Shown here piece after piece: positions 1-64,000 of a stretch of DNA of 64,000 nt (positions are counted from its first letter, which is position 1; every line of letters starts with the position of its first letter). Made by a program: the position numbers and the translations under genes. The stretch is from Synechococcus sp. PCC 7502. GTDB taxonomy: Bacteria > Cyanobacteriota > Cyanobacteriia > Pseudanabaenales > Pseudanabaenaceae. The notes under the pieces were generated by a model. It did not search any database, had not been told where the DNA came from, and saw only the letters and a program-made list of their open reading frames with translations. The DNA lies in assembly GCF_000317085.1 (NCBI RefSeq), contig NC_019702.1, positions 1,270,394 through 1,334,393 of the forward strand, given 5' to 3'.

Positions 1-993
1 TTTCACCTCATGACCCATGCTTACTTTAAGGCAATGATGTTCTTAGGCTCTGGCTCCGTAATTCATGGCATGGAAGAAGTGGTAGGACATAACCCCTTTG
101 TTGCCCAAGATATGCGGTTGATGGGTGGTTTACGCAAGTATATGCCGATTACCTCTGTCACTTTTTTAATTGGGACTTTAGCGATTTCGGGTGTACCTCC
201 GTTTGCAGGGTTTTGGTCAAAGGATGAAATTCTCGCTTCAGCGTTCACTGCGAATCCAGCTCTATGGTTCATTGGTTGGCTCACGGCGGGGATCACTGCA
301 TTTTATATGTTTCGGATGTATTTCAGTACCTTTGAAGGGGAATTTAAAGGCACAAATGCTGCCCTAATTGCTCAAGTTAAAGCTGAGAATACGCCTAAGG
401 GAATTGTGGTGGAGGGAGACTTTGGACACCATGCCCATAAACCCCATGAATCTCCTCTATCAATGACTTTTCCGTTGATGGCATTGGCAGTGCCTTCAAT
501 TTTAGTCGGGCTTGTTGGTACTCCCTTTGCCAATTACTTTGAAGCTTTTATCCATGCACCGGGTGAAGTTGTGAAAGCGGTAGAAGGTTTTGAGGCTTTA
601 CCTAAAGAGGAAATGACAGAGTTTTTGATTATGGGTGGTTCTAGCGTTGGTATTGGCTTAATCGGCATTAGTTTGGCAATCTTGATGTACTTACAAGGTA
701 AAATTTCGGCGGCGGCGATCGCTAAGTCAATTCAGCCTTTATACCTGTTTTCTAAAAATAAATGGTACATCGATGAAATCTATGATGCGGTATTTGTGCA
801 GGGTTCCCGCCGCCTTGCCCGTCAGGTCTTAGAAGTAGATTCCAAGGTTGTGGATGGGGCTGTAAACCTTGCTGGGTTTGTGACGCTATTAACAGGTGAA
901 TCTTTAAAATACTTTGAGAACGGTAAAACTCAGTTCTATGCTCTAGTTATTTTTATTGGCGTGCTGGGGCTGGTAATTGCCTCTAGTGTTTAG
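1..993 (+). CDS. ndhF: NAD(P)H-quinone oxidoreductase subunit 5 (NdhF), 3' part
   Basis: The reading frame is open at the left edge, so only the last ~330 codons are present; the first ATG at 10 is internal. NdhF is the large antiporter-like membrane subunit of the thylakoid NDH-1 complex, used in respiration and cyclic electron flow. The visible start (THAYFKAM, GSGSVIHGMEE) and the following stretch with PPFAGFWSKDEIL are hallmark NdhF/NuoL transmembrane segments; the lysine of FWSKDE is the kind of charged residue used in proton translocation. The second half contains a His-rich loop (GHHAHKPHES) and two further hydrophobic segments up to the C-terminus. A strong terminator follows directly, so ndhF ends its transcription unit. 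The wording of the conserved motifs fits NdhF1 better than the CO2-uptake paralogues NdhF3/F4, but that is inference without the N-terminus. Confidence 0.95.
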   Translation, partial: FHLMTHAYFKAMMFLGSGSVIHGMEEVVGHNPFVAQDMRLMGGLRKYMPITSVTFLIGTLAISGVPPFAGFWSKDEILASAFTANPALWFIGWLTAGITAFYMFRMYFSTFEGEFKGTNAALIAQVKAENTPKGIVVEGDFGHHAHKPHESPLSMTFPLMALAVPSILVGLVGTPFANYFEAFIHAPGEVVKAVEGFEALPKEEMTEFLIMGGSSVGIGLIGISLAILMYLQGKISAAAIAKSIQPLYLFSKNKWYIDEIYDAVFVQGSRRLARQVLEVDSKVVDGAVNLAGFVTLLTGESLKYFENGKTQFYALVIFIGVLGLVIASSV

Positions 994-1029
994 AATTAAT
1001 TTCTAGGCTGGATGTGAAAAATAGAATCG

Positions 1030-1059
1030 GGAGGGCAATGCTCTCCTTTTTATTTTTTT
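1030..1059 (+). terminator. Rho-independent terminator of ndhF
   Basis: A 7-bp stem (GGAGGGC, 3-nt loop AAT, GCTCTCC with one G-T pair) is followed at once by a T-rich run (1047-1059). It lies 37 nt after the ndhF stop codon and 29 nt before the next gene. Confidence 0.85.
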
Positions 1060-1087
1060 ACTTGTTTATTAATTTAAATCAAAAATC

Positions 1088-1852
1088 ATGGCATTTACCA
1101 TTGCTCAAATTACAGATACCCATCTTGTGCCGTATTCTGGTTCACATTTGTATGGATTTCCTACCGATCGCTCCTTAGCAGCAGTTTTAGCAGAGGTTAA
1201 ACGGTTAGCTCCCGATTATTTATTATTTACAGGTGATCTGGCAGATGCGGGAGAATATTCGGCATACGAAAAGTTAGTTGAATTAGTCACTCCTCTAAAT
1301 ATTCCTAGTGTGTGGATCGGTGGCAACCATGACCTAATCGATCGCTTGGAAGTAACGCTTAGTCAACCACCTTTTGATCCCCGTAAATCATTAGAACTAG
1401 GAGGATGGCGGATCATTTTACTTAGTTCTGTAATTACTGATAAATGCACAGCCCAAGGAGAATTAGGCACCCAAGCCCTCGAATGGTTAAAATCTGAATT
1501 GCAAACCTATTCCGATCAACCCACATTAATTGCTTTGCATCATCATCCTGTTCCTTCTGGACTGGAAAAAATGGATGCTTTGGGATTACAGTCTCCCGAA
1601 AATTTCTTTAAGGCGATCGCCCCGTTTGATCAAGTTCGATTAGTTGTATTTGGGCATATTCACCACGATCTACATCACATTCAAGATCAAGTTAATTACT
1701 ATGGTTGTCCTTCTACCTGTGTACAGTTTATAAACCCAAATTTAGAAACTGCTGAGAACCCAGAACTTAAATTGCCCGGCTTTCGTTTACTTTCACTATT
1801 CCTAGATGGAACTTTTGAAACCCAGATTCATCGGATAAAATTCACAAGTTAA
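1088..1852 (+). CDS. Metallophosphoesterase, CpdA/Icc-like (cyclic nucleotide phosphodiesterase family)
   Basis: A 254-residue calcineurin-like phosphoesterase. All metal-binding motifs are present in order: D10-x-H12 (ITDTHL), GD at 49-50 (FTGDLAD), GNHD at 79-82, a His block at 151-153 (ALHHHPV) and GHIH at 189-192. This order and the length match the class III cyclic nucleotide phosphodiesterase (CpdA/Icc) group, which hydrolyses 3',5'-cAMP, though many members act on other phosphodiesters. No signal peptide is visible, so it should be cytosolic. It stands alone after the ndhF terminator; the downstream gene begins 79 nt later on the same strand. A link to cAMP is supported by family only; the substrate is not readable from sequence. 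Confidence 0.85.
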   Translation: MAFTIAQITDTHLVPYSGSHLYGFPTDRSLAAVLAEVKRLAPDYLLFTGDLADAGEYSAYEKLVELVTPLNIPSVWIGGNHDLIDRLEVTLSQPPFDPRKSLELGGWRIILLSSVITDKCTAQGELGTQALEWLKSELQTYSDQPTLIALHHHPVPSGLEKMDALGLQSPENFFKAIAPFDQVRLVVFGHIHHDLHHIQDQVNYYGCPSTCVQFINPNLETAENPELKLPGFRLLSLFLDGTFETQIHRIKFTS

Positions 1853-1931
1853 ACTGCTCTTAAATTAATCAGGAAACTTGACAGGTATGATGATGTTGCA
1901 ACAAAAAGGATAAATTACAGCTTAAACAGCA

Positions 1932-3473
1932 ATGACTAAATCTATCCAACGACATTACTGGATTATTGGCTTAAGTTTTTTACTGGCGTTGCTTGTATTT
2001 TTGGGCATTCAATTTTTCCAGCCCCGATCCACTCTCACTAATGCTACTGGGATTCCGCCTTTACCCCAACATCCCTATATCAAAGCTTACTTTAACCATA
2101 ATCAATCTAATAGTTATACCGATCCCTATCGCAAAATTACCCGCCCTGGTGATGATATTGAGCAACTGATTATCGATAATATTAACGCCGCAAAATCGAC
2201 TATTGACATGGCGGTACAGGAGTTAAGGCTGCCTAAAATTGTGGAGGCTCTGAGCGATCGCCAAAAAGCAGGGGTTAAAGTCCGACTAGTCATAGAAAAT
2301 ACCTACAATCGGGGTTATAGCGAATTCACAGAAGCAGAACGGGAAAAATTTAACGAACGGGAAAAAGGTAAATATGCTGATTTTCTTGCCTTTGCTGATT
2401 TAAATAAAGATGGCAAATTATCTCAGGATGAAATAAACCAAAGGGATACAATTCCCATGCTCAAAAATGCCAAAATTCGTTACATTGACGATACTGCTGA
2501 TGGTTCTACGGGATCAGGCTTAATGCACCATAAATTTTTTGTGGTTGATCAGAAAGCGGTATTTACAACTTCAGCTAACTTTACGATGAGTGATGTTCAT
2601 GGTGATTTTATTGCGCCATTGACTACGGGTAATAAAAATAATGCCCTGCGAATTGAGGATCCCGAAGTTGCTCGATTGTTTACTGAAGAATTTGAATTAA
2701 TGTGGAACGATAAGCTCTTTGGCAGTAAAAAACCCCATCGTCCCGTGCGATCGCTCATGGTTGGAGATACACAAGTTGAAGTTAAATTTTCTCCCGATAA
2801 AAGCGATATTGAATGGGAAGAGACCAGTAATGGGCTAATAGGTAAAAGCTTAAGCAAATCGCAAAAATCGGCAAATATGGCACTATTTGTCTTTGCTGAG
2901 CCTAAACTAGGAAACCTGCTTGAAGAAGTCCATGATCATAATGTCGAGGTAAAAGTTTTAATCGATCCTGGCTTTGCCTACAGAGACTATTCCGCCGCCC
3001 TAGATATGTGGGGGTATGTCTCTACCCAAGATTGTCGGGATGGTAATGCTCGTCCTTGGGCAAAACCGATTGATACTGTGGGCGTTCCCAATTTAGTCAA
3101 GGGTGATTTACTCCATCATAAATTTGGTGTTGTTGATTCTAATGTGGTTATAACTGGCTCCCATAACTGGTCAAATACCGCTAACCGCACTAATGATGAG
3201 ACTCTCATGGTCATTCATACTCCCATTGTCGGTGCCCACTATCAACGAGAATTTGATCGTCTTTTTGATGATGCCCGACTAGGACCTACGGAAAAAGTTA
3301 AACTCAAAGCTAAAACTACTTGTCCCACCAAAACTGCTAAGGCTCCTAAGAAAAGAAGAGTGCGGAAAAAGCGTAAATCAGAAACCACAACTGAGTTAAC
3401 TCCAACCATAACAAACCCACCTGCTATTTCCACTGAAGAAGAACCTAATACAACACAGCCTATTGAGGAATAG
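1932..3473 (+). CDS. Phospholipase D-fold phosphodiesterase with inserted EF-hand loop, membrane-anchored
   Basis: A 513-residue protein with an N-terminal membrane segment (residues ~10-28), then two PLD-type HxKx4D motifs: H199-K201-D206 followed by TTSANFT, and H395-K397-D402 followed by TGSHNWS. Two HKD motifs in one chain build one active site, as in bacterial PLD-family nucleases and phosphodiesterases. Between the first PLD beta strands (residues 156-167) sits a perfect 12-residue EF-hand loop, D-L-N-K-D-G-K-L-S-Q-D-E, flanked by charged helices; this suggests calcium control. The last ~60 residues are a highly basic Lys/Arg tract followed by a Thr/Pro/Glu-rich tail, which could bind nucleic acid or the cell wall. 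Likely located outside the cytoplasmic membrane. The substrate (DNA, lipid or other phosphodiester) is unknown. Confidence 0.85.
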   Translation: MTKSIQRHYWIIGLSFLLALLVFLGIQFFQPRSTLTNATGIPPLPQHPYIKAYFNHNQSNSYTDPYRKITRPGDDIEQLIIDNINAAKSTIDMAVQELRLPKIVEALSDRQKAGVKVRLVIENTYNRGYSEFTEAEREKFNEREKGKYADFLAFADLNKDGKLSQDEINQRDTIPMLKNAKIRYIDDTADGSTGSGLMHHKFFVVDQKAVFTTSANFTMSDVHGDFIAPLTTGNKNNALRIEDPEVARLFTEEFELMWNDKLFGSKKPHRPVRSLMVGDTQVEVKFSPDKSDIEWEETSNGLIGKSLSKSQKSANMALFVFAEPKLGNLLEEVHDHNVEVKVLIDPGFAYRDYSAALDMWGYVSTQDCRDGNARPWAKPIDTVGVPNLVKGDLLHHKFGVVDSNVVITGSHNWSNTANRTNDETLMVIHTPIVGAHYQREFDRLFDDARLGPTEKVKLKAKTTCPTKTAKAPKKRRVRKKRKSETTTELTPTITNPPAISTEEEPNTTQPIEE

Positions 3474-3521
3474 GATAGTACAAGATAAGATAGGAGACTA
3501 GATTAGAAAAAGAGGGTAAAA

Positions 3522-3986
3522 ATGGCACCCTATTCATTAGACCTAAGAGAAAAGATTGTATCCACATACAACGCAGGAAACACATCTATCCGCAAAGTGG
3601 CAAAGCAATTTCAAGTAGCAACAAGAACAGTACAACAGTTACTAAACCAATACCGAGCAACAGGAGATTTAAGTCATAAGCCCTTGGGAAGCAAAGCTCA
3701 AAGTCCATTAGAAGCACATAAAGAAACAATCTTAGAGATAGTATCAAAACATCCAGATTGGACACTGTGGCAGTATTGTGAAGAAGTGGCAGAGAAAACA
3801 GGGGTATCGGTGACCACAGGCAGTATGTGCCGATTCTTGCAAAGACATAAGATCACTCAAAAAAAAGACCTATCGCAGTGAACAGGTAAAGAGTGAAGTA
3901 AGGAAGTACAGCAGGAGAGACAAGAGTTTTGGCAGTTGTTAAAATTTGTTGTTAGAAAAATCTTCCTTCAAAAATTGGTTTACTAA
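3522..3986 (+). pseudogene. IS630-family transposase remnant, frameshifted and truncated
   Basis: Residues 1-119 of the first frame (3522-3881) form the N-terminal helix-turn-helix half of an IS630-type transposase (YSLDLREKIV, RKVAKQF, LGSKAQSP). The frame ends just after an A8 run (3859-3866); one base of length change there opens the expected continuation KKTYRSEQVKSE. About 30 nt later an 8-bp near-tandem duplication (GAAGTAAG then GAAGTA around 3895-3908) shifts the frame again, after which the family motif EVQQERQEFWQLL can be read to ~3941. The whole DDE catalytic domain is missing. No second terminal inverted repeat was found. It is a dead fragment. The segment from 3987 to 4165, up to uvrC, shows nothing I can name. 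Confidence 0.8.
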
Positions 3987-4165
3987 ATGTTGCTACCGTG
4001 CTATTTAATCCCTCATCAGAGTGTAATACGCCAAAATTTAGGGGCATTGTTTCCATAGGGCTGTCTTCTATAAATACCTACCTTTATTTTCGAGCTTATA
4101 ATCTTAATTTGGAAGTGCTGCCTGCTTAAAAGCAAAAATCAAAGGGGCTTGATATATTATTTAGT

Positions 4166-6013
4166 ATGATGTCGATCGCTCTAATTCAAAGTCCCGAACA
4201 ACTACAGTCAAGATTAAAAGAAATCCCCCAAGAAGCGGGAGTATATTTATTGCGCGATCGCCAAGATCAGATTTTGTACATTGGCAAGTCTAAAAGCCTC
4301 AGAAATAGAGTTAGATCATATTTTCGGAATAGCAAAGACCTATCGCCACGCATTGCCATGATGGTGCAGTTGGTCTATGAAATTGAGTTTATTGTCACCG
4401 ATACCGAGTCGGAAGCATTGGCATTAGAGGCAAATTTAATCAAAAGGCATCAGCCCTACTATAACGTTTTGCTTAAGGATGATAAGAAGTATCCCTACGT
4501 CTGTATTACATGGTCGGAGCAGTACCCACGGATTTTTATTACAAGGCGGCGGCGCAGTGGTGAACTAAAGGATAAATATTATGGTCCCTATGTGGATAGT
4601 CATAATCTCAACCGCACCCTGTGGATTGTAAAACGCTTGTTTCCGTTAAGGCAACGACCTAAACCTTTATTTAAAGATCGTCCTTGCCTAAATTACAATA
4701 TGGGGCTTTGTCCGGGGGTATGTCAGCAGTTAATTACGCCAGAGGAATATCACAAAACCATGCAAAAGGTGGCAATGATCTTCCAAGGACGCAGCCGAGA
4801 GCTAATTGAGTCCCTGACAGAAAAAATGAATAGGTTGGCTGAATCTTTAGAATTTGAAAAAGCGGGCTATATTCGGGATCAAATTAATACGATTAAAAAC
4901 CTCGGAGCCGATCAAAAAGTCTCGTTACCCGATGATACAGTCTCCCGTGATGCGATCGCCTTGGCACAGGATCAAAATCATACCTGCATTCAACTATTTC
5001 AAATTCGGGCGGGGCGGCTTGTGGGCAGATTAGCATTTACGGCTGATAGTCAAAGTGAATCTCCAGAGATGATTCTCCAACGCACCCTAGAGGCACATTA
5101 TCAAAGTTGTGATCCCATTGAAATTCCCGCAGAAATCCATACCCAGCTAGAGTTACCCGAAGTGGATATTTTGGCAGCATGGCTAAGTCAAAAGCGCAAC
5201 CGTAAAGTCACGATTTCTACTCCACAACGTCAGCAAAAAGCTGAACTAATTGAAATGGTGGAACGCAATGCCCAGTATGAACTAAATCGGATTCAACAAC
5301 AGAGCGATCGCAACAATCACGCACTAGAAGCATTAGCCGAAATTCTCAACTTACCCCATCCGCCCCATCGCATTGAAGGCTATGATATTTCCCATATTCA
5401 AGGTTCAGACCCTGTTGCTAGTCAAGTGGTTTTTATGGATGGACTGCCCGCGAAACAGCACTATCGCCATTACAACATTAAAAATCCAGAGGTCAAAACT
5501 GGGCATTCCGATGACTTTGCCAGCCTTGCGGAGGTAATTGGCAGAAGATTTAGAAAAGGCAAAACGGGCGAGAATTTCCCCGATCTAGTCATGATTGATG
5601 GCGGAAAGGGACAACTCTCAGCTGTAATGGCAGTGATTACGGAACTAGGCTTAGCCAATGACTTAAATGTGATTAGTCTTGCTAAAAAGCGAGAAGAAAT
5701 CTTTTTACCCAATGAATCTGAACCGATCGACGCTGACGCTGAGCATCCTGGCGTACAGTTATTGCGAAGATTACGAGATGAAGCACACCGCTTTGCCATC
5801 ACTTTCCATCGCCAAAAACGCAGCCAAAGAATGCAGCGATCGCACCTTGATCAAATCCCAGGATTAGGACATTATCGCCAAAAGCAGTTAATCGCTAAGT
5901 TTCACTCTGTGGAATATGTGCGCCAAGCCACGGCGGAGCAAATTGCCGCTACTCCGGGCATCGGTGCTAAACTGGCTGAACAAATTTATCAACACTTTCA
6001 CCCTTCCTATTAA
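4166..6013 (+). CDS. uvrC: Excinuclease ABC subunit C (UvrC)
   Basis: UvrC makes the dual incision in nucleotide excision repair after UvrA/UvrB damage recognition. Domains in order: GIY-YIG nuclease (AGVYLL at 24-29, ILYIGKS at 36-42, residues ~20-100) for the 3' cut; a Cys region at 174-186; a UvrB-binding UVR motif (~210-245); the RNase H-like endonuclease domain with EGYDISH (404-410) and MIDGGKGQL (476-484) for the 5' cut; and two helix-hairpin-helix motifs at the C-terminus (IPGLG, TPGIG). Full length at 615 residues. The Cys region shows three cysteines (C174, C182, C186); the position that is Cys in E. coli UvrC (LRQC) is Arg here. Two adjacent ATG codons are available at the start; no clear Shine-Dalgarno sequence helps to choose. 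Confidence 0.97.
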
Positions 6014-6154
6014 ATTCAACTTAAATTCAATCACTTAAATTCAATAAGATTAAACTTAATTTTGAAACTTAGGACTGCAAGTATATTGAACAACTATATT
6101 TAAACTGTATCTAAACTGTTTTAAACTAGATCAACTTATGTTCAGCATGATTTC

Positions 6155-7348
6155 ATGATCGTAGTATTTGTTAATCCTGTGGGGACATTGGGCGGCTCGG
6201 AAAAAATGTTGCTGACTATGATGTCGGCACTCCAGTATGAAGACCCAGATATAGATATTCATTTAATTGTAGGCAATGAGGGGAATTTAGTTGATGCAGC
6301 CCAGAAATTGGGAGTAAAAGTTAGTATTCTGCCAATTCCCGATCAAGTTTATGAGTTGGGCGATCGCTGTACTAGAGAAAATTTAAGTGGATTAAAGCTA
6401 TTATTTGCCCTATTCGGTGCTTGGGGAGCGATCGGGAAATATTTAAACCAATTTCGGGCATTAGTTAGGGAGATTAAGCCCGATATTCTGCACTGTAATG
6501 GTATCCATTCCCATGTGCTTACGGCGATGGCAAATCTGAACCTTCCGATCATTTGGCATATACAAAATTTTTATAGCCGCAGTGGATTTATTGCCTCAGC
6601 TTTAAGGTGGTACAGTCCCCGTGTCAAAATTGCGATCGCCTGTTCCGAAGCAGTTGGTAATGATGCCCGCCGCATTTTTCCTAAACTCACTACTAAGGTG
6701 ATTTTTAACTCTGTGGATACGGATTATTTTTACCCTAGAGCCTATCGACCTCTGGCACTAGCAGGTATTGATACTTCCGTTAAATCCATTAAAGTGGGAT
6801 TGGTGGCAAATTTTGCCCGAGGGAAGGGACATGATATTTTCCTAGAATCTGCGGCAATTATTGCCCGCGATCGCCCTAGTTTAGATATTCACTTTTATAT
6901 TATTGGTACAAGTGTTAGTGGTGGGTATTCTCTACAGGAATTGCAAAATCTGGCGGCGGACTTAGGCATTACCAGTAAGGTGAGTTTTATCGGATTTCAA
7001 CCCAATATGGCAGATATTTATCTATGGTTGGATATAGTAGTTAATGCCAGTACCAAGCCCGAACCCTTTGGTTATGCGATCGCTGAAGCTATGGCATGTG
7101 GTAAACCTGTAATCGTTGCTAGGGCAGGGGGAGCCGCCGAACTATTTATGAATGATCTAGAGGCTGTAGCCTTCAATCCCGGAGATGCTGCTACCTTAGC
7201 CGCCACTATTCAGTATTTAATCTGTAATCCCCACCAATGCAAAGTTTTAGGTGAAAATGCCCGCAAAAAGATACTGAGGTTATATAGTCAAAACCAACTG
7301 GGTGGGCAGATTATTTCTCTTTACAAAATCTTGACACAAACTTATTAA
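6155..7348 (+). CDS. Glycosyltransferase family 4 (GT-B fold)
   Basis: A 397-residue GT-B glycosyltransferase. The N-terminal half has the acceptor-side start (NPVGTLGGSEK, glycine-rich loop) and CNGIHSHV; the C-terminal half has the nucleotide-sugar domain with GLVANFARGKGHD (215-227) and the family 4 EX7E motif E303-PFGYAIA-E311 followed by AMACGKPVI and a GGAAEL phosphate-binding loop. These enzymes transfer a sugar from an activated donor with retention of configuration, usually into lipopolysaccharide, exopolysaccharide or glycolipid. There is no polysaccharide cluster around it, so the product is unknown. It stands 16 nt before ruvB and may be cotranscribed with it. Confidence 0.9.
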   Translation: MIVVFVNPVGTLGGSEKMLLTMMSALQYEDPDIDIHLIVGNEGNLVDAAQKLGVKVSILPIPDQVYELGDRCTRENLSGLKLLFALFGAWGAIGKYLNQFRALVREIKPDILHCNGIHSHVLTAMANLNLPIIWHIQNFYSRSGFIASALRWYSPRVKIAIACSEAVGNDARRIFPKLTTKVIFNSVDTDYFYPRAYRPLALAGIDTSVKSIKVGLVANFARGKGHDIFLESAAIIARDRPSLDIHFYIIGTSVSGGYSLQELQNLAADLGITSKVSFIGFQPNMADIYLWLDIVVNASTKPEPFGYAIAEAMACGKPVIVARAGGAAELFMNDLEAVAFNPGDAATLAATIQYLICNPHQCKVLGENARKKILRLYSQNQLGGQIISLYKILTQTY

Positions 7349-7364
7349 ATAAAGCTATAAAGCT

Positions 7365-8507
7365 ATGGCGATTATTTCCTCTAGGCAGAACAACTCTGGT
7401 ACCCCTGAAAAGCCTCCTAAGATTAAAAAGACAGAAGCTAATCCTAGTCCCAAAGCCAGTGAACTACCATCTTTACTTACTGCCGAGGCAACTACAGCTG
7501 AAAAAATTAGCGAATCTAGTGAATCGACGGCATCTCCCGAAGCAAAAGTGGAGCAGACCATTCGTCCCCAAACTTTAGCTGATTACATTGGGCAAAAGGC
7601 ACTAAAAGAATTATTGAATATTGCGATCGCCGCCGCAAAATCTCGCAACGCTCCCTTAGATCATCTCCTATTTTATGGTTCGGCGGGTTTAGGGAAAACA
7701 TCCCTCGCTTTAATTGTGGCAGCAGAAATGGGGGTGCAATGTAAGATTACCTCTGCTCCAGCCTTAGAACGTCCAAGGGATGTGGCGGGCTTATTAGTAG
7801 CTTTGCAACCGGGCGACATTCTATTTATAGATGAAATTCATCGTTTGCCCAAGGTGACAGAAGAAATTCTCTATTCTGCCATGGAGGATTTTAGACTAGA
7901 TGTCACGATTGGGAAGGGAACTTCAGCTCGGATTCGGAGTGTGAGCTTAAATAAATTTACTTTGATTGGGGCAACTACGAGGATTGGTGCATTATCGGCT
8001 CCCCTGCGCGATCGCTTTGGTTTTATTCAGCATCTTAGATTTTATGAAGTCGATGAACTCACGGAAATTGTGACCCGCACTGCCAAATTACTAGAAACCG
8101 TAATCGATCCTGAAGGTGCCACGGAAATTGCCCGCCGCTCTAGGGGAACTCCCAGAATTGCTAATCGACTGCTCAAGCGAGTCCGAGACTATACCCAAGT
8201 TAAAGCCACTGGTGAAATTACTGGTGCGATCGCCAATGATGCCCTAGAACTATTTAATGTCGATCCCCGTGGACTAGACTGGATTGACCGCAAGCTTTTA
8301 ACTATGATCATTGAAAACTTTAACGGTGGACCCGTAGGATTAGAAACTATGGCAGCATCAACGGGGGAAGATACTCAAACCATCGAAGAAGTTTATGAAC
8401 CCTATCTTTTACAAATTGGCTATCTCAACCGTACCAACCGAGGGAGGATGGTCACGCCTGCTGCCTATCGTCATTTGGGCTTCCCCGCTCAAACCGAACT
8501 GCTTTAA
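7365..8507 (+). CDS. ruvB: Holliday junction branch migration helicase RuvB
   Basis: RuvB is the hexameric AAA+ motor that, with RuvA, moves Holliday junctions. The conserved core starts near residue 65 ([13 protein letters not shown]) and contains a Walker A loop at 105-112 (GSAGLGKT), Walker B/DEIH at 154-159, sensor 1 (LIGATTR), the arginine finger region (LRDRFGF) and the C-terminal winged helix ([13 protein letters not shown]). Two oddities: about 60 extra, low-complexity Ser/Thr/Glu/Lys-rich residues precede the core, and the usual GPPGLGKT reads GSAGLGKT. The essential Gly-Lys-Thr is kept, so ATP binding should be intact. The ATG chosen is the only one before the core. Confidence 0.95.
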
Positions 8508-8558
8508 GAATACTTACTCCCTTCCCACTCTAGGAATCAACCTAATTAAATGGGTCAA

Positions 8559-8573
8559 GGGGCGTAGCCTCAA
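8559..8573 (+). repeat. Short dispersed repeat GGGGCGTAGCC(C)TCAA, copy 1
   Basis: The string GGGGCGTAGCCTCAA recurs at 9167-9182 with one extra C. The two copies flank the tandem repeat and the small gene at 8766. GGC-GTA-GCC can form a tiny hairpin. Similar G-rich intergenic words occur as dispersed repeats in cyanobacterial genomes, but I cannot count copies outside the window. Confidence 0.45.
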
Positions 8574-8604
8574 CGCTGAAAGTCTTATTTGATCCAAATA
8601 TTTT

Positions 8605-8730
8605 AATCGCATAGCATTTGCAAGTAATACAGAAGGATTGTTTGGTAATCGCATAGTATTTGCAAGCACTACAGAAGGATTGTTTGACAATCATTAAGCA
8701 TTTACGAATTATCCAAAAACATTATTTGCT
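8605..8730 (+). repeat. Three-copy 42-bp tandem repeat
   Basis: Units are 8605-8646, 8647-8688 and 8689-8730, all starting with AATC. Units 1 and 2 differ at only a few positions (core GCATAG-C/T-ATTTGCAAG and ACAGAAGGATTGTTTG). Unit 3 is degenerate (AGCATTTACGAA, ATTATTTGCT) but keeps the period exactly. A fourth AATC follows at 8731 with only weak similarity. The array lies between ruvB and the gene at 8766, in a promoter-sized gap of 258 nt. Confidence 0.85.
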
Positions 8731-8765
8731 AATCTAGTATTACTGTTATTAAAAATAATACCAAT

Positions 8766-9140
8766 ATGCCTGTACCAGATACTTCTCGTCGCATTTTACC
8801 TAACACAATTAAGCAAGACATCGACTCATTCAATGGACTCAAAACCGTTGTAGGCTATGTTACTACTCGTCCCGAAGCCACACCTGAAGCTTTGCAAAAG
8901 GCATATAATGAAATGCTGGCAAGCCAAAGTGAAGAAACCGAAAAACAAGCATTATTCAAAGCTGCCGCCGATAAGAGTAAGCAAGCCGAATGGAACTTTC
9001 ACAATGCCGTTTTAGCTATGAAAGAATCGGTAAAAGGACAATTTGGTTCGGATAGTGATGCTGCTCAAGCGATCGGTTTTAAGAAGAAATCGGAACGCAA
9101 ACGCCCCAGCAAGAAGAAAGTGGAAGGTGCGCCGAACTAG
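8766..9140 (+). CDS. Hypothetical basic alpha-helical protein
   Basis: I do not recognise a family. The 124-residue product is soluble, predicted mostly helical (long Ala/Glu/Lys/Gln-rich stretches from ~40 to 95) and ends in a strongly basic tail (KKKSERKRPSKKK, residues ~106-118). The tail suggests contact with nucleic acid or an acidic partner, but this is inference. It lies alone between ruvB and the RTX nuclease, directly after the 42-bp tandem repeat and enclosed by two copies of a 15-16-nt word (8559 and 9167). Codon composition is like its neighbours. Coding is supported by an uninterrupted frame and a biased amino acid composition. Confidence 0.6.
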   Translation: MPVPDTSRRILPNTIKQDIDSFNGLKTVVGYVTTRPEATPEALQKAYNEMLASQSEETEKQALFKAAADKSKQAEWNFHNAVLAMKESVKGQFGSDSDAAQAIGFKKKSERKRPSKKKVEGAPN

Positions 9141-9166
9141 TTGCAGATTATTTATGATTCCGATCG

Positions 9167-9182
9167 GGGGCGTAGCCCTCAA
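9167..9182 (+). repeat. Short dispersed repeat GGGGCGTAGCCCTCAA, copy 2
   Basis: Second copy of the word at 8559. Here it can pair as GGGC-GTA-GCCC. It begins 26 nt after the stop codon of the gene at 8766, so it could also act as a weak 3' hairpin, though no T-run follows. The rest of the gap to 9417 is A+T-rich and shows nothing else I can support. Confidence 0.45.
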
Positions 9183-9417
9183 GCACCCCTCTGTCAATAT
9201 TTTGTAAATTTGAGGGCAGAATTTCTAACTTTGATGAAAACTAAATTTTACTAAACCTTAAAGGCACCTTAATTTATGGGCAAGATTGTTCATTTACAAT
9301 TCTTTTTGTCATTCAATATAAAGCTCTTAATAATTACGTCAATTTTAAGCAGATTTTATAGTACTTGCGTTCTGCTCTTGACAGAAAACCTACCAACGGA
9401 CACTTACAAATCTACCC

Positions 9418-12400
9418 ATGGCAACTACTCTCTCTTCTGGCGATATTGCGTTTCTCAGTCTCATTGCAGATAACCCCGACACCTTCTCCTTCGTTCTCCT
9501 TAAAGATATTGACGCTGGAACTATTATTAATGTCACAGACAATGGCTTTCTGTCTTCTGGCTCTTTGCGGACAGGCGAAGGGGTTTTGCAATATGTAGCA
9601 GCTTCAGCCTTAACTGTTGGAACGGTTATTACATATATTGACGGAACCTCAAACACTAACTGGACGAATGTTAGTGGTGGTACAAGCTTTGCATTATCAA
9701 CATCTGGGGACTCGCTGATTGCATTTCAGGGTACCTTAACTGGTTCGGGCAGTTCAACAACCAGTACTAACCCCACTTTTTTAGCTGCTGTTACTATCAA
9801 TCGTTCAACCTTTGATGCCAACGCAGCAGATTCTAATACCACTGCTTTACCAACGGGTTTGACAGATGGAGTTAATGCAGTAGCAGTAGGTAATACGTCG
9901 GCTGAGTTTGACAATGCCCGTTACACGGGACCAACATCCTTTGCATCAGTGGCAGAAGCTAGAACTGCAATTAATACCACAAGTAACTGGACTAAGAGCA
10001 ATTCTGACACCACCAATTTCAGTGGTACTTTCACTATTGGGGCAGTAACTCCCACTGTTAACCTATCGGTAAGTTCTAACGCTGGTACTGAAGCAGGTAC
10101 AACTCAAATCACGGTCACCGCCACTGCCTCTGGTGCAGTTACAGGCGCTCAAACTGTTAACTTAGGTGTTACTGGAACTGGGATCAGTACGGGCGATTAC
10201 AACCTCAGCAATACCACAATTACCATTCCCGATGGTCAAACCCAAGGCTCTGTAACCTTTACCATTGTTGATGACGCAGCGATCGAAGGCACGGAAACTG
10301 CCATATTAACGATCAGCAATCCTTCTGGTGGCATCACTTTAGGCAATACAACTACTCAGAATATTGCGATCGCCGATAACGAGTCTGCCATTCAAATCAC
10401 TGAGTATATGTACAACCCATCCAGTACTGGCGGGGAATTTGTCGAATTTACGAACCTTGGCACTAGCACCGTAGACTTTGCAGGTTGGAGCTTTGATGAT
10501 AACTCACGCACAGCTGGTTCCTTTTCGCTGAGCGCTTTTGGGATTGTGCAAGCTGGAGAGTCTGTAATCCTGACTGAGAGCGATGCCGCCGCTTTTCGTA
10601 CCGCTTGGAATTTACCCAATACCGTGAAGGTGATTGGCGGACTTAACCAAAACTTAGGGCGTGCAGACGAGATCAACGTTTACGATGCTAGCAACAACCT
10701 TGTTGATCGCCTCACCTACGGCGATCAGACCTATGCAGGTACGATCCGCACCCAAGGTTTCAGTGGTTGGACACCCATCACAAATCTTGAACCCACAACC
10801 ATTAATACCAGTTGGCAACTTTCGGCTGTCAATGATGCTCAAAATTCTCAAACCTCAGCCAATGGGGATGTTGGCAACCCCGGTGTTTATAACCTGAGTG
10901 CTGGTGTCAATATCTTCCAATCTGGCGGAATCACGAACATTACTGAGGGCGGGGCTACAGATACTTACAATGTCGTTTTAAGAACCCAGCCTGCCAGTAA
11001 TGTCACCATCGCTATTAATGGTGGGACGCAAACAACTAACAATCCAAGTACTCTGACATTTACTTCTGCCAATTGGTTTACACCCCAAACCGTCACCGTA
11101 TCTGCTGTGGATGACAGCGTATTTGAAGGAAACCACACTGGCACAATTACTTTCAGTACTACCAGTAGCGATGCTAATTACAACAACATCACCATCAACT
11201 CGGTTACGGCGAATATTACGGATAACGATCAACCTGGTGCCGCCCCAACCATTCAGGTAAACACGACAACAACGACTAACTTCCTTGATGGTGGTAGTTT
11301 GAACTCATTACCAGTTTCTGGCTCAGGGTTAGTTAGCGGTGTCATTAACGATCCCACTGATCCAGCTAAAAACTTCGGCATTGATTTTGCGATCGCCGAT
11401 ACCGATACTCCCGTTGGCAACCTCACCGTTACTGTAACTAGCAATAATCAAAGTGTTGTCACCGATGCAAGCTTGACTTCAAACTTGACTGGCACTGGCG
11501 CAACTCGCAACCTTAAAATTAATCCCGTTGGTGTAGGACTTGCTAATATTACTGTCACCGTAAGCGATGGAGCCCAAACCAGCACCTACATTATTAACTA
11601 CGCTGCATCGGCTGCCTCTGTTAATCCATCCACAACCCGCTTTTTAACTGGTGCTGCAAATGCTTCGACGGCGATCGCCATTGATGCTAACTATATGTTG
11701 GTTGCAGACGATGAAAATCAAGGACTACGCCTCTACGATCGCCAGAATTCTGGATTGCCCCTCAATAGTTTTGACTTTACTTCTTCCTTGGGCTTAACTG
11801 ACCTTTCTGGTGGAATTCCCCGTGAAGTAGATATTGAAGCATCGGCTAAATTAGGTAATCGCATTTTCTGGCTCGGTTCTGAAAGTAATAGTGACTCTGG
11901 CAACTCCCGCCCCAATCGCGATCGCATTTTTGGCACGGATATATCAGGTTCAGGAGCGAACACGACCCTTAGCTTTGCTGGTAGGTACGACTATCTCCGC
12001 GAAGACATCATCAATTGGGATAAAAACAACGTTCATGGTTTAGGGGCAAACTTCTTCGGTCTTGATGCAAGTGCCGCCTCTGGCGTAGGTTCTAAGCAGT
12101 CTGATGGTTACAATATCGAAGGATTGGTCTTTGCTCCAGACAATATCACAGCCTACGTTTCCTTCCGCGCTCCGCAAGAACCAACCTCTGGACGCACCAA
12201 AGCCTTAATTGTTCCTGTAACCAACTTTACCTCTCTTTTAAGTTCTAATAATGGCGGTACCCTAGGTTCTGCCACCTTTGGCGCACCCATCCAACTGGAT
12301 TTAGGCGGACGGGGTATTCGCGAAATTGCTAAAAATGCTAACAACCAATATGTAATCATTGCTGGACCAGCAGGTGATGCTACGGGAGTCCCACCCTTCG

Positions 12401-14781
12401 ACTTCCGCCTCTATACTTGGACAGGTAATGCTGCCGATACTCCTGTTTTGAGAAGTGCAAACCTAACTGCCCTTAATTCTGGTGGAAGCTTTGAATCCAT
12501 TGTTTCCGTTCCAGATAACCTAGACAGTAATTCTCAAATTCAACTGTTGGTTGATAACGGTACTACTGATTTTTACAATACTGGATTAGCTGGCAGCGAT
12601 ATACCCGATAAGCCTAACTTCCAAAAGTCTCGCAGCGAAATCGTTACTATCGGGGCTCCTCAGGTTGCCATTCACGATATCCAAGGTGCTGCTCACATCT
12701 CTCCCCTGGTCGGTCAAAACGTTACAGGCGTGGCGGGAATTGTTACGGCACTTAGAAGTAATGGCTTCTACTTCCAAGACCCCAACCCTGACAATAACGA
12801 TGCTACCTCTGAAGCTATTTTTGTCTTCACTTCCTCTGCTCCTACAGTAGCAATAGGTGACTCTATATTAGTAAACGGTAAAGTATCCGAGTTTCGTCCC
12901 GGTAACAATGCCAATAACCTCACAACCACAGAAATTACTAGCCCATCCATAACCAAACTCTCTAGCGGCAATGCCTTACCCACGGCAACAATTTTAGGCA
13001 ATGGCGGTCGCACAATTCCCACATCGGTAATTGAAAACGATGCCACCAATGTCGAAACCTCTGGCATATTCGATCCCGCCCAAGACGGTATCGACTTCTA
13101 TGAGAGTCTTGAAGGTATGCGGGTACAGATCAATAATGCCGTATCCGTTAGCCCAACTAATAATTTTGGGGAAATCTGGGTATTGTCTGACAATGGAGCA
13201 AATGCGACAGGAAAAACCGCTCGAGGAGGTATAGGTTTAAGTGCCAATGACTTTAATCCCGAGCGCATTCAAATTGATCCTGCTCTTTTAACCTCTGGTA
13301 GCACGGCAAATCTTAACCTAGGAACCACCTTCAATACGATTACGGGAGTAGTTGACTATAGCTTTAGTAACTTTGAGGTATTGCCAACATCCCTATCTGT
13401 GGCTACCCCCAGCACATTACAAAAGGAAGTAACCAACCTCGCTCCCACTGCCAATCAACTGACAGTAGCTACATTCAACGTCGAGAATCTCGACATAGGC
13501 GACGGTGCAGCTAAATTCAATGCTTTGGCATCTCAGATTGTTAACAATCTCAAATCCCCTGACATTATTAATTTGCAGGAGATTCAAGATAATAATGGGG
13601 CTACCAACAACGGCGTTGTCGATGCGAGTACAACTCTACAAACTCTAATCAATGCGATCGCTGCTGCTGGCGGACCTACTTACCAATTCAGACAAGTCAA
13701 TCCAGTTGATGGTACCAATGGCGGCGAACCAGGTGGAAATATTCGCCCAGCTTTCCTGTTTAATCCCAATCGAGTCTCTTTCGTGGATATTGCTGGCGGT
13801 ACATCAACCTCTAACACCACTGTAACCAACGTATCTGGAGTTCCCACCCTCTCTGCATCCTCTGGATTGATCGATCCTACCAACTCTGCTTTTGATTCCA
13901 GTCGCAAACCTCTAGTCGGTCAATTCACCTTTAATGGTCAAAGTGTTTATGTCATTGACAACCACTTTAATTCCAAAGGTGGTGACCAACCTTTATACGG
14001 ACCCAATCAGCCGCCAGTACTAAGCAGCGAAGTCCAGCGCAATCAACAGGCAACTATCGTCAAAAACTTTGTCAGAGATATTTTGAATGTCAATCCCAAT
14101 GCCAATGTCATAGTTGCAGGAGACTTGAATGATTTCAGTTTCTCCAACCCCTTAAACATACTTAAGAGTGCTGGACTGACCGATCTAGTTTCAACTCTAC
14201 CCGCTAACGAACAGTACGATTACGTTTTTGAAGGTAATTCTCAAGATTTGGATCACATTCTTGCAAGCGGCAATCTTGTCAATAACTTAGATGGAGTTGA
14301 TGTGGTTCACGTCAATTCTGAATTTGCCAGTCAGACTAGCGACCACGACCCCATCTTGGCTCGGTTTAACATAGCCTCAAACCTAATTAACGGAACGCCA
14401 GGACGTGACACCCTTATCGGTACTTCTGGCAACGATATTATTACGGGCTATCAAGGGGCAGATACGCTTACGGGTGGTCTTGGCAGCGATAAGTTTGTGT
14501 TTACAAGTACTAAAGATGGTAAAGATACGATTACCGACTTTACTTCTGGAGCCGATCAGATTGTTCTCACTTCACTATTCCAAAGTGCAGGATTAAGCGG
14601 ATTGAACTATACAAATGCTATAAGCCAAGGCTATTTAAGCTTTGGAACTTCAGGTAATGATACTAATGTATTGATTGACCTAGATGGTTTTGCAGGTTCA
14701 GCGTTCCGCTCTGCCCCACTGGTTACCGTTCAAAAAGTTAACTCGACTACATTAGCCAGTTCCAGCAATTTTGTATTCTAG
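9418..14781 (+). CDS. Giant RTX-type extracellular nuclease (ExeM/NucH-like endonuclease/exonuclease/phosphatase fold)
   Basis: A 1787-residue modular exoprotein. Order: an N-terminal domain (SSGDIAFLSLIADNPDTFSF) common at the start of cyanobacterial exoproteins; a Calx-beta domain (~218-325); a lamin-tail-like domain (~325-450, ITEYMYNP, EFVEFTNLG); a second Calx-beta-like domain (~497-605); a beta-rich, propeller-like region (~740-1080); an OB-like region; then an endonuclease/exonuclease/phosphatase catalytic domain from ~1347 (ATFNVENLD, IINLQEIQD, DNHFNSKG, VAGDLNDF, and SDHDP at ~1640). The tail has a few hemolysin-type glycine/aspartate repeats (NGTPGRDTLIGTSGNDII, GGLGSDKFVF), the signal for type I secretion; accordingly no Sec signal peptide is seen. 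It probably degrades extracellular DNA or hydrolyses phosphoesters for phosphate gain. No type I exporter gene is beside it. Codon use is slightly richer in GC than the surrounding genes. Confidence 0.85.
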   Translation: MATTLSSGDIAFLSLIADNPDTFSFVLLKDIDAGTIINVTDNGFLSSGSLRTGEGVLQYVAASALTVGTVITYIDGTSNTNWTNVSGGTSFALSTSGDSLIAFQGTLTGSGSSTTSTNPTFLAAVTINRSTFDANAADSNTTALPTGLTDGVNAVAVGNTSAEFDNARYTGPTSFASVAEARTAINTTSNWTKSNSDTTNFSGTFTIGAVTPTVNLSVSSNAGTEAGTTQITVTATASGAVTGAQTVNLGVTGTGISTGDYNLSNTTITIPDGQTQGSVTFTIVDDAAIEGTETAILTISNPSGGITLGNTTTQNIAIADNESAIQITEYMYNPSSTGGEFVEFTNLGTSTVDFAGWSFDDNSRTAGSFSLSAFGIVQAGESVILTESDAAAFRTAWNLPNTVKVIGGLNQNLGRADEINVYDASNNLVDRLTYGDQTYAGTIRTQGFSGWTPITNLEPTTINTSWQLSAVNDAQNSQTSANGDVGNPGVYNLSAGVNIFQSGGITNITEGGATDTYNVVLRTQPASNVTIAINGGTQTTNNPSTLTFTSANWFTPQTVTVSAVDDSVFEGNHTGTITFSTTSSDANYNNITINSVTANITDNDQPGAAPTIQVNTTTTTNFLDGGSLNSLPVSGSGLVSGVINDPTDPAKNFGIDFAIADTDTPVGNLTVTVTSNNQSVVTDASLTSNLTGTGATRNLKINPVGVGLANITVTVSDGAQTSTYIINYAASAASVNPSTTRFLTGAANASTAIAIDANYMLVADDENQGLRLYDRQNSGLPLNSFDFTSSLGLTDLSGGIPREVDIEASAKLGNRIFWLGSESNSDSGNSRPNRDRIFGTDISGSGANTTLSFAGRYDYLREDIINWDKNNVHGLGANFFGLDASAASGVGSKQSDGYNIEGLVFAPDNITAYVSFRAPQEPTSGRTKALIVPVTNFTSLLSSNNGGTLGSATFGAPIQLDLGGRGIREIAKNANNQYVIIAGPAGDATGVPPFDFRLYTWTGNAADTPVLRSANLTALNSGGSFESIVSVPDNLDSNSQIQLLVDNGTTDFYNTGLAGSDIPDKPNFQKSRSEIVTIGAPQVAIHDIQGAAHISPLVGQNVTGVAGIVTALRSNGFYFQDPNPDNNDATSEAIFVFTSSAPTVAIGDSILVNGKVSEFRPGNNANNLTTTEITSPSITKLSSGNALPTATILGNGGRTIPTSVIENDATNVETSGIFDPAQDGIDFYESLEGMRVQINNAVSVSPTNNFGEIWVLSDNGANATGKTARGGIGLSANDFNPERIQIDPALLTSGSTANLNLGTTFNTITGVVDYSFSNFEVLPTSLSVATPSTLQKEVTNLAPTANQLTVATFNVENLDIGDGAAKFNALASQIVNNLKSPDIINLQEIQDNNGATNNGVVDASTTLQTLINAIAAAGGPTYQFRQVNPVDGTNGGEPGGNIRPAFLFNPNRVSFVDIAGGTSTSNTTVTNVSGVPTLSASSGLIDPTNSAFDSSRKPLVGQFTFNGQSVYVIDNHFNSKGGDQPLYGPNQPPVLSSEVQRNQQATIVKNFVRDILNVNPNANVIVAGDLNDFSFSNPLNILKSAGLTDLVSTLPANEQYDYVFEGNSQDLDHILASGNLVNNLDGVDVVHVNSEFASQTSDHDPILARFNIASNLINGTPGRDTLIGTSGNDIITGYQGADTLTGGLGSDKFVFTSTKDGKDTITDFTSGADQIVLTSLFQSAGLSGLNYTNAISQGYLSFGTSGNDTNVLIDLDGFAGSAFRSAPLVTVQKVNSTTLASSSNFVF

Positions 14782-14818
14782 TTCGCCACCAGTAATTTAA
14801 CTTTATTTTTAACTATCC

Positions 14819-15553
14819 ATGAAAACTTCAACAATGCCGAAAACCTCAGTCTTGATGTCTGCTGCCCTGGGTTTTATAAACTTAGCGATCGCTGCTAATC
14901 CTTCCTATGCTGTGGGAATTAACTTTTCAACTTGGTCGTCATCTGGCGATGTAACTACGCCAAGCGTAGGAAGTGCTAACCTATCCACGGATGGTTTAAA
15001 TTCTGACGACTTTCCCGCTAATAATGGCACATTTAGCTTTACTGGAACCGTCCCAGCCACCGATGCCTTTTTTAGCACAACTTTGCAAGATTTTTTAGGT
15101 CTTAGTGCTACATCCCTAGATACATCTGATTTTGCCTATGAAGGTTCGGCACTAAAATTCACCTTTAATGCCAATGGTGGGGATAAATTAACCTTTGACT
15201 ATAACTTCCTCACCAATGATTTATTGAACATCGACTATTCTTTCTTACTTGTCAATGGCTCGGTAATCACATTGGCTGATGTGTCTAATGCGCTTAATTC
15301 CTCTAGTTTCTTTGCCAATGAAACGGGGACTACCCCCTTCAGCTATACCTTTACTAAATCTGGTACCTATACCGTGGGACTAGGAGTAGTCGATATTGGT
15401 GATAATAACGTTACTTCTGCACTTAAGATCAGCAACGCCGAATTGGTAACTACAACGGCTGTCCCTTTTGAGTTTGATCCTGCTTTAGGTTTAGGTGCTA
15501 TGGGAGCAGTTTGGGCATTTAAGCAAGCTAAGAAAAAAATGGCAAAAAGATAG
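14819..15553 (+). CDS. Exported surface protein with PFE/PEP-CTERM-like sorting tail
   Basis: A 244-residue exported protein with no recognised catalytic domain. It has a signal peptide (positively charged start, hydrophobic core, cleavage probably after PSYA near residue 30), a beta-rich, Asn/Ser/Thr/Asp-rich body of ~180 residues, and a short C-terminal tail: the Pro-Phe-Glu motif (VPFEFDPALGLG), a hydrophobic segment and a basic end (KQAKKKMAKR). Such tripartite tails are processed by cyanobacterial exosortase-type systems. It starts 37 nt after the nuclease gene, so the two may be cotranscribed and both act outside the cell. A terminator follows. The exosortase is not in this window. Confidence 0.75.
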   Translation: MKTSTMPKTSVLMSAALGFINLAIAANPSYAVGINFSTWSSSGDVTTPSVGSANLSTDGLNSDDFPANNGTFSFTGTVPATDAFFSTTLQDFLGLSATSLDTSDFAYEGSALKFTFNANGGDKLTFDYNFLTNDLLNIDYSFLLVNGSVITLADVSNALNSSSFFANETGTTPFSYTFTKSGTYTVGLGVVDIGDNNVTSALKISNAELVTTTAVPFEFDPALGLGAMGAVWAFKQAKKKMAKR

Positions 15554-15577
15554 TTCTTATTAAAGAAAGAAAATTTG

Positions 15578-15607
15578 GGAGGTAGGTTTCAACTTACCTC
15601 CGTTTTA
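15578..15607 (+). terminator. Rho-independent terminator after the CTERM protein
   Basis: An 11-bp imperfect stem (GGAGGTA-G-GTT paired with AAC-T-TACCTCC) with a tiny loop, followed by GTTTTA. It starts 25 nt after the stop codon and closes the nuclease/surface-protein unit. Confidence 0.75.
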
Positions 15608-15689
15608 TGGCAGTTGATATAATACATCTGGCTATACGCCCAGCGAACTGGCTAAATTTAGGTTTCACCACTCAAACCAAGTTTTTACT

Positions 15690-16424
15690 TTAGATTCCCG
15701 CCCCATCTAGAAAACTTTGAATCTGGGTATTAGAGATGGCTCTTTCCTTCTGATCTTCTGCTATTCTGCCATCACCATGAATATCATTAAGAACTAGGGT
15801 CACAGGAACTCTAGCAGCCTCTCCTTCTAAAACTTTGATCCGCTCGAAGAGAATTTTAATAATTTCCGCTTCAGGATCAGGCATCTTATTAATATTCACA
15901 TCATCCAACTTGCGATCGCGCACAATCCTCCCTGGTACCCCCACCACCGTGCAGTCGGGAGGAATGCTTTGCAACACCACAGAACCTGCCCCAATACAAG
16001 AGCGATCGCCAATTTCAATATTTCCTAATATCTTTGCCCCTGCTCCTAATATGACATTTTCGCCAATACTAGGATGCCGCTTACCCACCTCTTTACCTGT
16101 GCCACCCAAGGTTACACCCTGATAAATTAAGGCATAGCCGCCAATTATGGCAGTTTCACCAATTACCACCCCAACCCCATGATCGATAAATACACCCTTG
16201 CCAATTTTTGCCCCCGGATGAATTTCTACTCCCGTGAAAAAACGCACAATGTAGGCGATAAATCTTGGTAGTACAGGAATATTAATCAGGTAAAGCCAAT
16301 GACAAAGACGATGAACCGCAAGGACATGAAAGCCGGGGTAACATAGCAATACTTCTAAGCTAGATCGAGCCGCAGGATCACGCTCAAATATCACCCGAAA
16401 ATCCGCAATAAGGTTATCTAGCAT
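15690..16424 (-). CDS. cysE: Serine O-acetyltransferase (CysE)
   Basis: CysE acetylates L-serine with acetyl-CoA to O-acetylserine, the acceptor for sulfide in cysteine synthesis. The 244-residue sequence has the N-terminal helical domain ([13 protein letters not shown]), the linker HRLCHWLY, and a left-handed beta-helix of hexapeptide repeats from ~65 to 165 including the catalytic region [14 protein letters not shown] (80-93) and the GGTGK loop (108-111). The last ~70 residues are longer than in short bacterial CysE. It follows the cysteine synthase gene by 16 nt in the same direction, so substrate producer and user are cotranscribed; in other bacteria the two enzymes form the cysteine synthase complex through the CysE C-terminal tail, which here ends in GAGI, a typical Ile terminus for docking. 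Confidence 0.95.
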
Positions 16425-16440
16425 GGGTTATTGGGATGAA

Positions 16441-17404
16441 TTAAGAGTGAGTGGAAACGGCAATATATCTGGGGTCTTCAAATAAGGCAGTACTTAAATA
16501 TCTTTCGCCAAAGCTAGGTTGCACTACAACTATTAACTTGCCAGCATTTTGTGGACGTTTCCCTACTTTAATTGCTGCTGCTAACGCTGCCCCCGAAGAA
16601 ATCCCTGACAGTAAACCTTCCTCACTTACCAATCTGCGTCCATAGACGATCGCCTCATCATCGGAAATCGCAATAACCTCATCAATTAAATTCTGCTGCA
16701 ATACTTCAGGCACAAATCCCGCCCCGATGCCTTGAATCTTATGACTACCGGGATTACCACCTACTAAGACTTGACTATTGACTGGTTCCACAGCGATCGC
16801 TTGAAAACTCGGCTTAAGGGGTTTGATACCCTGTGCTACTCCAGTAATTGTGCCACCAGTACCAACTCCAGCAATTAAAATGTCAACATTACCATCTGTC
16901 ATCATCCCAGATTTCGACCGCCGTAGTCAGACGATGAATTTCAGGATTGGCAGGATTACGAAACTGTTGCAACATATAGGCATTGGGAAAGGTGCGGGCT
17001 ATTTCTTCAGCACGGGCGATCGCTCCTCTCATTCCTTCTATACCCGGAGTTAGTTCCAGCTTTGCCCCATAACCTCGTAACATTGCCCTCCGTTCAAGGC
17101 TCATAGTCTCAGGCATAGTCAATATTAGTTCATAACCCTTAGCGGCGGCTGCCATAGCTAAAGCGATTCCCGTATTACCTGAGGTGGGTTCAACTAAAGT
17201 TGTTCTTGTGGGGATAATTAAGCCCTTTTCTTCGGCGGCATTAATCATGGCTACACCAATCCGATCTTTCACAGAGGCAGAGGGATTCATACTTTCCAAC
17301 TTCAACACGATTTGGGCAACACATCCTTCCGATTGGGGTATGCGATTTAGCTGCACAAGGGGCGTATGTCCTACCAATTCGGTAATGTTGTGGGCTATGG
17401 GCAT
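16441..17404 (-). pseudogene. cysK: Cysteine synthase (CysK) split by a one-base frameshift
   Basis: CysK joins O-acetylserine and sulfide to cysteine with PLP. The first part (17404 down to 16889, 171 residues) has the PLP lysine K46 in SASVKDR, and the TSGNTG substrate loop; it ends abnormally in EIWDDDRW-stop. The second part (16905 down to 16441) continues the family exactly from [20 protein letters not shown], with the PLP-phosphate loop GTGGT and the C-terminal serine region ([14 protein letters not shown]). The two frames are offset by one nucleotide, and removing one G in the stretch GATGATGACAGATGG would give the normal EIWDDTDGNVD. So this is either a real +1 mutation or a sequencing error. 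All conserved residues outside the shift are intact, which favours a recent event or error. It lies directly upstream of cysE. Confidence 0.85.
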
Positions 17405-17628
17405 AGTTAAATTACGGGCTAAATATATAAATCATTATAGTACTTAAATAACTAGTGTTTATCGTAGTTTTATTTAAACTCTGGGACTGGAATTGTAATT
17501 TGAATTTCTGGCAATGGAGCAAGTTATACACTAGGGAGTTTTACAGAGTTATTGATACAGTAAACTGGACTTGACCAAAACCAAACTTCGTTCATACCAG
17601 ACTTGACAATTTTTATGCCACAAACAAT

Positions 17629-19320
17629 ATGCTAAAAACAAAACTAGGTGGACGGTATAGCATCATTAGCCGCCTTGGCTCAGGTGGATTTGGAGAAACA
17701 TATTTAGCAGAAGATTTACAGTTACCCGATCACCACTGCTGTGTGGTCAAGCATCTTAAACCTCAATCAACCGATCCTGAAATTTTAGACATAGCCCGTC
17801 GCCTATTTGACAGCGAGGCAAAGGTTCTTCATCGCCTAGGTAATAACGACCAAATTCCTCGCCTACTCGCCAATTTTGAAGAAGATCAACAGTTTTACTT
17901 AGTTCAAGAATTTATTGAAGGGCATGGACTGGATCAAGAGCTAGTTAATGGTAAGCCGTGGAGCCAAGCACAGGTGATTAATTTACTCCAAGATATATTG
18001 GGTATCCTTGAATTTGTGCATGAGCAAAAGGTAATTCACCGAGACCTCAAACCTGAGAACTTAATTCGGCGTAATCAAGATGGAAAAATTGTTTTAATTG
18101 ATTTTGGCGCAGTTAAGCAAATTTACACCCAAGTCATTACTAATTCTAAACGGGCTAAATCCACGATTACGATTGGGACATCTGGCTATATGCCCAGTGA
18201 GCAAGCTAATGGACACCCTCAGGTTAATAGCGATATTTATGCCGTTGGGGTAATTGCCATTCAAGCTCTGACTGGTTTAGACCCAGAGTTTATCCCAAAA
18301 AATCCCCAAACCCTAGAACTGGAGTGGTCTAACTTGGTGGAAATTTCCCCCGATTTAGCTAACATTTTAGATAAGATGGTGCGCTATGATTTTCGGCAAC
18401 GTTATCCCTCTGCTACAGCAGTATTAAAGGATTTAGAATCTGTAGCGATCGCTTCTCAAAACAATTCCAGTAACTATTCCGCCAACCATGAGAAAGCTTT
18501 AAGCAATCAATCCACAGCCATACTGTTAAATAATCAAAATCAAAACTTAACCACTGATATAGAAATATCTGCTTCAACTCAACCTACGCAACTAGAAATA
18601 TCTAACTCTTCACAGCCAACTATAGCTGAATCTAGTTCCACAACTGCGCTCACAGAAACATTGACAACCACAAAAGCCCAGACATTTATTAATCAAGTTA
18701 CTAATAGGAGATTAATTGGGGGAGCGATCACTATACTCGCAATAATTAGTGGGATTGCCGTGCATAAGTTATATCAGGTTAATGATAGTGTGTCGGCTCC
18801 CTCTCCATCTGGACTTTCTGAATATAAATCTGAGAATAAAGCTAAGGATCAACAGGCAGAGGCATTACTCCAACAGGTACAGGTTTTAGATCAAGTCCAA
18901 GCAAAAATTGCCAGTGGCGAAGACCCCAATGATATTGCCACCTTAGCCACCCAAATACCTGAAAGTAGCCCTCTGCGGAACAAAGTTAATACAGTATTGG
19001 TCAAGTATCAAAAGCAATGGGAGCAGGATAAACTAGCTTTTAATGAGGCAAACTCTGCTTACAAATCTAAAAACTGGAAAAATGCCCTCAATGCTTCTAA
19101 AAAAATTGCCACTCCCTATTGGCAAAGAAAAACTCAGTGGATCGCTGATAAAGCCAATACTGAAATTGCTTCTGCTACTGCACCAAAACCCATAGTGCCA
19201 CCAAAAGCGATTGTGGATAGTGAATATACTGCCCCACCCACCAATTCCTATACACCTGCTCCTCAGCCTGTTAGAGAGCCTACTCCCCCCTCTAAGTTTT
19301 CAATCCCTGAAGCTCAATAA
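17629..19320 (+). CDS. Membrane-anchored Ser/Thr protein kinase
   Basis: A Hanks-type kinase of 563 residues. The catalytic domain (1-275) has a Gly-rich loop GSGGFGETY (17-25), the ATP lysine K41, catalytic HRDLKPEN (137-144), DFG at 158-160 and the activation-segment/APE-like region GTSGYMPSEQ. After an Asn/Ser/Thr-rich linker there is one membrane segment (~362-382) and an extracytoplasmic part of ~180 residues that is helical and then Pro-rich (TAPPTNSYTPAPQP). The architecture suggests that an outside signal controls an intracellular kinase. The last ORF codons are 17 nt from the next gene, a TPR protein; cyanobacterial kinases often sit beside TPR partners. Substrates are unknown. Confidence 0.92.
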   Translation: MLKTKLGGRYSIISRLGSGGFGETYLAEDLQLPDHHCCVVKHLKPQSTDPEILDIARRLFDSEAKVLHRLGNNDQIPRLLANFEEDQQFYLVQEFIEGHGLDQELVNGKPWSQAQVINLLQDILGILEFVHEQKVIHRDLKPENLIRRNQDGKIVLIDFGAVKQIYTQVITNSKRAKSTITIGTSGYMPSEQANGHPQVNSDIYAVGVIAIQALTGLDPEFIPKNPQTLELEWSNLVEISPDLANILDKMVRYDFRQRYPSATAVLKDLESVAIASQNNSSNYSANHEKALSNQSTAILLNNQNQNLTTDIEISASTQPTQLEISNSSQPTIAESSSTTALTETLTTTKAQTFINQVTNRRLIGGAITILAIISGIAVHKLYQVNDSVSAPSPSGLSEYKSENKAKDQQAEALLQQVQVLDQVQAKIASGEDPNDIATLATQIPESSPLRNKVNTVLVKYQKQWEQDKLAFNEANSAYKSKNWKNALNASKKIATPYWQRKTQWIADKANTEIASATAPKPIVPPKAIVDSEYTAPPTNSYTPAPQPVREPTPPSKFSIPEAQ

Positions 19321-19337
19321 GTCAATTCAATAAATTA

Positions 19338-20666
19338 ATGAACTCCAAACTATTCAAACTAGCGATCGCAGGAATTTTATTAACAGTTTCTGAACTATAC
19401 ATACCTCCAATTGCACATAGTCAATCGGTTATTGCGTGTAACATTGGCTCTTTACCACCCCAAGCTGCCAATTATAAGCTCAGAGGGAGTCGGCTACTGC
19501 GTTTGAATAATAATGAAGAGGCTCTTGATTGCTTTAGACAAGCTCTTAGGGATGACCGTGCAACAAAAGACCCACAGGTATGGAATGGATTGGGAGTAGC
19601 ATTGGCAAGATTGAGAAGGTTTGATGATGCGATCGCTGCCTATGACCGAGCTATTGGAATCCGAGATGGCGTGGTAGTTGATCGGATTAATCGTTTAGGC
19701 AATAGTAATCGCTTACAACCACAGGATTATTATATTTTTTGGTTCAATAAAGGTACCGCTTTAGGCGACTTGGGTAAAACTGAGGATGCCCTAGTGAGTA
19801 TTAATAAAGCTATTAGCCTCAATGGTAGCTATGGACCAGCGTGGTTTTATCGTGGCGTATATCTCCGTCGTTTAGGTCGTAATAGTGAAGCGTCCAATGC
19901 CTATACCAAAGCTACAGCCTTTGCCCCTCAGCTATCCTATAACTTGCTATACAGAGAACAAATCGCCCAAGATGATTTTCTGTTTTGGCAGGGGCAGGGT
20001 ATCGGCTATACTCGCATCGGCAGATATAAAGACGCTAGAGTCGCATTTAATCGTTCTAACCAGATTATTCAAGCTAATCCCAATATTGCCGTAGCTAATC
20101 AAGAAAGTTATGCCTTTTATTATGAAGGGGTGAGGTTTTTGGATGAGGGGAATCCTGAGATGGCTCTGAATGCCTTTGATAAATCCATACAGGTTAAGCC
20201 CGATTTTGCTGAAGGTTGGCATGCTAAGGGAAATGTCTATTCTAGTTTAGGTAAGTATAGAGAGGCGATCGCTGCCTACGATCAAGCATTAAAGTATGAC
20301 TCTAATCTGCATAACTCATGGTTTGAACGAGGCATTGCCTATACTCGACTAAAGCAGCCGCAAATGGCTTTAAGTTCCTATCGAAAAGCTACAGATATTG
20401 CTAGTGATTTTGCCGAAGCTTGGCACAACTCAGGTAGAATTCTCTATGATTTGAATCGTTATCCCGAAGCACTCGAGGCATTTAATATGGCGATCGCTGG
20501 AGAAGCATTGCGGGGTGGAGTCGAACCCTATGAATCTTTATTTGGTAAAAGTGTGACTCTATACGCCATGAAGCGTTACCCTGAAGCTCGTACTGCAGTT
20601 AATGAAACCCTAAAACTTAATCCTAATTTCAAAAGTGCGATCGCTCTCCGTAATCAACTAAGATAA
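19338..20666 (+). CDS. Exported tetratricopeptide repeat protein
   Basis: A 442-residue protein with an N-terminal hydrophobic signal (residues ~7-28, ending near AHSQS) and about nine TPR-like helical pairs (for example AYDRAIG, LGKTEDALVSINKAISL, EGNPEMALNAFDKSIQV, LGKYREAIAAYDQAL, RYPEALEAFNMAI). TPRs build a protein-binding superhelix and have no enzymatic activity. Because it is exported and 17 nt after the membrane kinase, it may sense or scaffold on the outer side for that kinase; this is context-based inference. The number of repeats is a visual estimate. Confidence 0.88.
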   Translation: MNSKLFKLAIAGILLTVSELYIPPIAHSQSVIACNIGSLPPQAANYKLRGSRLLRLNNNEEALDCFRQALRDDRATKDPQVWNGLGVALARLRRFDDAIAAYDRAIGIRDGVVVDRINRLGNSNRLQPQDYYIFWFNKGTALGDLGKTEDALVSINKAISLNGSYGPAWFYRGVYLRRLGRNSEASNAYTKATAFAPQLSYNLLYREQIAQDDFLFWQGQGIGYTRIGRYKDARVAFNRSNQIIQANPNIAVANQESYAFYYEGVRFLDEGNPEMALNAFDKSIQVKPDFAEGWHAKGNVYSSLGKYREAIAAYDQALKYDSNLHNSWFERGIAYTRLKQPQMALSSYRKATDIASDFAEAWHNSGRILYDLNRYPEALEAFNMAIAGEALRGGVEPYESLFGKSVTLYAMKRYPEARTAVNETLKLNPNFKSAIALRNQLR

Positions 20667-20739
20667 TCAACTGCCGATAAAGTTTACAATACAATTTACT
20701 AGGCACTCTCATAATTATCTAAAGTAATAGCAGAACTAA

Positions 20740-21189
20740 ATGCTGACAAAGCTCTTGCAACTGATTAGTAGCGATCGCAGTTTTCTTCAAGCTATTAAAT
20801 TTGTTGAGAACCTAGTTTCTAAGATATTAGCAATTGCAATGGTAATTGTTACCCTAGTTGCAGTAATTGAATTGTGCGTAGTTTTATCCACACAAATACT
20901 AAGTCCACCTTTTGGATTCTTGAATGTCAGTCTAATTCAGGTTTTTGGGTTGTTCTTAAATATTCTTGTTGCCTTAGAAATTTTAGAGAACATTACTGCC
21001 TACCTTCGCAATCACTCCATTCAACTAGAGCTAGTAATTATTACTTCTTTAACAGCCGTTGCCCGTAAGATTATTATTTTTGATACTAAAACCCAAGGTG
21101 CTGATTTAACCTCCTTAGCCTTAGCCATATTTGCCCTATCGATTAGCTACTGGATTGTGAAACAAGTTAACTCCAAAAAAGAATCATAG
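20740..21189 (+). CDS. PsiE-like integral membrane protein
   Basis: A 149-residue protein with four hydrophobic segments (roughly 27-50, 60-82, 95-108, 122-142). The layout and the motifs ILEILENITAYLRNH and ARKIIIF match the phosphate-starvation-inducible PsiE family, whose biochemical role is not known. It lies 73 nt after the TPR gene in the same direction and converges with the PLP enzyme gene. No Pho box could be assigned in the short upstream gap. Confidence 0.75.
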   Translation: MLTKLLQLISSDRSFLQAIKFVENLVSKILAIAMVIVTLVAVIELCVVLSTQILSPPFGFLNVSLIQVFGLFLNILVALEILENITAYLRNHSIQLELVIITSLTAVARKIIIFDTKTQGADLTSLALAIFALSISYWIVKQVNSKKES

Positions 21190-21216
21190 ATAACAGAGAA
21201 TTTAATAGGGCAGTCC

Positions 21217-22443
21217 CTAGGAATTACCATAGCCAAGATTAGCAATTACTTCTTCCAAAGCGATCGCCAGATGAGTCCAATGGGTACCACCTTGAATAAA
21301 TATAGTATAGGGTTCTCTTAGCGGAGCATCGGCTGAAAGCTCAGAGGTGCTACCGTCAATGAATGTCCCACCCGCCATTACTAATTCACTTACATAGCCG
21401 GGCATATTACCAGGGACTGGATCGACATAGGAATCTATGGGTGAATATCTTTGAATTGCCCGACATACTTGAATAATTTTTTCAGCACTACCTAATTGAA
21501 TCGCTTGAATTACATCACGGCGGGGCGTAAAAGGCGAAGGATTAACCTTATATCCCAAAGCATCAAAAATATATGAGGCTAAATGGGAAGATTTGATTGC
21601 TTCACCAACCATTTGCGGAGCGAGGAAAAGCCCTTGCAAAAATAGGCGATTTTGATCTAGGGTTGCTCCCCCTGAAGTGCCAATTCCTGGTGCTGTGAGT
21701 CGACAACTAGCAGCTTCCACATACTCATGCCTGCCTGCAATATATCCACCTGCAGTGGCAATAGTACCACCAAGATTTTTAATTAATGATCCAGCTATTA
21801 AATCTGCGCCGACTTGGGTTGGTTCAAAATCAGCCACAAATTCACCATAGCAGTTATCTACAAAGCAGACAACATTGGGATTTTGCTGTTTTACTAATTT
21901 GATAATGCGCTCAATTTCAGGAATCGATAAACTTGATCGCCAAGCATAACCACACGATCGCTGAATTAATACCATTTTAGTTTCTGGCTTAACGGCGATC
22001 GCCACTGCATCCCAATCAACTTCTCCCGATTCTGTGAGATCGACTTGTCTATAGCTAATCCCAAATTCCCGCAGAGAACCCTGTCCAGAGCCATGCTGTC
22101 CGATTACTTCTTCAAGGGTATCGTAGGGCGCCCCGACAAGGGAAAGTAATTCATCCCCAGGGCGAAGAATTCCGAATAAACAGCAGGCGATCGCATGGGT
22201 TCCTGATACAAACTGGACTCTTATCGCAGCAGATTCCGCCCCTAGCACTTGAGCAAAGACAGCATCAATTACTTCACGACCTAAATCATGATGTCCATAG
22301 CCAGAAACACTAGAAAAATGATGCGTGCCGACTTTATGATCCCGAAATACTTGCAAAACCTTACGGAGATTATGTTTGATTTGCAGGTCAATTTGGGTAA
22401 ATATCGGATTTAAATCGGCGATCGCCCGATCAATAATTTCCAC
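21217..22443 (-). CDS. PLP-dependent methionine gamma-lyase family protein (aluminium resistance-like)
   Basis: A 408-residue fold type I PLP enzyme. The likely PLP lysine is K222 in GSLIKNLGG; upstream are the cofactor-binding region RVQFVSGTHAI (75-85), the stacking region and FVDNCYGEF (195-202). This family is annotated as methionine gamma-lyase-like or aluminium resistance protein; it belongs to the Cys/Met metabolism superfamily but the true substrate in cyanobacteria is not established. It starts with GTG and lies 12 nt after accC, so the two are likely one transcript, although no metabolic link is obvious. Confidence 0.88.
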   Translation of the reverse strand: MEIIDRAIADLNPIFTQIDLQIKHNLRKVLQVFRDHKVGTHHFSSVSGYGHHDLGREVIDAVFAQVLGAESAAIRVQFVSGTHAIACCLFGILRPGDELLSLVGAPYDTLEEVIGQHGSGQGSLREFGISYRQVDLTESGEVDWDAVAIAVKPETKMVLIQRSCGYAWRSSLSIPEIERIIKLVKQQNPNVVCFVDNCYGEFVADFEPTQVGADLIAGSLIKNLGGTIATAGGYIAGRHEYVEAASCRLTAPGIGTSGGATLDQNRLFLQGLFLAPQMVGEAIKSSHLASYIFDALGYKVNPSPFTPRRDVIQAIQLGSAEKIIQVCRAIQRYSPIDSYVDPVPGNMPGYVSELVMAGGTFIDGSTSELSADAPLREPYTIFIQGGTHWTHLAIALEEVIANLGYGNS

Positions 22444-22455
22444 TTTTAATAATAC

Positions 22456-23811
22456 CTACCCTAGTCTTTCCATCAGCAGTTGCACATAGTTTGTAAATAC
22501 CTTGCCCTTTTGAAAGGCATCATCATCCAGAATTTTTTGGTGGAAACTAATCGTAGTTGGTACCCCCGTAATGGCACATTCCATTAATGCCCGTTTCATT
22601 CTTCTGATGGCGGCGGGGCGATCGCTTCCCCAGACAATTAACTTGCCAATTAAAGAATCATAATAGGGAGGAATGTCATAGTCAGTATAAACATGGGAAT
22701 CCATTCTCACCCCAGGCCCCCCCGGCGGTAAATAGCCACTAATTCTCCCAGGATGGGGACGGAAATTATGATCGGGGTCTTCGGCATTAATCCGACATTC
22801 GATCGCATGACCAGTTAAAATTACATCTTTTTGCGTTAATCTGAGCTTTTCTCCCATCGCCACCCGTAACTGCTCTGCAATTAGATCAATGCCTGTAATC
22901 ATCTCTGTGACAGGATGTTCCACCTGAATGCGGGTATTCATTTCCATAAAGTAAAACTTGCCGTACTTATCCAGCAAAAATTCCACAGTACCCACACCGA
23001 CATAATTAATAACCTGAGCCGCTTTAACCGCCGCATGACCCATCTGCGCCCGCAATTTGGGATTCAAGGCAAAACTCGGAGCTTCTTCTAATAGCTTTTG
23101 GTGACGACGTTGAATTGAGCAATCTCTTTCCCCAAGGTGAATCACATTACCATAGCTGTCTGCCAATATTTGAAACTCAATATGACGGGGTTCTTCAATG
23201 ATTTTTTCAATATAGACTCCCGCATTACCAAAGGCTGCTTCTGCTTCACCCTGAGCCGCTTTTAATAGTCTCAGCAATTCACTGGGGCTGGAACAATAGC
23301 GCATCCCTCGACCACCTCCACCCGCAGTTGCCTTAACCATCACGGGATAGCCTACCCTTTCGGCAACTTTTAATGCTTGGTCTTCAGACTCAATCAACCC
23401 ATCACTGCCAGGAATTGTGGGGACACCTGCCCGTTGCATAGTTTTTTTAGCTGTGGATTTATCCCCCATTGCCCTAATTGAAGCGGGGCTAGGTCCAATA
23501 AAAATTAATTTATGGTCAGCACAAATCTCGGCGAATTTAGCACTTTCAGACAAAAACCCATAGCCGGGGTGAATGGCGGTGGCATTATGGGAGAGGGCAG
23601 CAGCAATAATATTAGGAATATTGAGATAGCTTCTATTACTGGGTGGATCACCAATACATACAGATTCGGTAGCAAGTTGCACATGGAGGGATTTAAGGTC
23701 AGCAGTAGAATGTACGGCAACTGTAGCAATACCTAGTTCTTCGCAGGTTCTAATTATGCGCAGGGCAATCTCGCCGCGGTTGGCAATCAATAATTTGGGG
23801 ATGGGAGCCAT
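22456..23811 (-). CDS. accC: Acetyl-CoA carboxylase, biotin carboxylase subunit (AccC)
   Basis: AccC carboxylates the biotin of AccB using ATP and bicarbonate, the first half reaction of fatty acid synthesis. The sequence begins with the typical [17 protein letters not shown], followed by the ATP-grasp domain with the glycine-rich ATP loop GGGGRGMRY, the bicarbonate/metal region [18 protein letters not shown] and the C-terminal lobe with ECRINAED. Length ~451 is normal. I use the ATG at 23811 rather than the in-frame TTG two codons upstream. The region upstream to the IS element (23818-24064) has a HIP1 site and is A+T-rich; no gene was found. Confidence 0.97.
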
Positions 23812-24064
23812 AGTCAAATATCAGTTATCAATTTAATTATTAATCCAACAGCGATCGCCCATTGTAACCTATTGACAATTATTCATTATGGCTTCAGACA
23901 ATTATTAAGATTATTTGCAAAATGCAGGGAATAAAAATATTAGTAGTGCGTCAGATATGTGTAGTATATCCATTTGCCAAGGCTTTTGGGCTTTATCCTT
24001 TATGGTGTAAAAATGACTGCCTGTAAAAACTTCAGCAAATGTTACAGATTTTTCCACACTTTTG

Positions 24065-24085
24065 TATAGAGCCTGTTTCATATCT
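24065..24085 (+). repeat. Left terminal inverted repeat of the IS5-like element
   Basis: TATAGAGCCTGTTTCATATC and its perfect reverse complement at the other end define the element. The element proper probably starts at GAGCC (24069), since TATA lies outside on both sides and may include the target duplication. Confidence 0.9.
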
Positions 24086-24972
24086 CATGAGTAGCAATTC
24101 TTTTTAGCATCAAACGAATAAAGCAAAGATTGAGTTTAGCTGTAGCATTAACGAGAGTTCTCTCAAAGTTCTTAACTAAGATTTTGCATCTTTCAACCCA
24201 AGCATTTGACCTTTCAATTACCCACCTTGTCGGCACAACTACAAACCCAGACAGACCTTTTTCTGCCTTCTGTTGCTTTGATACCTTAGGAGAAATTTCA
24301 AACCTAATCTTAGTCATAATCTCAGGATATATCTTCTCTAGTTCTTGGATCAGTTTCTCGATATGATAACCACTATCCAGCAATATCGTAGTTAGCGTAA
24401 TGTCATCTGGTTCGATTTGAAGTAATCAATGTTAATCGTTAACATCTCAATCAGTCCTTGGTCATCTGATACATTTGCTCTTGTTAAATAGGTGAAAAAG
24501 GAAATCCCAGTATGTCAACGGCTAAATGTCTTTTGATCCCGTTAGTTGCTTTGTAGGAGCAGAAGCCCTTGGATTCTATACTTGCATTACAAGTATTTTT
24601 CACTGCTTGTGAGTCAATGATGATTAAAGTTGTCCATTTTGATTTTTTTTGACTGTTCACGGGCTGTTGAATGCAAGGTTTCCATAATCGCAGTAAATGT
24701 ACCTGTATCTTTCCACTCCTTGTAGTATCGATAGACTGTAGAGAATGGTGGTAAGTCTCGGGGCATATCTCGCCAATTACAACCGTTTTTGAGTTGGTAG
24801 AGTATGCCGTCTAAAATTTGTCTTTTTGTCCAAGTTGGCGGTCTAGTTTGCTTTTTCTTTGGGAGCAATGGTTCTATAATTTCCCATTCTTTATCTGTTA
24901 GGCTACTTGAGTATGGATTTAGCATTTTCTAAGCATCATACATCTTGCTCATAATAGATATGAAACAGGCTC
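24069..24972 (-). mobile_element. IS5-family insertion sequence, ~904 bp, degenerate
   Basis: Perfect inverted repeats of at least 17 bp (GAGCCTGTTTCATATCT) bound the element. TATA flanks both ends, consistent with the TA-type target duplication of the IS5/IS427 group. One transposase gene fills it on the minus strand but is broken. Intact ends mean it could still be mobilised in trans. It sits between accC and ftsH and does not disrupt a gene I can recognise. Confidence 0.88.
24078..24925 (-). pseudogene. IS5-type transposase in three reading frames
   Basis: The first frame (24925 to 24614) gives the N-terminal IS5 domain (LTDKEWEIIEPLLP, WRDMPRDLPPFSTVYRYY). It ends just after an A8 run on the coding strand (24643-24650); in the zero frame this is A-AAA-AAA, a classic -1 slippery heptamer, and the -1 frame continues with the first catalytic Asp in LIIIDSQAVKNT and KATNGIKRHLAVD. 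Such two-frame transposases by programmed frameshift are normal for this group. A second frameshift near 24409-24421 then breaks the frame before the second Asp (TTILLDSGYH), and the third frame (24383 to 24078) carries the C-terminal domain (PTRWVIERSNAWVERCK). The second shift has no slippery site and most likely kills the gene. Confidence 0.82.
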
Positions 24973-24976
24973 TATA
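24956..24976 (-). repeat. Right terminal inverted repeat of the IS5-like element
   Basis: Exact reverse complement of 24065-24085. The following 157 nt up to ftsH contain one short open frame (25014-25157) that I do not regard as a gene. Confidence 0.9.
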
Positions 24977-25133
24977 TGTTGAGTGTTGCCCGATGAGTAG
25001 ATGAACCTAATCTATGTTATCACGACAACTAGTGACCAAAAGCACACCTGAAATTGTTGCATTCTTCAAGTGTGCTATGCCCCATAACAATCCAAAATAC
25101 GGACAAATAGAAAGTATATGGAAGTTTGAGAAA

Positions 25134-26990
25134 TTAAGGAGCCACTACTTGGGTTAAGTATGATTGCAGCAAATCCCCTTCAATAACTTCCGATTCCAAA
25201 AGTTTTTCGGAAATGCTTTCTAGGAGCGATCGGTTGTGATTTAGGATTGCCAATGCGCGATCGTGTGCCTTTTCCACAATATCTTTAATCTCTTGATCGA
25301 TTAGTTCTGAGGTATTTGCACTAAGGCTACGTCCTCCATTCATACCTCCACCTAAAAAGTCATTATTCTTCTTCTGGTATGCCAAAGGACCTAAGACACT
25401 GCTCATGCCATAGCTAGTTACCATTTGCTCTGCTAGTTCTGTTGCTCTTTGCAGGTCGTTAGCTGCCCCAGTGGTAATGCTACCAAAAATCACTTCTTCA
25501 GCCGATCGCCCACCTAATAAAGTGGCAATTTGCGCTTGAATCTCTTCTTTACTGAGCAGAAACCGATCTTCAGTTGGAACTTGCAGGGTATAACCCAAAG
25601 CTGCCATGCCACGGGGAATAATTGATATTTTTTCAACTTTTCCGCTACCTGGCGTTAAGGCTCCAACTAGGGCATGTCCGACTTCATGATAGGCAACAAT
25701 TTTTTTCTCATGATCATTTAGAACTCGGCTTTTCTTTTCTAGACCCGCTACAACTCTTTCTACTGCTTCCGCAAAGTCTTTAGTTTTAACGGCATTGCGT
25801 CCTTCACGGGCTGCTAATAATGCGGCTTCATTGACTAAGTTTGCTAAATCTGCCCCAGCAAACCCCGAAGTTCTCGTGGCAATTAGCTTTAAATCCACTT
25901 CAGGATCAAGAACTACTTTTTTGGCGTGAATTTGCAGGATCGCTTCCCGCCCAATTTTGTCTGGACGATCAACTAAGACTTGGCGATCAAATCTACCCGG
26001 ACGTAATAAAGCTGGATCAAGGGTTTCAGGGCGGTTAGTTGCTGCCAATACGATCACAGTGGTACCGTCATCGGTAAATCCGTCCATTTCGGTGAGTAAT
26101 TGGTTAAGGGTTTGTTCCCTTTCATCGTTACCACCAAACATGGAATTATTAGAGCGAGATTTACCGATCGCATCCAACTCATCAATAAATACAATACAAG
26201 GGGACTGCTTTTTAGCCTGCTCAAATAGGTCTCTCACCCGAGATGAACCTACCCCAACAAATAACTCTACAAATTCTGAACCAGAAATACTAAAGAAAGG
26301 TACCCCAGCTTCCCCTGCTACCGCCTTTGCTAAGAGGGTTTTACCAGTTCCAGGTGGTCCAACTAGCAATACGCCTTTGGGGATTTTGGCACCAATGCGG
26401 GTAAACTTCTCTGGGGTTTTGAGGAACTCAACCACCTCAACCAGTTCGGTTTTAGCTTCATCTACTCCAGCTACATCATTAAAAAGTACCTTAGAAGAAT
26501 TTCCAGGGACGTATGCCTTAGCTTTACTCTTACCAATTTGTAGTCCCGCCCCACCAGCACCGCCACCAAACCTACCAAATAGCTGAAAAATTCCGACAAA
26601 AATTAAGGGAGGAATCACCCAACTGATCAAAGTTCCAAACCAACTATTATTATTTTTAACTGGAGCCGCCGCAAACTCTACACCATTTTCCTGTAAAACT
26701 TTCGGTAGTTCTAAGTCAAAAATTGGAGTGGTTGTCAGGATAGAGCTAGGATTTGCGGGGTCATTCTCTTTTAATTGGTAGGTAATTTGGTTTTGCCCAA
26801 TGGATGCCCTTGCCACCTGATGAGCCTGTACTTGGTGAATAAATAGACTGTAAGGAACTTGGGCAACCTGAGGGGCAACAAACAGGGGAAACAGGAAATT
26901 AAGTAAAAGTAAACCGCCGCCCACTAGTAATAGCACATTACCAATGATGCGAGATCGGGTGCTTTTAGGGTCTTCATTTTTTATAGCCAT
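25134..26990 (-). CDS. ftsH: ATP-dependent zinc metalloprotease FtsH
   Basis: FtsH is a membrane-bound hexameric AAA protease that removes damaged membrane proteins, in cyanobacteria including photosystem II D1. The 618-residue sequence has two membrane segments (~15-40 and ~116-137) around a ~75-residue lumenal/periplasmic domain, the AAA module with Walker A GPPGTGKT (211-218), Walker [10 protein letters not shown], the second region of homology ([19 protein letters not shown]), and the protease domain with the zinc motif HEVGH at 435-439. Cyanobacteria carry about four FtsH paralogues; which one this is cannot be fixed from sequence alone. It follows ycf46 by 90 nt in the same direction. 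Confidence 0.97.
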
Positions 26991-27080
26991 AGTTTAAAGA
27001 TTCAGAGTTTTGTAAAGTTTTGTATAGTTGAGTTGTACATATACTATAGTAGCGATCGCTGACTCAGGCATACCAATAAT

Positions 27081-28628
27081 CTAGGATATAGAAGTAGTGA
27101 TACCCGTAATATCAGTACCATTACTGACCCCACAGGCACTGCGCGCACGTCCTTGTTCTGCCCAAGCTTTCATGTAATTGATTTGCTCACGAGCGGTACT
27201 AGCTAGGGGAAATGTATTTTTTACTGCTAATACTATATCCTGTGTGGTGAGGTCGCGACTTTGGTTAAAGGCAGAGTACATTCCTTCGATAATTGCCTGC
27301 TCAATTTCCGCCCCACTAAAGTCCTCGGTAATCTGGGCTATGGCATCCAAATCAAAGGCTACTGAGTCTGGACGAAATCGCTGTAAATGCACCTTCAGGA
27401 TTTGCTTACGTTCTTCATAATTGGGAAGATTAATAAAAAAAATCTCATCAAACCTCCCCTTCCGTAATAGCTCTGGCGGTAAGACATGAATGTTATTCGC
27501 AGTTGCCACAATAAAGACAGAACTGGTCTTTTCCTGCATCCAAGTCAGAAGTGTGGCAAATACCCTTTGACTGGTACCCGAATCCATAGAAATGCCAGAA
27601 ATACCACCAAATGCTTTATCTATTTCATCAATCCAGAGGATGCAAGGGGAAATTGCCTCTGCCTGTTGAATAGTTTGGCGGGTGCGACTTTCTGACTGTC
27701 CCAATAAGCTGCCAAATAACTTGCCCACATCTAAACGTAATAGGGGTAAATTCCACAGATGGGCGATCGCCTTAGCACAAAGACTTTTACCTGTTCCTTG
27801 AATACCCATTAATAAAACCCCTTTAGGATGGGGTAAGCCAAAATCTCGCGCAGCATCGGAAAAAGCCAGTTGTCTCTGCACTAGCCAATATTTGAAATTA
27901 TCCAAGCCGCCTATATGATCGAGGGTTTCTTGGGGTGTAAAAAATTCTAAGAATTCCGTTTGACGGATACGTTGTTGTTTTTCTGCTAAGACCAGATCAA
28001 TGTCTGCGGCAGTAATATACTGTTTTTGGACTATGGATTTAGCAAGGGTATTTATAATGCGATCGCGAGTTAAACCCAAAGCCGCTTTAATCAGCTGATT
28101 CATCTCCTGATCATGCAAACGAATTTGGACATCGGGAATTGCTTGCTTAATTGCCAATCTAATCTCGCTAGAGTCGGGCAATGGCATATTAATAACCGTA
28201 ATTTGTTCCTGCAGTTCGGCGGGTAGTTCTAAAACTGGACTTAATAGTACTAAAGTTTTACGGGTACCGCGAAGATGTTTATAAAGATTACGAAGTTGAC
28301 GGACAATCTGCTCATCAAATTTTTTCTCCCCAAGGCGATGATGTAAATCTCGAATTACATAAATGGCTGTGGAGGAATCTTGTTCGACTTTTTCTAATGC
28401 CTGCAAAAAGTTGCTTTTAGCCTTACCATCATGCTCAAAACCTTTAATGAGGTCGTACCAAAAGACTTCTCTAATTGGGTTACATTCCTTAGCAACTTGG
28501 ATAATAACTTTTTCTGCTCGCTCTTCTTCTTCGGTTAGAACATAAATAATTGGATATTTTGCTCGTACCAACAGGCTAAATTCTTCAGCAAATTTAAGTT
28601 TGAGTGTTGAGACTGAAGAATTATTCAT
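27081..28628 (-). CDS. ycf46: Ycf46-like AAA ATPase
   Basis: A 515-residue AAA+ protein of the Ycf46 group, conserved in cyanobacteria and red-algal plastids. The N-terminal ~230 residues resemble a degenerate, non-catalytic ATPase domain (IIYVLTEEEERAE, IYVIRDLHHRL); the C-terminal domain is complete with Walker A GIQGTGKS (275-282), Walker B WIDEIDKAF (333-341), sensor and arginine region (LLRKGRFDEIF). The protein is soluble. In other cyanobacteria the group has been linked to inorganic carbon use; nothing here tests that. A tRNA gene lies just upstream on the same strand. Confidence 0.9.
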   Translation of the reverse strand: MNNSSVSTLKLKFAEEFSLLVRAKYPIIYVLTEEEERAEKVIIQVAKECNPIREVFWYDLIKGFEHDGKAKSNFLQALEKVEQDSSTAIYVIRDLHHRLGEKKFDEQIVRQLRNLYKHLRGTRKTLVLLSPVLELPAELQEQITVINMPLPDSSEIRLAIKQAIPDVQIRLHDQEMNQLIKAALGLTRDRIINTLAKSIVQKQYITAADIDLVLAEKQQRIRQTEFLEFFTPQETLDHIGGLDNFKYWLVQRQLAFSDAARDFGLPHPKGVLLMGIQGTGKSLCAKAIAHLWNLPLLRLDVGKLFGSLLGQSESRTRQTIQQAEAISPCILWIDEIDKAFGGISGISMDSGTSQRVFATLLTWMQEKTSSVFIVATANNIHVLPPELLRKGRFDEIFFINLPNYEERKQILKVHLQRFRPDSVAFDLDAIAQITEDFSGAEIEQAIIEGMYSAFNQSRDLTTQDIVLAVKNTFPLASTAREQINYMKAWAEQGRARSACGVSNGTDITGITTSIS

Positions 28629-28647
28629 AAATTATTTATTCTTGAAT

Positions 28648-28718
28648 CCTGGGTATTGGAATTGAACCAACATATCAACGATTATGAGTCGTTTGCTTTA
28701 CCAGTCAGCCAACCCAGG
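28648..28718 (-). tRNA. trnI-CAU: tRNA-Ile(CAU) (lysidine type); tRNA-Met less likely
   Basis: Read on the minus strand it folds as a cloverleaf of 71 nt: 7-bp acceptor stem (CCTGGGT with ACCCAGG), D arm GCT...AGC with GG in the loop, a perfect 5-bp anticodon stem (AACGA/TCGTT) with loop CTCATAA, and T arm GTTGG-TTCAATT-CCAAT. The anticodon is CAT. The D-arm and anticodon-loop wording (TGGCTGA, AAAGC, ACTCATAAT) matches the plastid/cyanobacterial trnI-CAU, where TilS converts C34 to lysidine to read AUA. It is not an initiator because position 1-72 is paired. No CCA is encoded. Confidence 0.8.
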
Positions 28719-28798
28719 TAATAAAACTAAAACTTAATTTCTCAGCTTTTTATCAGTCTTTTATTATATTGTAAGTGTGTGATCATACCTAAATTTTA

Positions 28799-29020
28799 AT
28801 GACTGACAAGAGTTCAGATATTAATTCTAAGTCTAAGGAAAAAAAATCCTTAGGATATATACCAATTTTACTAATTTTAATGATAATTTCTAGTTTAATT
28901 GGTGGCATATTTGGTTTTAATTTTGGTAAAAAGTCTTTAGAAGGTGTTAACCCTGTTCCCCTTGGTAGTAAAAACCTTACCCTAAGCCCTAAACCTAAGC
29001 TAACTCCTCCTATCCCCTAG
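28799..29020 (+). CDS. Small single-span membrane protein, hypothetical
   Basis: Not recognised. The 73-residue product has a charged N-terminus (KSKEKK), one hydrophobic segment (~20-42) with a small-residue motif (GGIFGFNFG), and a Pro/Lys-rich tail (LSPKPKLTPPIP). The orientation would put the tail outside the cytoplasm. It sits between the tRNA and the CNNM gene, 62 nt before the latter. Coding is plausible from the amphipathic layout but not proven. Confidence 0.5.
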   Translation: MTDKSSDINSKSKEKKSLGYIPILLILMIISSLIGGIFGFNFGKKSLEGVNPVPLGSKNLTLSPKPKLTPPIP

Positions 29021-29081
29021 CCTATTTAAAGATTATCAGCAGTTAAATTCACTTCGCCTAAGAACAACTAATCCACGACTA

Positions 29082-30455
29082 ATGGATGATCTTCCCCGTT
29101 TGCTTATGACCCCAATTGTGACTTCTTCTATGCAAGTTGATTCACAGGTTGATTTAGTGGGCTATGTGGGCATGATGCTAACCCTAGTTGCCGTAAATGC
29201 CTATTTTGTTGCTGCCGAGTTTGCGATTGTGTCGGTGCGGCGATCGCGTATTCATCAGTTGGTAGAATCTGGTTCAGGTAATGCGTTGGTTGTGCAGAGA
29301 CTGCAAAGACATATTGACAGGTTCTTATCTTCGACCCAGTTAGGGATTACTTTATCTAGTATTGGTTTGGGCTGGTTGGGGAAGGATGTGATGGCGATCG
29401 CTACCCAAGGATGGCTGAATCAACTTTTACCTACCAATTTATCTAATTCCTTAGCAGCACCGATCGCTTTTTTGTTAGTAGTGTATTTACAAATAGTTCT
29501 GGGTGAATTAGTCCCTAAGTCAGTTACCTTAATGAACTCAGAAAGAATGGCATTGTGGTTAGCTAAACCCAGTGAGGCGATCGCTAACATTTTTAGTCCC
29601 TTTCTATGGGTGCTGAATCAATCCACGAGATTACTACTCAAAATTGCTCGAATTGAATATACCTCTAAGTCTTGGTACAGTGCTGTCAGTGCCGAAGAAC
29701 TCCAAATGATTATTACTACTTCTAGCGAATCTGTGGGCTTAGAAGCTGAAGAACGGGAGTTGCTAAAAAATGTATTTGAATTTGGAGAAGTCACCGCAGG
29801 GGAGATCATGGTACCTCGTACAAGTATGCAGTGGGTGGAGTTTAACAGTACAGTTAAAGACCTATTGGCAGTAGTTAATGCTTGTAATCACTCGCGTTAC
29901 CCCGTCGCAGGAGAATCCTTAGATGATATTCGGGGGATTGTGCAAATTAAGGAAATCATTGGCAAACTTGGTAATGGCGAATTAAAGCTAGATCAAGACC
30001 TCACCGAGTTTATTCGTCCAGTGCGGTTTGTATCTCAAGAGATTTATTTAGGTGAACTTTTACCCCAAATGCAGCGATCGCAACAGTCTATTGTCATTGT
30101 GGTTGATGAATTTGGTGGCACGGCTGGACTTGTGACCCTTGAGGATATTGTGGCAGAAATTGTGGGGAGTTTCAATGAACCACCTGCTAGTGCAATTCCC
30201 GACATTAAAATTTTGGATGATCGCACTTCCCTAGTTCAAGCTCAAGTAAGCGTCGAAGAACTTAATGATGTCTTGGATTTGAATTTACCTCTCATTGACG
30301 AATATCAAACCTTAGGTGGATTTATAACCTATCACTTTCAAAAAATTCCCCATCTTGAGGAAACCTTTGTTTATAAAAATCTCCAAATTACGATCGCTGC
30401 TATGGATGGACCTCGCCTTGATCGGATTAAGATTCATCGCCTAGAGCCTGAATAA
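29082..30455 (+). CDS. CNNM/CorC family transporter (DUF21-CBS-CorC_HlyC)
   Basis: A 457-residue hemolysin C/CorC-type protein. Order: an N-terminal DUF21 membrane domain with several spans (~25-190, AAEFAIVSVRRSR), a pair of CBS domains (~205-345, GEIMVPRTSMQW, IVVDEFGGTAGLVTLED), and a C-terminal CorC_HlyC domain (~360-450, EYQTLGGFITY). Relatives in bacteria and eukaryotes move magnesium or sodium ions, and CBS domains bind adenine nucleotides to control this. A second member of the family lies at 46985-48034. The ATG at 29082 is followed by other in-frame ATGs (29106, 29130), so the exact start is open. Confidence 0.9.
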   Translation: MDDLPRLLMTPIVTSSMQVDSQVDLVGYVGMMLTLVAVNAYFVAAEFAIVSVRRSRIHQLVESGSGNALVVQRLQRHIDRFLSSTQLGITLSSIGLGWLGKDVMAIATQGWLNQLLPTNLSNSLAAPIAFLLVVYLQIVLGELVPKSVTLMNSERMALWLAKPSEAIANIFSPFLWVLNQSTRLLLKIARIEYTSKSWYSAVSAEELQMIITTSSESVGLEAEERELLKNVFEFGEVTAGEIMVPRTSMQWVEFNSTVKDLLAVVNACNHSRYPVAGESLDDIRGIVQIKEIIGKLGNGELKLDQDLTEFIRPVRFVSQEIYLGELLPQMQRSQQSIVIVVDEFGGTAGLVTLEDIVAEIVGSFNEPPASAIPDIKILDDRTSLVQAQVSVEELNDVLDLNLPLIDEYQTLGGFITYHFQKIPHLEETFVYKNLQITIAAMDGPRLDRIKIHRLEPE

Positions 30456-30491
30456 TATATGATGAACTAGTATAAATCCGAGGTCAGGGTC

Positions 30492-31202
30492 ATGAAGTTT
30501 GGCGTAGTTGTATTTCCTGGTTCCAATTGCGATCGCGATATTGTCATGGCAACTAATCAAATTTTACGTCAACCAACTCGGATGATTTGGTGCCAAGAAA
30601 CTGATATTAGCGACATAGATGTAATCGTGATCCCAGGGGGATTTAGCTATGGTGACTATCTACGTTGTGGGGCGATCGCTAGGTTTGCACCAGTAATGCA
30701 GGCGGTCAAAAATCATTCGGAGCAAGGTAAATATGTTTTAGGTATTTGTAATGGATTTCAAGTCTTAACTGAGGCGGGCTTATTACCGGGAGCATTGGTC
30801 AGAAATAAGGGTTTAAGCTTTGTATGCGATCGCATTCCTCTAAAACTAGAACGTAATGATCTAGTCTGGACACATCAGTATCAACATCAAGAGATTATTA
30901 ATTTACCGATCGCCCACGGAGAAGGCTGCTACTATGCCGATCCAGAAACCTTAGCGGAGTTAGAGGCACATAATCAAGTTGTTTGGCGATATTGTGATGC
31001 TTTTGGCAAGATGACAACGGACTCTAATCCCAATGGCTCAGTCAATAATATTGCTGGTATTTGTAACCGTGCGGGTAATGTTCTCGGCATGATGCCCCAT
31101 CCTGAGCGTGCCACAGACTTACAGCTAGGTTCGACCGAAGGCAGGACTCTATTTGAATCATTAATTAATTCAATTGCTTTTCAAAAACCAGATTGCGGTT
31201 AG
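30492..31202 (+). CDS. purQ: Phosphoribosylformylglycinamidine synthase subunit PurQ
   Basis: PurQ is the glutaminase subunit that supplies ammonia to PurL in the fourth step of purine synthesis; it works with the small PurS. The class I glutamine amidotransferase triad is visible: C86 in GICNGFQVL, and H203 and E205 in MMPHPER. The N-terminus has the family signature [11 protein letters not shown] (6-16). Full length at 236 residues. It is followed by ndhL after 55 nt, an unrelated neighbour. Confidence 0.97.
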
Positions 31203-31257
31203 TTTGAGTATTTTTGCTAAGATTAAACCAAAAGCTTAATTTACATACTGTAGAACC

Positions 31258-31491
31258 GTGGAAATTATTACATCACTACTCGAATCTGGATTTCTAGTTT
31301 ACGGAGCGATCGCGGGCGCATACCTTGTCGTCATACCCTTCATTTTGCTTTATTACTTCAAAGCTCGTTGGTATTTAACTGGGTCGTGGGAAAGGGTATT
31401 TATCTGCTTTACCGTCTTCTTTTTCTTTCCCGGTTTATTGCTGTTATCGCCATTGGTCAATTTTCGCCCTGAACTCAGAAAACTAGGTTAA
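31258..31491 (+). CDS. ndhL: NAD(P)H-quinone oxidoreductase subunit L (NdhL)
   Basis: A 77-residue oxygenic-photosynthesis-specific NDH-1 subunit with two membrane segments (~12-32 and ~45-66). The family motifs [21 protein letters not shown] and [16 protein letters not shown] are clear. NdhL is needed for CO2 uptake and respiration by NDH-1 in cyanobacteria. It starts with GTG. The DUF3007 gene follows after 2 nt, a pairing that is conserved in cyanobacteria. Confidence 0.95.
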
Positions 31492-31493
31492 TC

Positions 31494-31799
31494 ATGCGGC
31501 GAATTGATGCGATCGCTATTACTATTGCTTTTTTTGCCCTCGGTGGTCTAGCTTTTTGGGGTTTACAGGTCTATGGACTCAGTAGCGAAAATGCAGGCAT
31601 CTGGAGCCAAGTGGTTTTAGTGGCGGGCATAATCCTATGGGTTGCTACCTACATCTATAGAGCAGTGACCCAAACTATGACCTATAACCAGCAATTAAGT
31701 GACTACAAAACCGCAGTTCTAAAAAAACAGCTAGCAGAAATGTCTCCCGAAGAACTCGCTAAACTCCAGGCTGAAGTCGATGCTGAATCTAGCTCTTAA
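31494..31799 (+). CDS. DUF3007 family protein
   Basis: A 101-residue membrane protein with two hydrophobic segments (~7-27 and ~38-58, separated by a short YGLSSENAG loop) and a C-terminal amphipathic helix rich in Gln/Lys/Glu (KKQLAEMSPEELAKLQAEV). It belongs to the cyanobacterial/plant DUF3007 family and lies 2 nt after ndhL, so it is cotranscribed with it; a role around NDH-1 assembly or stability is plausible only by association. Confidence 0.85.
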   Translation: MRRIDAIAITIAFFALGGLAFWGLQVYGLSSENAGIWSQVVLVAGIILWVATYIYRAVTQTMTYNQQLSDYKTAVLKKQLAEMSPEELAKLQAEVDAESSS

Positions 31800-31828
31800 T
31801 TTTTGATCTGAAGATTTTAGTTGGAAAT

Positions 31829-32386
31829 TTAGCAAAACTCTAATACAGCTTTAATCCGCTCATCTAGGTTTGTGATCTGGCGATCTAGGCATACAGTTTT
31901 AGATTGCAAACGGCGATCGCTACATAAGCCCATGACTAGAATATTAATATGTTCAATGTATGCCTGATTCAAAGCAGCCTTGCCAACTTCATACACCAAA
32001 GGAATTCCCGGTTGAATGATTACTAGTTTCCCAAAAAATTTATTGGTCGCATCAAAGCAGAGATTTAGATAATCCTCTAATTCTCCAAAATTCACCTCGG
32101 TTTTGCCCTGAATATCGCCAATGGTATAAGCCATCATGTCTATGGGTGTGCGATCGCTAATAAAAAAGTTTTCTTCCTGCTCCCAAATGGCGATCGCTGC
32201 TTCTAAAACCCGATGCTGAATATTTAAGCGGGTACCAAAATCCATCGGTAAAGCTGGGTCTAAGCCATATTTTCTGAATACACCACTGGTATCAGTTTTA
32301 ACAAAGGGAATATTTTTGTGTTGGGCGATCGCCTGTGCCAAAGTCGTCTTTCCGGTGCGATGTCCTCCACATAGTCCAAGGTTCAT
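31829..32386 (-). CDS. P-loop NTPase of the AAA/ATPase-kinase type
   Basis: A 185-residue single-domain P-loop protein. Walker A is GGHRTGKTT (7-15) at the very N-terminus, a Walker B-like FFISDRTPIDMM follows at ~74-85, and the C-terminal half has a predicted lid and an arginine-containing helix (LDRQITNLDERI). The size and the D-R-T-x-x-D motif resemble nucleotide or cofactor kinases (NadR-like or deoxynucleoside kinase-like folds). The substrate is not recognisable. It converges with ndhL/DUF3007 and borders the island at 32.4 kb. Confidence 0.75.
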   Translation of the reverse strand: MNLGLCGGHRTGKTTLAQAIAQHKNIPFVKTDTSGVFRKYGLDPALPMDFGTRLNIQHRVLEAAIAIWEQEENFFISDRTPIDMMAYTIGDIQGKTEVNFGELEDYLNLCFDATNKFFGKLVIIQPGIPLVYEVGKAALNQAYIEHINILVMGLCSDRRLQSKTVCLDRQITNLDERIKAVLEFC

Positions 32387-32420
32387 GTTTATATTTTATA
32401 TAGAGATGGGCATTAGTTAC

Positions 32421-32650
32421 CTACAAGTATCTACCCGTTGTTTTTTGTTCTTCAATATCAGGATCATTTAACCAAGACTCTAATAAACTTACAGCTTTCT
32501 TTTGCTTTTCTCTCTGGGTAAAGGCAAGGGTCAGGATTTAAATCGTAAATTCTTCAAGGGTAAGACTTTGCTGATTAGCAGCTTGAAATAAAGAGCTTTC
32601 TAAATCTGATGGAAGGTTAAGAGTGAGAGTTATAGTTACTTCCTCATCTA
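32421..32650 (-). pseudogene. Decayed antitoxin-like gene
   Basis: Translated on the minus strand, this stretch reads like a small CopG/ParD-type antitoxin: VTITLTLNLPSDLESSLFQ, then ANQQSLTLEEFTI, then after a TAA stop ILTLAFTQREKQKKAVSLLES and WLNDPDIEEQKTTGRY. There is an internal stop codon, and no start codon upstream because a TAA precedes the first codons. So the gene is inactive. Family assignment is by eye. Confidence 0.6.
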
Positions 32651-32671
32651 TTTATAATTACTAAATATATT

Positions 32672-32785
32672 ACGATCGCAGCTCAAATAATGGGACATTC
32701 TATTGCGATTCATACGCAAACCTATCACCGTTGGATCAGTCGCCGTGATCAACAACAGGCAGTAGATGCAGTTTTGAGCCATTAA
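32672..32785 (+). pseudogene. C-terminal fragment of a tyrosine recombinase
   Basis: The stretch encodes IAAQIMGHSIAIHTQTYHRW and then ISRRDQQQAVDAVLSH-stop. MGHS...T-x-x-Y-x-x-W is the end of a phage-type integrase: the GHS box with a catalytic His, and the nucleophilic Tyr. Only the last ~37 residues remain, with no open frame before them. It marks a past integration event beside the antitoxin remnant and the Shedu-like gene. Confidence 0.65.
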
Positions 32786-32902
32786 CTCCACAACTCTCGC
32801 CGAACCTCGTAATCAATAACCTATTCCTTAAACTTTTTTTCTATGATTGCTTGGTTTAATATATCTATATTGAGTTTTTCGCACGCTCATAGGAACCCTA
32901 AT

Positions 32903-33184
32903 ATGCAAATACAAATACAAGATAGAGCCAAAGTGTCCTTGCGATCGCTCCGCAAGCCAGAACAAACAAAAATTACTCGCACGCTGAATGAATTAGCTGC
33001 TACTCTCCACACAAATGCAAAGTTACGAAGACTTGCCTCGAAATTCCCCTTTAAGAAAATGTATACCTATGAAGTCGACCAAAACCTAAGTTTAATTATT
33101 TCAGCAGAAGGAGATACCTATACTCTTGAAGACATTATAGATAGAGACCGATTGAACTATCTCATTCCTACGTTTCAAGAATGA
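32903..33184 (+). CDS. RelE/ParE-superfamily-like small protein
   Basis: The ATG at 32903 is preceded by AGGAAC 6 nt upstream, so I use it instead of an ATG 60 nt earlier. The product has ~93 residues. Pattern: a helical N-terminal half (KVSLRSLRKPEQTKITRTL, NELAATL), LRRLASKFPFKKMYTYEV, and then strands NLSLIISAEGDTYTLEDIIDRDRL. This helix-helix-beta layout and the ending in I-x-D-R are like RelE/ParE mRNA interferase or gyrase-toxin folds, but classical catalytic residues cannot be assigned. The stop codon overlaps the start of the Shedu-like gene (ATGA), so translation is coupled. It could be a toxin, an inhibitor or a helper of that nuclease. Confidence 0.6.
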   Translation: MQIQIQDRAKVSLRSLRKPEQTKITRTLNELAATLHTNAKLRRLASKFPFKKMYTYEVDQNLSLIISAEGDTYTLEDIIDRDRLNYLIPTFQE

Positions 33185-33804
33185 AAAATCTGCAAAAGCA
33201 CGTTATCGATCCCCAAAAATGTCGTACTGAATGGGATGACTTTTCAAATCTCCTTACCTCTAAGCCAATACTCTCAGAGCAAAAAGATGTGCTTCCCTTT
33301 TTCAAGCAGCGCCAAAATCTCTCCTTACTTATTTGCAACTACTTTCCAAAGATTAAAGTCCCTGACCAATACGCTCATGAATACGAAATTTATGGTGACT
33401 TTATTGCGGATTTAGTGATCGGAGATTCATCCGTTCATCATTACTTACTCGTTGAATTTGAGAATGGGGCAGCAGATAGTGTATTTAGACAGAAAGGGAA
33501 AAAGGCAACTCCAGACTGGGCACCACGATTTGAAGGTGCATATTCCCAGTTGGTAGATTGGCTTTGGAAGCTTGAAGACATGAGAAGTACACAGGACTTC
33601 CTTAACACCTTTGGCTCCCGCCGTGCAACCTTTCAAGGGCTTATAGTTATTGGCAAAGATATGAACCTAGCAGTACAAGAACAGGATCGTCTAAAATGGC
33701 GATTAGATAAAACAATGATTGACTCAAATGCAATATCAAGCGTCTCTTTCAATCAATTGAGTAACGATCTTAATCACTGGCTAAAATTCTATTATGGGGT
33801 CTAG
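33181..33804 (+). CDS. Shedu-type immune nuclease-like protein (DUF4263, SduA-like)
   Basis: A 207-residue protein. The core has the PD-(D/E)XK-like pattern of the DUF4263 family: IYGDFIADLVIGD (~70-82), then strand YLLVEFENGAADSVF (~88-102) and K-rich linker KGKKATPDWAPRFEGAYSQLVDWLWKL, a very characteristic stretch in SduA relatives (APEWSPRFE...SQLVDW). After this come GLIVIGKD and a C-terminal helical region. Shedu proteins are single-gene anti-phage systems made of a nuclease domain. Here the protein is short and has only a short N-terminal extension, and it overlaps the RelE-like gene. No hypermutated or GC-shifted composition is evident. The nuclease role is by family; no DNA target is known. 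Confidence 0.78.
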   Translation: MKNLQKHVIDPQKCRTEWDDFSNLLTSKPILSEQKDVLPFFKQRQNLSLLICNYFPKIKVPDQYAHEYEIYGDFIADLVIGDSSVHHYLLVEFENGAADSVFRQKGKKATPDWAPRFEGAYSQLVDWLWKLEDMRSTQDFLNTFGSRRATFQGLIVIGKDMNLAVQEQDRLKWRLDKTMIDSNAISSVSFNQLSNDLNHWLKFYYGV

Positions 33805-34144
33805 CTCGTTGTCGCCAATAAAATTACCAGCTTGAATTTGTTCAAACACATCTTGAGTATCTGCGTCCCATAGCAGGATCGACGTTAAATTTTGTACCCG
33901 AAAATAAGCTAGTGGTTGGCTTTAATTGTGCTTTTACCTCCCCTAAAATCGGAGCGATCAAAAACTCAGACCTAACTTTTTCCGTATTTACCAACGTTAC
34001 AAAAGCCTGCGATTGCTTCAAACTTTCCTTTAGATGGAGAGATGGCGGTACTGGTAACACATGGTCAAATAAACTCTCCTCCTCCTTGACAATTAAACCA
34101 AGTTCTTCTTTCAGGCGCATTAAGGTAAAGTCACTGTAAGCCAT
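33781..34144 (-). pseudogene. Broken cyanobacterial hypothetical gene (PD-(D/E)XK-like family) with a second frame at its end
   Basis: The first frame from 34144 reads MAYSDFTLMRLKEELGL and LFDHVLPVPPSLHLKESLKQ, EKVRSEFLIAPIL and TSLFSGTKFNVDPAMG, the N-terminal ~95 residues of a common cyanobacterial family of ~200 residues that usually continues into a restriction-like domain. After NVDPAMG the sequence stops making sense in this frame (RRYSRCV-stop at 33842). In the overlapping frame a different protein tail is readable: VQNLTSILLWDADTQDVF and EQIQAGNFIGDNELD, ending at 33781 inside the tail of the Shedu-like gene. So two gene ends were probably joined by deletion. I do not recognise the tail. 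The rest of the gap to 34266 is empty. Confidence 0.55.
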
Positions 34145-34266
34145 TGTTCTTTCTCAATTTACCTACCGGTTAATATTATCTTGATTAGGCTAATTCCAAT
34201 TAATGTAGATAGAACTGCGGATAACTCATAGATTAAAACCTTATTACCGCATAATCTATTTGAATC

Positions 34267-34542
34267 TTAAAGCCCATCAATTTTTTTTGCTAACTCAACA
34301 TCTAGATTGCTAATTCCCCCAGCATCGTGGGTAGTTAAATCAATCACCACATTGTTATAAACATTAAATAATTCGGGATGATGATCCATTTTTTCAGAAA
34401 TGATCGCCACCTTAGTCATAAATCCAAAAGCTTCAACAAAGTCTTTAAATTTGAACTTTTTATTGAGCTTATCGTTAACTATTTTCCAGCCTGAGAGTTG
34501 AACGATCGAAGCTTCTAATTCCGTTTGTGTGAGCTTTTTCAT
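34267..34542 (-). CDS. 4a-hydroxytetrahydrobiopterin dehydratase (PCD/DCoH)
   Basis: A 91-residue protein matching the pterin-4a-carbinolamine dehydratase family. The active-site signature is complete: [29 protein letters not shown] with the paired histidines and the distal H-D. The enzyme regenerates quinonoid dihydropterin after aromatic amino acid hydroxylation; in cyanobacteria without such hydroxylases it may serve molybdopterin or other pterin metabolism. It follows mnmG by 50 nt on the same strand. Confidence 0.93.
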
Positions 34543-34592
34543 GGTTGGTACCTTGTTAAATTAAATGTTAAATTAAACTTTTAAACTTGCGA

Positions 34593-36491
34593 TTAAACCT
34601 TTTGTGCTTGCCTAGAAATTTCTTTAGTTAATTCTAAATGTACTAATAAAGCATTAATATCCGCAGGATTCACGCCCCCAATCCGACTTGCCTGCCCAAT
34701 GGTGAGAGGTTGAATCTTAGAGAGTTTTTCTCTGGATTCCTTAGATAGAGTTTCAATCTGATTGTAGTTAAGATCAGTCGGTAACTTCCGATTGGCTTGA
34801 CGGGCAACCGAGTCGATTTGATGTTCTTGGCGTTGAATATAGCCCGAATATTTAATTTCCGTTTCTACCACTTGGCGTTCCGCTTTATTTAAGTTGGGAT
34901 TATCTAATTTATACATGCCCAAATCCGCATAGGTAACTGGGGGACGCAAAAGTAAATCCGCCAAGGAAATCGAGCCTTTGATGGCACTACCTGCCTTAAT
35001 TGCAAGGGCTTTAGCGGCTTCATTCTGTTCCTTGAGTCGAGTCGTTTTGAGTCGAGTGGTTTCTGCTTGAATATTTGCTTGCTTGGTGGTGTATAGTTCC
35101 CATCGGCGATCGTCAATCAGTCCGATTTCTCTGCCTAAGGGTGTGAGGCGGCGATCGGCATTATCAGAGCGGAGAATTAAGCGATATTCAGAACGACTGG
35201 TGAGCATGCGATAGGGTTCGCGTAAATCCTTAGTACATAGATCGTCAATTAAGGTGCCAATATAACTAGACTCACGGGATAGAGTGATCATCGGTTTACC
35301 CTGCGCCCACAAAGCCGCATTAATTCCTGCGACAATACCTTGGGCTGCTGCCTCTTCATAACCCGTAGTGCCATTAATTTGTCCCGCACAGAATAAGCCC
35401 TCAATTTTTTTAGTCATTAAGGTGGGATAGCACTGGGTGGCGGGAATATAGTCGTACTCCACTGCGTATGCGGGTCTAAGCATTTGACAATTTTCTAAAC
35501 CAGGGAGCGATCGCAACATTTGTAACTGAATTGGTTCGGGTAATCCCGTAGAAAATCCTTGGATATAGAGTTCGGGAATTTCTCTGCCTTCTGGTTCAAT
35601 GAAAATCTGATGGCTCTCTTTATCAGCAAAGCGCACAATTTTATCTTCAATGCTAGGACAATAGCGAGGACCCTTAGCATCAATGAAGCCCCCATACACT
35701 GGCGATAGATGCAAATTATCTCGAATAATCTGATGGGTAATTGCCGTGGTGCGAGTGAGATAACAATTCATCTGTTCCCTTTCTATCCATGCCGTTGGAT
35801 CAAAACTAAACCAGTTCATCTCCTCATCGGGAGGCTGGGGTTCCATTTGGCTATAGTCAACGGAACGCTTATCAACTCTGGCGGGGGTTCCTGTTTTTAG
35901 GCGATCTGTAATAAAACCGAATTTATTTAAGGTTTCTGTTAATCCAGCTACGGCAAATTCTCCTGCTCGACCTGCACTCATGGAGCGATCGCCAATCCAA
36001 ATTACGCCATTGAGAAATGTTCCTGTGGTTAAAATGACGGACTTACAACCATAGCCCACCCCAAATTGAGTTTCTGCGCCAATTACCGCTTGCTGATTAT
36101 CCAAGAGCAGATTAACTACGGTTCCTTCCTTAACATGAAGATTAGGTTGGTTTTCAATTACCTTCTTCATCTCGATCGCATATTCTCTTTTATCAGTTTG
36201 TGCCCTCAATGCCCACACGGCAGGACCACGGGAACTATTTAAGATTCTTTTTTGCAAATAGGTGCGATCGGTAATTTTGCCAATTTCTCCGCCCAAGGCA
36301 TCAACTTCATGTACTAACTGGGACTTAGCAGGTCCTCCCACCGCAGGATTACAAGGTTGCCAAGCAATGCGATCTAGGTTTAAGGTTAGTAATAAGGTTT
36401 TTCGTCCCATGCGTGCCGATGCTAAGGCTGCTTCACATCCTGCATGACCTGCACCCACTACTATGACTTCGTATTCATCTAAAAACTGCAT
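34593..36491 (-). CDS. mnmG: tRNA uridine-5-carboxymethylaminomethyl modification enzyme MnmG (GidA)
   Basis: MnmG with MnmE adds the carboxymethylaminomethyl group to U34 of certain tRNAs, using FAD and methylene-THF. The 632-residue sequence starts with the FAD-binding [15 protein letters not shown] (8-22), keeps the family blocks [21 protein letters not shown] and YVEYDY-like regions, and has the second nucleotide-binding patch [21 protein letters not shown]; the C-terminal helical domain for tRNA/MnmE contact follows ([15 protein letters not shown]). Full length. The partner mnmE is not in the window. Confidence 0.96.
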
Positions 36492-36654
36492 TTTATTATC
36501 CTGCCAATCCTAGCTCCAGACTAGCACAGGTTGAAGTTTGATATTTTTAAGTTCCCATCAAGGTCAAAGTCGTCTCTCCGTGGTTCAGGTTTGGAGAATG
36601 GTAATACTCTCCTGTAAACTACTTACACCAGTATCAAACAGGGAGTTTAAACCT

Positions 36655-37146
36655 ATGCCTCGTAGTCGTGCTACCAGCCTAATCAAAGAATTTAAAGACT
36701 TTGCCCTTAAAGGTAATGTAATTGACCTTGCCGTAGCTGTAATTATTGGCGGGGCATTTGGCAAGATTGTTGAGTCTTTTATTGCTGATATTATTACGCC
36801 ACTTTTATTAAAACCTGCCCTAGAAGCTGCAAAAGTTCAGGATTTAGCCAGTCTATCCCTCGGTGGTGTTCTCTACGGTAAATTTTTAGCTGCAACCTTA
36901 AATTTCATTGTCATTGCCTTTGTGATCTTTATTCTGATTAAAGCGATCGCCGCTACAAAACGCAAAGCACTAAGGGAAGAGGCTCAAGCTGCCGCCGAAG
37001 TTATCCCCGAACCTACCGAACAGGAACGGTTGATTGCTAGTCTAGATCGCTTAGTTAATGTGTTGGAACGTCAAGCTGTAAATCATGAAACTCAAGCTGT
37101 CAGTCAATCTATAGATGTTCTAAATAATGAGCCAGAAGATGAATAA
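36655..37146 (+). CDS. mscL: Large-conductance mechanosensitive channel MscL
   Basis: MscL is a homopentameric membrane pore that releases solutes on hypo-osmotic shock. The ATG at 36655 is preceded by GGGAG with a good spacing, so I start here; an ATG 117 nt earlier would add 39 residues with no similarity. The product has 163 residues: an amphipathic N-helix (SLIKEFKDFALKGNVIDLAV), TM1 with AVAVIIGGAFGKIV, a short loop, TM2 (LNFIVIAFVIFILIKAI), and a C-terminal charged helix bundle. The last 8 nt overlap the next gene. Confidence 0.95.
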   Translation: MPRSRATSLIKEFKDFALKGNVIDLAVAVIIGGAFGKIVESFIADIITPLLLKPALEAAKVQDLASLSLGGVLYGKFLAATLNFIVIAFVIFILIKAIAATKRKALREEAQAAAEVIPEPTEQERLIASLDRLVNVLERQAVNHETQAVSQSIDVLNNEPEDE

Positions 37147-37987
37147 TTCTATTAACCCAAATATTCAAGACCTCCAACTATATTTAGATATTGCTACGGA
37201 GGCGGTATGTTCCGCAGGGGCGATATTAAAGTCCTACTGGGGAAAAATTAAAGAAAGCGATCGCAACGAAAAACGCCCTGGAGATTTAGTCACCATTGCC
37301 GACAAAGAGGCAGAAGCTCAAGTCTTAGCTGTAATAAAACGTCACTTCCCTGACCATAGCATCTTAGCAGAGGAGTCCGGTGCAGGTGGCAAAACTGAGA
37401 GTAAATTTCTCTGGGCGATCGATCCCCTTGATGGAACAACCAACTTTAGTCATAGTTATCCTTTTTCGGCGGTATCAGTGGGGCTATTAATTGATGGTAT
37501 TCCCAGTGTGGGTGCCATTTACGATCCATTCCATGATGAACTATTTTGTGGAGCAATTGGTCTAGGTGCTACTTGCGATCGCAAACCAATTCAAGTTTCT
37601 ACGGAAAATGAGCTTAAACATAGTCTTTTAGTTACAGGCTTTGCTTACGATCGCACCCAAACTCCTGATAATAATTATGCTGAATTTTGCCACTTTACCC
37701 ATATTACCCACGGGGTCAGAAGAGGTGGAGCCGCATCCGTAGATTTAGCCTATGTTGCCTGTGGTCGAGTTGATGGCTATTGGGAACGGGGTTTATCGAT
37801 TTGGGATATAGCCGCAGGTGTGGTAATCGTCAGAGAAGCAGGAGGAACAGTAACCGCCTACGATGGTGGTGAATTAGACCTTAAAAGCGGCAGAATTTTA
37901 GCGACAAATACTCACATTCACAGCGAGATGATTACGGAATTAGCTAAGGTTAAACCCTTACAACAAACCTTTCCGATGTCATCTTAA
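37127..37987 (+). CDS. Inositol monophosphatase family protein
   Basis: A 286-residue lithium-sensitive, magnesium-dependent phosphatase fold. Metal ligands: E83-E84 (LAEESG), D99 and D102 in IDPLDGTTNF, and the C-terminal WDIAAG. These residues define the inositol monophosphatase family; cyanobacterial members can act on inositol phosphates, histidinol phosphate or fructose-1,6-bisphosphate. Without a specific signature the substrate stays open. Two in-frame ATGs (37127 and 37139) both overlap the mscL end, suggesting translational coupling. Confidence 0.88.
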   Translation: MSQKMNNSINPNIQDLQLYLDIATEAVCSAGAILKSYWGKIKESDRNEKRPGDLVTIADKEAEAQVLAVIKRHFPDHSILAEESGAGGKTESKFLWAIDPLDGTTNFSHSYPFSAVSVGLLIDGIPSVGAIYDPFHDELFCGAIGLGATCDRKPIQVSTENELKHSLLVTGFAYDRTQTPDNNYAEFCHFTHITHGVRRGGAASVDLAYVACGRVDGYWERGLSIWDIAAGVVIVREAGGTVTAYDGGELDLKSGRILATNTHIHSEMITELAKVKPLQQTFPMSS

Positions 37988-38040
37988 AATATTAAGCTCG
38001 CAGATTATAGATTTAACCTAAGTAGTTTTAATCCTAAGTT

Positions 38041-39402
38041 ATGTTTACCAATCTCCACATCCAAAATTTCAAGTCTTGGGCAGATACAGGAGAGATGCGG
38101 ATGGCTCCTATAACTGGATTTTTTGGTACAAATAGCTCTGGGAAAACAGCAATCTTGCAGTTTATTCTCATGCTTAAGCAAACTATAGAATCCAGAGATC
38201 GCAATACAATTTTGAATTTAGGGAACGATCCTTATAGCTATGTAAAATTAGGTACGACTTACGATATTGTTCACAATCATAAATTTCCTGCTCAAATTGA
38301 ATTTTCTCTAACTTGGAAACCACAAAGGATACATAAGAAAGAACTTATGCTTCTGTTTGTAAGAGAGTCTCAGGAAGAACGTTCCCTATATCAGATTCCT
38401 CATAGTCCATTCTTAAAGTTTACATCTAGATTTAATATCAATACTGATGAAGTAAGCTTGCAACTTTTTAAGTATTCATTTCAGTATAGTAATCATAAAT
38501 GGAGTTATTTTGGAAGAAGATTTCTTAAGATTAATAATGAAATTCGAGGTGAAACATTTATTTCTGGTGAGCTAGAAAATGATTTATTGAGCTTTAATGA
38601 GGTCTATGAAACCTTAGAAAATCCATTTAAGCCATATAATGCAACTTCTCAATTTGACTTATATAATGACCTTCATGCAACTTTTGAAGACCTTTTTGTT
38701 AATACTTACTATCTCGCACCTCTAAGAGCATATCCTGAGCGAACATATTTGTGGTCTGGGGAACGTCCTCACGATGTGGGTAAGTTAGGCGAGTTGACAG
38801 TTGCGGCAATTTTAGCTTCTCGAAAAACTGATCCAAGTGTAGAAATCTCTGTAGCTAAAGCACTCAAGGATTTGGGATTAATACATACCTTTAAGTTAAA
38901 AGCGATCGCCGAGAACCGAAGAGATTACGAGATATTAGTACAGCGATCGCCGAATTCCCCTGAAGTTTTAATTACTGATGTGGGGTTTGGAGTCTCGCAA
39001 ATCTTGCCTGTTCTGGTTTTGTGCTATTACGTTCCCAAGGGTTCTACCGTGATTTTGGAGCAGCCAGAAATTCATCTTCATCCCTCAGTTCAAGCAAAAC
39101 TCGCAGATGTATTTATTGATGCGATTAAAACTCGTAATATTCAAATCATTATCGAAAGTCATAGTGAGCATCTATTAAGGCGATTACAGCGCAGAGTTGC
39201 CGAAGCAAAAGATGGATTCACCAATGAAGATGCTGCCCTCTATTTTTGTGATATGACCGATGATGGTACTTCTCAATTAGTTCCCCTAGAGCTAGATACC
39301 TACGGCAATATTAATAACTATCTCCAAGACTTTTTTGGTGACGAAATGGGCGATCTTGTTGCTATGACCGAAGCTGCCATGCACCGACAAATGAGTTCCT
39401 AA
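38041..39402 (+). CDS. SMC/OLD-like AAA family ATPase (DUF3696-type), cassette partner of a PIN nuclease
   Basis: A 453-residue ABC/SMC-type ATPase in the group that often carries DUF3696 at its end. It begins with the typical strand-helix LHIQNFKSWADTGEMRMAPITGFFG and Walker A GTNSSGKT (29-36). The middle ~200 residues are a variable coiled/insert region. Then come a signature-like motif DVGFGVSQILPVL, Walker B VILEQPEIHLHPSVQ (~337-350), the D-loop/switch IIIESHSEHLLRRLQRR (~368-384), and a C-terminal domain with LELDTYGNINNYLQDFFGD. Such ATPases act as sensors or motors with a nuclease partner (as in Septu, Gabija and PARIS). Here the partner is the PIN-like gene 18 nt downstream. Composition is A+T-rich and HIP1 sites (two at 38900-38950) are present, so it has been resident for some time. 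Confidence 0.82.
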   Translation: MFTNLHIQNFKSWADTGEMRMAPITGFFGTNSSGKTAILQFILMLKQTIESRDRNTILNLGNDPYSYVKLGTTYDIVHNHKFPAQIEFSLTWKPQRIHKKELMLLFVRESQEERSLYQIPHSPFLKFTSRFNINTDEVSLQLFKYSFQYSNHKWSYFGRRFLKINNEIRGETFISGELENDLLSFNEVYETLENPFKPYNATSQFDLYNDLHATFEDLFVNTYYLAPLRAYPERTYLWSGERPHDVGKLGELTVAAILASRKTDPSVEISVAKALKDLGLIHTFKLKAIAENRRDYEILVQRSPNSPEVLITDVGFGVSQILPVLVLCYYVPKGSTVILEQPEIHLHPSVQAKLADVFIDAIKTRNIQIIIESHSEHLLRRLQRRVAEAKDGFTNEDAALYFCDMTDDGTSQLVPLELDTYGNINNYLQDFFGDEMGDLVAMTEAAMHRQMSS

Positions 39403-39420
39403 GACTTGAAAAACTTAAAG

Positions 39421-39897
39421 ATGTGCCGAGTTATAGATACAAATGTTTTGATCGTGGCAAATAATCGAGAATCTGAACATGCTTCTCCTAAATGTATTAT
39501 CTCTTGCATTAGATGGTTGCAAAACTTTGAAAAATCAGGAATTTTGGTGATTGATAGTAAATGGCTAATTATCAATGAGTATAAAAAGAAAGTTAATCAA
39601 TCAGGGCAACCTGGTGTTGGGGATGCCTTCTTAAAGTGGATTTTAATTAATCGCAATAATCCTCAGCGTTGCCAACAAGTTCAAATCACCCAAATTGACG
39701 AAAATAATTTTGCTGAATTTCCTCGATCGTCTAATCTAGAAAAATTTGATCCAAATGATCGCAAATTTGTCGCTGTTTCTTTAACCCATCCTGCAAAACC
39801 TGCGATCGCAATAGCAATAGATCGTGGTTGGAATAGACATCAAAAACCTTTATATGAACATGGAATTGAGGTTGAATTTCTCTGTCTCCAGAATTAG
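39421..39897 (+). CDS. PIN-like nuclease, partner of the AAA ATPase
   Basis: A 158-residue protein with a PIN-type acidic set, counted from the ATG at 39421: D6 (RVIDTNVLIVANN), E53 (LIINEYKKK), the motif FDPNDRKFVAVS (D110/D113), and D134 (AIAIDRGW). This is the D-E-D-D pattern of PIN ribonucleases, though the middle part (residues ~15-50 and ~60-105) is unlike VapC. A TTG at 39406, 3 nt after the ATPase stop, would add five residues; the ATG fits the family start better. The gene is the last of the cassette and the next gene (murC) is 160 nt away. It could degrade RNA or nick DNA when the ATPase signals; not tested. Confidence 0.72.
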   Translation: MCRVIDTNVLIVANNRESEHASPKCIISCIRWLQNFEKSGILVIDSKWLIINEYKKKVNQSGQPGVGDAFLKWILINRNNPQRCQQVQITQIDENNFAEFPRSSNLEKFDPNDRKFVAVSLTHPAKPAIAIAIDRGWNRHQKPLYEHGIEVEFLCLQN

Positions 39898-40057
39898 TAC
39901 CCCAGATTTACAGCCTGTTACCAACAAAATTGCCACGTTTATCTATTCAGACCTATTGATTTTAATTTTTAATTTAGGTTTTGATCCGTAAAAATACCAC
40001 TATGACAAAATTCTTGCTATGATAGCGCACGATATTAGGCGTGTCTGAGGAGATTAA

Positions 40058-41446
40058 ATGCTAAGTCCAATTGATTTAAGCGGTAAACCGTTTCACTTTA
40101 TTGGTATTGGCGGAATTGGGATGTCGGCGATCGCCCATATTTTAGTTAGACAAGGCTATAAAGTATCTGGTTCAGATTTAGCCCAAAATCAACTGATTGC
40201 ACAACTTCAAGGTTTTGGTGCCAAAATTTATCAAGGTCACAGTGCCGATAATATTGATCTAAGTAATCCGCCCCAAATAGTTTGTTCGACGGCAATTAGT
40301 GACCAAAATCCAGAATTTCAATTAGCGAAATCCCAAGACCTTGCTATTTTGCATCGTTCCGATGTTTTAGCAGCTTTAATTACGCAATTTCAAAGTGTGG
40401 CGATCGCTGGTACCCACGGTAAAACTACCACTAGCAGCTTGGTTGCCTACTTATTTTTACAGGCAGGACTCGATCCAACGATTGTGGTTGGCGGTGAAGT
40501 TAGGGCATGGCAAGGTAACGCCCGTCTAGGTAAGGGAAAATATTTAATCGCCGAGGCTGATGAATCGGACGGTTCTTTAACCAAATTTGCACCTGCTGTG
40601 GGCATCATTACGAATATTGAGTTAGATCATACCGATCACTACCATAGTCTGGCGCAGGTTATTTCCACATTTCAAACCTTTGCCCAGCGTTGCCAAGTGG
40701 TTATTACCTGTATCGATTGCGAAACCACTGCCCAGCATATTAAAGCCGATATTACCTACAGTTTATCTAATCCTGATGCCGATTATTATGCAGTAAACAT
40801 TGAGTATGGATGTTACAGCACTAAAGCTACGGTTATAGAACGAGGACAGGTTTTAGGCGAAGTAAGTTTAAGTATTTTAGGAAAGCATAATTTGAGTAAT
40901 GCCTTAGCCGCGATCGCTGTCGCCCGCTGGGCAGAGATCAGTTGGTTAGATATCCAAACAGCCTTACCCGATTTTATGGGAGCCAGTCGCAGATTTGAAC
41001 TAAAGGGGAAACAAAATGGTGTAGTTTTTATTGATGACTATGCTCACCATCCCAGTGAAATTCGCGCCACCTTAGCCTCCGCCAAACTTCAATCTAGCCA
41101 TCAGGCTCAACATCGAGTGGTGGCAATCTTTCAACCCCATCGTTATAGTCGTACTGCTAAGTTTCTAACAGAATTTAGCCAAGCCTTTGGGGATGCAGAT
41201 TTGGTCGTAGTTACGGATATTTATGCGGCAGGAGAAAAGAATAGCGAAAATATTAGTGGGGAACAAATGGCACAGGAGATTGCGTCCCAACACCCAAGCG
41301 TTCATTTTCAGGGTGATCTAGACTCTGTGCAAACTTTCTTAACCCATAATCTGCGATCAGGAGATTTAGCTGTATTTTTAGGGGCAGGAAATCTTAATCG
41401 AGTAATTGCTCCTACAATTCAAGCCTTGAGGAATATAAGCCCATGA
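40058..41446 (+). CDS. murC: UDP-N-acetylmuramate--L-alanine ligase (MurC)
   Basis: MurC adds L-Ala to UDP-MurNAc with ATP, the first amino acid step of peptidoglycan precursor synthesis. The 462-residue sequence has the N-terminal Rossmann start FHFIGIGGIGMSAIA, the ATP loop AGTHGKTTTS (~118-127), the central Mur ligase motif (AEADESDGS, TNIELDHTD) and the C-terminal domain with DDYAHHPSEIRATL and FQPHRYSRT. A strong Shine-Dalgarno TGAGGAGA lies at 40046-40053. A TATGAT box at 40018-40023 upstream may be a -10 element. murB overlaps by 4 nt. Confidence 0.97.
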   Translation: MLSPIDLSGKPFHFIGIGGIGMSAIAHILVRQGYKVSGSDLAQNQLIAQLQGFGAKIYQGHSADNIDLSNPPQIVCSTAISDQNPEFQLAKSQDLAILHRSDVLAALITQFQSVAIAGTHGKTTTSSLVAYLFLQAGLDPTIVVGGEVRAWQGNARLGKGKYLIAEADESDGSLTKFAPAVGIITNIELDHTDHYHSLAQVISTFQTFAQRCQVVITCIDCETTAQHIKADITYSLSNPDADYYAVNIEYGCYSTKATVIERGQVLGEVSLSILGKHNLSNALAAIAVARWAEISWLDIQTALPDFMGASRRFELKGKQNGVVFIDDYAHHPSEIRATLASAKLQSSHQAQHRVVAIFQPHRYSRTAKFLTEFSQAFGDADLVVVTDIYAAGEKNSENISGEQMAQEIASQHPSVHFQGDLDSVQTFLTHNLRSGDLAVFLGAGNLNRVIAPTIQALRNISP

Positions 41447-42339
41447 TGACAACTAGCAAAACCACGGTCGAAATTCATAATGCCTATCCTTTAGCCCCTT
41501 TAACTTCATGGAAAGTCGGAGGTCTGGCACAGTGGTATGCTGCCCCTAAATCCCTAGCTGCCTTGGAAGAATGTTTGACTTGGGCAGAGCGATCAGGGGA
41601 GCCAGTGACTTTAATTGGGGCGGGTAGTAATTTATTAATTAGCGATCGGGGTTTAACGGGTTTAGTCATCTGTACCAGACATTTGCGCGGCATTGAGTTT
41701 GATCTAGCTAAGGGACAAGTTACTGTGGCGGCGGGAGAGCCTGTGGCTAGATTGGCATTGCAGGTAGCTACTAAAGGCTGGTCTGGTTTAGAGTGGGCGG
41801 TGGGGATTCCTGGCACTCTAGGTGGCTTAGTGGTAATGAATGGGGGGGCGCAGGGTGGTTGTGCTAGCGATCGCATAATTAATGTCCAAACTATATCCTT
41901 GGGAGGAATAGCCGAAACCCTACTACCTGAAGAATTGGGATTTGCCTATCGGACTTCGATCCTACAGGCGGGCGATCGCATTGTTACAGCAGCAACCCTA
42001 CAGTTAAATACTGGCTTTGATCCCCAAGTAATTACGGCTACCACCAATGATTTTTTAAGATTCAGACATAGAATGCAGCCCTATCATCTTCCTAGCTGTG
42101 GAAGCGTATTTCGTAATCCCCATCCCCATGCCGCCGCTAGACTCATCGAAGATACTGGATTGAAGGGTTATCGGATCGGTGATGCCCAAGTTTCCGAACT
42201 CCATGCCAATTTTATTGTCAACTGCGGTCATGCCAGTAGCACCGATATTATCAAATTGATTCGCCATGTCCAAACCCAAGTTGCCCAAAAGTGGGCGATC
42301 AACCTCGAAACGGAAGTAAAAATGCTAGGTGAGTTTTAA
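41443..42339 (+). CDS. murB: UDP-N-acetylenolpyruvoylglucosamine reductase (MurB)
   Basis: MurB reduces UDP-GlcNAc-enolpyruvate to UDP-MurNAc with NADPH and FAD, the step just before MurC. The 298-residue sequence has the FAD-binding region TLIGAGSNLLISDRGLTG, GIPGTLGGLVVMNGGAQG, the substrate loop YRTS, and the catalytic Ser/Glu region CGSVFRNPH and LETEVKMLG. The size and the missing extra domain fit type II MurB. It overlaps murC (ATGA) and ends convergently with the permease gene, overlapping its 3' end by 15 nt. Confidence 0.96.
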   Translation: MMTTSKTTVEIHNAYPLAPLTSWKVGGLAQWYAAPKSLAALEECLTWAERSGEPVTLIGAGSNLLISDRGLTGLVICTRHLRGIEFDLAKGQVTVAAGEPVARLALQVATKGWSGLEWAVGIPGTLGGLVVMNGGAQGGCASDRIINVQTISLGGIAETLLPEELGFAYRTSILQAGDRIVTAATLQLNTGFDPQVITATTNDFLRFRHRMQPYHLPSCGSVFRNPHPHAAARLIEDTGLKGYRIGDAQVSELHANFIVNCGHASSTDIIKLIRHVQTQVAQKWAINLETEVKMLGEF

Positions 42340-43338
42340 GCGAGATAATAGTGAAATACCATAGCAAAATAGCCAATAAATGCCACCGATAAATAAATAG
42401 ACTTCCGCATAGCTACCCACAAAGTCTGGTTGTGCCAAAATTGATCGCCCAATTCCCATCAAATCCACTAAGCCTACAATGGAGACTAAGGAAGTATCTT
42501 TAAATAAACCAATAAACTGTCCTGCGATCGCTGGGGTCACTGCGCGTAAAGCTTGGGGTAAAACAATAAACCACAAAATTGTCGGGGTACTAAGTCCTAA
42601 GGCTTTTCCTGCTTGCATTTGTCCTTGAGAAACCGCCTGTAAACCTCCCCTAACATTTTCAGCTAAGTAGGCAGCACTAAAAAGTGTAAATCCCGCGATC
42701 GCCCGCACAACTCGATCAATTTTGATTTCTGGGGGTAAGCATAGGGGGAGCAGCACCTGCGCCATAAATAAAATGCCAATTAGGGGTAGTCCTCTCATTA
42801 TTTCAATGTAGCTGGTACTGAGGATAGAGATTATGGGCATAGAACTCTGTCTGCCAAGGGCTAGTAACACTCCCAAGGGAAAAGACAGAATAATGCCTGC
42901 GATCGCCATTAATAGAGTTAATAGCAAGCCATTCCATAAATTCACATTTACTGGAGTTAACCCAAACCCACCGCCAATTAGCCACAGAATCACAGGTGCA
43001 GAGCCGAGCCACAGCCATTTAATTCTATGAATTTGTAGTACTTGTAGCTCATGGAAAAGTTCCAGTAACCCTAGAGTTGAGAAAATGCCAAGCACAAGCC
43101 ATATCCGCCAGTACTGTGCCGCAGGGTAACGCCCCACCAAAAACAAAGGTAAATTTGCTGATACCACCTGCCATTGGGCTGAGAAGAATATCCACGCTCC
43201 CAACCTCCATGCTATTTGATAGATAACTACAGCACAAATTAAAGTGAGTATACTATTCCCAATGTTGCTAAAAAGATTCGATCGCAGCCACTGTAATTTC
43301 GGTATCAACAATCTAGGTATCAACTCGCCAGTTATCAT
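42325..43338 (-). CDS. Amino acid ABC transporter permease (NatH/HisM-like)
   Basis: A ~338-residue inner membrane permease of the polar amino acid (HAAT) family. The N-terminal part has three to four extra hydrophobic segments; the core from ~135 has LWNGLLLTLLMAIAGIILS, EIMRGLPLIGILF, and the EAA loop QAGKALGLSTPTILWFIVLPQALRAVTPAI that contacts the ATPase. This architecture (long N-terminus plus core) matches NatH of the cyanobacterial N-I system. No NatG permease, binding protein or ATPase is next to it. The ATG at 43338 has AGGTGG 5 nt upstream and is preferred to the GTG at 43347. Confidence 0.88.
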   Translation of the reverse strand: MITGELIPRLLIPKLQWLRSNLFSNIGNSILTLICAVVIYQIAWRLGAWIFFSAQWQVVSANLPLFLVGRYPAAQYWRIWLVLGIFSTLGLLELFHELQVLQIHRIKWLWLGSAPVILWLIGGGFGLTPVNVNLWNGLLLTLLMAIAGIILSFPLGVLLALGRQSSMPIISILSTSYIEIMRGLPLIGILFMAQVLLPLCLPPEIKIDRVVRAIAGFTLFSAAYLAENVRGGLQAVSQGQMQAGKALGLSTPTILWFIVLPQALRAVTPAIAGQFIGLFKDTSLVSIVGLVDLMGIGRSILAQPDFVGSYAEVYLFIGGIYWLFCYGISLLSRLKLT

Positions 43339-43732
43339 TCTGTCCACCTACGATCACTTGCTCAACCCCCACATAGTCTTGGCTAAACTGCTGTAAGGCG
43401 TTGATTAAAATATCTAGGGCGATCGCATCGGCAGTACCTAAATCTACCCAACACCTTGCCCAAGCGTCTTCATACTCAACATCACTCATATTGTGCATTA
43501 CCGACATCATGCCATCGTCAGCAGCGTCTTGATCGTAGTCCAGATTACTAATATCTAAGCCTGTATCTTGAACTTGCAAATTCCCCGCATTAAATCCCCC
43601 CAGTTTGCCCAAGAGAAACCAGGAATTAAATAATTCATCCAAGAGTTGTTTTTCTCGTTCTGAGGGGAAATCGCTAAACTCAATCCAAATCCAGAGATCA
43701 AACCAGTCGCATTCTCTAAATCTAATTTGCAT
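43313..43732 (-). CDS. DUF3531 family protein
   Basis: A 139-residue soluble acidic protein of the cyanobacterial/plant DUF3531 family, recognisable by DLWIWIEFSDFPS, LDELFNSWFLLGKLGGFNA, LQVQDTGLDISNLDYDQD, and ARCWVDLGTADAIALDILINALQQFS. Function is unknown. It follows prxQ with no gap and its end overlaps the permease start by 26 nt or more, so the three are one transcript. Confidence 0.88.
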   Translation of the reverse strand: MQIRFRECDWFDLWIWIEFSDFPSEREKQLLDELFNSWFLLGKLGGFNAGNLQVQDTGLDISNLDYDQDAADDGMMSVMHNMSDVEYEDAWARCWVDLGTADAIALDILINALQQFSQDYVGVEQVIVGGQNDNWRVDT

Positions 43733-44170
43733 TTATAGCCCTAGTTCTGCCAAAATATCCGCCGCATGGGTTTCGGTTTTGACCGTAGTATAAACATGGC
43801 TAATTGTGCCAGTGCCATCAATCACATAGGTTACCCGCTTGGCATAACCACCGCCATCGACATCGTAAGCCTTGACTATGGTGCGATCGCTATCTGCTAA
43901 AAGCGGAAACGGTAGATTAAATTTGGCAGTAAATTCACGGTGGGAGGTTTCATCATCAGTACTCACCCCAAATACGACAATATTTTTATTTTGATATTCA
44001 GCGTAGGAGTCCCTAAAACTGCAAGCTTCTTTGGTGCAGCCGGGGGTATCGTCCTTGGGATAAAAATATAAAACTACGGGCTTGCCTAAATAACTGGAAA
44101 GGGAGACTACATTACCGTTGGTGTCTTTTACCGTAAAGTCTGGTGCCTTATCGCCTACAGAAAGTGCCAT
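43733..44170 (-). CDS. Thioredoxin-dependent peroxiredoxin Q (PrxQ/BCP)
   Basis: A 145-residue atypical 2-Cys peroxiredoxin. The peroxidatic cysteine is C45 in DDTPGCTKEACSFRD, the resolving cysteine C50 lies five residues later, which is the BCP/PrxQ arrangement. The N-terminal GDKAPDFTVKD and YFYPKDDTPG are family hallmarks. It reduces hydrogen peroxide and organic peroxides with thioredoxin. It is the first gene of a unit with DUF3531 and the permease. Confidence 0.95.
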   Translation of the reverse strand: MALSVGDKAPDFTVKDTNGNVVSLSSYLGKPVVLYFYPKDDTPGCTKEACSFRDSYAEYQNKNIVVFGVSTDDETSHREFTAKFNLPFPLLADSDRTIVKAYDVDGGGYAKRVTYVIDGTGTISHVYTTVKTETHAADILAELGL

Positions 44171-44256
44171 ATTTTTTTCTCAGTTTTTACTTAATAATTA
44201 ACAATGCAAAGCCATACTAACATTTCGCTATATTTATTTTTACTGGCTTACTGGTT

Positions 44257-45777
44257 TTACTGCCCACCAATTGATTCAACTTCAGCATTAAAACCTGCTT
44301 GGGCTAATATCTTAACCTGTTCATCGGCTGCGGTGCGATCGCTAAAAGCCCCAACTTGAATTACTTCCTGCCCATTCATCCGAGCAGTAAAGGCTGTAGG
44401 AACTATACGCCGAATTTCCAACTTACTCGATTCAGAATTAGCGGAAACCACAACTCGATAGCGTAAGGTCACAGGTGCAGTGGGTTTAGCCCTAGTAATA
44501 ATAATCGTGCGGCTATTTGTTCCTGATGAGGATGATGGCGGAGGTAGGATGGTTGGGTTAGGATTATTTAGTCCTGTGGGCTTATCTGGACTTTTAATTG
44601 GTACTCCCGTCGGTGGTGTTAGGGCGATCGGGGGTAGGGTTGGATCAATCTTGGTATTAAGGGGCAGTGGTTGAGTAGATTCTATGGGCAGGGTGCGGAC
44701 AATTACGGAATTGGGAATAATAGTTCTAGTTACGCCATTGGGAAGGTTAGGAGAGACATTAGGGGCTGAGGAAATATTAGGAACACTAAGAGGTTGAGAC
44801 TGCAAGGTTCCAGAGAGTTGAATGTTGCCACTTAAGCGAGAAATTTCATTACCCACGGCAGCGATCGCCTCAGTTCCCGTATATTGAACATCCCTAAGCA
44901 GATTATTCCGAATCCTATTATTCCCCAAGCTATCAGCATTGCCTAAATCTGGAGAACTATTACCAAGAATTGTAATTCCAGTTTGGCGATTGCCCTCAAT
45001 TAAATTATTCCTAATTATTGGCGTAGAACTAGGCTGAATTAGGATTCCAGAGCGATTATTACGAAGGACATTACTAACAATCCGTGGTGCAGCATTTTGA
45101 CGAATAATTAGACCATAGCCAGTATTCTCAAAGCGATTACTACTGATTTCTGGCTGTGCCTCCCCCTCAATTGACATGCCATTGGCACCATTGGTAATAA
45201 ATACATTTTTAGAAATCACAGCCGCAGACTTACCTAAAATTAAAATGCCATCTTGGGTATTACCTGAAAAGGTATTAGATAAAATCCTAGGACTGGTACC
45301 CTCTAGCCATAGTCCGTAGCCACGAGGATTTTTATTGGTTATGGTTACTCCTCTTAATTCCGCAAAGTTTGCACCTAGTACTGTAATATTCTGGGCAGTG
45401 AGTGTGGGTGAAAGAAAATTGCCGCCACCTAAAATTACCGTATCCTGCCCTTGCTTGGACTCGTTACCCTCAACAATTACTCCTGCTTTGAGTTGCAGTG
45501 GAAAAATTTCCCCATTGGCGATCGTGTAGGTGCCAGCCCTTAATTTAATAATAGTGGCATATTTTGCTTCAGCTAAAGCATAGGTAATACTCCGAAATGG
45601 GGCAGCGATCGAGCCTTTACCCGTGCGATCATTACCTGTAACTGGATTCACATAGATTATGTTAAGTTTTGGAACCACAGGCTGATTCCTGATCAGAGTT
45701 TTTGTCTGGGCAGATACCCCATTAACTCCCCCCAGAAAAAGACTAATTAATACACCTGTACTTATATGCTTTAACAT
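44257..45777 (-). CDS. Secreted DUF1565/parallel beta-helix protein with SPOR-like tail
   Basis: I use ATG at 45777; the open frame runs 30 nt further to a TTG, which would spoil the signal peptide. The ~506 residue product has a signal peptide (MLKHISTGVLISLFLGG, cleavage near VSA), a DUF1565-like opening (YVNPVTGNDRTGKGSIAAPFRSITYAL), a right-handed beta-helix of ~10 coils (NTFSGNTQDGILI, NNRSGILIQPSSTPIIRNNLIEGNRQTG), a long Pro/Thr/Asn linker, and a C-terminal SPOR-like domain (VIQVGAFSDRTAADEQVKIL). Beta-helix proteins bind or cut polysaccharide; SPOR domains bind denuded peptidoglycan. A cell-wall-bound role is inferred. It is transcribed alone. Confidence 0.8.
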   Translation of the reverse strand: MLKHISTGVLISLFLGGVNGVSAQTKTLIRNQPVVPKLNIIYVNPVTGNDRTGKGSIAAPFRSITYALAEAKYATIIKLRAGTYTIANGEIFPLQLKAGVIVEGNESKQGQDTVILGGGNFLSPTLTAQNITVLGANFAELRGVTITNKNPRGYGLWLEGTSPRILSNTFSGNTQDGILILGKSAAVISKNVFITNGANGMSIEGEAQPEISSNRFENTGYGLIIRQNAAPRIVSNVLRNNRSGILIQPSSTPIIRNNLIEGNRQTGITILGNSSPDLGNADSLGNNRIRNNLLRDVQYTGTEAIAAVGNEISRLSGNIQLSGTLQSQPLSVPNISSAPNVSPNLPNGVTRTIIPNSVIVRTLPIESTQPLPLNTKIDPTLPPIALTPPTGVPIKSPDKPTGLNNPNPTILPPPSSSSGTNSRTIIITRAKPTAPVTLRYRVVVSANSESSKLEIRRIVPTAFTARMNGQEVIQVGAFSDRTAADEQVKILAQAGFNAEVESIGGQ

Positions 45778-45941
45778 AATCTTTAGAATTCCAACACAAG
45801 ACAGCAAAGTTATAGCACAACTCTAAAAAGTTTGATCATTCTTAAGGAATAAACTACTTCTTCGCCACTATGAAAATAGACCTACTTAAAGGGGGTAAAG
45901 CCAATACCTTAATCCTTCAGTATAGGGAGTACACTAAATTT

Positions 45942-46988
45942 CTAAAAGATCTTGGTTTGTAAAAGTTGCCAAATTTTGTAGAACTGATTATTGGGTTTTT
46001 TATTTAGGTTTATGTAATTGTGATCGCTCAAGTTTACAGAATTAGAATTATGATTATTAACAGAGAGGTCTGGCAGTATATCTACAATTTCATATAGACA
46101 ATAGGTTCCAGTCTTTCCTCTAATTTTTGCTTCCTTGGGAGTTGAGGAAATCGTAACTTGATTACGGACTAGCTGATAAATATCTGTCGAAACCAAAATT
46201 GTCGTCCCAAATTCCTTATTGGCAGATTCAATCCGACTAGCAAAGTTCACCGCATCCCCGATCGCCGTAATATTTTTTTGCTGACGGGTTCCCACTGCGC
46301 CCAAAATTACCGTTCCGTAGTGAATGCCAATACCGACTTTTAAAGGATTTGCAAACAGTAGCTCAATCCTAGAATTTAATTGCTCCAGTGCCTCGATCAT
46401 GCCTAAAGCTGCCCGCACTGAGTTCTCTGCTGCCCGATCAGGATCATTAATCCCAAATAACGCCATAAAGCCATCACCCATAAAATTATTAATCATGCCA
46501 TCGTGGAGATCGACCACTTCCCCCATCGCTTGAAAATAACGATTGAGTATGTAGATCACATCGTAGGGCAGCATAGTTTCCGATAGCTTAGTAAATCCCC
46601 GAATATCGCTAAATAGGATTGCAAAGAATTTCTCTTCGCCAATTTTACCGAATTTAACTTGATCACTGGCGAGATGTTCATCTTCTATATCTAAAACCAG
46701 CCGCCGCATGGCAATGTCTGCTGCCACTTTGGTTTGACAGGCAAGACGAATATCTTGGGGAAATCCTAATTTTTGCGCCAATGTTTCCTCTAGGGGGTTT
46801 CGCGGAGCGCAATACTCCAAACCTTCGGTAATTAAAATGCGACAGGTAGAACAGCGAGCTCGACCACCACAGGCATGAGTATGGGCAATCCCCGCATCTA
46901 AAGAAGCTTGAAGAACGGTTTGATTTCTCCCAATCTCAAATACTTCTTCATCAGGTTGAATCTTAATTAGCGGCATTTTTCTAATCAT
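45942..46988 (-). CDS. [2Fe-2S] ferredoxin-class III nucleotide cyclase fusion
   Basis: A 348-residue fusion. Residues 6-95 are a plant-type ferredoxin with C40-GGRAR-C46-STC49 and C84 as the cluster ligands. Residues ~118-310 are a class III adenylate/guanylate cyclase domain with metal-binding D128 (FSDIRG) and D172 (NNFMGDGFMALFG), the transition-state region AIGDAVNFASRIES, and YEI near the end. The adenine-recognising Lys seen in many cyclases (GxxxK-x-x-GD) is Asn168 here, so base preference or activity may differ. The last ~40 residues are Asn/Ser-rich. The ferredoxin part suggests redox control of the product. It overlaps the upstream CNNM gene by 4 nt, so the two are translationally coupled. 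Confidence 0.88.
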   Translation of the reverse strand: MIRKMPLIKIQPDEEVFEIGRNQTVLQASLDAGIAHTHACGGRARCSTCRILITEGLEYCAPRNPLEETLAQKLGFPQDIRLACQTKVAADIAMRRLVLDIEDEHLASDQVKFGKIGEEKFFAILFSDIRGFTKLSETMLPYDVIYILNRYFQAMGEVVDLHDGMINNFMGDGFMALFGINDPDRAAENSVRAALGMIEALEQLNSRIELLFANPLKVGIGIHYGTVILGAVGTRQQKNITAIGDAVNFASRIESANKEFGTTILVSTDIYQLVRNQVTISSTPKEAKIRGKTGTYCLYEIVDILPDLSVNNHNSNSVNLSDHNYINLNKKPNNQFYKIWQLLQTKIF

Positions 46989-48034
46989 TTTCTGATTTTG
47001 CGCACAGCATCACTTTCATCATAGATTTCCCCTACCAACTCTTCGAGCACATCTTCAAGAGCTACTAAACCCACAGTGCCACCATATTCATCGACAACGA
47101 TCGCCAGATGCAATTGCTGTTTTAACATTTCCTTGAGCAAATCAGCCACCCGCTTAGTTTCAGGGATATAAACCGGTGCCACCATTGCTTCCGTAACCGA
47201 GACATTGCCGTGGGTTTTTAAGTGTTGCAAAGCCATTTTTAGGGTAATAATCCCCACAATTTGATCCTTGGAGTCTTCTTGCACAGGAATTCGAGAAAAT
47301 CCAGTATTCAGACATAAACTAATTACATCCTCTAGGCTGGCATTATGGGCGATCGTCTGCATATCTAGGCGAGATTTAACCACACTTCTAACACTGAGGC
47401 GATCAAGAGCTAGGGCTTTATTTAAAATTTGTCCCTTATCTGAATCCAACTGTCCTTTACGGCTTAAAACTTCGATCAGTAGCTGTAAGTCCTGCATGGA
47501 TTCGCCCCGATTTTGACTATTTACCCGCAGCACTTTGATTGCCCACTGGGAAATGCTATCAAAAAACACTAAAGCGGGAGTCATAAGGATTGAAAGCCCA
47601 TATATAGGCTTAACCACTAGCTTAAAAATCGGGAAGGCATTATTAACGGCAATCAATTTTGGCGTAATTTCACCAAACACTAAAACTAGAATTGTCATTA
47701 CCACAGTGGCAATGCCTAAGCCAGATTCTCCTAACCAAGCTAAAAATACATTTGTGGTTAAAACCGTGGCACCAATATTGACGATGTTATTGGAAATCAG
47801 CAAAGTTGTAATAAATCGGCTGCGATTCTCGATCACCATCATGAAAATGCCGCCTTTGTCACCCCGTTCTTGAATAAGCGATCGCAACTTGAAGTTATCT
47901 AAAGAAGTTATCGCAGTTTCTGAGGCTGAACACAATGCCGATGCGCCCAGTAAAATAATCAACCAAAATACGTCCCTAAATACGGTTGGTTCTGGGAAGG
48001 ACAGTTGGGCAAAGGTGACGACAGATGAAATCAC
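46985..48034 (-). CDS. CNNM/CorC family transporter, second member
   Basis: A 349-residue DUF21-CBS protein with an N-terminal membrane domain (~20-170, ASETAITSLDNFKLRSL, VFGEITPKLI) and a CBS pair (~190-340, SVVKSRLDMQTI, HLAIVVDEYGGTVGLVALEDVLEELVGE). Unlike the protein at 29082 it lacks most of the C-terminal CorC_HlyC domain. It probably moves magnesium or another cation under nucleotide control. The GTG start lies 6 nt after the ABC exporter gene, and the 3' end overlaps the cyclase. Confidence 0.88.
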   Translation of the reverse strand: MISSVVTFAQLSFPEPTVFRDVFWLIILLGASALCSASETAITSLDNFKLRSLIQERGDKGGIFMMVIENRSRFITTLLISNNIVNIGATVLTTNVFLAWLGESGLGIATVVMTILVLVFGEITPKLIAVNNAFPIFKLVVKPIYGLSILMTPALVFFDSISQWAIKVLRVNSQNRGESMQDLQLLIEVLSRKGQLDSDKGQILNKALALDRLSVRSVVKSRLDMQTIAHNASLEDVISLCLNTGFSRIPVQEDSKDQIVGIITLKMALQHLKTHGNVSVTEAMVAPVYIPETKRVADLLKEMLKQQLHLAIVVDEYGGTVGLVALEDVLEELVGEIYDESDAVRKIRK

Positions 48035-48040
48035 AATCGG

Positions 48041-49789
48041 TTAACGTAAAACTTCTTGCAGTTTATGCTGATTCCATAGTTTATTGTATAAATCTGAAGA
48101 TTGCAGTAATTCCTGATGGGTTCCCGTAGCTGCTACTTTACCTTTATCCATCAAAATAACGCGATCGCAATTAGCCGCCGCCGCTAGTTGATGGGAAATA
48201 AAGATCACAGTTTTATGCTTCGGTAAATTTTCTAAAATTGTAGTTGCAGTTTGATTGTCCACACTGGAAAGGGCATCATCCAAGAGCAAAATCGGTGAAT
48301 CTACTAATAAAGCTCTAGCCAAAGCCGTCCGTTGGCGTTGCCCTCCTGAAAGGGTGATCCCCCTTTCACCGACTAGGGTTTCATACTTCTGTGGAAAATT
48401 CAGAATTTCATTTTCAATCCCTGCTTGGCTGGCAAAATATTCCACCTCTGACATGGGGGCATCAGGTTTGCCGTAGCGAATATTATTGGACATGGTAGCA
48501 CTAAAGAGAAAACTATCCTGCGGCACATAGTTGATAATTGCTCGCAGATCATCAAGTTTAATTGCCGTAATATCAATGCCATCAATGAATAACTGCCCCG
48601 ATTCAATATCCAAAAGTCTAGGCAGAGCATTAGCTAAGGTTGACTTGCCCGATCCTACAGCCCCAATAATTGCCACGGTTTCGCCTGCAGCAATCTCAAA
48701 ATTAATGTGATCCAAAGCGGGACTAGAAGCTTCAGGATAGGTAAAAGTAAGATTTTTGGCAGTCACCCTACCTTTAACTTGATCTATGGGTAGATTCATA
48801 GCAGTGGGTAAATCAGTAATTGTGGGCGGAGTTTGCAAAATCGTTTCAATTCTGGCAATACTAACCCGTCCCCTTTGGTAAGTAGTGATTGTAAACCCTA
48901 ATAATGCCGTGGGGAAAATTAACCGTTCCACATAAATAAACAGGGCAATTAGGCTACCAATCTTAAAATTTCCGTTGGGATTCGTAGCGATCGCCTCGCC
49001 ACCAAACCATAACAGAATCAACAAGCTTATACTTGCAATTCCACCTAAAACTGGAAATAAGAGGTTTCGAGTCAATGCCATCTGTAAATTTGCATCTAGG
49101 AGCCTCTGATTCACCTTATTAAAAGCCTGCCGTTCATTTTCTTCCTGGGCATAGGTTTTAATTAATGCCATGCCATTCAGGTCTTCTTGTAATAGCGAAC
49201 TGGCATTAGATAATTCTTCTTGAATTTTCAACTGTTGATCCCGCAGCTGCCCGCCAAACATCTGCACTAAAATCAACATTAAGGAATAGGGGGCGATCGC
49301 CAATAAACTCAATTGTGGATTCAATGCCAGCATTGCTGGTAAGGTCATAGCGTAGGCAAATACGGTATTAATCAAACTCAAAACCGCAAATCCCAATAAC
49401 CTCCGAATATTCTCCACATCGCTGGTGGCAATACTAATCAAATTTCCCGCCGAATTATGGGAAAAATAACTGGGAGGCAGCTTGAGTAAATGCTCAAATA
49501 TTTTTTGGCGTAAATCAAACTCCACCGATCGCCCAATTCCAAATAGCCACATGCGGGAAGCCATGCGAATTACCCACATAATCGAAGCCAGTACCGAGAT
49601 AATGACGACAAAGTGCATCACCTGATCGGTGGTAAATACTACTGAAAGCTGGTCAATGGCAGTACGAATTAACCAAGGGATGTAAGTACCTAAAGCATTA
49701 ACCAAAAATAAAGCCACAGTACCTAGAATCAGGTCACGATAGTGTGGACGAAGATAGGAATTGATTTGATGTAGTTGCGATCGCGCCAT
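48041..49789 (-). CDS. ABC exporter, permease-ATPase fusion (MdlB/MsbA type)
   Basis: A 582-residue half-transporter that should dimerise. The N-terminal membrane domain has six segments (first at ~18-38, HYRDLILGTVALFL); the C-terminal ATPase has Walker A GAVGSGKST, the Q-loop YVPQDSFLFS, the signature LSGGQRQR, Walker B ILLLDDALSSVD and the switch His in FISHQ. The sequence is closest in style to MdlA/MdlB or lipid/multidrug exporters; no substrate is evident. It is first in a unit with a CNNM protein and a redox-cyclase. Confidence 0.9.
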   Translation of the reverse strand: MARSQLHQINSYLRPHYRDLILGTVALFLVNALGTYIPWLIRTAIDQLSVVFTTDQVMHFVVIISVLASIMWVIRMASRMWLFGIGRSVEFDLRQKIFEHLLKLPPSYFSHNSAGNLISIATSDVENIRRLLGFAVLSLINTVFAYAMTLPAMLALNPQLSLLAIAPYSLMLILVQMFGGQLRDQQLKIQEELSNASSLLQEDLNGMALIKTYAQEENERQAFNKVNQRLLDANLQMALTRNLLFPVLGGIASISLLILLWFGGEAIATNPNGNFKIGSLIALFIYVERLIFPTALLGFTITTYQRGRVSIARIETILQTPPTITDLPTAMNLPIDQVKGRVTAKNLTFTYPEASSPALDHINFEIAAGETVAIIGAVGSGKSTLANALPRLLDIESGQLFIDGIDITAIKLDDLRAIINYVPQDSFLFSATMSNNIRYGKPDAPMSEVEYFASQAGIENEILNFPQKYETLVGERGITLSGGQRQRTALARALLVDSPILLLDDALSSVDNQTATTILENLPKHKTVIFISHQLAAAANCDRVILMDKGKVAATGTHQELLQSSDLYNKLWNQHKLQEVLR

Positions 49790-49931
49790 AAACCTAATTT
49801 TAGCTTTGATTGGCTGCTTTCAGTGAAGGGGAGCTTGATCACTCTAAAATCCAACGCTCCAGAGCTGATGGAAACAAGTAAAAAAGTGCTACAAGAAATT
49901 AAGACTAAGATATAGCGACTCAATCATGTGA

Positions 49932-50951
<1,020 letters not shown>

Positions 50952-50968
50952 GTTTCCTTAAAAATTCG

Positions 50969-52480
50969 TTAATATATCGAAGCCGAGACCCTAGGGGCTT
51001 TAACTAAATGCAGTTGCTGGCAATACTGCCACAGAGTTAATCCCCCTACATAGCCATAGCCAAGGGCATAGATTGTTAAAAAGGGAACCATACTATACCA
51101 CCCAATGTTTACGGCAATATATATAGCCACACAACTATAGGCTGCTAGTCCTAGCTCTAATATGGCTCCTAGATCAAAGGGAAGTCTGTATGCCTTACTT
51201 ACCCAGCGATCGCCACCACCAGTAATATTAAACTTGGGCGTGCGGCGAAAGTTTACCCCTTTATTAAATAAACCCGCAACCACCGCCTTCGAGTTGCTAT
51301 AGGACATGCCACTGCAAAGTATTAACAATAAAAAAACTGATAGTAATTTATGTTTCCAAGCTTTCGGGTATAAATCTTTTTGGGCAGTGAGATAAATATA
51401 GGGGGCAATAAAACTAGCAATGATTACACAAATTTGCCAAAGATTAATGGAAATATTCTTAAATGCCTGAATATTTTCTGTGTGCATGGAAGATGACACC
51501 ATGAGGGGAATAGATAATAAAACACTCATAAGCATAAAAGGATGCGCCCCATACCCCGTGAGATGTACCGTTGCTTGCCACTTTACGCCCAGACTATATT
51601 TACTTTGCCAAATCCTAGTTAACAGCTTTTTAGCGCATTGAATGCCCCCTTTTGCCCAGCGAAATTGTTGGAGCTTATATGCCACCATTGTTACTGGCAA
51701 TTCAGCAAATGCCACAATGTTATTGTCATAGATCACCTGCCACCCTAATAATTGCGCTCGGTAACTCAAATCCATATCTTCAGCCAAGGTATCTGATGTC
51801 CAGCCGCCACTGTCAAGAATTGCTTGTTTTCGCCATATTCCGGCGGTGCCATTAAAATTCAGGAAATAATGATTACGCCATCGAGCCTGTTGATCAATGA
51901 CAAAATGCCCATCTAAAGCTACTGCCTGTAAATCAGTGAGTCTTGAATAGTTAGGATTTATATGTCCCCATCGGGTTTGCACTACAGCAGTACGTTCGGT
52001 GTGGGGTTGAAGATAATGGGCGATCGCTTGTTTGAGCCAATGGGGATCGGGAATAAAGTCGGCATCGAAAATCGCAATATAATCTCCCTGAACCTTAGAC
52101 ATCGCTGCCTGTAATGCTCCTGCTTTGAATCCTGTGCGATCGCTACGATGAATATATTCAATCCATATTCCTAGCTGTTGGTGCTTATATACCGATGCTT
52201 GTAATATTTCTTGGGTATCATCAGTGGAGTCATCCAAAACCTGAATATACAAACGATCGTGAGGATAGTCTAATTTACAAATTGCCTCCACTAATCTTTG
52301 TGCCACATAGCGTTCATTAAAAATAGGCAACTGAATTGTGACTATGGGCAGGTCAGAATCTGTAATTATTTTAGGAGAGTCAATACAGGCAATTTTGGTT
52401 TGATGTACCAGAGCTAGCCAACCAGCATTAATTCCATAGGTAAGCAACAAGGTAGCTGCTATGCTGTTCAAAGACGACAA
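50969..52480 (-). CDS. Glycosyltransferase family 2, BcsA/CslA-like membrane polysaccharide synthase
   Basis: A ~503-residue processive inverting glycosyltransferase. The GT-A domain has the D-D-D-QxxRW signature: DDSTDDT (~88-94), DADFIPD, LAEDMDLS, and QQFRWAKG; three or four membrane segments follow at the C-terminus. This is the layout of cellulose synthase-like and glucomannan-like (CslA) synthases. The frame has no ATG near its start; the TTG at 52480 precedes a hydrophobic N-terminal segment and is the best start. No synthase partner (BcsB, glucanase) is close. Product unknown. Confidence 0.85.
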   Translation of the reverse strand: MSSLNSIAATLLLTYGINAGWLALVHQTKIACIDSPKIITDSDLPIVTIQLPIFNERYVAQRLVEAICKLDYPHDRLYIQVLDDSTDDTQEILQASVYKHQQLGIWIEYIHRSDRTGFKAGALQAAMSKVQGDYIAIFDADFIPDPHWLKQAIAHYLQPHTERTAVVQTRWGHINPNYSRLTDLQAVALDGHFVIDQQARWRNHYFLNFNGTAGIWRKQAILDSGGWTSDTLAEDMDLSYRAQLLGWQVIYDNNIVAFAELPVTMVAYKLQQFRWAKGGIQCAKKLLTRIWQSKYSLGVKWQATVHLTGYGAHPFMLMSVLLSIPLMVSSSMHTENIQAFKNISINLWQICVIIASFIAPYIYLTAQKDLYPKAWKHKLLSVFLLLILCSGMSYSNSKAVVAGLFNKGVNFRRTPKFNITGGGDRWVSKAYRLPFDLGAILELGLAAYSCVAIYIAVNIGWYSMVPFLTIYALGYGYVGGLTLWQYCQQLHLVKAPRVSASIY

Positions 52481-52684
52481 GATTGCAATCAGTATCAGAA
52501 TAATTTTAGACTCCCTACCACTTCAAACCCAACTGCTCTCTTAATAATGCTTGGTAATGATTAGTTATAAAAACTAGCCTAATAATTATTAAGAGTAAAT
52601 AGCTACAAAAATAACTCGAAGGCTATTGTATCGCTAGATTAGAAATATAAGAGAAATATAACTAGGTTTCTCGGCGTTAAATAC

Positions 52685-53401
52685 TTAAGATTTGTTTTTT
52701 GCGGATGAGTTTAGGCTTTTGGTTAAAGCAGGCAGAGCTATAGCAGCTGCTTCCTGTTGAGCCGCTTTAATACTACTGCCCTTACCCACACCCCAACAGA
52801 AATTATTTACCCAGACCTCCACCATAAATATTTGAGGTTCAGAAGAGTCAATTGCTTTGTACTCAGGCAAAATATGCCAATTAGCTTGGGTTAACTCCTG
52901 TAAGGCTGCCTTGGAATTACCAAAAGCAGGTTGGGCTAGCACTGTGATCGAGATACGCTGTAAGTGCGGATATAGCCACTGATTAATTAACCTAAAATCA
53001 TTTGTACTCAAATAAAGAGCAGCTAAGACAGCTTCAAAACTATTAGCCAGCCTAGATAAAGAGGTTTTGGGATCACGTTTTGCTGATTCCCCCATGACTA
53101 GAAATCGATCAAATCCATAGCCATCAGCGATCGCCGCCAATACCTTATCACTAACCAAATGCGACCTCAATGCCGCTAAATCTCCTACAGAGCGATCGCC
53201 ATACTGCTCGCGCAGAAAAGTTACCACTACCATCCTCAGCACACTATCCCCAAAAAATTCTAAATAGTCGTTGTTATGAACTGTAGAAAAGGATGGATGA
53301 ATTAAAGCTTGATCCAATAAATTCCAGTTAATACTTTCTTCTGGTATCTGGATACGATTTAGTAACTGTCTCAATTCCCTCTGGCGACTGGGGGCAATCA
53401 T
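52685..53401 (-). CDS. rnc: Ribonuclease III
   Basis: RNase III cuts double-stranded RNA in rRNA maturation and RNA turnover. The 238-residue sequence has the signature NDYLEFFGDSVLRM (44-57) with E48 and D52, then an EAVLAALYLS helix, and a C-terminal dsRNA-binding domain (SKAALQELTQANWHILPEY ... KAAQQEAAAIAL). Two changes stand out: the position equivalent to E. coli E38 is Asp45, and the catalytic Asp114 equivalent is Asn120 (LANSFEA), while the E117 equivalent (E123) is kept. Asp114 coordinates a catalytic metal in other bacterial enzymes, so activity may be reduced. Cyanobacteria often carry more than one RNase III-type gene, which would allow this. Confidence 0.88.
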   Translation of the reverse strand: MIAPSRQRELRQLLNRIQIPEESINWNLLDQALIHPSFSTVHNNDYLEFFGDSVLRMVVVTFLREQYGDRSVGDLAALRSHLVSDKVLAAIADGYGFDRFLVMGESAKRDPKTSLSRLANSFEAVLAALYLSTNDFRLINQWLYPHLQRISITVLAQPAFGNSKAALQELTQANWHILPEYKAIDSSEPQIFMVEVWVNNFCWGVGKGSSIKAAQQEAAAIALPALTKSLNSSAKNKS

Positions 53402-53419
53402 GTTGTTAAACTCATAAAA

Positions 53420-53451
53420 TTATAAAAACCACTCTCTATTATAGAAAGTGG
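53420..53451 (-). terminator. Rho-independent terminator of amt
   Basis: On the minus strand, CCACTTTCTAT-AAT-AGAGAGTGG forms a stem with one mismatch, followed by TTTTTATAA. It is located 83 nt beyond the amt stop codon and just before rnc, isolating the two. Confidence 0.75.
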
Positions 53452-53533
53452 CTTACAGAGTAGATTATAACAATGTCAAACCAAAGCAAGATTTGAGAAT
53501 ATTAGTAGCTCATCTTCAGGAATAGTTTAAAAT

Positions 53534-55021
53534 TTAACCTTCGCTAACGTATGGAGTTAATCCTGAAGAAAATTCTTCTCCATAGCCTTCTTCTCCATGC
53601 TCAGCAATATCAATACCTTGTTCCTCTGCACTTGGACTAACTCGTAAACTCATAAACAGGGAAAGAACCTTCAAAATCACAAATGTGCCTACTCCAGCGA
53701 TTACATAGGTGATTCCAATTGCGATTAATTCTGTTATTAGCTCACTGAAATGTCCTTCAAGTACTCCTACAGGTAGAACTTTACCGCTAGCATCTTTTCC
53801 AAGAATTGGATTAACTGCACTAGAGGCAAAAACGGCAGTCAAGATGGAACCTACAGTTCCTCCAACACCATGTACTCCAAAAGTATCAAGAGAATCATCA
53901 AACTGTAATTTAGATTTTAGACTAAGGGCGAAAAAGCACGCAGTTGTGGTAATTGCTCCAATTAAAATAGCACTAACGGGACTAACAAATCCAGCAGCAG
54001 GGGTAATACCCACTAGACCAGCAACTGCTCCTGTTGCAACACCTACTGCTGTAGGTTTACCTCTCAATACCCACTCTAGAATTACCCACATTAATGCTGC
54101 TGCTGATGCTGAAGTTGTAGTAGTTACATAGGCAATGGTTGCTAAACTTCCAGATGCTAAGGCACTACCGCCATTAAAACCAAACCAACCGAACCATAGC
54201 AAGCCAGCACCTAAAAGTATAAATGGAACATTATGGGGAGCAGCAGGACGAGATGGATAAGTTACCCTTGGACCAATTACCCAAGCCGCAACCAGTGCCG
54301 ATACCCCAGAACTAATATGAACGACAGTTCCACCCGCAAAGTCTAAGGAATTAAGACCGCCATATAGACCTAGGAAACCACCCTTAGCCCAAACCATGTG
54401 AGCAAAAATTGGGTAGAGAATAGCTGACCAAAGAAAAATAAACCAAAAATACGCTTTGAAGCTAATCCGTTCTACGATCGCACCTGAAATTAGAGCAGGA
54501 GTTATAATGGCGAACGTTGCTTGGAAGATCATGAAATTTTGGTGAGGAATTGTTGCAGCATAGGAAACAACCGCTTCAGGAAGACTACCTTTAAGATAAT
54601 CAGTAGTTTCTAAGCCTACCCCATTCAAAAACGCCCACTGCAAGCCCCCAATAAATGGAGTACCAGGAGCAAAAGCTAAACTATACCCCCACAAAATCCA
54701 AGTCACGCCCACAATGCCCATTAGGATGAAACTCATCATCATGGTATTGAGAACGTTTCTAGACCGAACAAACCCACCATAGAAAAATGCTAGGGCTGGT
54801 GTCATTAGTAATACCAACGCCGTAGAAATCAACATGAATGCAGTATCACCAGCAACTTGAGCATTAGCGGCAGCATCTAAGGCTGGCTTCATGGGGTCTT
54901 CGGCTGCCCATGCCATACTGTTGCTACTAAAAAATGCACTAAGGGCAAATAGCGTGGCTATACTAACTTTTGGGAAAACTTTTTTTAACACTTCTCTTAA
55001 CACCTCTAAAGATAATCTCAA
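53534..55021 (-). CDS. amt: Ammonium transporter (Amt)
   Basis: A 495-residue ammonium channel with a cleavable-signal-like N-terminus (~15-40, ending near AWAAED), eleven membrane segments, and the pore residues of the family: LMTPALAFFYGGFVRSRNVLN early, the first His in IFAHMVWAKGG and the second in DTFGVHGVGGTVG. The C-terminal tail (VSPSAEEQGIDIAEHGEEGYGEEF) is the part that PII (GlnB) contacts in relatives. The frame opens with TTG at 55021; in-frame GTGs at 55003 and 54991 are also possible, the latter with GAGGT upstream. Nitrogen control is expected, but no NtcA box was found. Confidence 0.95.
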   Translation of the reverse strand: MRLSLEVLREVLKKVFPKVSIATLFALSAFFSSNSMAWAAEDPMKPALDAAANAQVAGDTAFMLISTALVLLMTPALAFFYGGFVRSRNVLNTMMMSFILMGIVGVTWILWGYSLAFAPGTPFIGGLQWAFLNGVGLETTDYLKGSLPEAVVSYAATIPHQNFMIFQATFAIITPALISGAIVERISFKAYFWFIFLWSAILYPIFAHMVWAKGGFLGLYGGLNSLDFAGGTVVHISSGVSALVAAWVIGPRVTYPSRPAAPHNVPFILLGAGLLWFGWFGFNGGSALASGSLATIAYVTTTTSASAAALMWVILEWVLRGKPTAVGVATGAVAGLVGITPAAGFVSPVSAILIGAITTTACFFALSLKSKLQFDDSLDTFGVHGVGGTVGSILTAVFASSAVNPILGKDASGKVLPVGVLEGHFSELITELIAIGITYVIAGVGTFVILKVLSLFMSLRVSPSAEEQGIDIAEHGEEGYGEEFSSGLTPYVSEG

Positions 55022-55451
55022 TTTGGAATGCTTTATTGAATAGCCTAAATATCTAGGAGTTGTGAAATTAAGATGCGATGTGGTATGCGCATCACACTTT
55101 ATTACAATAAAACTTAGGTTTAGCTAAAGTTACAGACTACATTTCAACAATTTCAATCGATTCATTCTGTATAAGAAGACACTTTATTATGGGTTATAAG
55201 GCAAGTTAGTAATTTTTACTGCATTCTGCTGCTAAATATCAATTTTTGTAATAGTTTCAGAATTTGAATATATCAAAACAAGTCAAATTAACGCACTCTA
55301 TTAGCTTTTTACTATTTCCTAAAATCTGAAGTTATTCTATTTGTAAATATTTAAGACGATTTGAATAGTTTAAATAGTGAAGAAATACCTAAAACATCAG
55401 ATTATTGATTAGACTTCATATATCTTTAACTGAGAAAGATAAGCAGATATT
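55022..55451. other. 430-nt intergenic control region between amt and ctaC
   Basis: Divergent genes share this A+T-rich gap. No ORF, RNA or repeat of size was found. It must hold the leftward amt promoter and the rightward ctaCDE promoter. The only dyad noted is at 55072-55093. GTA-N8-TAC (NtcA) was searched for by eye and not found. Confidence 0.6.
55072..55093. promoter_or_regulatory. Candidate operator dyad upstream of amt
   Basis: GATGCG (55072-55077) and its exact reverse complement CGCATC (55088-55093) are spaced by 10 nt, placing the two centres about one and a half helical turns apart. The dyad lies 51-72 nt before the amt start codon. TCACA (55092-55096) overlaps it. It could bind a dimeric regulator; which one is unknown. 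Confidence 0.3.
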
Positions 55452-56474
55452 ATGAACAAACCAAGAATTATCTCAATTGTGGTTGGATTAGGCTTAATTA
55501 TTATTGCCAGTCTTTGGTATGGTCAACATAATGGACTTCTACCCGAAGCCGCAGCAACTGAAGCCCTCCTCTATGACGATCTTTTTAATAGCCTATTAAC
55601 GATCGCTGTTGCTATCTTCCTAGTAGTCCAAACAATTTTAATCTACTCCATTTTTAAGTTCCGCCGTCGCCAAGGAGATAATACCGATGGGATTCCGATC
55701 CATGACAACTTCTTGCTAGAAATAATTTGGACAGCAGTACCCACGGTTTTGGTAATTTGGGTAGGAATTTATAGTTTTGATGTTTACAATGTCATGCAGG
55801 ATGGTCGCCCTATGTCTATGGGCATGGGAATGCCAGCAATGACTCATAATCATTTAGATCATTTAGGAATGGAGGCTGCTCAGGCTGAGCCTTTGACAAC
55901 TGGTTCAACTGCTATTGCCCTTGATACGGATTCATCGGATAACCCTTCTAAGCCAGAGCCATTAAATATTGATGTGCAAGGTATGCAGTTTGCTTGGATT
56001 TTTAGCTATCCCGATACAGAAATTCAAACCTCCGAACTCCATGTTCCTCTCGGGCAAGAAGTAAAGCTAAATCTTTCTGCTGCTGATGTTATTCATGCCT
56101 TTTGGGTACCCCAATTTCGTCTCAAACAAGATACTATTCCTGGTATGGCGACCTCAATTCAATTTACCCCTAATAAACTCGGTACCTATCCTATTGTTTG
56201 CGCTGAATTATGTGGCTCCTACCACGGCGGTATGAGGGCAGAAATAGTTGTGGAAACTCCTGAAGAATACCAAGCATGGCTCCAACAAGAGCAAGAGGAG
56301 TTGGCAAGTTCTAATTCTAAAAATGCGATCGCTTCCAATGTATTTAGAAACAATTTATTTAATCAAGAAGAAAATCCACCTCAGCATAAACAACTCCTCA
56401 CTGCTCAAACTCAGAAAATGGGGATTACGCCTGAAACCTTAAAAAGTTTGCACCATCTATCTCCCCAAACCTAG
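55452..56474 (+). CDS. ctaC: Cytochrome c oxidase subunit II (CtaC)
   Basis: Subunit II carries the CuA centre that takes electrons from cytochrome c or plastocyanin. Two membrane segments (~7-24 and ~50-70, then ~92-110) are followed by the cupredoxin domain: H215 (VIHAFWVPQ) and the CuA ligands C250, C254, H258 and M261 (CAELCGSYHGGM). Between membrane part and cupredoxin there is an unusual Met/His cluster (M121 to M140: six Met and three His within 20 residues). First gene of the ctaCDE operon; the long 340-residue length reflects that insert and a helical tail. Confidence 0.95.
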   Translation: MNKPRIISIVVGLGLIIIASLWYGQHNGLLPEAAATEALLYDDLFNSLLTIAVAIFLVVQTILIYSIFKFRRRQGDNTDGIPIHDNFLLEIIWTAVPTVLVIWVGIYSFDVYNVMQDGRPMSMGMGMPAMTHNHLDHLGMEAAQAEPLTTGSTAIALDTDSSDNPSKPEPLNIDVQGMQFAWIFSYPDTEIQTSELHVPLGQEVKLNLSAADVIHAFWVPQFRLKQDTIPGMATSIQFTPNKLGTYPIVCAELCGSYHGGMRAEIVVETPEEYQAWLQQEQEELASSNSKNAIASNVFRNNLFNQEENPPQHKQLLTAQTQKMGITPETLKSLHHLSPQT

Positions 56475-56512
56475 TCCTGCTAACTGTATTTTTGTAATAT
56501 TTATACTTACCT

Positions 56513-58177
56513 ATGACTCAAGTAATTACTCAAGCTCCTAGTACTGAAGCCTTTGAGCCAAATAAGCACTCACCTAAATCCCAATGGCGGGAATATTTTA
56601 GTTTTAGCACTGACCATAAGGTAATTGGGATTCAGTACCTAGTCACAACTTTTTTCTTTTATCTCATCGGTGGAGCTTTAGCCTCGGTAATTAGGGCTGA
56701 ACTTGCTACCCCTGACTCCGATTTGGTACCACCCGAACTCTACAATGGCTTATTTACAATTCACGGTACAGTCATGATCTTTTTATGGATTGTACCTGCG
56801 GTCACAGGTGGTTTTGGTAATTACCTGATCCCCTTAATGATTGGTGCCAGAGATATGGCATTCCCCAAGCTTAATGCTTTGGCATTTTGGATGATTCCAC
56901 CTGCTGGGGTGCTACTGATTAGCAGCTTTTTCTATGGACCATCTTCCACGGGATGGACAGCCTATCCACCTTTGAGTATTCTCACCGATCAACATTTCGG
57001 ACAAGCAGTATGGATTGCCAGCATTATTATTCTGGGAACATCTTCAATTTTGGGAGCGGTTAATTTTGTGGTTACCATTCTATCTATGCGGATGCCCGGT
57101 ATGGGAATGTTTGATATGCCTTTACTCTGTTGGGCTATTCTCTCAGCCTCTGGTTTAGTCCTAATTGCTACTCCAGTTTTAGCAGGGGCAATGATTTTGC
57201 TAGGCTTTGATCTATTGGCGGGAACAGCATTTTTTAATCCTACGGGTGGCGGAAATCCTGTGGTTTATCAGCATTTATTCTGGTTCTATTCCCATCCTGC
57301 GGTTTATGTGATGATTCTGCCCATTTTTGGCGTGATTTCGGAAATTTTACCCGTACATTCCCGTAAGCCAATTTTTGGATATAAGGCGATCGCCTACTCC
57401 AGTATGATTATCTGCATTTTAGGGCTAGTTGTATGGGCGCACCACATGTTTACCAGTGGAACTCCGAATTGGCTCCGCATGTTCTTTATGATTGCCACAC
57501 TGCTAGTAGCTGTACCTACAGGTATTAAGGTATTTAGTTGGATTGCAACTTTGTGGGGTGGAAAATTGCGCTTAGAAAGTCCTCTCCTATTTGCGATCGG
57601 ATTTATCTCGATGTTCGTAGTTGGCGGTCTAAGTGGCGTAATGCTTGGTTCTGTACCTGTGGATATTCACCTCCATGATACTTATTTTATCGTGGCTCAC
57701 TTTCACTATGTGTTGTTTGGGGGCAGTGTGTTTGGCATTTATGCAGGTATTTACCATTGGTTTCCGAAGATGACAGGAAAGATGCTAAACGAGTTTTGGG
57801 GCAAAGTCCATTTCTTTTTGACCTTTGTTGGATTCAATCTTTGCTTTCTACCTATGCACCTACTGGGTTTACAGGGAATGCCTAGAAGGGTAGCGCAGTA
57901 CGATCCCCAGTTTGCTTCAATTAATGTAATTTGTACGATTGGGGCGTTTTTATTAGCAATTTCCACCTTCCCATTTTTATTCAATGTCATTTTTAGCTGG
58001 ATCAAAGGCGAAAAAGCTACGGATAATCCTTGGAATGGTTTGACTTTAGAATGGACAACTAGCTCTCCCCCGATTGTGGAAAATTGGCATGGTGATCCAG
58101 TGTTAAAAACAGGACCCTACGATTACGGTTTGGAATACGCCCATGAAGCTGACCTTTTGGCAGAGCCTACTCATTAG
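56513..58177 (+). CDS. ctaD: Cytochrome c oxidase subunit I (CtaD), A2 type
   Basis: The catalytic heme-copper subunit of terminal oxidase. Twelve membrane segments; heme and copper ligands lie in IHGTVMIF, HLFWFYSHPAVYV (CuB His and cross-linked His-Tyr), HHMF and HFHYVLFGG. FYSHPAVY (instead of HPEVY) marks the A2 subfamily, in which the channel glutamate is replaced by a Tyr-Ser pair. The 554-residue length is normal. It lies between ctaC (38 nt) and ctaE (56 nt), one operon. Confidence 0.97.
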   Translation: MTQVITQAPSTEAFEPNKHSPKSQWREYFSFSTDHKVIGIQYLVTTFFFYLIGGALASVIRAELATPDSDLVPPELYNGLFTIHGTVMIFLWIVPAVTGGFGNYLIPLMIGARDMAFPKLNALAFWMIPPAGVLLISSFFYGPSSTGWTAYPPLSILTDQHFGQAVWIASIIILGTSSILGAVNFVVTILSMRMPGMGMFDMPLLCWAILSASGLVLIATPVLAGAMILLGFDLLAGTAFFNPTGGGNPVVYQHLFWFYSHPAVYVMILPIFGVISEILPVHSRKPIFGYKAIAYSSMIICILGLVVWAHHMFTSGTPNWLRMFFMIATLLVAVPTGIKVFSWIATLWGGKLRLESPLLFAIGFISMFVVGGLSGVMLGSVPVDIHLHDTYFIVAHFHYVLFGGSVFGIYAGIYHWFPKMTGKMLNEFWGKVHFFLTFVGFNLCFLPMHLLGLQGMPRRVAQYDPQFASINVICTIGAFLLAISTFPFLFNVIFSWIKGEKATDNPWNGLTLEWTTSSPPIVENWHGDPVLKTGPYDYGLEYAHEADLLAEPTH

Positions 58178-58233
58178 TACTCCACTAGTAGATCAAGGAA
58201 GATTCAAGGAAATATATTAGGAAATAATATTTT

Positions 58234-58845
58234 ATGCAAAGTGCAATTACTGACTCAACTGAAAATCTGGCGATCGCTGAAACTTCCCACGGGCACCATG
58301 AACATCCTGACCTGCGCGTATTTGGACTAATTGTGTTTCTATGTTCAGAAGGAATGCTATTTCTAGGACTGTTTGCCGCCTATTTAACCTTTAGGGCAGT
58401 ATCAACGGAATGGCCCCCTGCTGGTACACCAGAGCTAGAGATTCTGCTACCCGGTATTAACACAATCATTTTGCTATCTAGTAGTTTGGTAATTCATCAA
58501 GCCGATCATGCCATTAAAAAAGATGATATTAAGGCAGTGCGGTGGTGGTTTCTTCTAACTTTTATTATGGGAGCAACTTTTCTGGCGGGACAAGTTTATG
58601 AGTATCAGCACCTAGAATTTGGCTTGACTAGTAATTTGTTTGCTAGCACTTTTTATGTGCTTACGGGCTTCCACGGGTTCCATGTATTTGTGGGGCTAAC
58701 TTTAATTGCAATTATGGGGATCAAGTCTTTTCAAAAGGGTGCTTTTTTAGGTGGTAAGCACTATGGTATTGAGGCTGCTTCAATTTATTGGCATTTTGTC
58801 GATATTATCTGGGTAGTTCTGTTTTTAATGCTTTATATTCTCTAG
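58234..58845 (+). CDS. ctaE: Cytochrome c oxidase subunit III (CtaE)
   Basis: A 203-residue subunit III with five membrane segments (EGMLFLGLFAAYL, TIILLSSSLVIHQ, WWFLLTFIMGATFLAGQ, LTGFHGFHVFVGLTLI, YWHFVDIIWVVLFLML). The short length without the two N-terminal helices is usual for cyanobacterial and many bacterial subunits III. The motif FHGFHVFVG and HFVDIIWV identify the family. Last gene of the operon; it converges with the M23 gene only 3 nt after its stop. Confidence 0.96.
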   Translation: MQSAITDSTENLAIAETSHGHHEHPDLRVFGLIVFLCSEGMLFLGLFAAYLTFRAVSTEWPPAGTPELEILLPGINTIILLSSSLVIHQADHAIKKDDIKAVRWWFLLTFIMGATFLAGQVYEYQHLEFGLTSNLFASTFYVLTGFHGFHVFVGLTLIAIMGIKSFQKGAFLGGKHYGIEAASIYWHFVDIIWVVLFLMLYIL

Positions 58846-58848
58846 GCT

Positions 58849-59973
58849 TTATAAAAACTGTGCTGGATCGACTGGTTCCCCATTTACTCGAACTTCAAAG
58901 TGGAGATGGGGACCAGTGGAAAAACCTGTGGAGCCAACTCGGGCGATCGGTTGTCCCTTTTGGATCGCTTGACCTTCGGTTACATATACTTCACTGGTGT
59001 GACCATAGAGGGTGCTAATACCGTTACCATGCTCAATAATTACCGCATTACCATAGCCACCGTACCAGCCCGCAAACACAACGTTACCGCTATCGGCGGC
59101 ATAGATTACCGTACCGTAATCCGCCCCAAAGTCCATACCAGAATGAAATTTTTGATAGCCTAAAATTGGGTGCATACGGTAGCCAAAGGGACTAGTAATC
59201 GGTGCAATTACTGGATACATCATCTGTCCAGTGCCGGGGATTATGCTATCGGGAGTGAAGGTTTTAGCCAGAATGATATTTCTAATTTGGATGGAGTCTT
59301 GAACTAATCTCGATTCGGCGGCTTCGAGGGCTTGGCGATCGCTTTTTAATCTGGTGACTACTTGTGCCTGAGCAGTGGCTTGTGCCTCAAAGTTTTGCTT
59401 TTGCTGTGCTAGTTCTTGATTAAGCAGAATAATTTGATTTTGGGTGTTGATGATGGTTTGAGCTTGGTCATTGACTAGATCGTTACTATGCTTAAGGGTA
59501 GCTAAAAGTGTGCGATCGCTTTTATAAATTACGCTTAACTGACGGCGGCGATCTAAAAATTGGGATAAGTCTTTACTGCTTAGTAATAAAGCCCACCACT
59601 GGGCAGTTTGTTGTTTTTGGAGATACTGTAGTCTTGATGTTGTAGCTGTGCGTTGCAGTTCTAAAGCTTGGGTGGATTTTTCCAGTTGTGCTTGTAAATT
59701 TTTGAGGCTAGTGGAACTGTCACTTAGTTTTTGTTGATTTTTTTGGATTTCGGCATCGGTAGCTTGTACGTTTTTACGAAGTAGGTCTAATCTAATTTCG
59801 GCGGGCTTAGCAATCGCATTGATTTGTGCCTGTTGTTTTTGAATTAACTCCCGTTGTTCAATTACCTGTTGCTGATAGTTTTGCAAATCTTGAATCGATT
59901 GGGCTAGAGCTGTTGCTGGAAATTGGGCTAATACAAGGATTAGTAGGCTTAATAACCAAGATATTTTGATCAT
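58849..59973 (-). CDS. EnvC/NlpD-like murein hydrolase activator with M23 domain
   Basis: A 374-residue exported protein. Order: signal peptide (ISWLLSLLILVLAQFPATALA, ~3-24), a long coiled coil (~27-225, rich in Gln/Leu) and a LytM/M23 domain at ~250-370 with the zinc motifs HSGMDFGADYG and HLHFEVR. All four metal residues of active M23 peptidases appear present (H, D, H, H), so it could be an endopeptidase, but the coiled-coil architecture is that of EnvC, which activates amidases at the septum. Presence of minD/minE 1 kb away fits a cell division context. Confidence 0.9.
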   Translation of the reverse strand: MIKISWLLSLLILVLAQFPATALAQSIQDLQNYQQQVIEQRELIQKQQAQINAIAKPAEIRLDLLRKNVQATDAEIQKNQQKLSDSSTSLKNLQAQLEKSTQALELQRTATTSRLQYLQKQQTAQWWALLLSSKDLSQFLDRRRQLSVIYKSDRTLLATLKHSNDLVNDQAQTIINTQNQIILLNQELAQQKQNFEAQATAQAQVVTRLKSDRQALEAAESRLVQDSIQIRNIILAKTFTPDSIIPGTGQMMYPVIAPITSPFGYRMHPILGYQKFHSGMDFGADYGTVIYAADSGNVVFAGWYGGYGNAVIIEHGNGISTLYGHTSEVYVTEGQAIQKGQPIARVGSTGFSTGPHLHFEVRVNGEPVDPAQFL

Positions 59974-60069
59974 GCTGCAATTGAATTTGGCACCCCAGCC
60001 TAATATAGGTTAAAAAAAGGCTAGACTGACTGTAAAGATATTACAAGTTTTGGCATCTGCATCACTAAT

Positions 60070-60327
60070 ATGGAAGTCCCCTACATATATTACATCCCAA
60101 TTTATCCAGATGATGACTGCTCAGAGACGCTGATGCATTTATTTAGCGGTGAACCGGGTTTAGATATTAAAATTTTGGCTCTCTTAAAAGAACTAGACCA
60201 TCGGGAACGTAAGGGAGAAGGGGTAAATTATATTCAAGAGTTTGAAGATAAAATTGGCTTAAAACGAGTCTTAGTTCATCAATTACACCGCGATCGCAAT
60301 CGCTTTTTTACAGCGCAGCCTAAGTAA
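60070..60327 (+). CDS. Conserved-looking small cyanobacterial protein, hypothetical
   Basis: Not recognised. 85 residues, soluble, with an acidic first half (YPDDDCSETL) and a basic helical end (RKGEGVNYIQEFEDKIGLKRVLVHQLHRDRN). The good spread of residues, a clean ATG and a frame with no breaks suggest a gene. It overlaps the 3' end of the formyl-THF ligase gene convergently by 8 nt. Confidence 0.55.
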   Translation: MEVPYIYYIPIYPDDDCSETLMHLFSGEPGLDIKILALLKELDHRERKGEGVNYIQEFEDKIGLKRVLVHQLHRDRNRFFTAQPK

Positions 60328-60892
60328 TCCTGTCAATCCCTTTTTCGGTGCATACTGCCTGTATTGGTAAGTCCCATGCTTGGTTTGGCAAGGTTTCAAG
60401 GTAAAAGTCTGCAAATACCACGCCAATGGTAAAGCTCGTTTGAATAACTAAAAATCGATCATAGAATCCACCACCGTAACCTAAACGATAGCCTTTCCGA
60501 TCAATGGCGATCGCTGGCACTAAGATTAAATCCACATGATCTAGGTTAATTCTTGGTAAATCTGGTTTAGGTTCGAGGATGTCAAACTTTCCAACTTCAG
60601 TAGATTCAGGAAAGCGATCGGGTCGAATTTGGTACCAATCTAAGTTCTTATTTTGATTAAGACACTTGGGAAATCCCCAAACTTTCCGTGGAAATTGTTG
60701 CCAGAGATGAGATAAATCTGGTTCTTGCCGAAAACTGATAAACCCTAAAATCACCTCAGCATTTTGAACTAGCTCTGATGCGGCTAGATGGTTGCAAATT
60801 TTTTGACTTTGTTGTTGCCAAGCTAATTTAGAAAGCGATCGCCGTTTTGATAATAATTCTCGCCGTAATTCAATTTTGGGATTTATTTGCAA
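60320..60892 (-). CDS. 5-formyltetrahydrofolate cyclo-ligase
   Basis: A 190-residue enzyme that converts 5-formyl-THF to 5,10-methenyl-THF with ATP. Family features: N-terminal basic region RRELLSKRRSL for phosphate contact, FGFISFRQEPD-like block, and the signature GYGGGFYDRFL near residue 145, followed by a C-terminal strand (GVVFADF). The frame starts at TTG (60892) because no ATG is near; the family N-terminus matches this start. It is divergent from minD. Confidence 0.92.
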   Translation of the reverse strand: MQINPKIELRRELLSKRRSLSKLAWQQQSQKICNHLAASELVQNAEVILGFISFRQEPDLSHLWQQFPRKVWGFPKCLNQNKNLDWYQIRPDRFPESTEVGKFDILEPKPDLPRINLDHVDLILVPAIAIDRKGYRLGYGGGFYDRFLVIQTSFTIGVVFADFYLETLPNQAWDLPIQAVCTEKGIDRIT

Positions 60893-61054
60893 TTTTTAAT
60901 TTAATTAATCTTGATTAATCTGGATATATTACTCATACAGAAAAGGGTTACATGAACTCAGGGGTTAAGTCAATCTGGACTAATCTGGCGGCGTAATCCT
61001 GAGTATAAACAGCTATAGTCAGCTATACTTTAGAATAAATTTTTATAGTATCTA

Positions 61055-61858
61055 ATGAGTCGTACCATTGTTGTTACCTCTGGCAAGGGAGGGGTTGGCA
61101 AAACTACATCTACCGCAAATCTAGGTATGGCACTAGCTCGCCTAGGTCGAAAAGTTGTTCTAGTTGATGCCGATTTTGGTTTGCGAAATTTGGATTTACT
61201 ATTGGGACTAGAAAATCGTGTGGTTTACACAGCTTTAGAGGTAATTGCCCGAGAATGCAAACTAGATCAAGCATTAGTCAAGGATAAACGTCAGCCCAAT
61301 TTATCCCTATTAGCAGCACCCCAAACTCGCAATAAAACAGCGATTACGGCTGGTCACATGAAGGCTTTAGTCGAGGTTTTAAGCAGACACTTTGATTATG
61401 TCTTGGTAGATTGTCCGGCAGGAATTGAAACGGGATTTCAAAATGCGATCGCTGGGGCAAAGGAAGCAATAATTGTTACCACTCCAGAAATTTCGGCAGT
61501 GCGGGATGCGGATCGGGTAATTGGCTTACTAGAAGCAAATCGGATTAAAGATATTAAGCTGATCCTCAATCGTTTACGTCCAACTATGGTCAAAAATAAT
61601 GACATGATGAGCGTGGAAGACGTGCTGGAAATTCTATCTGTGAAGCTAATTGGCGTTATTCCTGAAGATGAGCAGGTAATTGTTTCTACCAACAAAGGGG
61701 AGCCACTGGTTTTAGCAGAAAAGTTGTCTTTAGCAGGTGAGGCATACGATAATACCGCCCAAAGATTAGATGGCAAAGAAGTGGATTTTCTCGACTTTTC
61801 ACCCACCAACAATTCAATTTTTGCCCGATTAGGCAGATGGCTTAGAGGTAACCCATGA
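61055..61858 (+). CDS. minD: Septum site-determining protein MinD
   Basis: MinD is a membrane-bound ATPase that with MinC and MinE places the division site. The 267-residue sequence has the deviant Walker A KGGVGKTT (11-18), Walker B-like VLVDCPAGIE, and a C-terminal amphipathic helix for membrane binding (FARLGRWLRG). It is the first gene of a minDE unit, sharing four nucleotides with minE (ATGA). minC is not adjacent, since the upstream gene is on the other strand. Confidence 0.96.
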   Translation: MSRTIVVTSGKGGVGKTTSTANLGMALARLGRKVVLVDADFGLRNLDLLLGLENRVVYTALEVIARECKLDQALVKDKRQPNLSLLAAPQTRNKTAITAGHMKALVEVLSRHFDYVLVDCPAGIETGFQNAIAGAKEAIIVTTPEISAVRDADRVIGLLEANRIKDIKLILNRLRPTMVKNNDMMSVEDVLEILSVKLIGVIPEDEQVIVSTNKGEPLVLAEKLSLAGEAYDNTAQRLDGKEVDFLDFSPTNNSIFARLGRWLRGNP

Positions 61859-62166
61859 TTATTACCGAAATTCTGGAACGTTTATTTGCTGGACAAAAAT
61901 CCAATAGTCGAGGACAGGTTAAACAACGGCTGAAATTTATTCTGGCTCACGATCGGGCAGCTTTAACGCCAAAGATGCTAGAAGATATGCGTAAGGAGAT
62001 TTTGGCTGTGGTGTCTAAGTACGTGGAGCTAGATGAAGATGGCTTGGATGTGACACTAGAATCTGACAATCGCATGACCGCCCTAATTGCCAATTTGCCC
62101 ATTCGTAAAGTTAGAAATCCCATAACCGAAGAAACCAGTGCAGAAATTGAGGCTATTATCGAGTAA
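61855..62166 (+). CDS. minE: Cell division topological specificity factor MinE
   Basis: MinE stimulates MinD ATPase and drives oscillation. The 103-residue protein has the family motif AGQKSNSRGQVKQRLKFILAHDRAALTPKMLEDM in its first 60 residues (anti-MinCD and MinD-binding region) and a C-terminal dimerisation/topological domain (DVTLESDNRMTALIANLPI). It is somewhat longer than E. coli MinE (88). It overlaps minD. Confidence 0.93.
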   Translation: MIITEILERLFAGQKSNSRGQVKQRLKFILAHDRAALTPKMLEDMRKEILAVVSKYVELDEDGLDVTLESDNRMTALIANLPIRKVRNPITEETSAEIEAIIE

Positions 62167-62203
62167 ACCTACCATCTAAAAATCCTCTTGTTAAAAGTGC
62201 TTT

Positions 62204-63223
62204 GTGAAAACTGTCTATAGAATTTTGGATGCTAATCTTGATCGGGCGCGGGAAGGACTGCGTGTGATTGAAGAATGGTGTCGCTTTGGTTTAGAAAACG
62301 CTAATCTGACTGCTCAATGTAAACAACTACGGCAGGAATTAGGCTCTTGGCATCAAGATGAATTTAAGCTAGCTAGAAATACGATTACGGATGTTGGTAC
62401 AGCAATTAGTCATCCTTTGGAAATCCAGAGAGAGGATGTTCATGGGGTTTTAGGGGCAAATTTGGCAAGGGTGCAAGAGGCGTTAAGAGTTTTAGAGGAA
62501 TATAGCAAGATTGACCAACCTGCTATGAGTGCGGCTATCAAGCAAATACGGTACCAAGTTTATATAATTGAAAGTGCCTTAATCGGTAAAAGACAAAAAA
62601 ACCTACAAAAATTAAATGAGTCCCTGCTGTATTTAGTGACCATGCCCAGCCCTAATCTATTGGAAACGGTGGAAAGTTGTCTCAAGGCTGGGTTATCTCT
62701 AGTTCAGTATCGAGATAAGGATATTAATGATTCCGAACGGATGGCGATCGCTACTCAATTATGTGAACTTTGCCATAGTTATAATGCGCTGTTTTTGGTG
62801 AATGATCGGGTGGATATAGCCTTGGCAGTGGGTGCCGATGGAGTTCATTTAGGGCAGACTGATTTTCCCATTGCGATCGCTCGAAAATTACTAGGATCAG
62901 ATGCCATTATCGGACAATCTACAACTAGTCCCCAAGAATTAGAAATTGCTTTGAATAACGATGTGGACTATGTAGGTGTAGGTCCAGTATTTGCCACGCC
63001 AACTAAACCGGGTAAAGCTGCGGCAGGTTTTGAATATGTCAGCTATGCTGCTCAAAAGTTAACTATTCCTTGGTATGCGATTGGGGGAATTGATGCCGAT
63101 AATTTAGCTGACGTGATTAAGGCTGGTGCCAAAAGAGTGGCAGTGGTGCGATCGCTAATTCAAGCCTCAAGCCCAAATCTGACGACTCAAAATCTTCTTA
63201 ATCAACTGCGATCGGCTACTTAG
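62204..63223 (+). CDS. thiE: Thiamine phosphate synthase ThiE (with N-terminal cyanobacterial extension)
   Basis: ThiE joins HMP-pyrophosphate with thiazole phosphate to thiamine phosphate. The C-terminal ~210 residues are the TIM-barrel ThiE: LVQYRDKD (~165), LFLVNDRVDIALAVGADGVHLGQ, IIGQSTTSP, GVGPVFATPTKPG and AIGGIDADN. The N-terminal ~130 residues (VYRILDANLDRAREGLRVIEEW) are a helical domain typical for cyanobacterial and other fused ThiE proteins. It starts with GTG. No TPP riboswitch was seen in the 37 nt before it. Confidence 0.95.
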   Translation: MKTVYRILDANLDRAREGLRVIEEWCRFGLENANLTAQCKQLRQELGSWHQDEFKLARNTITDVGTAISHPLEIQREDVHGVLGANLARVQEALRVLEEYSKIDQPAMSAAIKQIRYQVYIIESALIGKRQKNLQKLNESLLYLVTMPSPNLLETVESCLKAGLSLVQYRDKDINDSERMAIATQLCELCHSYNALFLVNDRVDIALAVGADGVHLGQTDFPIAIARKLLGSDAIIGQSTTSPQELEIALNNDVDYVGVGPVFATPTKPGKAAAGFEYVSYAAQKLTIPWYAIGGIDADNLADVIKAGAKRVAVVRSLIQASSPNLTTQNLLNQLRSAT

Positions 63224-63244
63224 TTATTTTTAAAAGTGTTAATT

Positions 63245-64000
63245 TTAAGTGGATGGCGTGTAACCTGGAATTTTTGTTAAATCGACATCATCAATTTGAT
63301 CGGTAGCAATAAACTCTTCAGCGTACTTGAGATAAACTTTCTCGTTAATAAATAAATCAAATAGGTCGGGATCGATATGGGAATTAAGCTTCATTTTGCC
63401 AAGGATGTGCAAGCATTCAGTTAAGGTTTTCCCTTTTTTATAGGGGCGATCTGTGGCACTTAATGCCTCAAAGATGTCAGCAATCCCCATCATCCGCGCA
63501 GGAATAGACATTTGCTCCCTAGTTAATCCTCTCGGATAGCCCTTGCCATCCATCCGTTCATGGTGTCCGCTTGCATACTCCGGGACACGGCGTAGGTTCT
63601 TGGGATAGGGTAATGCCTCTAACATTTCAATGGTCACTTTCATGTGATCGTTAATAATCTGTCGCTCTTCATTGGTCAGCGTACCGAAGGTAATATCAAG
63701 GTTATAAAATTCATCCTCAGTTAAAAATGGGACATCTTCACCATGCTCATTGATCCATCGGTATTTCTGCATTTCTCGCAATCTAGCTTTATCCTGATCT
63801 GACATTCTTTCGCTGCCAATATTACAAAATCGGAGAAACTGGCGATCGCTCTCTAGCTGCTGTAGATAGTTTTGATGATTTATCTCTAGTTCAGATAGGG
63901 TTTCAGTTAGGGGTGTGGTCTGGTCATGCCCTTCTAAAATTGCTATTTTTTCCTTTAAGTATTTGATCTCGGCATCTCGCTTTAAAACCTCAAATCTTGT
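63245..64000 (-). CDS. HD-GYP-like signalling protein, C-terminal part
   Basis: The frame is open to the right edge of the window, so the first ATG at 63805 is internal and the N-terminus is missing. The visible ~250 residues begin with a coiled coil (KRDAEIKYLKEKI, ETLSELEINHQNYLQQLE) and then show the HD-GYP end: HHERMDGKGYP, RMMGIADIFEALSATDRPYKKGKT, and a C-terminal helix. HD-GYP proteins hydrolyse cyclic di-GMP. The canonical HD-x-G-K motif expected ~40 residues before HHERMDG is replaced by WINEHGEDVPFLTEDEF, so this is a variant class, perhaps regulatory or with another substrate. Confidence 0.85.
   Translation of the reverse strand, partial: TRFEVLKRDAEIKYLKEKIAILEGHDQTTPLTETLSELEINHQNYLQQLESDRQFLRFCNIGSERMSDQDKARLREMQKYRWINEHGEDVPFLTEDEFYNLDITFGTLTNEERQIINDHMKVTIEMLEALPYPKNLRRVPEYASGHHERMDGKGYPRGLTREQMSIPARMMGIADIFEALSATDRPYKKGKTLTECLHILGKMKLNSHIDPDLFDLFINEKVYLKYAEEFIATDQIDDVDLTKIPGYTPST

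Follow-up and report, generated by a model that had tools for sequence, protein, structure and literature searches.

A gene for a small RelE-fold protein precedes short Shedu nuclease genes and may encode a regulatory subunit

Short Shedu (SduA, DUF4263) nucleases occur together with a second gene. A homologue of one small protein, which probably has a RelE/ParE fold, is encoded directly upstream in all 29 distinct full-length short Shedu sequences collected. Type I and type II Shedu are called single-protein systems in passages of a 2025 review (PMC12409362), and the first-pass annotation of this DNA had likewise described Shedu as a single-gene system, so that a constant small partner is unexpected. 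It is fairly probable that the pair represents a two-protein ('split') Shedu, in which the RelE-fold subunit regulates the short nuclease in trans. The observations supporting this reading are the constant adjacency and frequent overlap of the two genes, the fold of each protein, the lack of an N-terminal domain in the nuclease, the co-variation of both proteins, purifying selection, the drift of RelE-type catalytic positions, and fusions of the RelE-fold domain in relatives.

The gene pair and its surroundings

The pair is located in a window of 64,000 nucleotides (the whole stretch of DNA analysed), which contains the following features:

32673..32787, + strand: relic of the 3′ end of a tyrosine-recombinase-like gene, 115 bp, upstream of the pair, recognized by DNA identity; context, not a part of the system
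32903..33184, + strand: small protein P0001, 93 aa, predicted RelE/ParE fold, probable regulatory subunit (ORF, upstream homologues, AF2 fold)
33181..33804, + strand: short SduA/DUF4263 nuclease P0002, 207 aa, nuclease domain only (PF14082, PDLC00379, AF2)
33181..33184, + strand: ATGA stop/start overlap (sequence)

The small ORF starts with ATG at 32903 and ends with a stop codon at 33182-33184, and the SduA ORF starts with ATG at 33181. The first-pass annotation had placed ORFs of 93 and 207 residues here, with the start of the Shedu-like gene overlapping the stop of the upstream one; both were recovered at the same positions, the overlap consists of four shared bases (ATGA), and the nuclease motif cited at that time is present in the 207-residue protein. 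The longest frame of the small ORF begins further 5′, at 32843 (113 aa); the start at 32903 is favoured because of the N-termini of homologues and an AGGA approximately 10 nt upstream. The ATGA overlap suggests that the small gene and sduA are translationally coupled. A promoter/terminator scan returned three promoter-like sites, fewer than in shuffled sequence, and none upstream of the pair.

Elsewhere in the same genome, at a distance of about 41 kb (G000:C3:1262196), lies an intact frame of 385 aa whose 3′ part is 92% identical in DNA sequence to the 115-bp relic; from a motif we take this frame to be tyrosine-recombinase-like, Pfam giving no match. A genome of the same genus (G001) resembles the window up to approximately position 32386, after which an alaS-like gene (identified by eye) replaces the pair, and the relic is located near the point where this similarity ends. 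The break in G001, the recombinase-like relic and the scattered distribution of the pair fit its horizontal arrival. Just downstream of the pair, a 100-aa ORF on the - strand (33842-34144) gave no clear Pfam match and is possibly a remnant.

Predicted folds and conserved residues

The 207-aa protein matches PF14082 in Pfam (E = 1.1e-33) and PDLC00379 in PADLOC (E = 5.2e-98, model positions 1-206 of 211), and the latter is also matched by all 19 members of the nuclease alignment (A3). The PADLOC model covering this short SduA is already known, and so is a Vibrio phage record in which neighbouring genes are labelled 'RelE-like' and 'Shedu__SduA'. The AF2 model of the nuclease (pLDDT 86) was matched to Bacillus cereus Shedu (8ti9_B; Z 13.2, 3.6 Å, 173 residues) and to Escherichia coli SduA (Z 13.1), the best non-Shedu match having a Z of 8.1. 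Residues 10-206 align to residues 183-379 of the B. cereus protein and 203-408 of the E. coli protein. Since only nuclease-domain residues of the solved Shedus are matched, the N-terminal sensor domain appears to be absent from short SduA. A PDB profile search with the nuclease alignment returned one lectin match (E = 0.009), which was judged spurious.

Seven residues (D77, E92, E94, S122, Q123, D126, and W127) are identical in all 22 short Shedus compared. By analogy, D77, E92, E94, and Q123 would be the PD-(D/E)xK-type active-site residues, with a putative catalytic role, in an ExE variant; the replacement of ExK by ExE presumably resembles the situation in BamHI. Several long Shedu loci have ExK where short SduA has ExE, and two of the control loci described below (L038 and L048) also have ExE. 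It was considered whether short Shedu is a mere fragment of long Shedu, and this was ruled out because forms of 205-245 residues are widespread and their active site is invariant.

The Shedu types were reportedly defined by Gu et al. in 2025. Type I Shedu (B. cereus Shedu and E. coli SduA; PDB 8ti8/8ti9, 8ps4/8ps5) has the DUF4263 domain and its fold in common with the short class, and passages of PMC12137116, PMC12904381, and PMC12409362 describe a regulatory domain ahead of the nuclease in known type I proteins. In contrast, the 207-aa protein, judged from its model, appears to carry no such domain in the same polypeptide, and the short class has a separate RelE-fold gene always upstream and the ExE motif. 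Type II Shedu is possibly the same short class, as a passage of PMC12409362 assigns N-terminal domains before DUF4263 to type I; however, type II is a single protein according to that passage, and the short class here has a constant second gene.

With the small protein as a single sequence, no significant match was obtained in Pfam, PADLOC, NCBIfam or PDB, and a RelE assignment is therefore not possible from this protein alone. When a profile of 17 homologues was searched against PDB, YoeB/HigB/RelE chains came out on top with weak E-values (0.007-0.06), and among these homologues Pfam ParE_toxin was touched by four and Gp49 by three. The AF2 model (pLDDT 81, seven sequences in the alignment) has Pyrococcus RelE as its best structural match (Z 11.3, 2.4 Å, 82 residues), followed by Cami1 (Z 11.0) and then by YafQ, RelE, HigB, and ParE toxins; all 50 structure matches listed are toxin-antitoxin toxins of the RelE/YoeB/HigB/YafQ/ParE type or Cami1. 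On the basis of the model, the small protein is assigned a RelE/ParE (BECR) fold. The upstream gene had been called RelE/ParE-like before, and the lack of such a fold had been named as a finding that would speak against a coupled RelE-like partner; the model has the fold, with weak support from sequence.

RelE-type RNases require several catalytic residues, and ParE-type members have no RNase site. None of the catalytic-type residues is invariant among 22 dereplicated members of the small-protein family. At position 63 (R63), Arg is found in 18 of the 22 and Ser in the window protein, the D77 position is kept in 20, and position 81, near which the His/Tyr of RelE-type toxins presumably sits, has mixed residues. 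Judged from the alignment, the conserved catalytic residues of RelE-type RNases seem not to be kept in the small protein, which could be read as a degenerate toxin fold retained for binding since these positions are not invariant. The window copy, given the Ser at R63, may be decaying or specialised.

Homologues of the small protein also occur as C-terminal domains of larger proteins, of 411-414 residues at L018 (genome G362; 411 residues) and L030 (G365), and of 384 residues at L006. For the N-terminal part of the L018 protein, Pfam gives an AHJR-like REase (PF18743, 1.2e-21); the RelE-fold domain of L006 follows a region with hydrophobic segments (identified by eye). The L018 and L006 fusions look as if the RelE-fold part were an adaptor between a sensor and the nuclease.

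Occurrence and evolution of the pair

For each nuclease fetched, the same-strand ORF just upstream was listed, with at least 195 aa taken as full length for short Shedu; four nuclease fragments whose 5′ part is missing (L017, L025, L026, and L027), none with an adjoining small gene, were excluded from the 29. An upstream match is a match to the small-protein profile, which contains most of these neighbours, and the profile scores of the upstream ORFs are thus partly circular; the position and size of the ORFs are not. The stop-to-start distance is -4 in 15 loci, -1 in four, 0 in one, and +6 to +22 in six, and in the remaining three the overlap is longer, with alternative starts possible. Among long or other cyanobacterial Shedu loci (L038, L041, L042, L044, L046, L048, L049, and L051), no small-protein profile match was found in any of the eight within the stretch examined per locus. 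L041, which was kept in this set, belongs to the ExK type and has a stop interrupting its frame ahead of a 188-codon stretch. A DUF4263 gene standing alone in relatives had been proposed as the finding that would tell against a partner, together with a search for a conserved small gene upstream; the short class has the gene throughout and the eight other loci have none.

The pair occurs in cyanobacteria, Parathalassolituus, a Desulfobacula MAG, Aliarcobacter, Pantoea, Agrobacterium, Enterobacter and E. coli phage-plasmids, and a Vibrio phage; the short Shedus collected thus come from cyanobacteria, gamma- and alphaproteobacteria, Campylobacterota, the Desulfobacula MAG, phage-plasmids, and phages. 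Because some loci are closely related (e.g., L019, L020, L021, and L029), the 29 are not 29 independent events, and the taxonomic spread is a stronger point than the count. A chance neighbour or a feature of a single genome is ruled out by the presence of the small gene in 29 of 29 loci across several phyla.

A relative of the nuclease was found in 10 of 58 related genomes and in 23 of 388 genomes of a class-wide sample (own genome and broken copies counted), and further nucleases were obtained from genome, viral, plasmid, phage, and E. coli collections. The counts do not include 8 of the 13 plasmid records and one of the two phage records that have a match. A DNA match was present in one of 5426 complete E. 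coli genomes, and a viral scan with the Pantoea nuclease revealed no relative. Only the starting genomes were returned when 369 genomes from the class of Parathalassolituus and 297 from the phylum of Desulfobacula were searched, so that the pair appears rare outside cyanobacteria in this sample.

In the converse direction, 194 cyanobacterial genomes yielded 15 matches of at least 66 bits to the small-protein profile, each next to a short Shedu or what is left of one, this test being partly circular because the profile was built from Shedu neighbours. The next-best match had 31.7 bits, as for ordinary RelE/ParE proteins. A generic RelE/ParE toxin placed there by coincidence is ruled out by this gap (at least 66 bits versus at most 31.7).

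The identity matrices of the two proteins are correlated (r 0.816 for 26 pairs and 0.748 for 22 dereplicated pairs), and none of 5000 permutations gave a value as high. Part of this correlation comes from the common ancestry of the loci, and it does not prove contact; kinship among loci inflates both the correlation and the count of 29. The small gene has a dN/dS of 0.09-0.23 in five pairs with measurable dS (dS is saturated in three more), which indicates purifying selection.

An intact small ORF is found beside a broken nuclease in seven loci (L010, L011, L023, L028, L030, L062, and L111; L023 is near a contig end), and in genomes G056 and G154, where the nuclease is dead, no other short Shedu was found. 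The reverse was seen once, in L088 (Enterobacter hormaechei), where a frameshift splits the small gene beside an intact nuclease; the small partner may be dispensable there, or L088 may have been read wrongly. This order of decay is not evidence alone, as a hand-computed P is approximately 0.2 for seven versus one if targets scale with gene length.

Roles of the small protein

In the proposed mechanism, short SduA would be a bare PD-(D/E)xK-type DNA nuclease without an N-terminal sensor domain, and the RelE-fold protein would be translated first, in a fixed ratio set by the overlapping start. It would bind the nuclease, take in trans the role that the N-terminal domain has in cis, and keep the nuclease off, or steer it, until a phage signal arrives. 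A regulatory subunit in trans is the simplest reading because the N-terminal domain is missing and the RelE-fold gene is in its place. From these observations we infer a physical complex, regulation, its direction, and an anti-phage function of the pair. Several points count against the split Shedu: the small proteins are mostly basic (pI at least 8 in 20 of 26 pairs) like RNA-binding toxins, although a DNA-binding partner could be basic too, and there are the L088 frameshift, the Ser at R63 in the window, and the finding of no promoter upstream of the pair.

The main rival, which we regard as unlikely, is a dual effector, i.e., an active RelE-fold RNase (or gyrase poison) that is set free or activated together with Shedu, which would combine an attack on RNA or translation with DNA cleavage. 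The RelE/ParE fold and the basic pI are consistent with it, and RelE domains are known from other defence contexts. Cami1 combines a cyclic-oligonucleotide sensor with an active ribosome-dependent RNase. Its RelE domain (PDB 8phb/8phj), among the best fold matches here, is part of a larger defence protein, but Cami1 has no nuclease partner, unlike the small protein. Passages of Gerdes 2025 (PMC11980606) propose a defence role for the ptuXYZ operon, which likewise includes a RelE homologue within a putative nuclease system; in contrast to the present pair, it consists of a DUF262 protein, a PtuA-like ATPase, and a PIN-like/BECR protein, without Shedu, and neither Shedu nor SduA is mentioned in the main text of that paper. 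Against a second active RNase, no catalytic-type residue is invariant, and the small ORFs seem harmless alone, as they remain intact beside broken nucleases in seven loci; the drift of the catalytic positions and this persistence make it less likely. It had been suggested earlier that the small protein could sense, inhibit or add a second effector, and the alignments and loci lean towards sensing or inhibiting.

A more specific form of regulation, which we consider improbable, is that a former RelE toxin is the sensor subunit of a distinct Shedu class, docking on the translating ribosome or mRNA and holding the nuclease there. A shutdown or remodelling of host translation by a phage would make the complex let go, so that the nuclease could attack DNA, and relatives would extend the sensor by fusing further domains to the RelE-fold adaptor.

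RelE-fold toxins bind their partners directly, which agrees with a toxin-antitoxin arrangement that we judge very doubtful, with a RelE-fold toxin gene first, the Shedu gene as its antitoxin, and DNA cleavage as a later function. The toxin-first order resembles that of higBA, as given in passages of PMC11980606. The small protein shares its fold and weak profile similarity with RelE, YoeB, HigB, YafQ, and ParE toxins, but catalytic positions are not kept and its partner is not an antitoxin; instead of the adjacent cognate antitoxin of type II systems, the downstream gene encodes in 29 of 29 loci a nuclease, whose active site is invariant, and not a DNA-binding antitoxin, and small ORFs persist beside dead nucleases, including those in G056 and G154. 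That the small ORF is a translated leader that only sets nuclease expression, its protein having no role of its own, is hardly credible, as the overlaps are short in most loci but the selection on the protein, the conserved fold and the fusions to other domains stand against it.

Returning to the split Shedu, the RelE-fold/Shedu pairing is undescribed in the portions of the literature searched (including PMC9519451, PMC9148166, PMC12926258, and PMC12948488), which did not extend to the primary Shedu papers (Gu 2025 and Loeff 2025). If the short class needs its RelE-fold partner, annotating only the nuclease overlooks half of the system, attempts to clone it by itself may fail or prove toxic, and the restraint of a Shedu nuclease could be tested with two separable proteins; a toxin fold would then have been reused as a regulator. 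The natural phage-plasmid copy L110 makes the system testable in laboratory strains of E. coli. This copy (E. coli CH468 plasmid) and those of Enterobacter (L088 and L089) are located on plasmids with phage genes, adjoining ssb and head/DarA genes. In the Vibrio phage PQ189353.1 (L092), the RelE-like/Shedu pair adjoins a gene labelled Gabija GajB, and the region is possibly a small phage-borne defence cluster.

Follow-up and report, generated by a model that had tools for sequence, protein, structure and literature searches.

What does a large ATPase gene, followed at once by a gene for a small nuclease-like protein, do in a cyanobacterial genome, and does such a pair constitute a defence system without a name? 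The locus that raises this question lies in a stretch of 64,000 nucleotides from Synechococcus sp. PCC 7502, referred to here as the window, in which an initial annotation had described an SMC-type ATPase gene and, less than 20 nt behind it, a gene for a PIN-like protein. Both open reading frames were found at the place described, both on the forward strand, and 18 nt lie between the end of the ATPase gene and the ATG at 39421. The features are as follows.

37992-39958, no strand assigned: accessory segment enclosing the HEC-03 pair, without same-genus identity inside, flanks identical at 83% and 81%
38041-39402, forward strand: HEC-03B, DUF3696-type ABC (SMC/Rad50/PtuA-like) ATPase of 453 amino acids, catalytic motifs intact
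39421-39897, forward strand: HEC-03A, predicted PIN-domain nuclease of 158 amino acids from the ATG at 39421, or of 163 if the TTG at 39406 is used

When the TTG is taken as the start, the small open reading frame spans 39406-39897; the ATG at 39421 is the likelier start, since the relatives begin just before the VDTNV motif.

The motifs that had been read in the ATPase are all present at the positions given for them: Walker A is FGTNSSGK with K35, the signature GFGVSQ occupies residues 315-320, the Walker B region includes E340 and E343, and ESHSEH stands at 372-377, all of them invariant or nearly so among 44 aligned relatives. With an H-loop and a DUF3696 tail, the features of an ABC/SMC-type ATPase are complete, and Pfam returned AAA_15 (5e-24), AAA_21 (1e-18) and DUF3696 (2e-7); the structural matches of the model (pLDDT 86) are SMC heads, Rad50 and PtuA. 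The PADLOC-DB 2.0 profiles matched are HEC-03B for the ATPase (E 1.6e-123) and HEC-03A for the small protein (E 1.1e-33). HEC-03 is defined by adjacent matches to these two profiles, and here they are nearly full-length and 18 nt apart. On sequence grounds, the window pair is a copy of HEC-03, a catalogued candidate anti-virus system. The earlier view that no named system has this composition does not hold, as PADLOC already lists the ATPase and PIN pair under that name. The abbreviation HEC means "Hma embedded candidate" (PMC10855318), Hma being the helicase-methylase-ATPase candidate of PADLOC (PMC8565338). In the literature searched, HEC-03 is named in one relevant paper, as present in rumen genomes (PMC13356809). 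A literature search found no functional study of HEC-03, and DUF3696 was not met in the relevant literature searched.

The small protein is recognized by its fold more readily than by its sequence. Its PIN family match in Pfam is weak (PIN_3, E 0.11), and sequence searches of solved structures with it returned no PIN match. Its AlphaFold model, built from a 49-sequence alignment, reaches a pLDDT of 93.6, and the best VIA-align matches of the model are VapC21, VapC11 and VapC15 (Z 10.4, 9.9 and 9.7; rmsd 3.4-3.6 over 125-131 residues), VapC21 superposing with an rmsd of 3.4 over 126 residues. In Foldseek, PIN proteins also rank at the top, with weak E-values, none of which falls below 1e-3. Four acidic residues are conserved among the alignment rows, namely D11 (47/49), E58 (45/49), D118 (49/49) and D139 (49/49) in the numbering from the TTG, which become D6, E53, D113 and D134 when counted from the ATG at 39421; this is the PIN-type pattern previously pointed out, with D6 and D134 correctly numbered. 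The relatives also share the family motif GQPGxGDAF with hardly any variation. As modelled, the protein is a genuine PIN domain, and a structure prediction lacking the PIN fold, one of the outcomes that were to count against the proposal, did not occur. The combination of a DUF3696-type ATPase with a PIN effector, rather than with HNH, Toprim or helicase, also stands, the PIN fold being modelled and matches to the other three being absent.

The window copy differs from HEC-03 in nothing, and a branch of its relatives adds an RNA ligase that matches no PADLOC model. With PARIS the pair shares the two-gene build of an ABC ATPase and a nuclease and, as proposed below, would share an ATPase that holds a tRNase in check; the AriA profile of PADLOC matches the window ATPase more weakly (E 5e-26), and membership was rejected, the partner being PIN by fold and not the Toprim protein AriB. 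Among solved structures, PtuA is one of those closest to the window ATPase, a likeness to Septu and Retron-Eco7; in comparison with their PtuAB, however, the window effector is PIN instead of HNH, and there is no reverse transcriptase. Septu itself was set aside, with no HNH match and a partner that is PIN by fold and not PtuB, and so was Gabija, as neither protein matches Toprim or helicase in Pfam. Among the PADLOC profiles, NsnB of Menshen (NsnABC) ranks second for the ATPase (E 2.5e-56), but HEC-03B fits it far better, and no DUF262 gene lies beside the pair, whose neighbours in the window are an IMPase-like gene and a MurC-like gene, which removes Menshen. VapC has the same PIN fold and acid pattern as HEC-03A, whereas the partner of HEC-03A is a large ATPase encoded upstream; the pair was not assigned to VapBC, for the neighbours of the PIN gene are the gene of the 453-aa ATPase and the MurC-like gene, and no small VapB-like gene is present.

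Whether the two genes travel together was followed in two samples. A single-protein scan of genome contigs gave no relatives, but an alignment-based scan of one genome for each of 84,980 species, limited to two peptide patterns and therefore yielding a lower bound, found at least 55 HEC-03 loci in about a dozen phyla. The ATPase gene lies directly upstream of the PIN gene at 53 of the 55 species loci; one of the other two ends at a contig edge and the other (L061) is decayed. With a PIN profile, the same arrangement was found at all 15 PIN loci in 398 Pseudomonadota genomes, and co-inheritance, whose failure would have spoken against the proposal, is thus upheld in both samples. The order, ATPase then PIN, is the same in all relatives checked, the gap between the genes is -11 to +29 nt at 44 of 45 measurable loci, and 23 of these 45 have a 4-nt ATGA overlap (gap of exactly -4). 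Distances among the ATPases correlate with those among the PIN proteins (Mantel r 0.68, 0 of 2000 permutations), a result that shared host history could also yield. The nearest relatives of the window pair belong to the Pseudanabaenaceae; in this family, that of the window, the PIN gene occurs in 12 of 38 genomes, is absent from the sole other genome of the genus, and the pair is intact at seven of seven loci checked. Among 386 sampled cyanobacterial genomes five carry HEC-03, one as a degraded remnant. At L061 (9998-11157), the decayed PIN gene, which lacks the ATPase, is directly followed by a distant RNA ligase-like open reading frame with a KLDGG motif, different from the ligase described below.

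The ATPase tree groups sequences across phyla. Most copies found are chromosomal or on unassigned contigs, and plasmid-borne relatives occur in Aeromonas, Azotobacter, Acinetobacter, Tistrella and Rhodococcus, conjugative plasmids being among the carriers. Viral contigs and phage records gave no relatives, so that a phage-borne origin is without support. A defence-like inheritance of the pair survives these comparisons. On the Acinetobacter soli plasmids (L119, 10627-13284), an HNH endonuclease gene follows the pair in the place that the ligase takes elsewhere; the surroundings include helicase and N-6 DNA methylase genes on the upstream side and DUF262 genes on the downstream side.

In the window, same-genus DNA matches the flanks up to 37991 (83%) and again from 39959 (81%), not between, and because identity stops and resumes at these points the segment that holds the pair is accessory. 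No empty site is seen in the genome of the same genus, which is 85% complete: its counterparts of the two flanks are on separate contigs and have other accessory genes next to them. On one (L113, 9610-11192), HEC-01A and HEC-01B (ATPase and DUF4276) take the position next to murC that HEC-03 holds in the window; on the other (L114, 882-3253), a group of three unnamed genes, including one for a P-loop ATPase, comes after the IMPase-like gene, and this group has no PADLOC match and at most a weak ATPase_2 match in Pfam. The island-like composition ascribed to the pair is borne out by its GC content (37.3% and 34.8%; open reading frames of the window have 42.2%, sd 2.6) but not by the cyanobacterial HIP1 octamer, of which the pair holds 3 in 1.86 kb versus 1.55 per kb in the window. 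The density of HIP1 is native despite the low GC, which argues against a recent arrival from a non-cyanobacterium.

Enrichment in defence islands was among the checks proposed at the outset. Around the relatives, 114 PADLOC models were matched within 2.5 kb versus 60 beyond 6 kb (E 1e-20, 126 proteins each), a comparison in which many models overlap and the control, the far flanks of the same loci, is not strict. Defence genes are enriched there, but to a degree too modest, and against a control too weak, for the argument to lean on it. Many copies, that of the window included, sit between ordinary genes. At 4.2 kb from the pair, the window carries a Shedu-type SduA gene (33181-33804, forward strand, 207 amino acids; PADLOC SduA E 5.2e-98, Pfam SduA_C 1.1e-33), and this short form occurs in 8 of the 38 family genomes. 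A small open reading frame on the forward strand (32843-33184) ends where the SduA gene starts; it looks RelE/ParE-like by eye and matches nothing in Pfam or PADLOC. In L133, the SduA homologue likewise comes after a protein that is 33% identical to this one. The small open reading frame may encode a partner of the short Shedu form. On the reverse strand (24078-24925), two short low-GC open reading frames match pieces of an IS4/5-type transposase (DUF4096 and DDE_Tnp_1, below cut-off), likely an insertion-sequence remnant.

A hint as to what the nuclease cuts comes from a third gene. On annotated plasmids, an "RNA ligase family protein" is encoded 3-5 nt after the pair; it belongs to PF09414 (Pfam, E 2e-33 and similar) and has a conserved motif-I EEKxDG and further ligase-like blocks. 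The ligase abuts the pair at eight genome loci (L021, L037, L038, L039, L042, L050, L053 and L054), PF09414 is the commonest Pfam family among the neighbours of the pair, and no PADLOC model matches the ligase. It is present on 9 of 12 HEC-03 plasmids, one copy being interrupted, and all nine plasmid ligases above 40% identity belong to HEC-03 plasmids. In the 398 Pseudomonadota genomes, 11 of the 15 PIN loci carry the ligase; conversely, all ten strong matches to a ligase profile (E 1e-80 or better, with the query's own genome left out) have ATPase and PIN genes directly upstream, whereas five weaker matches have neither. In each of the six ligase-bearing genomes that were checked there is a single copy, one weak additional match being the exception. 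Since the presence of the ligase requires 2 changes on the ATPase tree versus 10.1 when shuffled, the ligase loci are near one clade, and the window's copy sits in another. The genome of the window has no PF09414 protein, and for its copy the RNA argument is therefore one purely from homology. What is new here is that one branch of HEC-03 has a third gene, for an RNA ligase, outside the PADLOC models; an earlier mention of the trio is possible. On Bosea and Pseudomonas plasmids (L123, 4082-6015; L124, 3956-5974), more distant RNA ligase genes have another kind of AAA ATPase gene behind them, possibly an unrelated ligase-ATPase pair.

Because an RNA ligase is linked to the HEC-03 family, we suggest that the PIN nuclease cuts RNA; the likeness to DNA-cutting systems implied in the initial annotation was probably a wrong emphasis. 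We infer a role in defence, a step of restraint and release, RNA as the substrate and a part for the ligase, and consider it somewhat probable that the pair is a two-gene HEC-03 locus acting as an infection-triggered ribonuclease, with the PIN protein restrained by the ATPase. The ATPase would serve as sensor and restraint, keeping the PIN protein inactive as AriA does with AriB; upon infection it would change state and release the nuclease, which would cut cellular RNA, most likely tRNA, and translation and phage growth would stop. In the ligase-bearing branch, the ATP-dependent RNA ligase could rejoin what has been cut, and in this way limit leakage or reset the cell, while the two-gene copy of the window would act without this step. 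The ends that PIN nucleases produce, 5'-phosphate and 3'-hydroxyl, can be sealed directly by ATP-dependent RNA ligases of the PF09414 type. VapC proteins cut tRNA anticodon loops, the tRNase AriB of PARIS is sequestered by the AriA ATPase until a phage trigger binds, and PtuB of Retron-Eco7 degrades tRNA (PMC12409363). With these precedents and the seal-ready ends, an ATPase-restrained ribonuclease with an optional safety or recovery ligase is the best reading. That a large bacterial branch possesses, in HEC-03, an RNA-cutting immune system under ATPase control and with its own ligase, in which a reversible cut-and-reseal protects or rescues the host, is advanced more tentatively, as a possibility short of probable.

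The same observations could be read in other ways. The ATPase might recognize DNA that is invading the cell or being replicated, and the PIN subunit might cut it, as in Gabija: the ATPase is folded like the heads of SMC and Rad50, proteins that act on DNA, cutting of DNA is common among ATPase-nuclease defence pairs, and some PIN proteins do it. We regard this as unlikely, however, since the nearest PIN structures are VapC ribonucleases and the commonest neighbour family, specific to HEC-03, is an RNA ligase. That VapC-like fold, the translational overlap of the two genes and their carriage on plasmids would equally suit a PIN toxin with an ATPase antitoxin, selected for its own persistence and not for phage defence. 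Such a module for plasmid maintenance would have a small, labile DNA-binding antitoxin; here, instead, the nuclease is encoded by the second gene, its partner is an ATPase of 453 amino acids in which selection acts on every catalytic residue, and the copies found are mostly chromosomal or on unassigned contigs, which leaves this reading with little probability.

A nuclease with a ligase could also process or mend RNA as an accessory operon without any role in conflict, and the ordinary genes that flank many copies, the window's among them, would agree with that. Rarity (5 of 386 cyanobacterial genomes), decayed copies, plasmid carriage and groupings across phyla on the tree make it very improbable. 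The infection-triggered ribonuclease thus remains the reading that we prefer. With the ligase variant, the bare candidate HEC-03 is turned into a testable mechanism, as the tight linkage of the ligase in both directions gives a concrete prediction of what the HEC-03 nuclease cuts. If this is true, HEC-03 would include a defence system that brings its own repair enzyme, and there would be a case for a third gene in the definition of the family.
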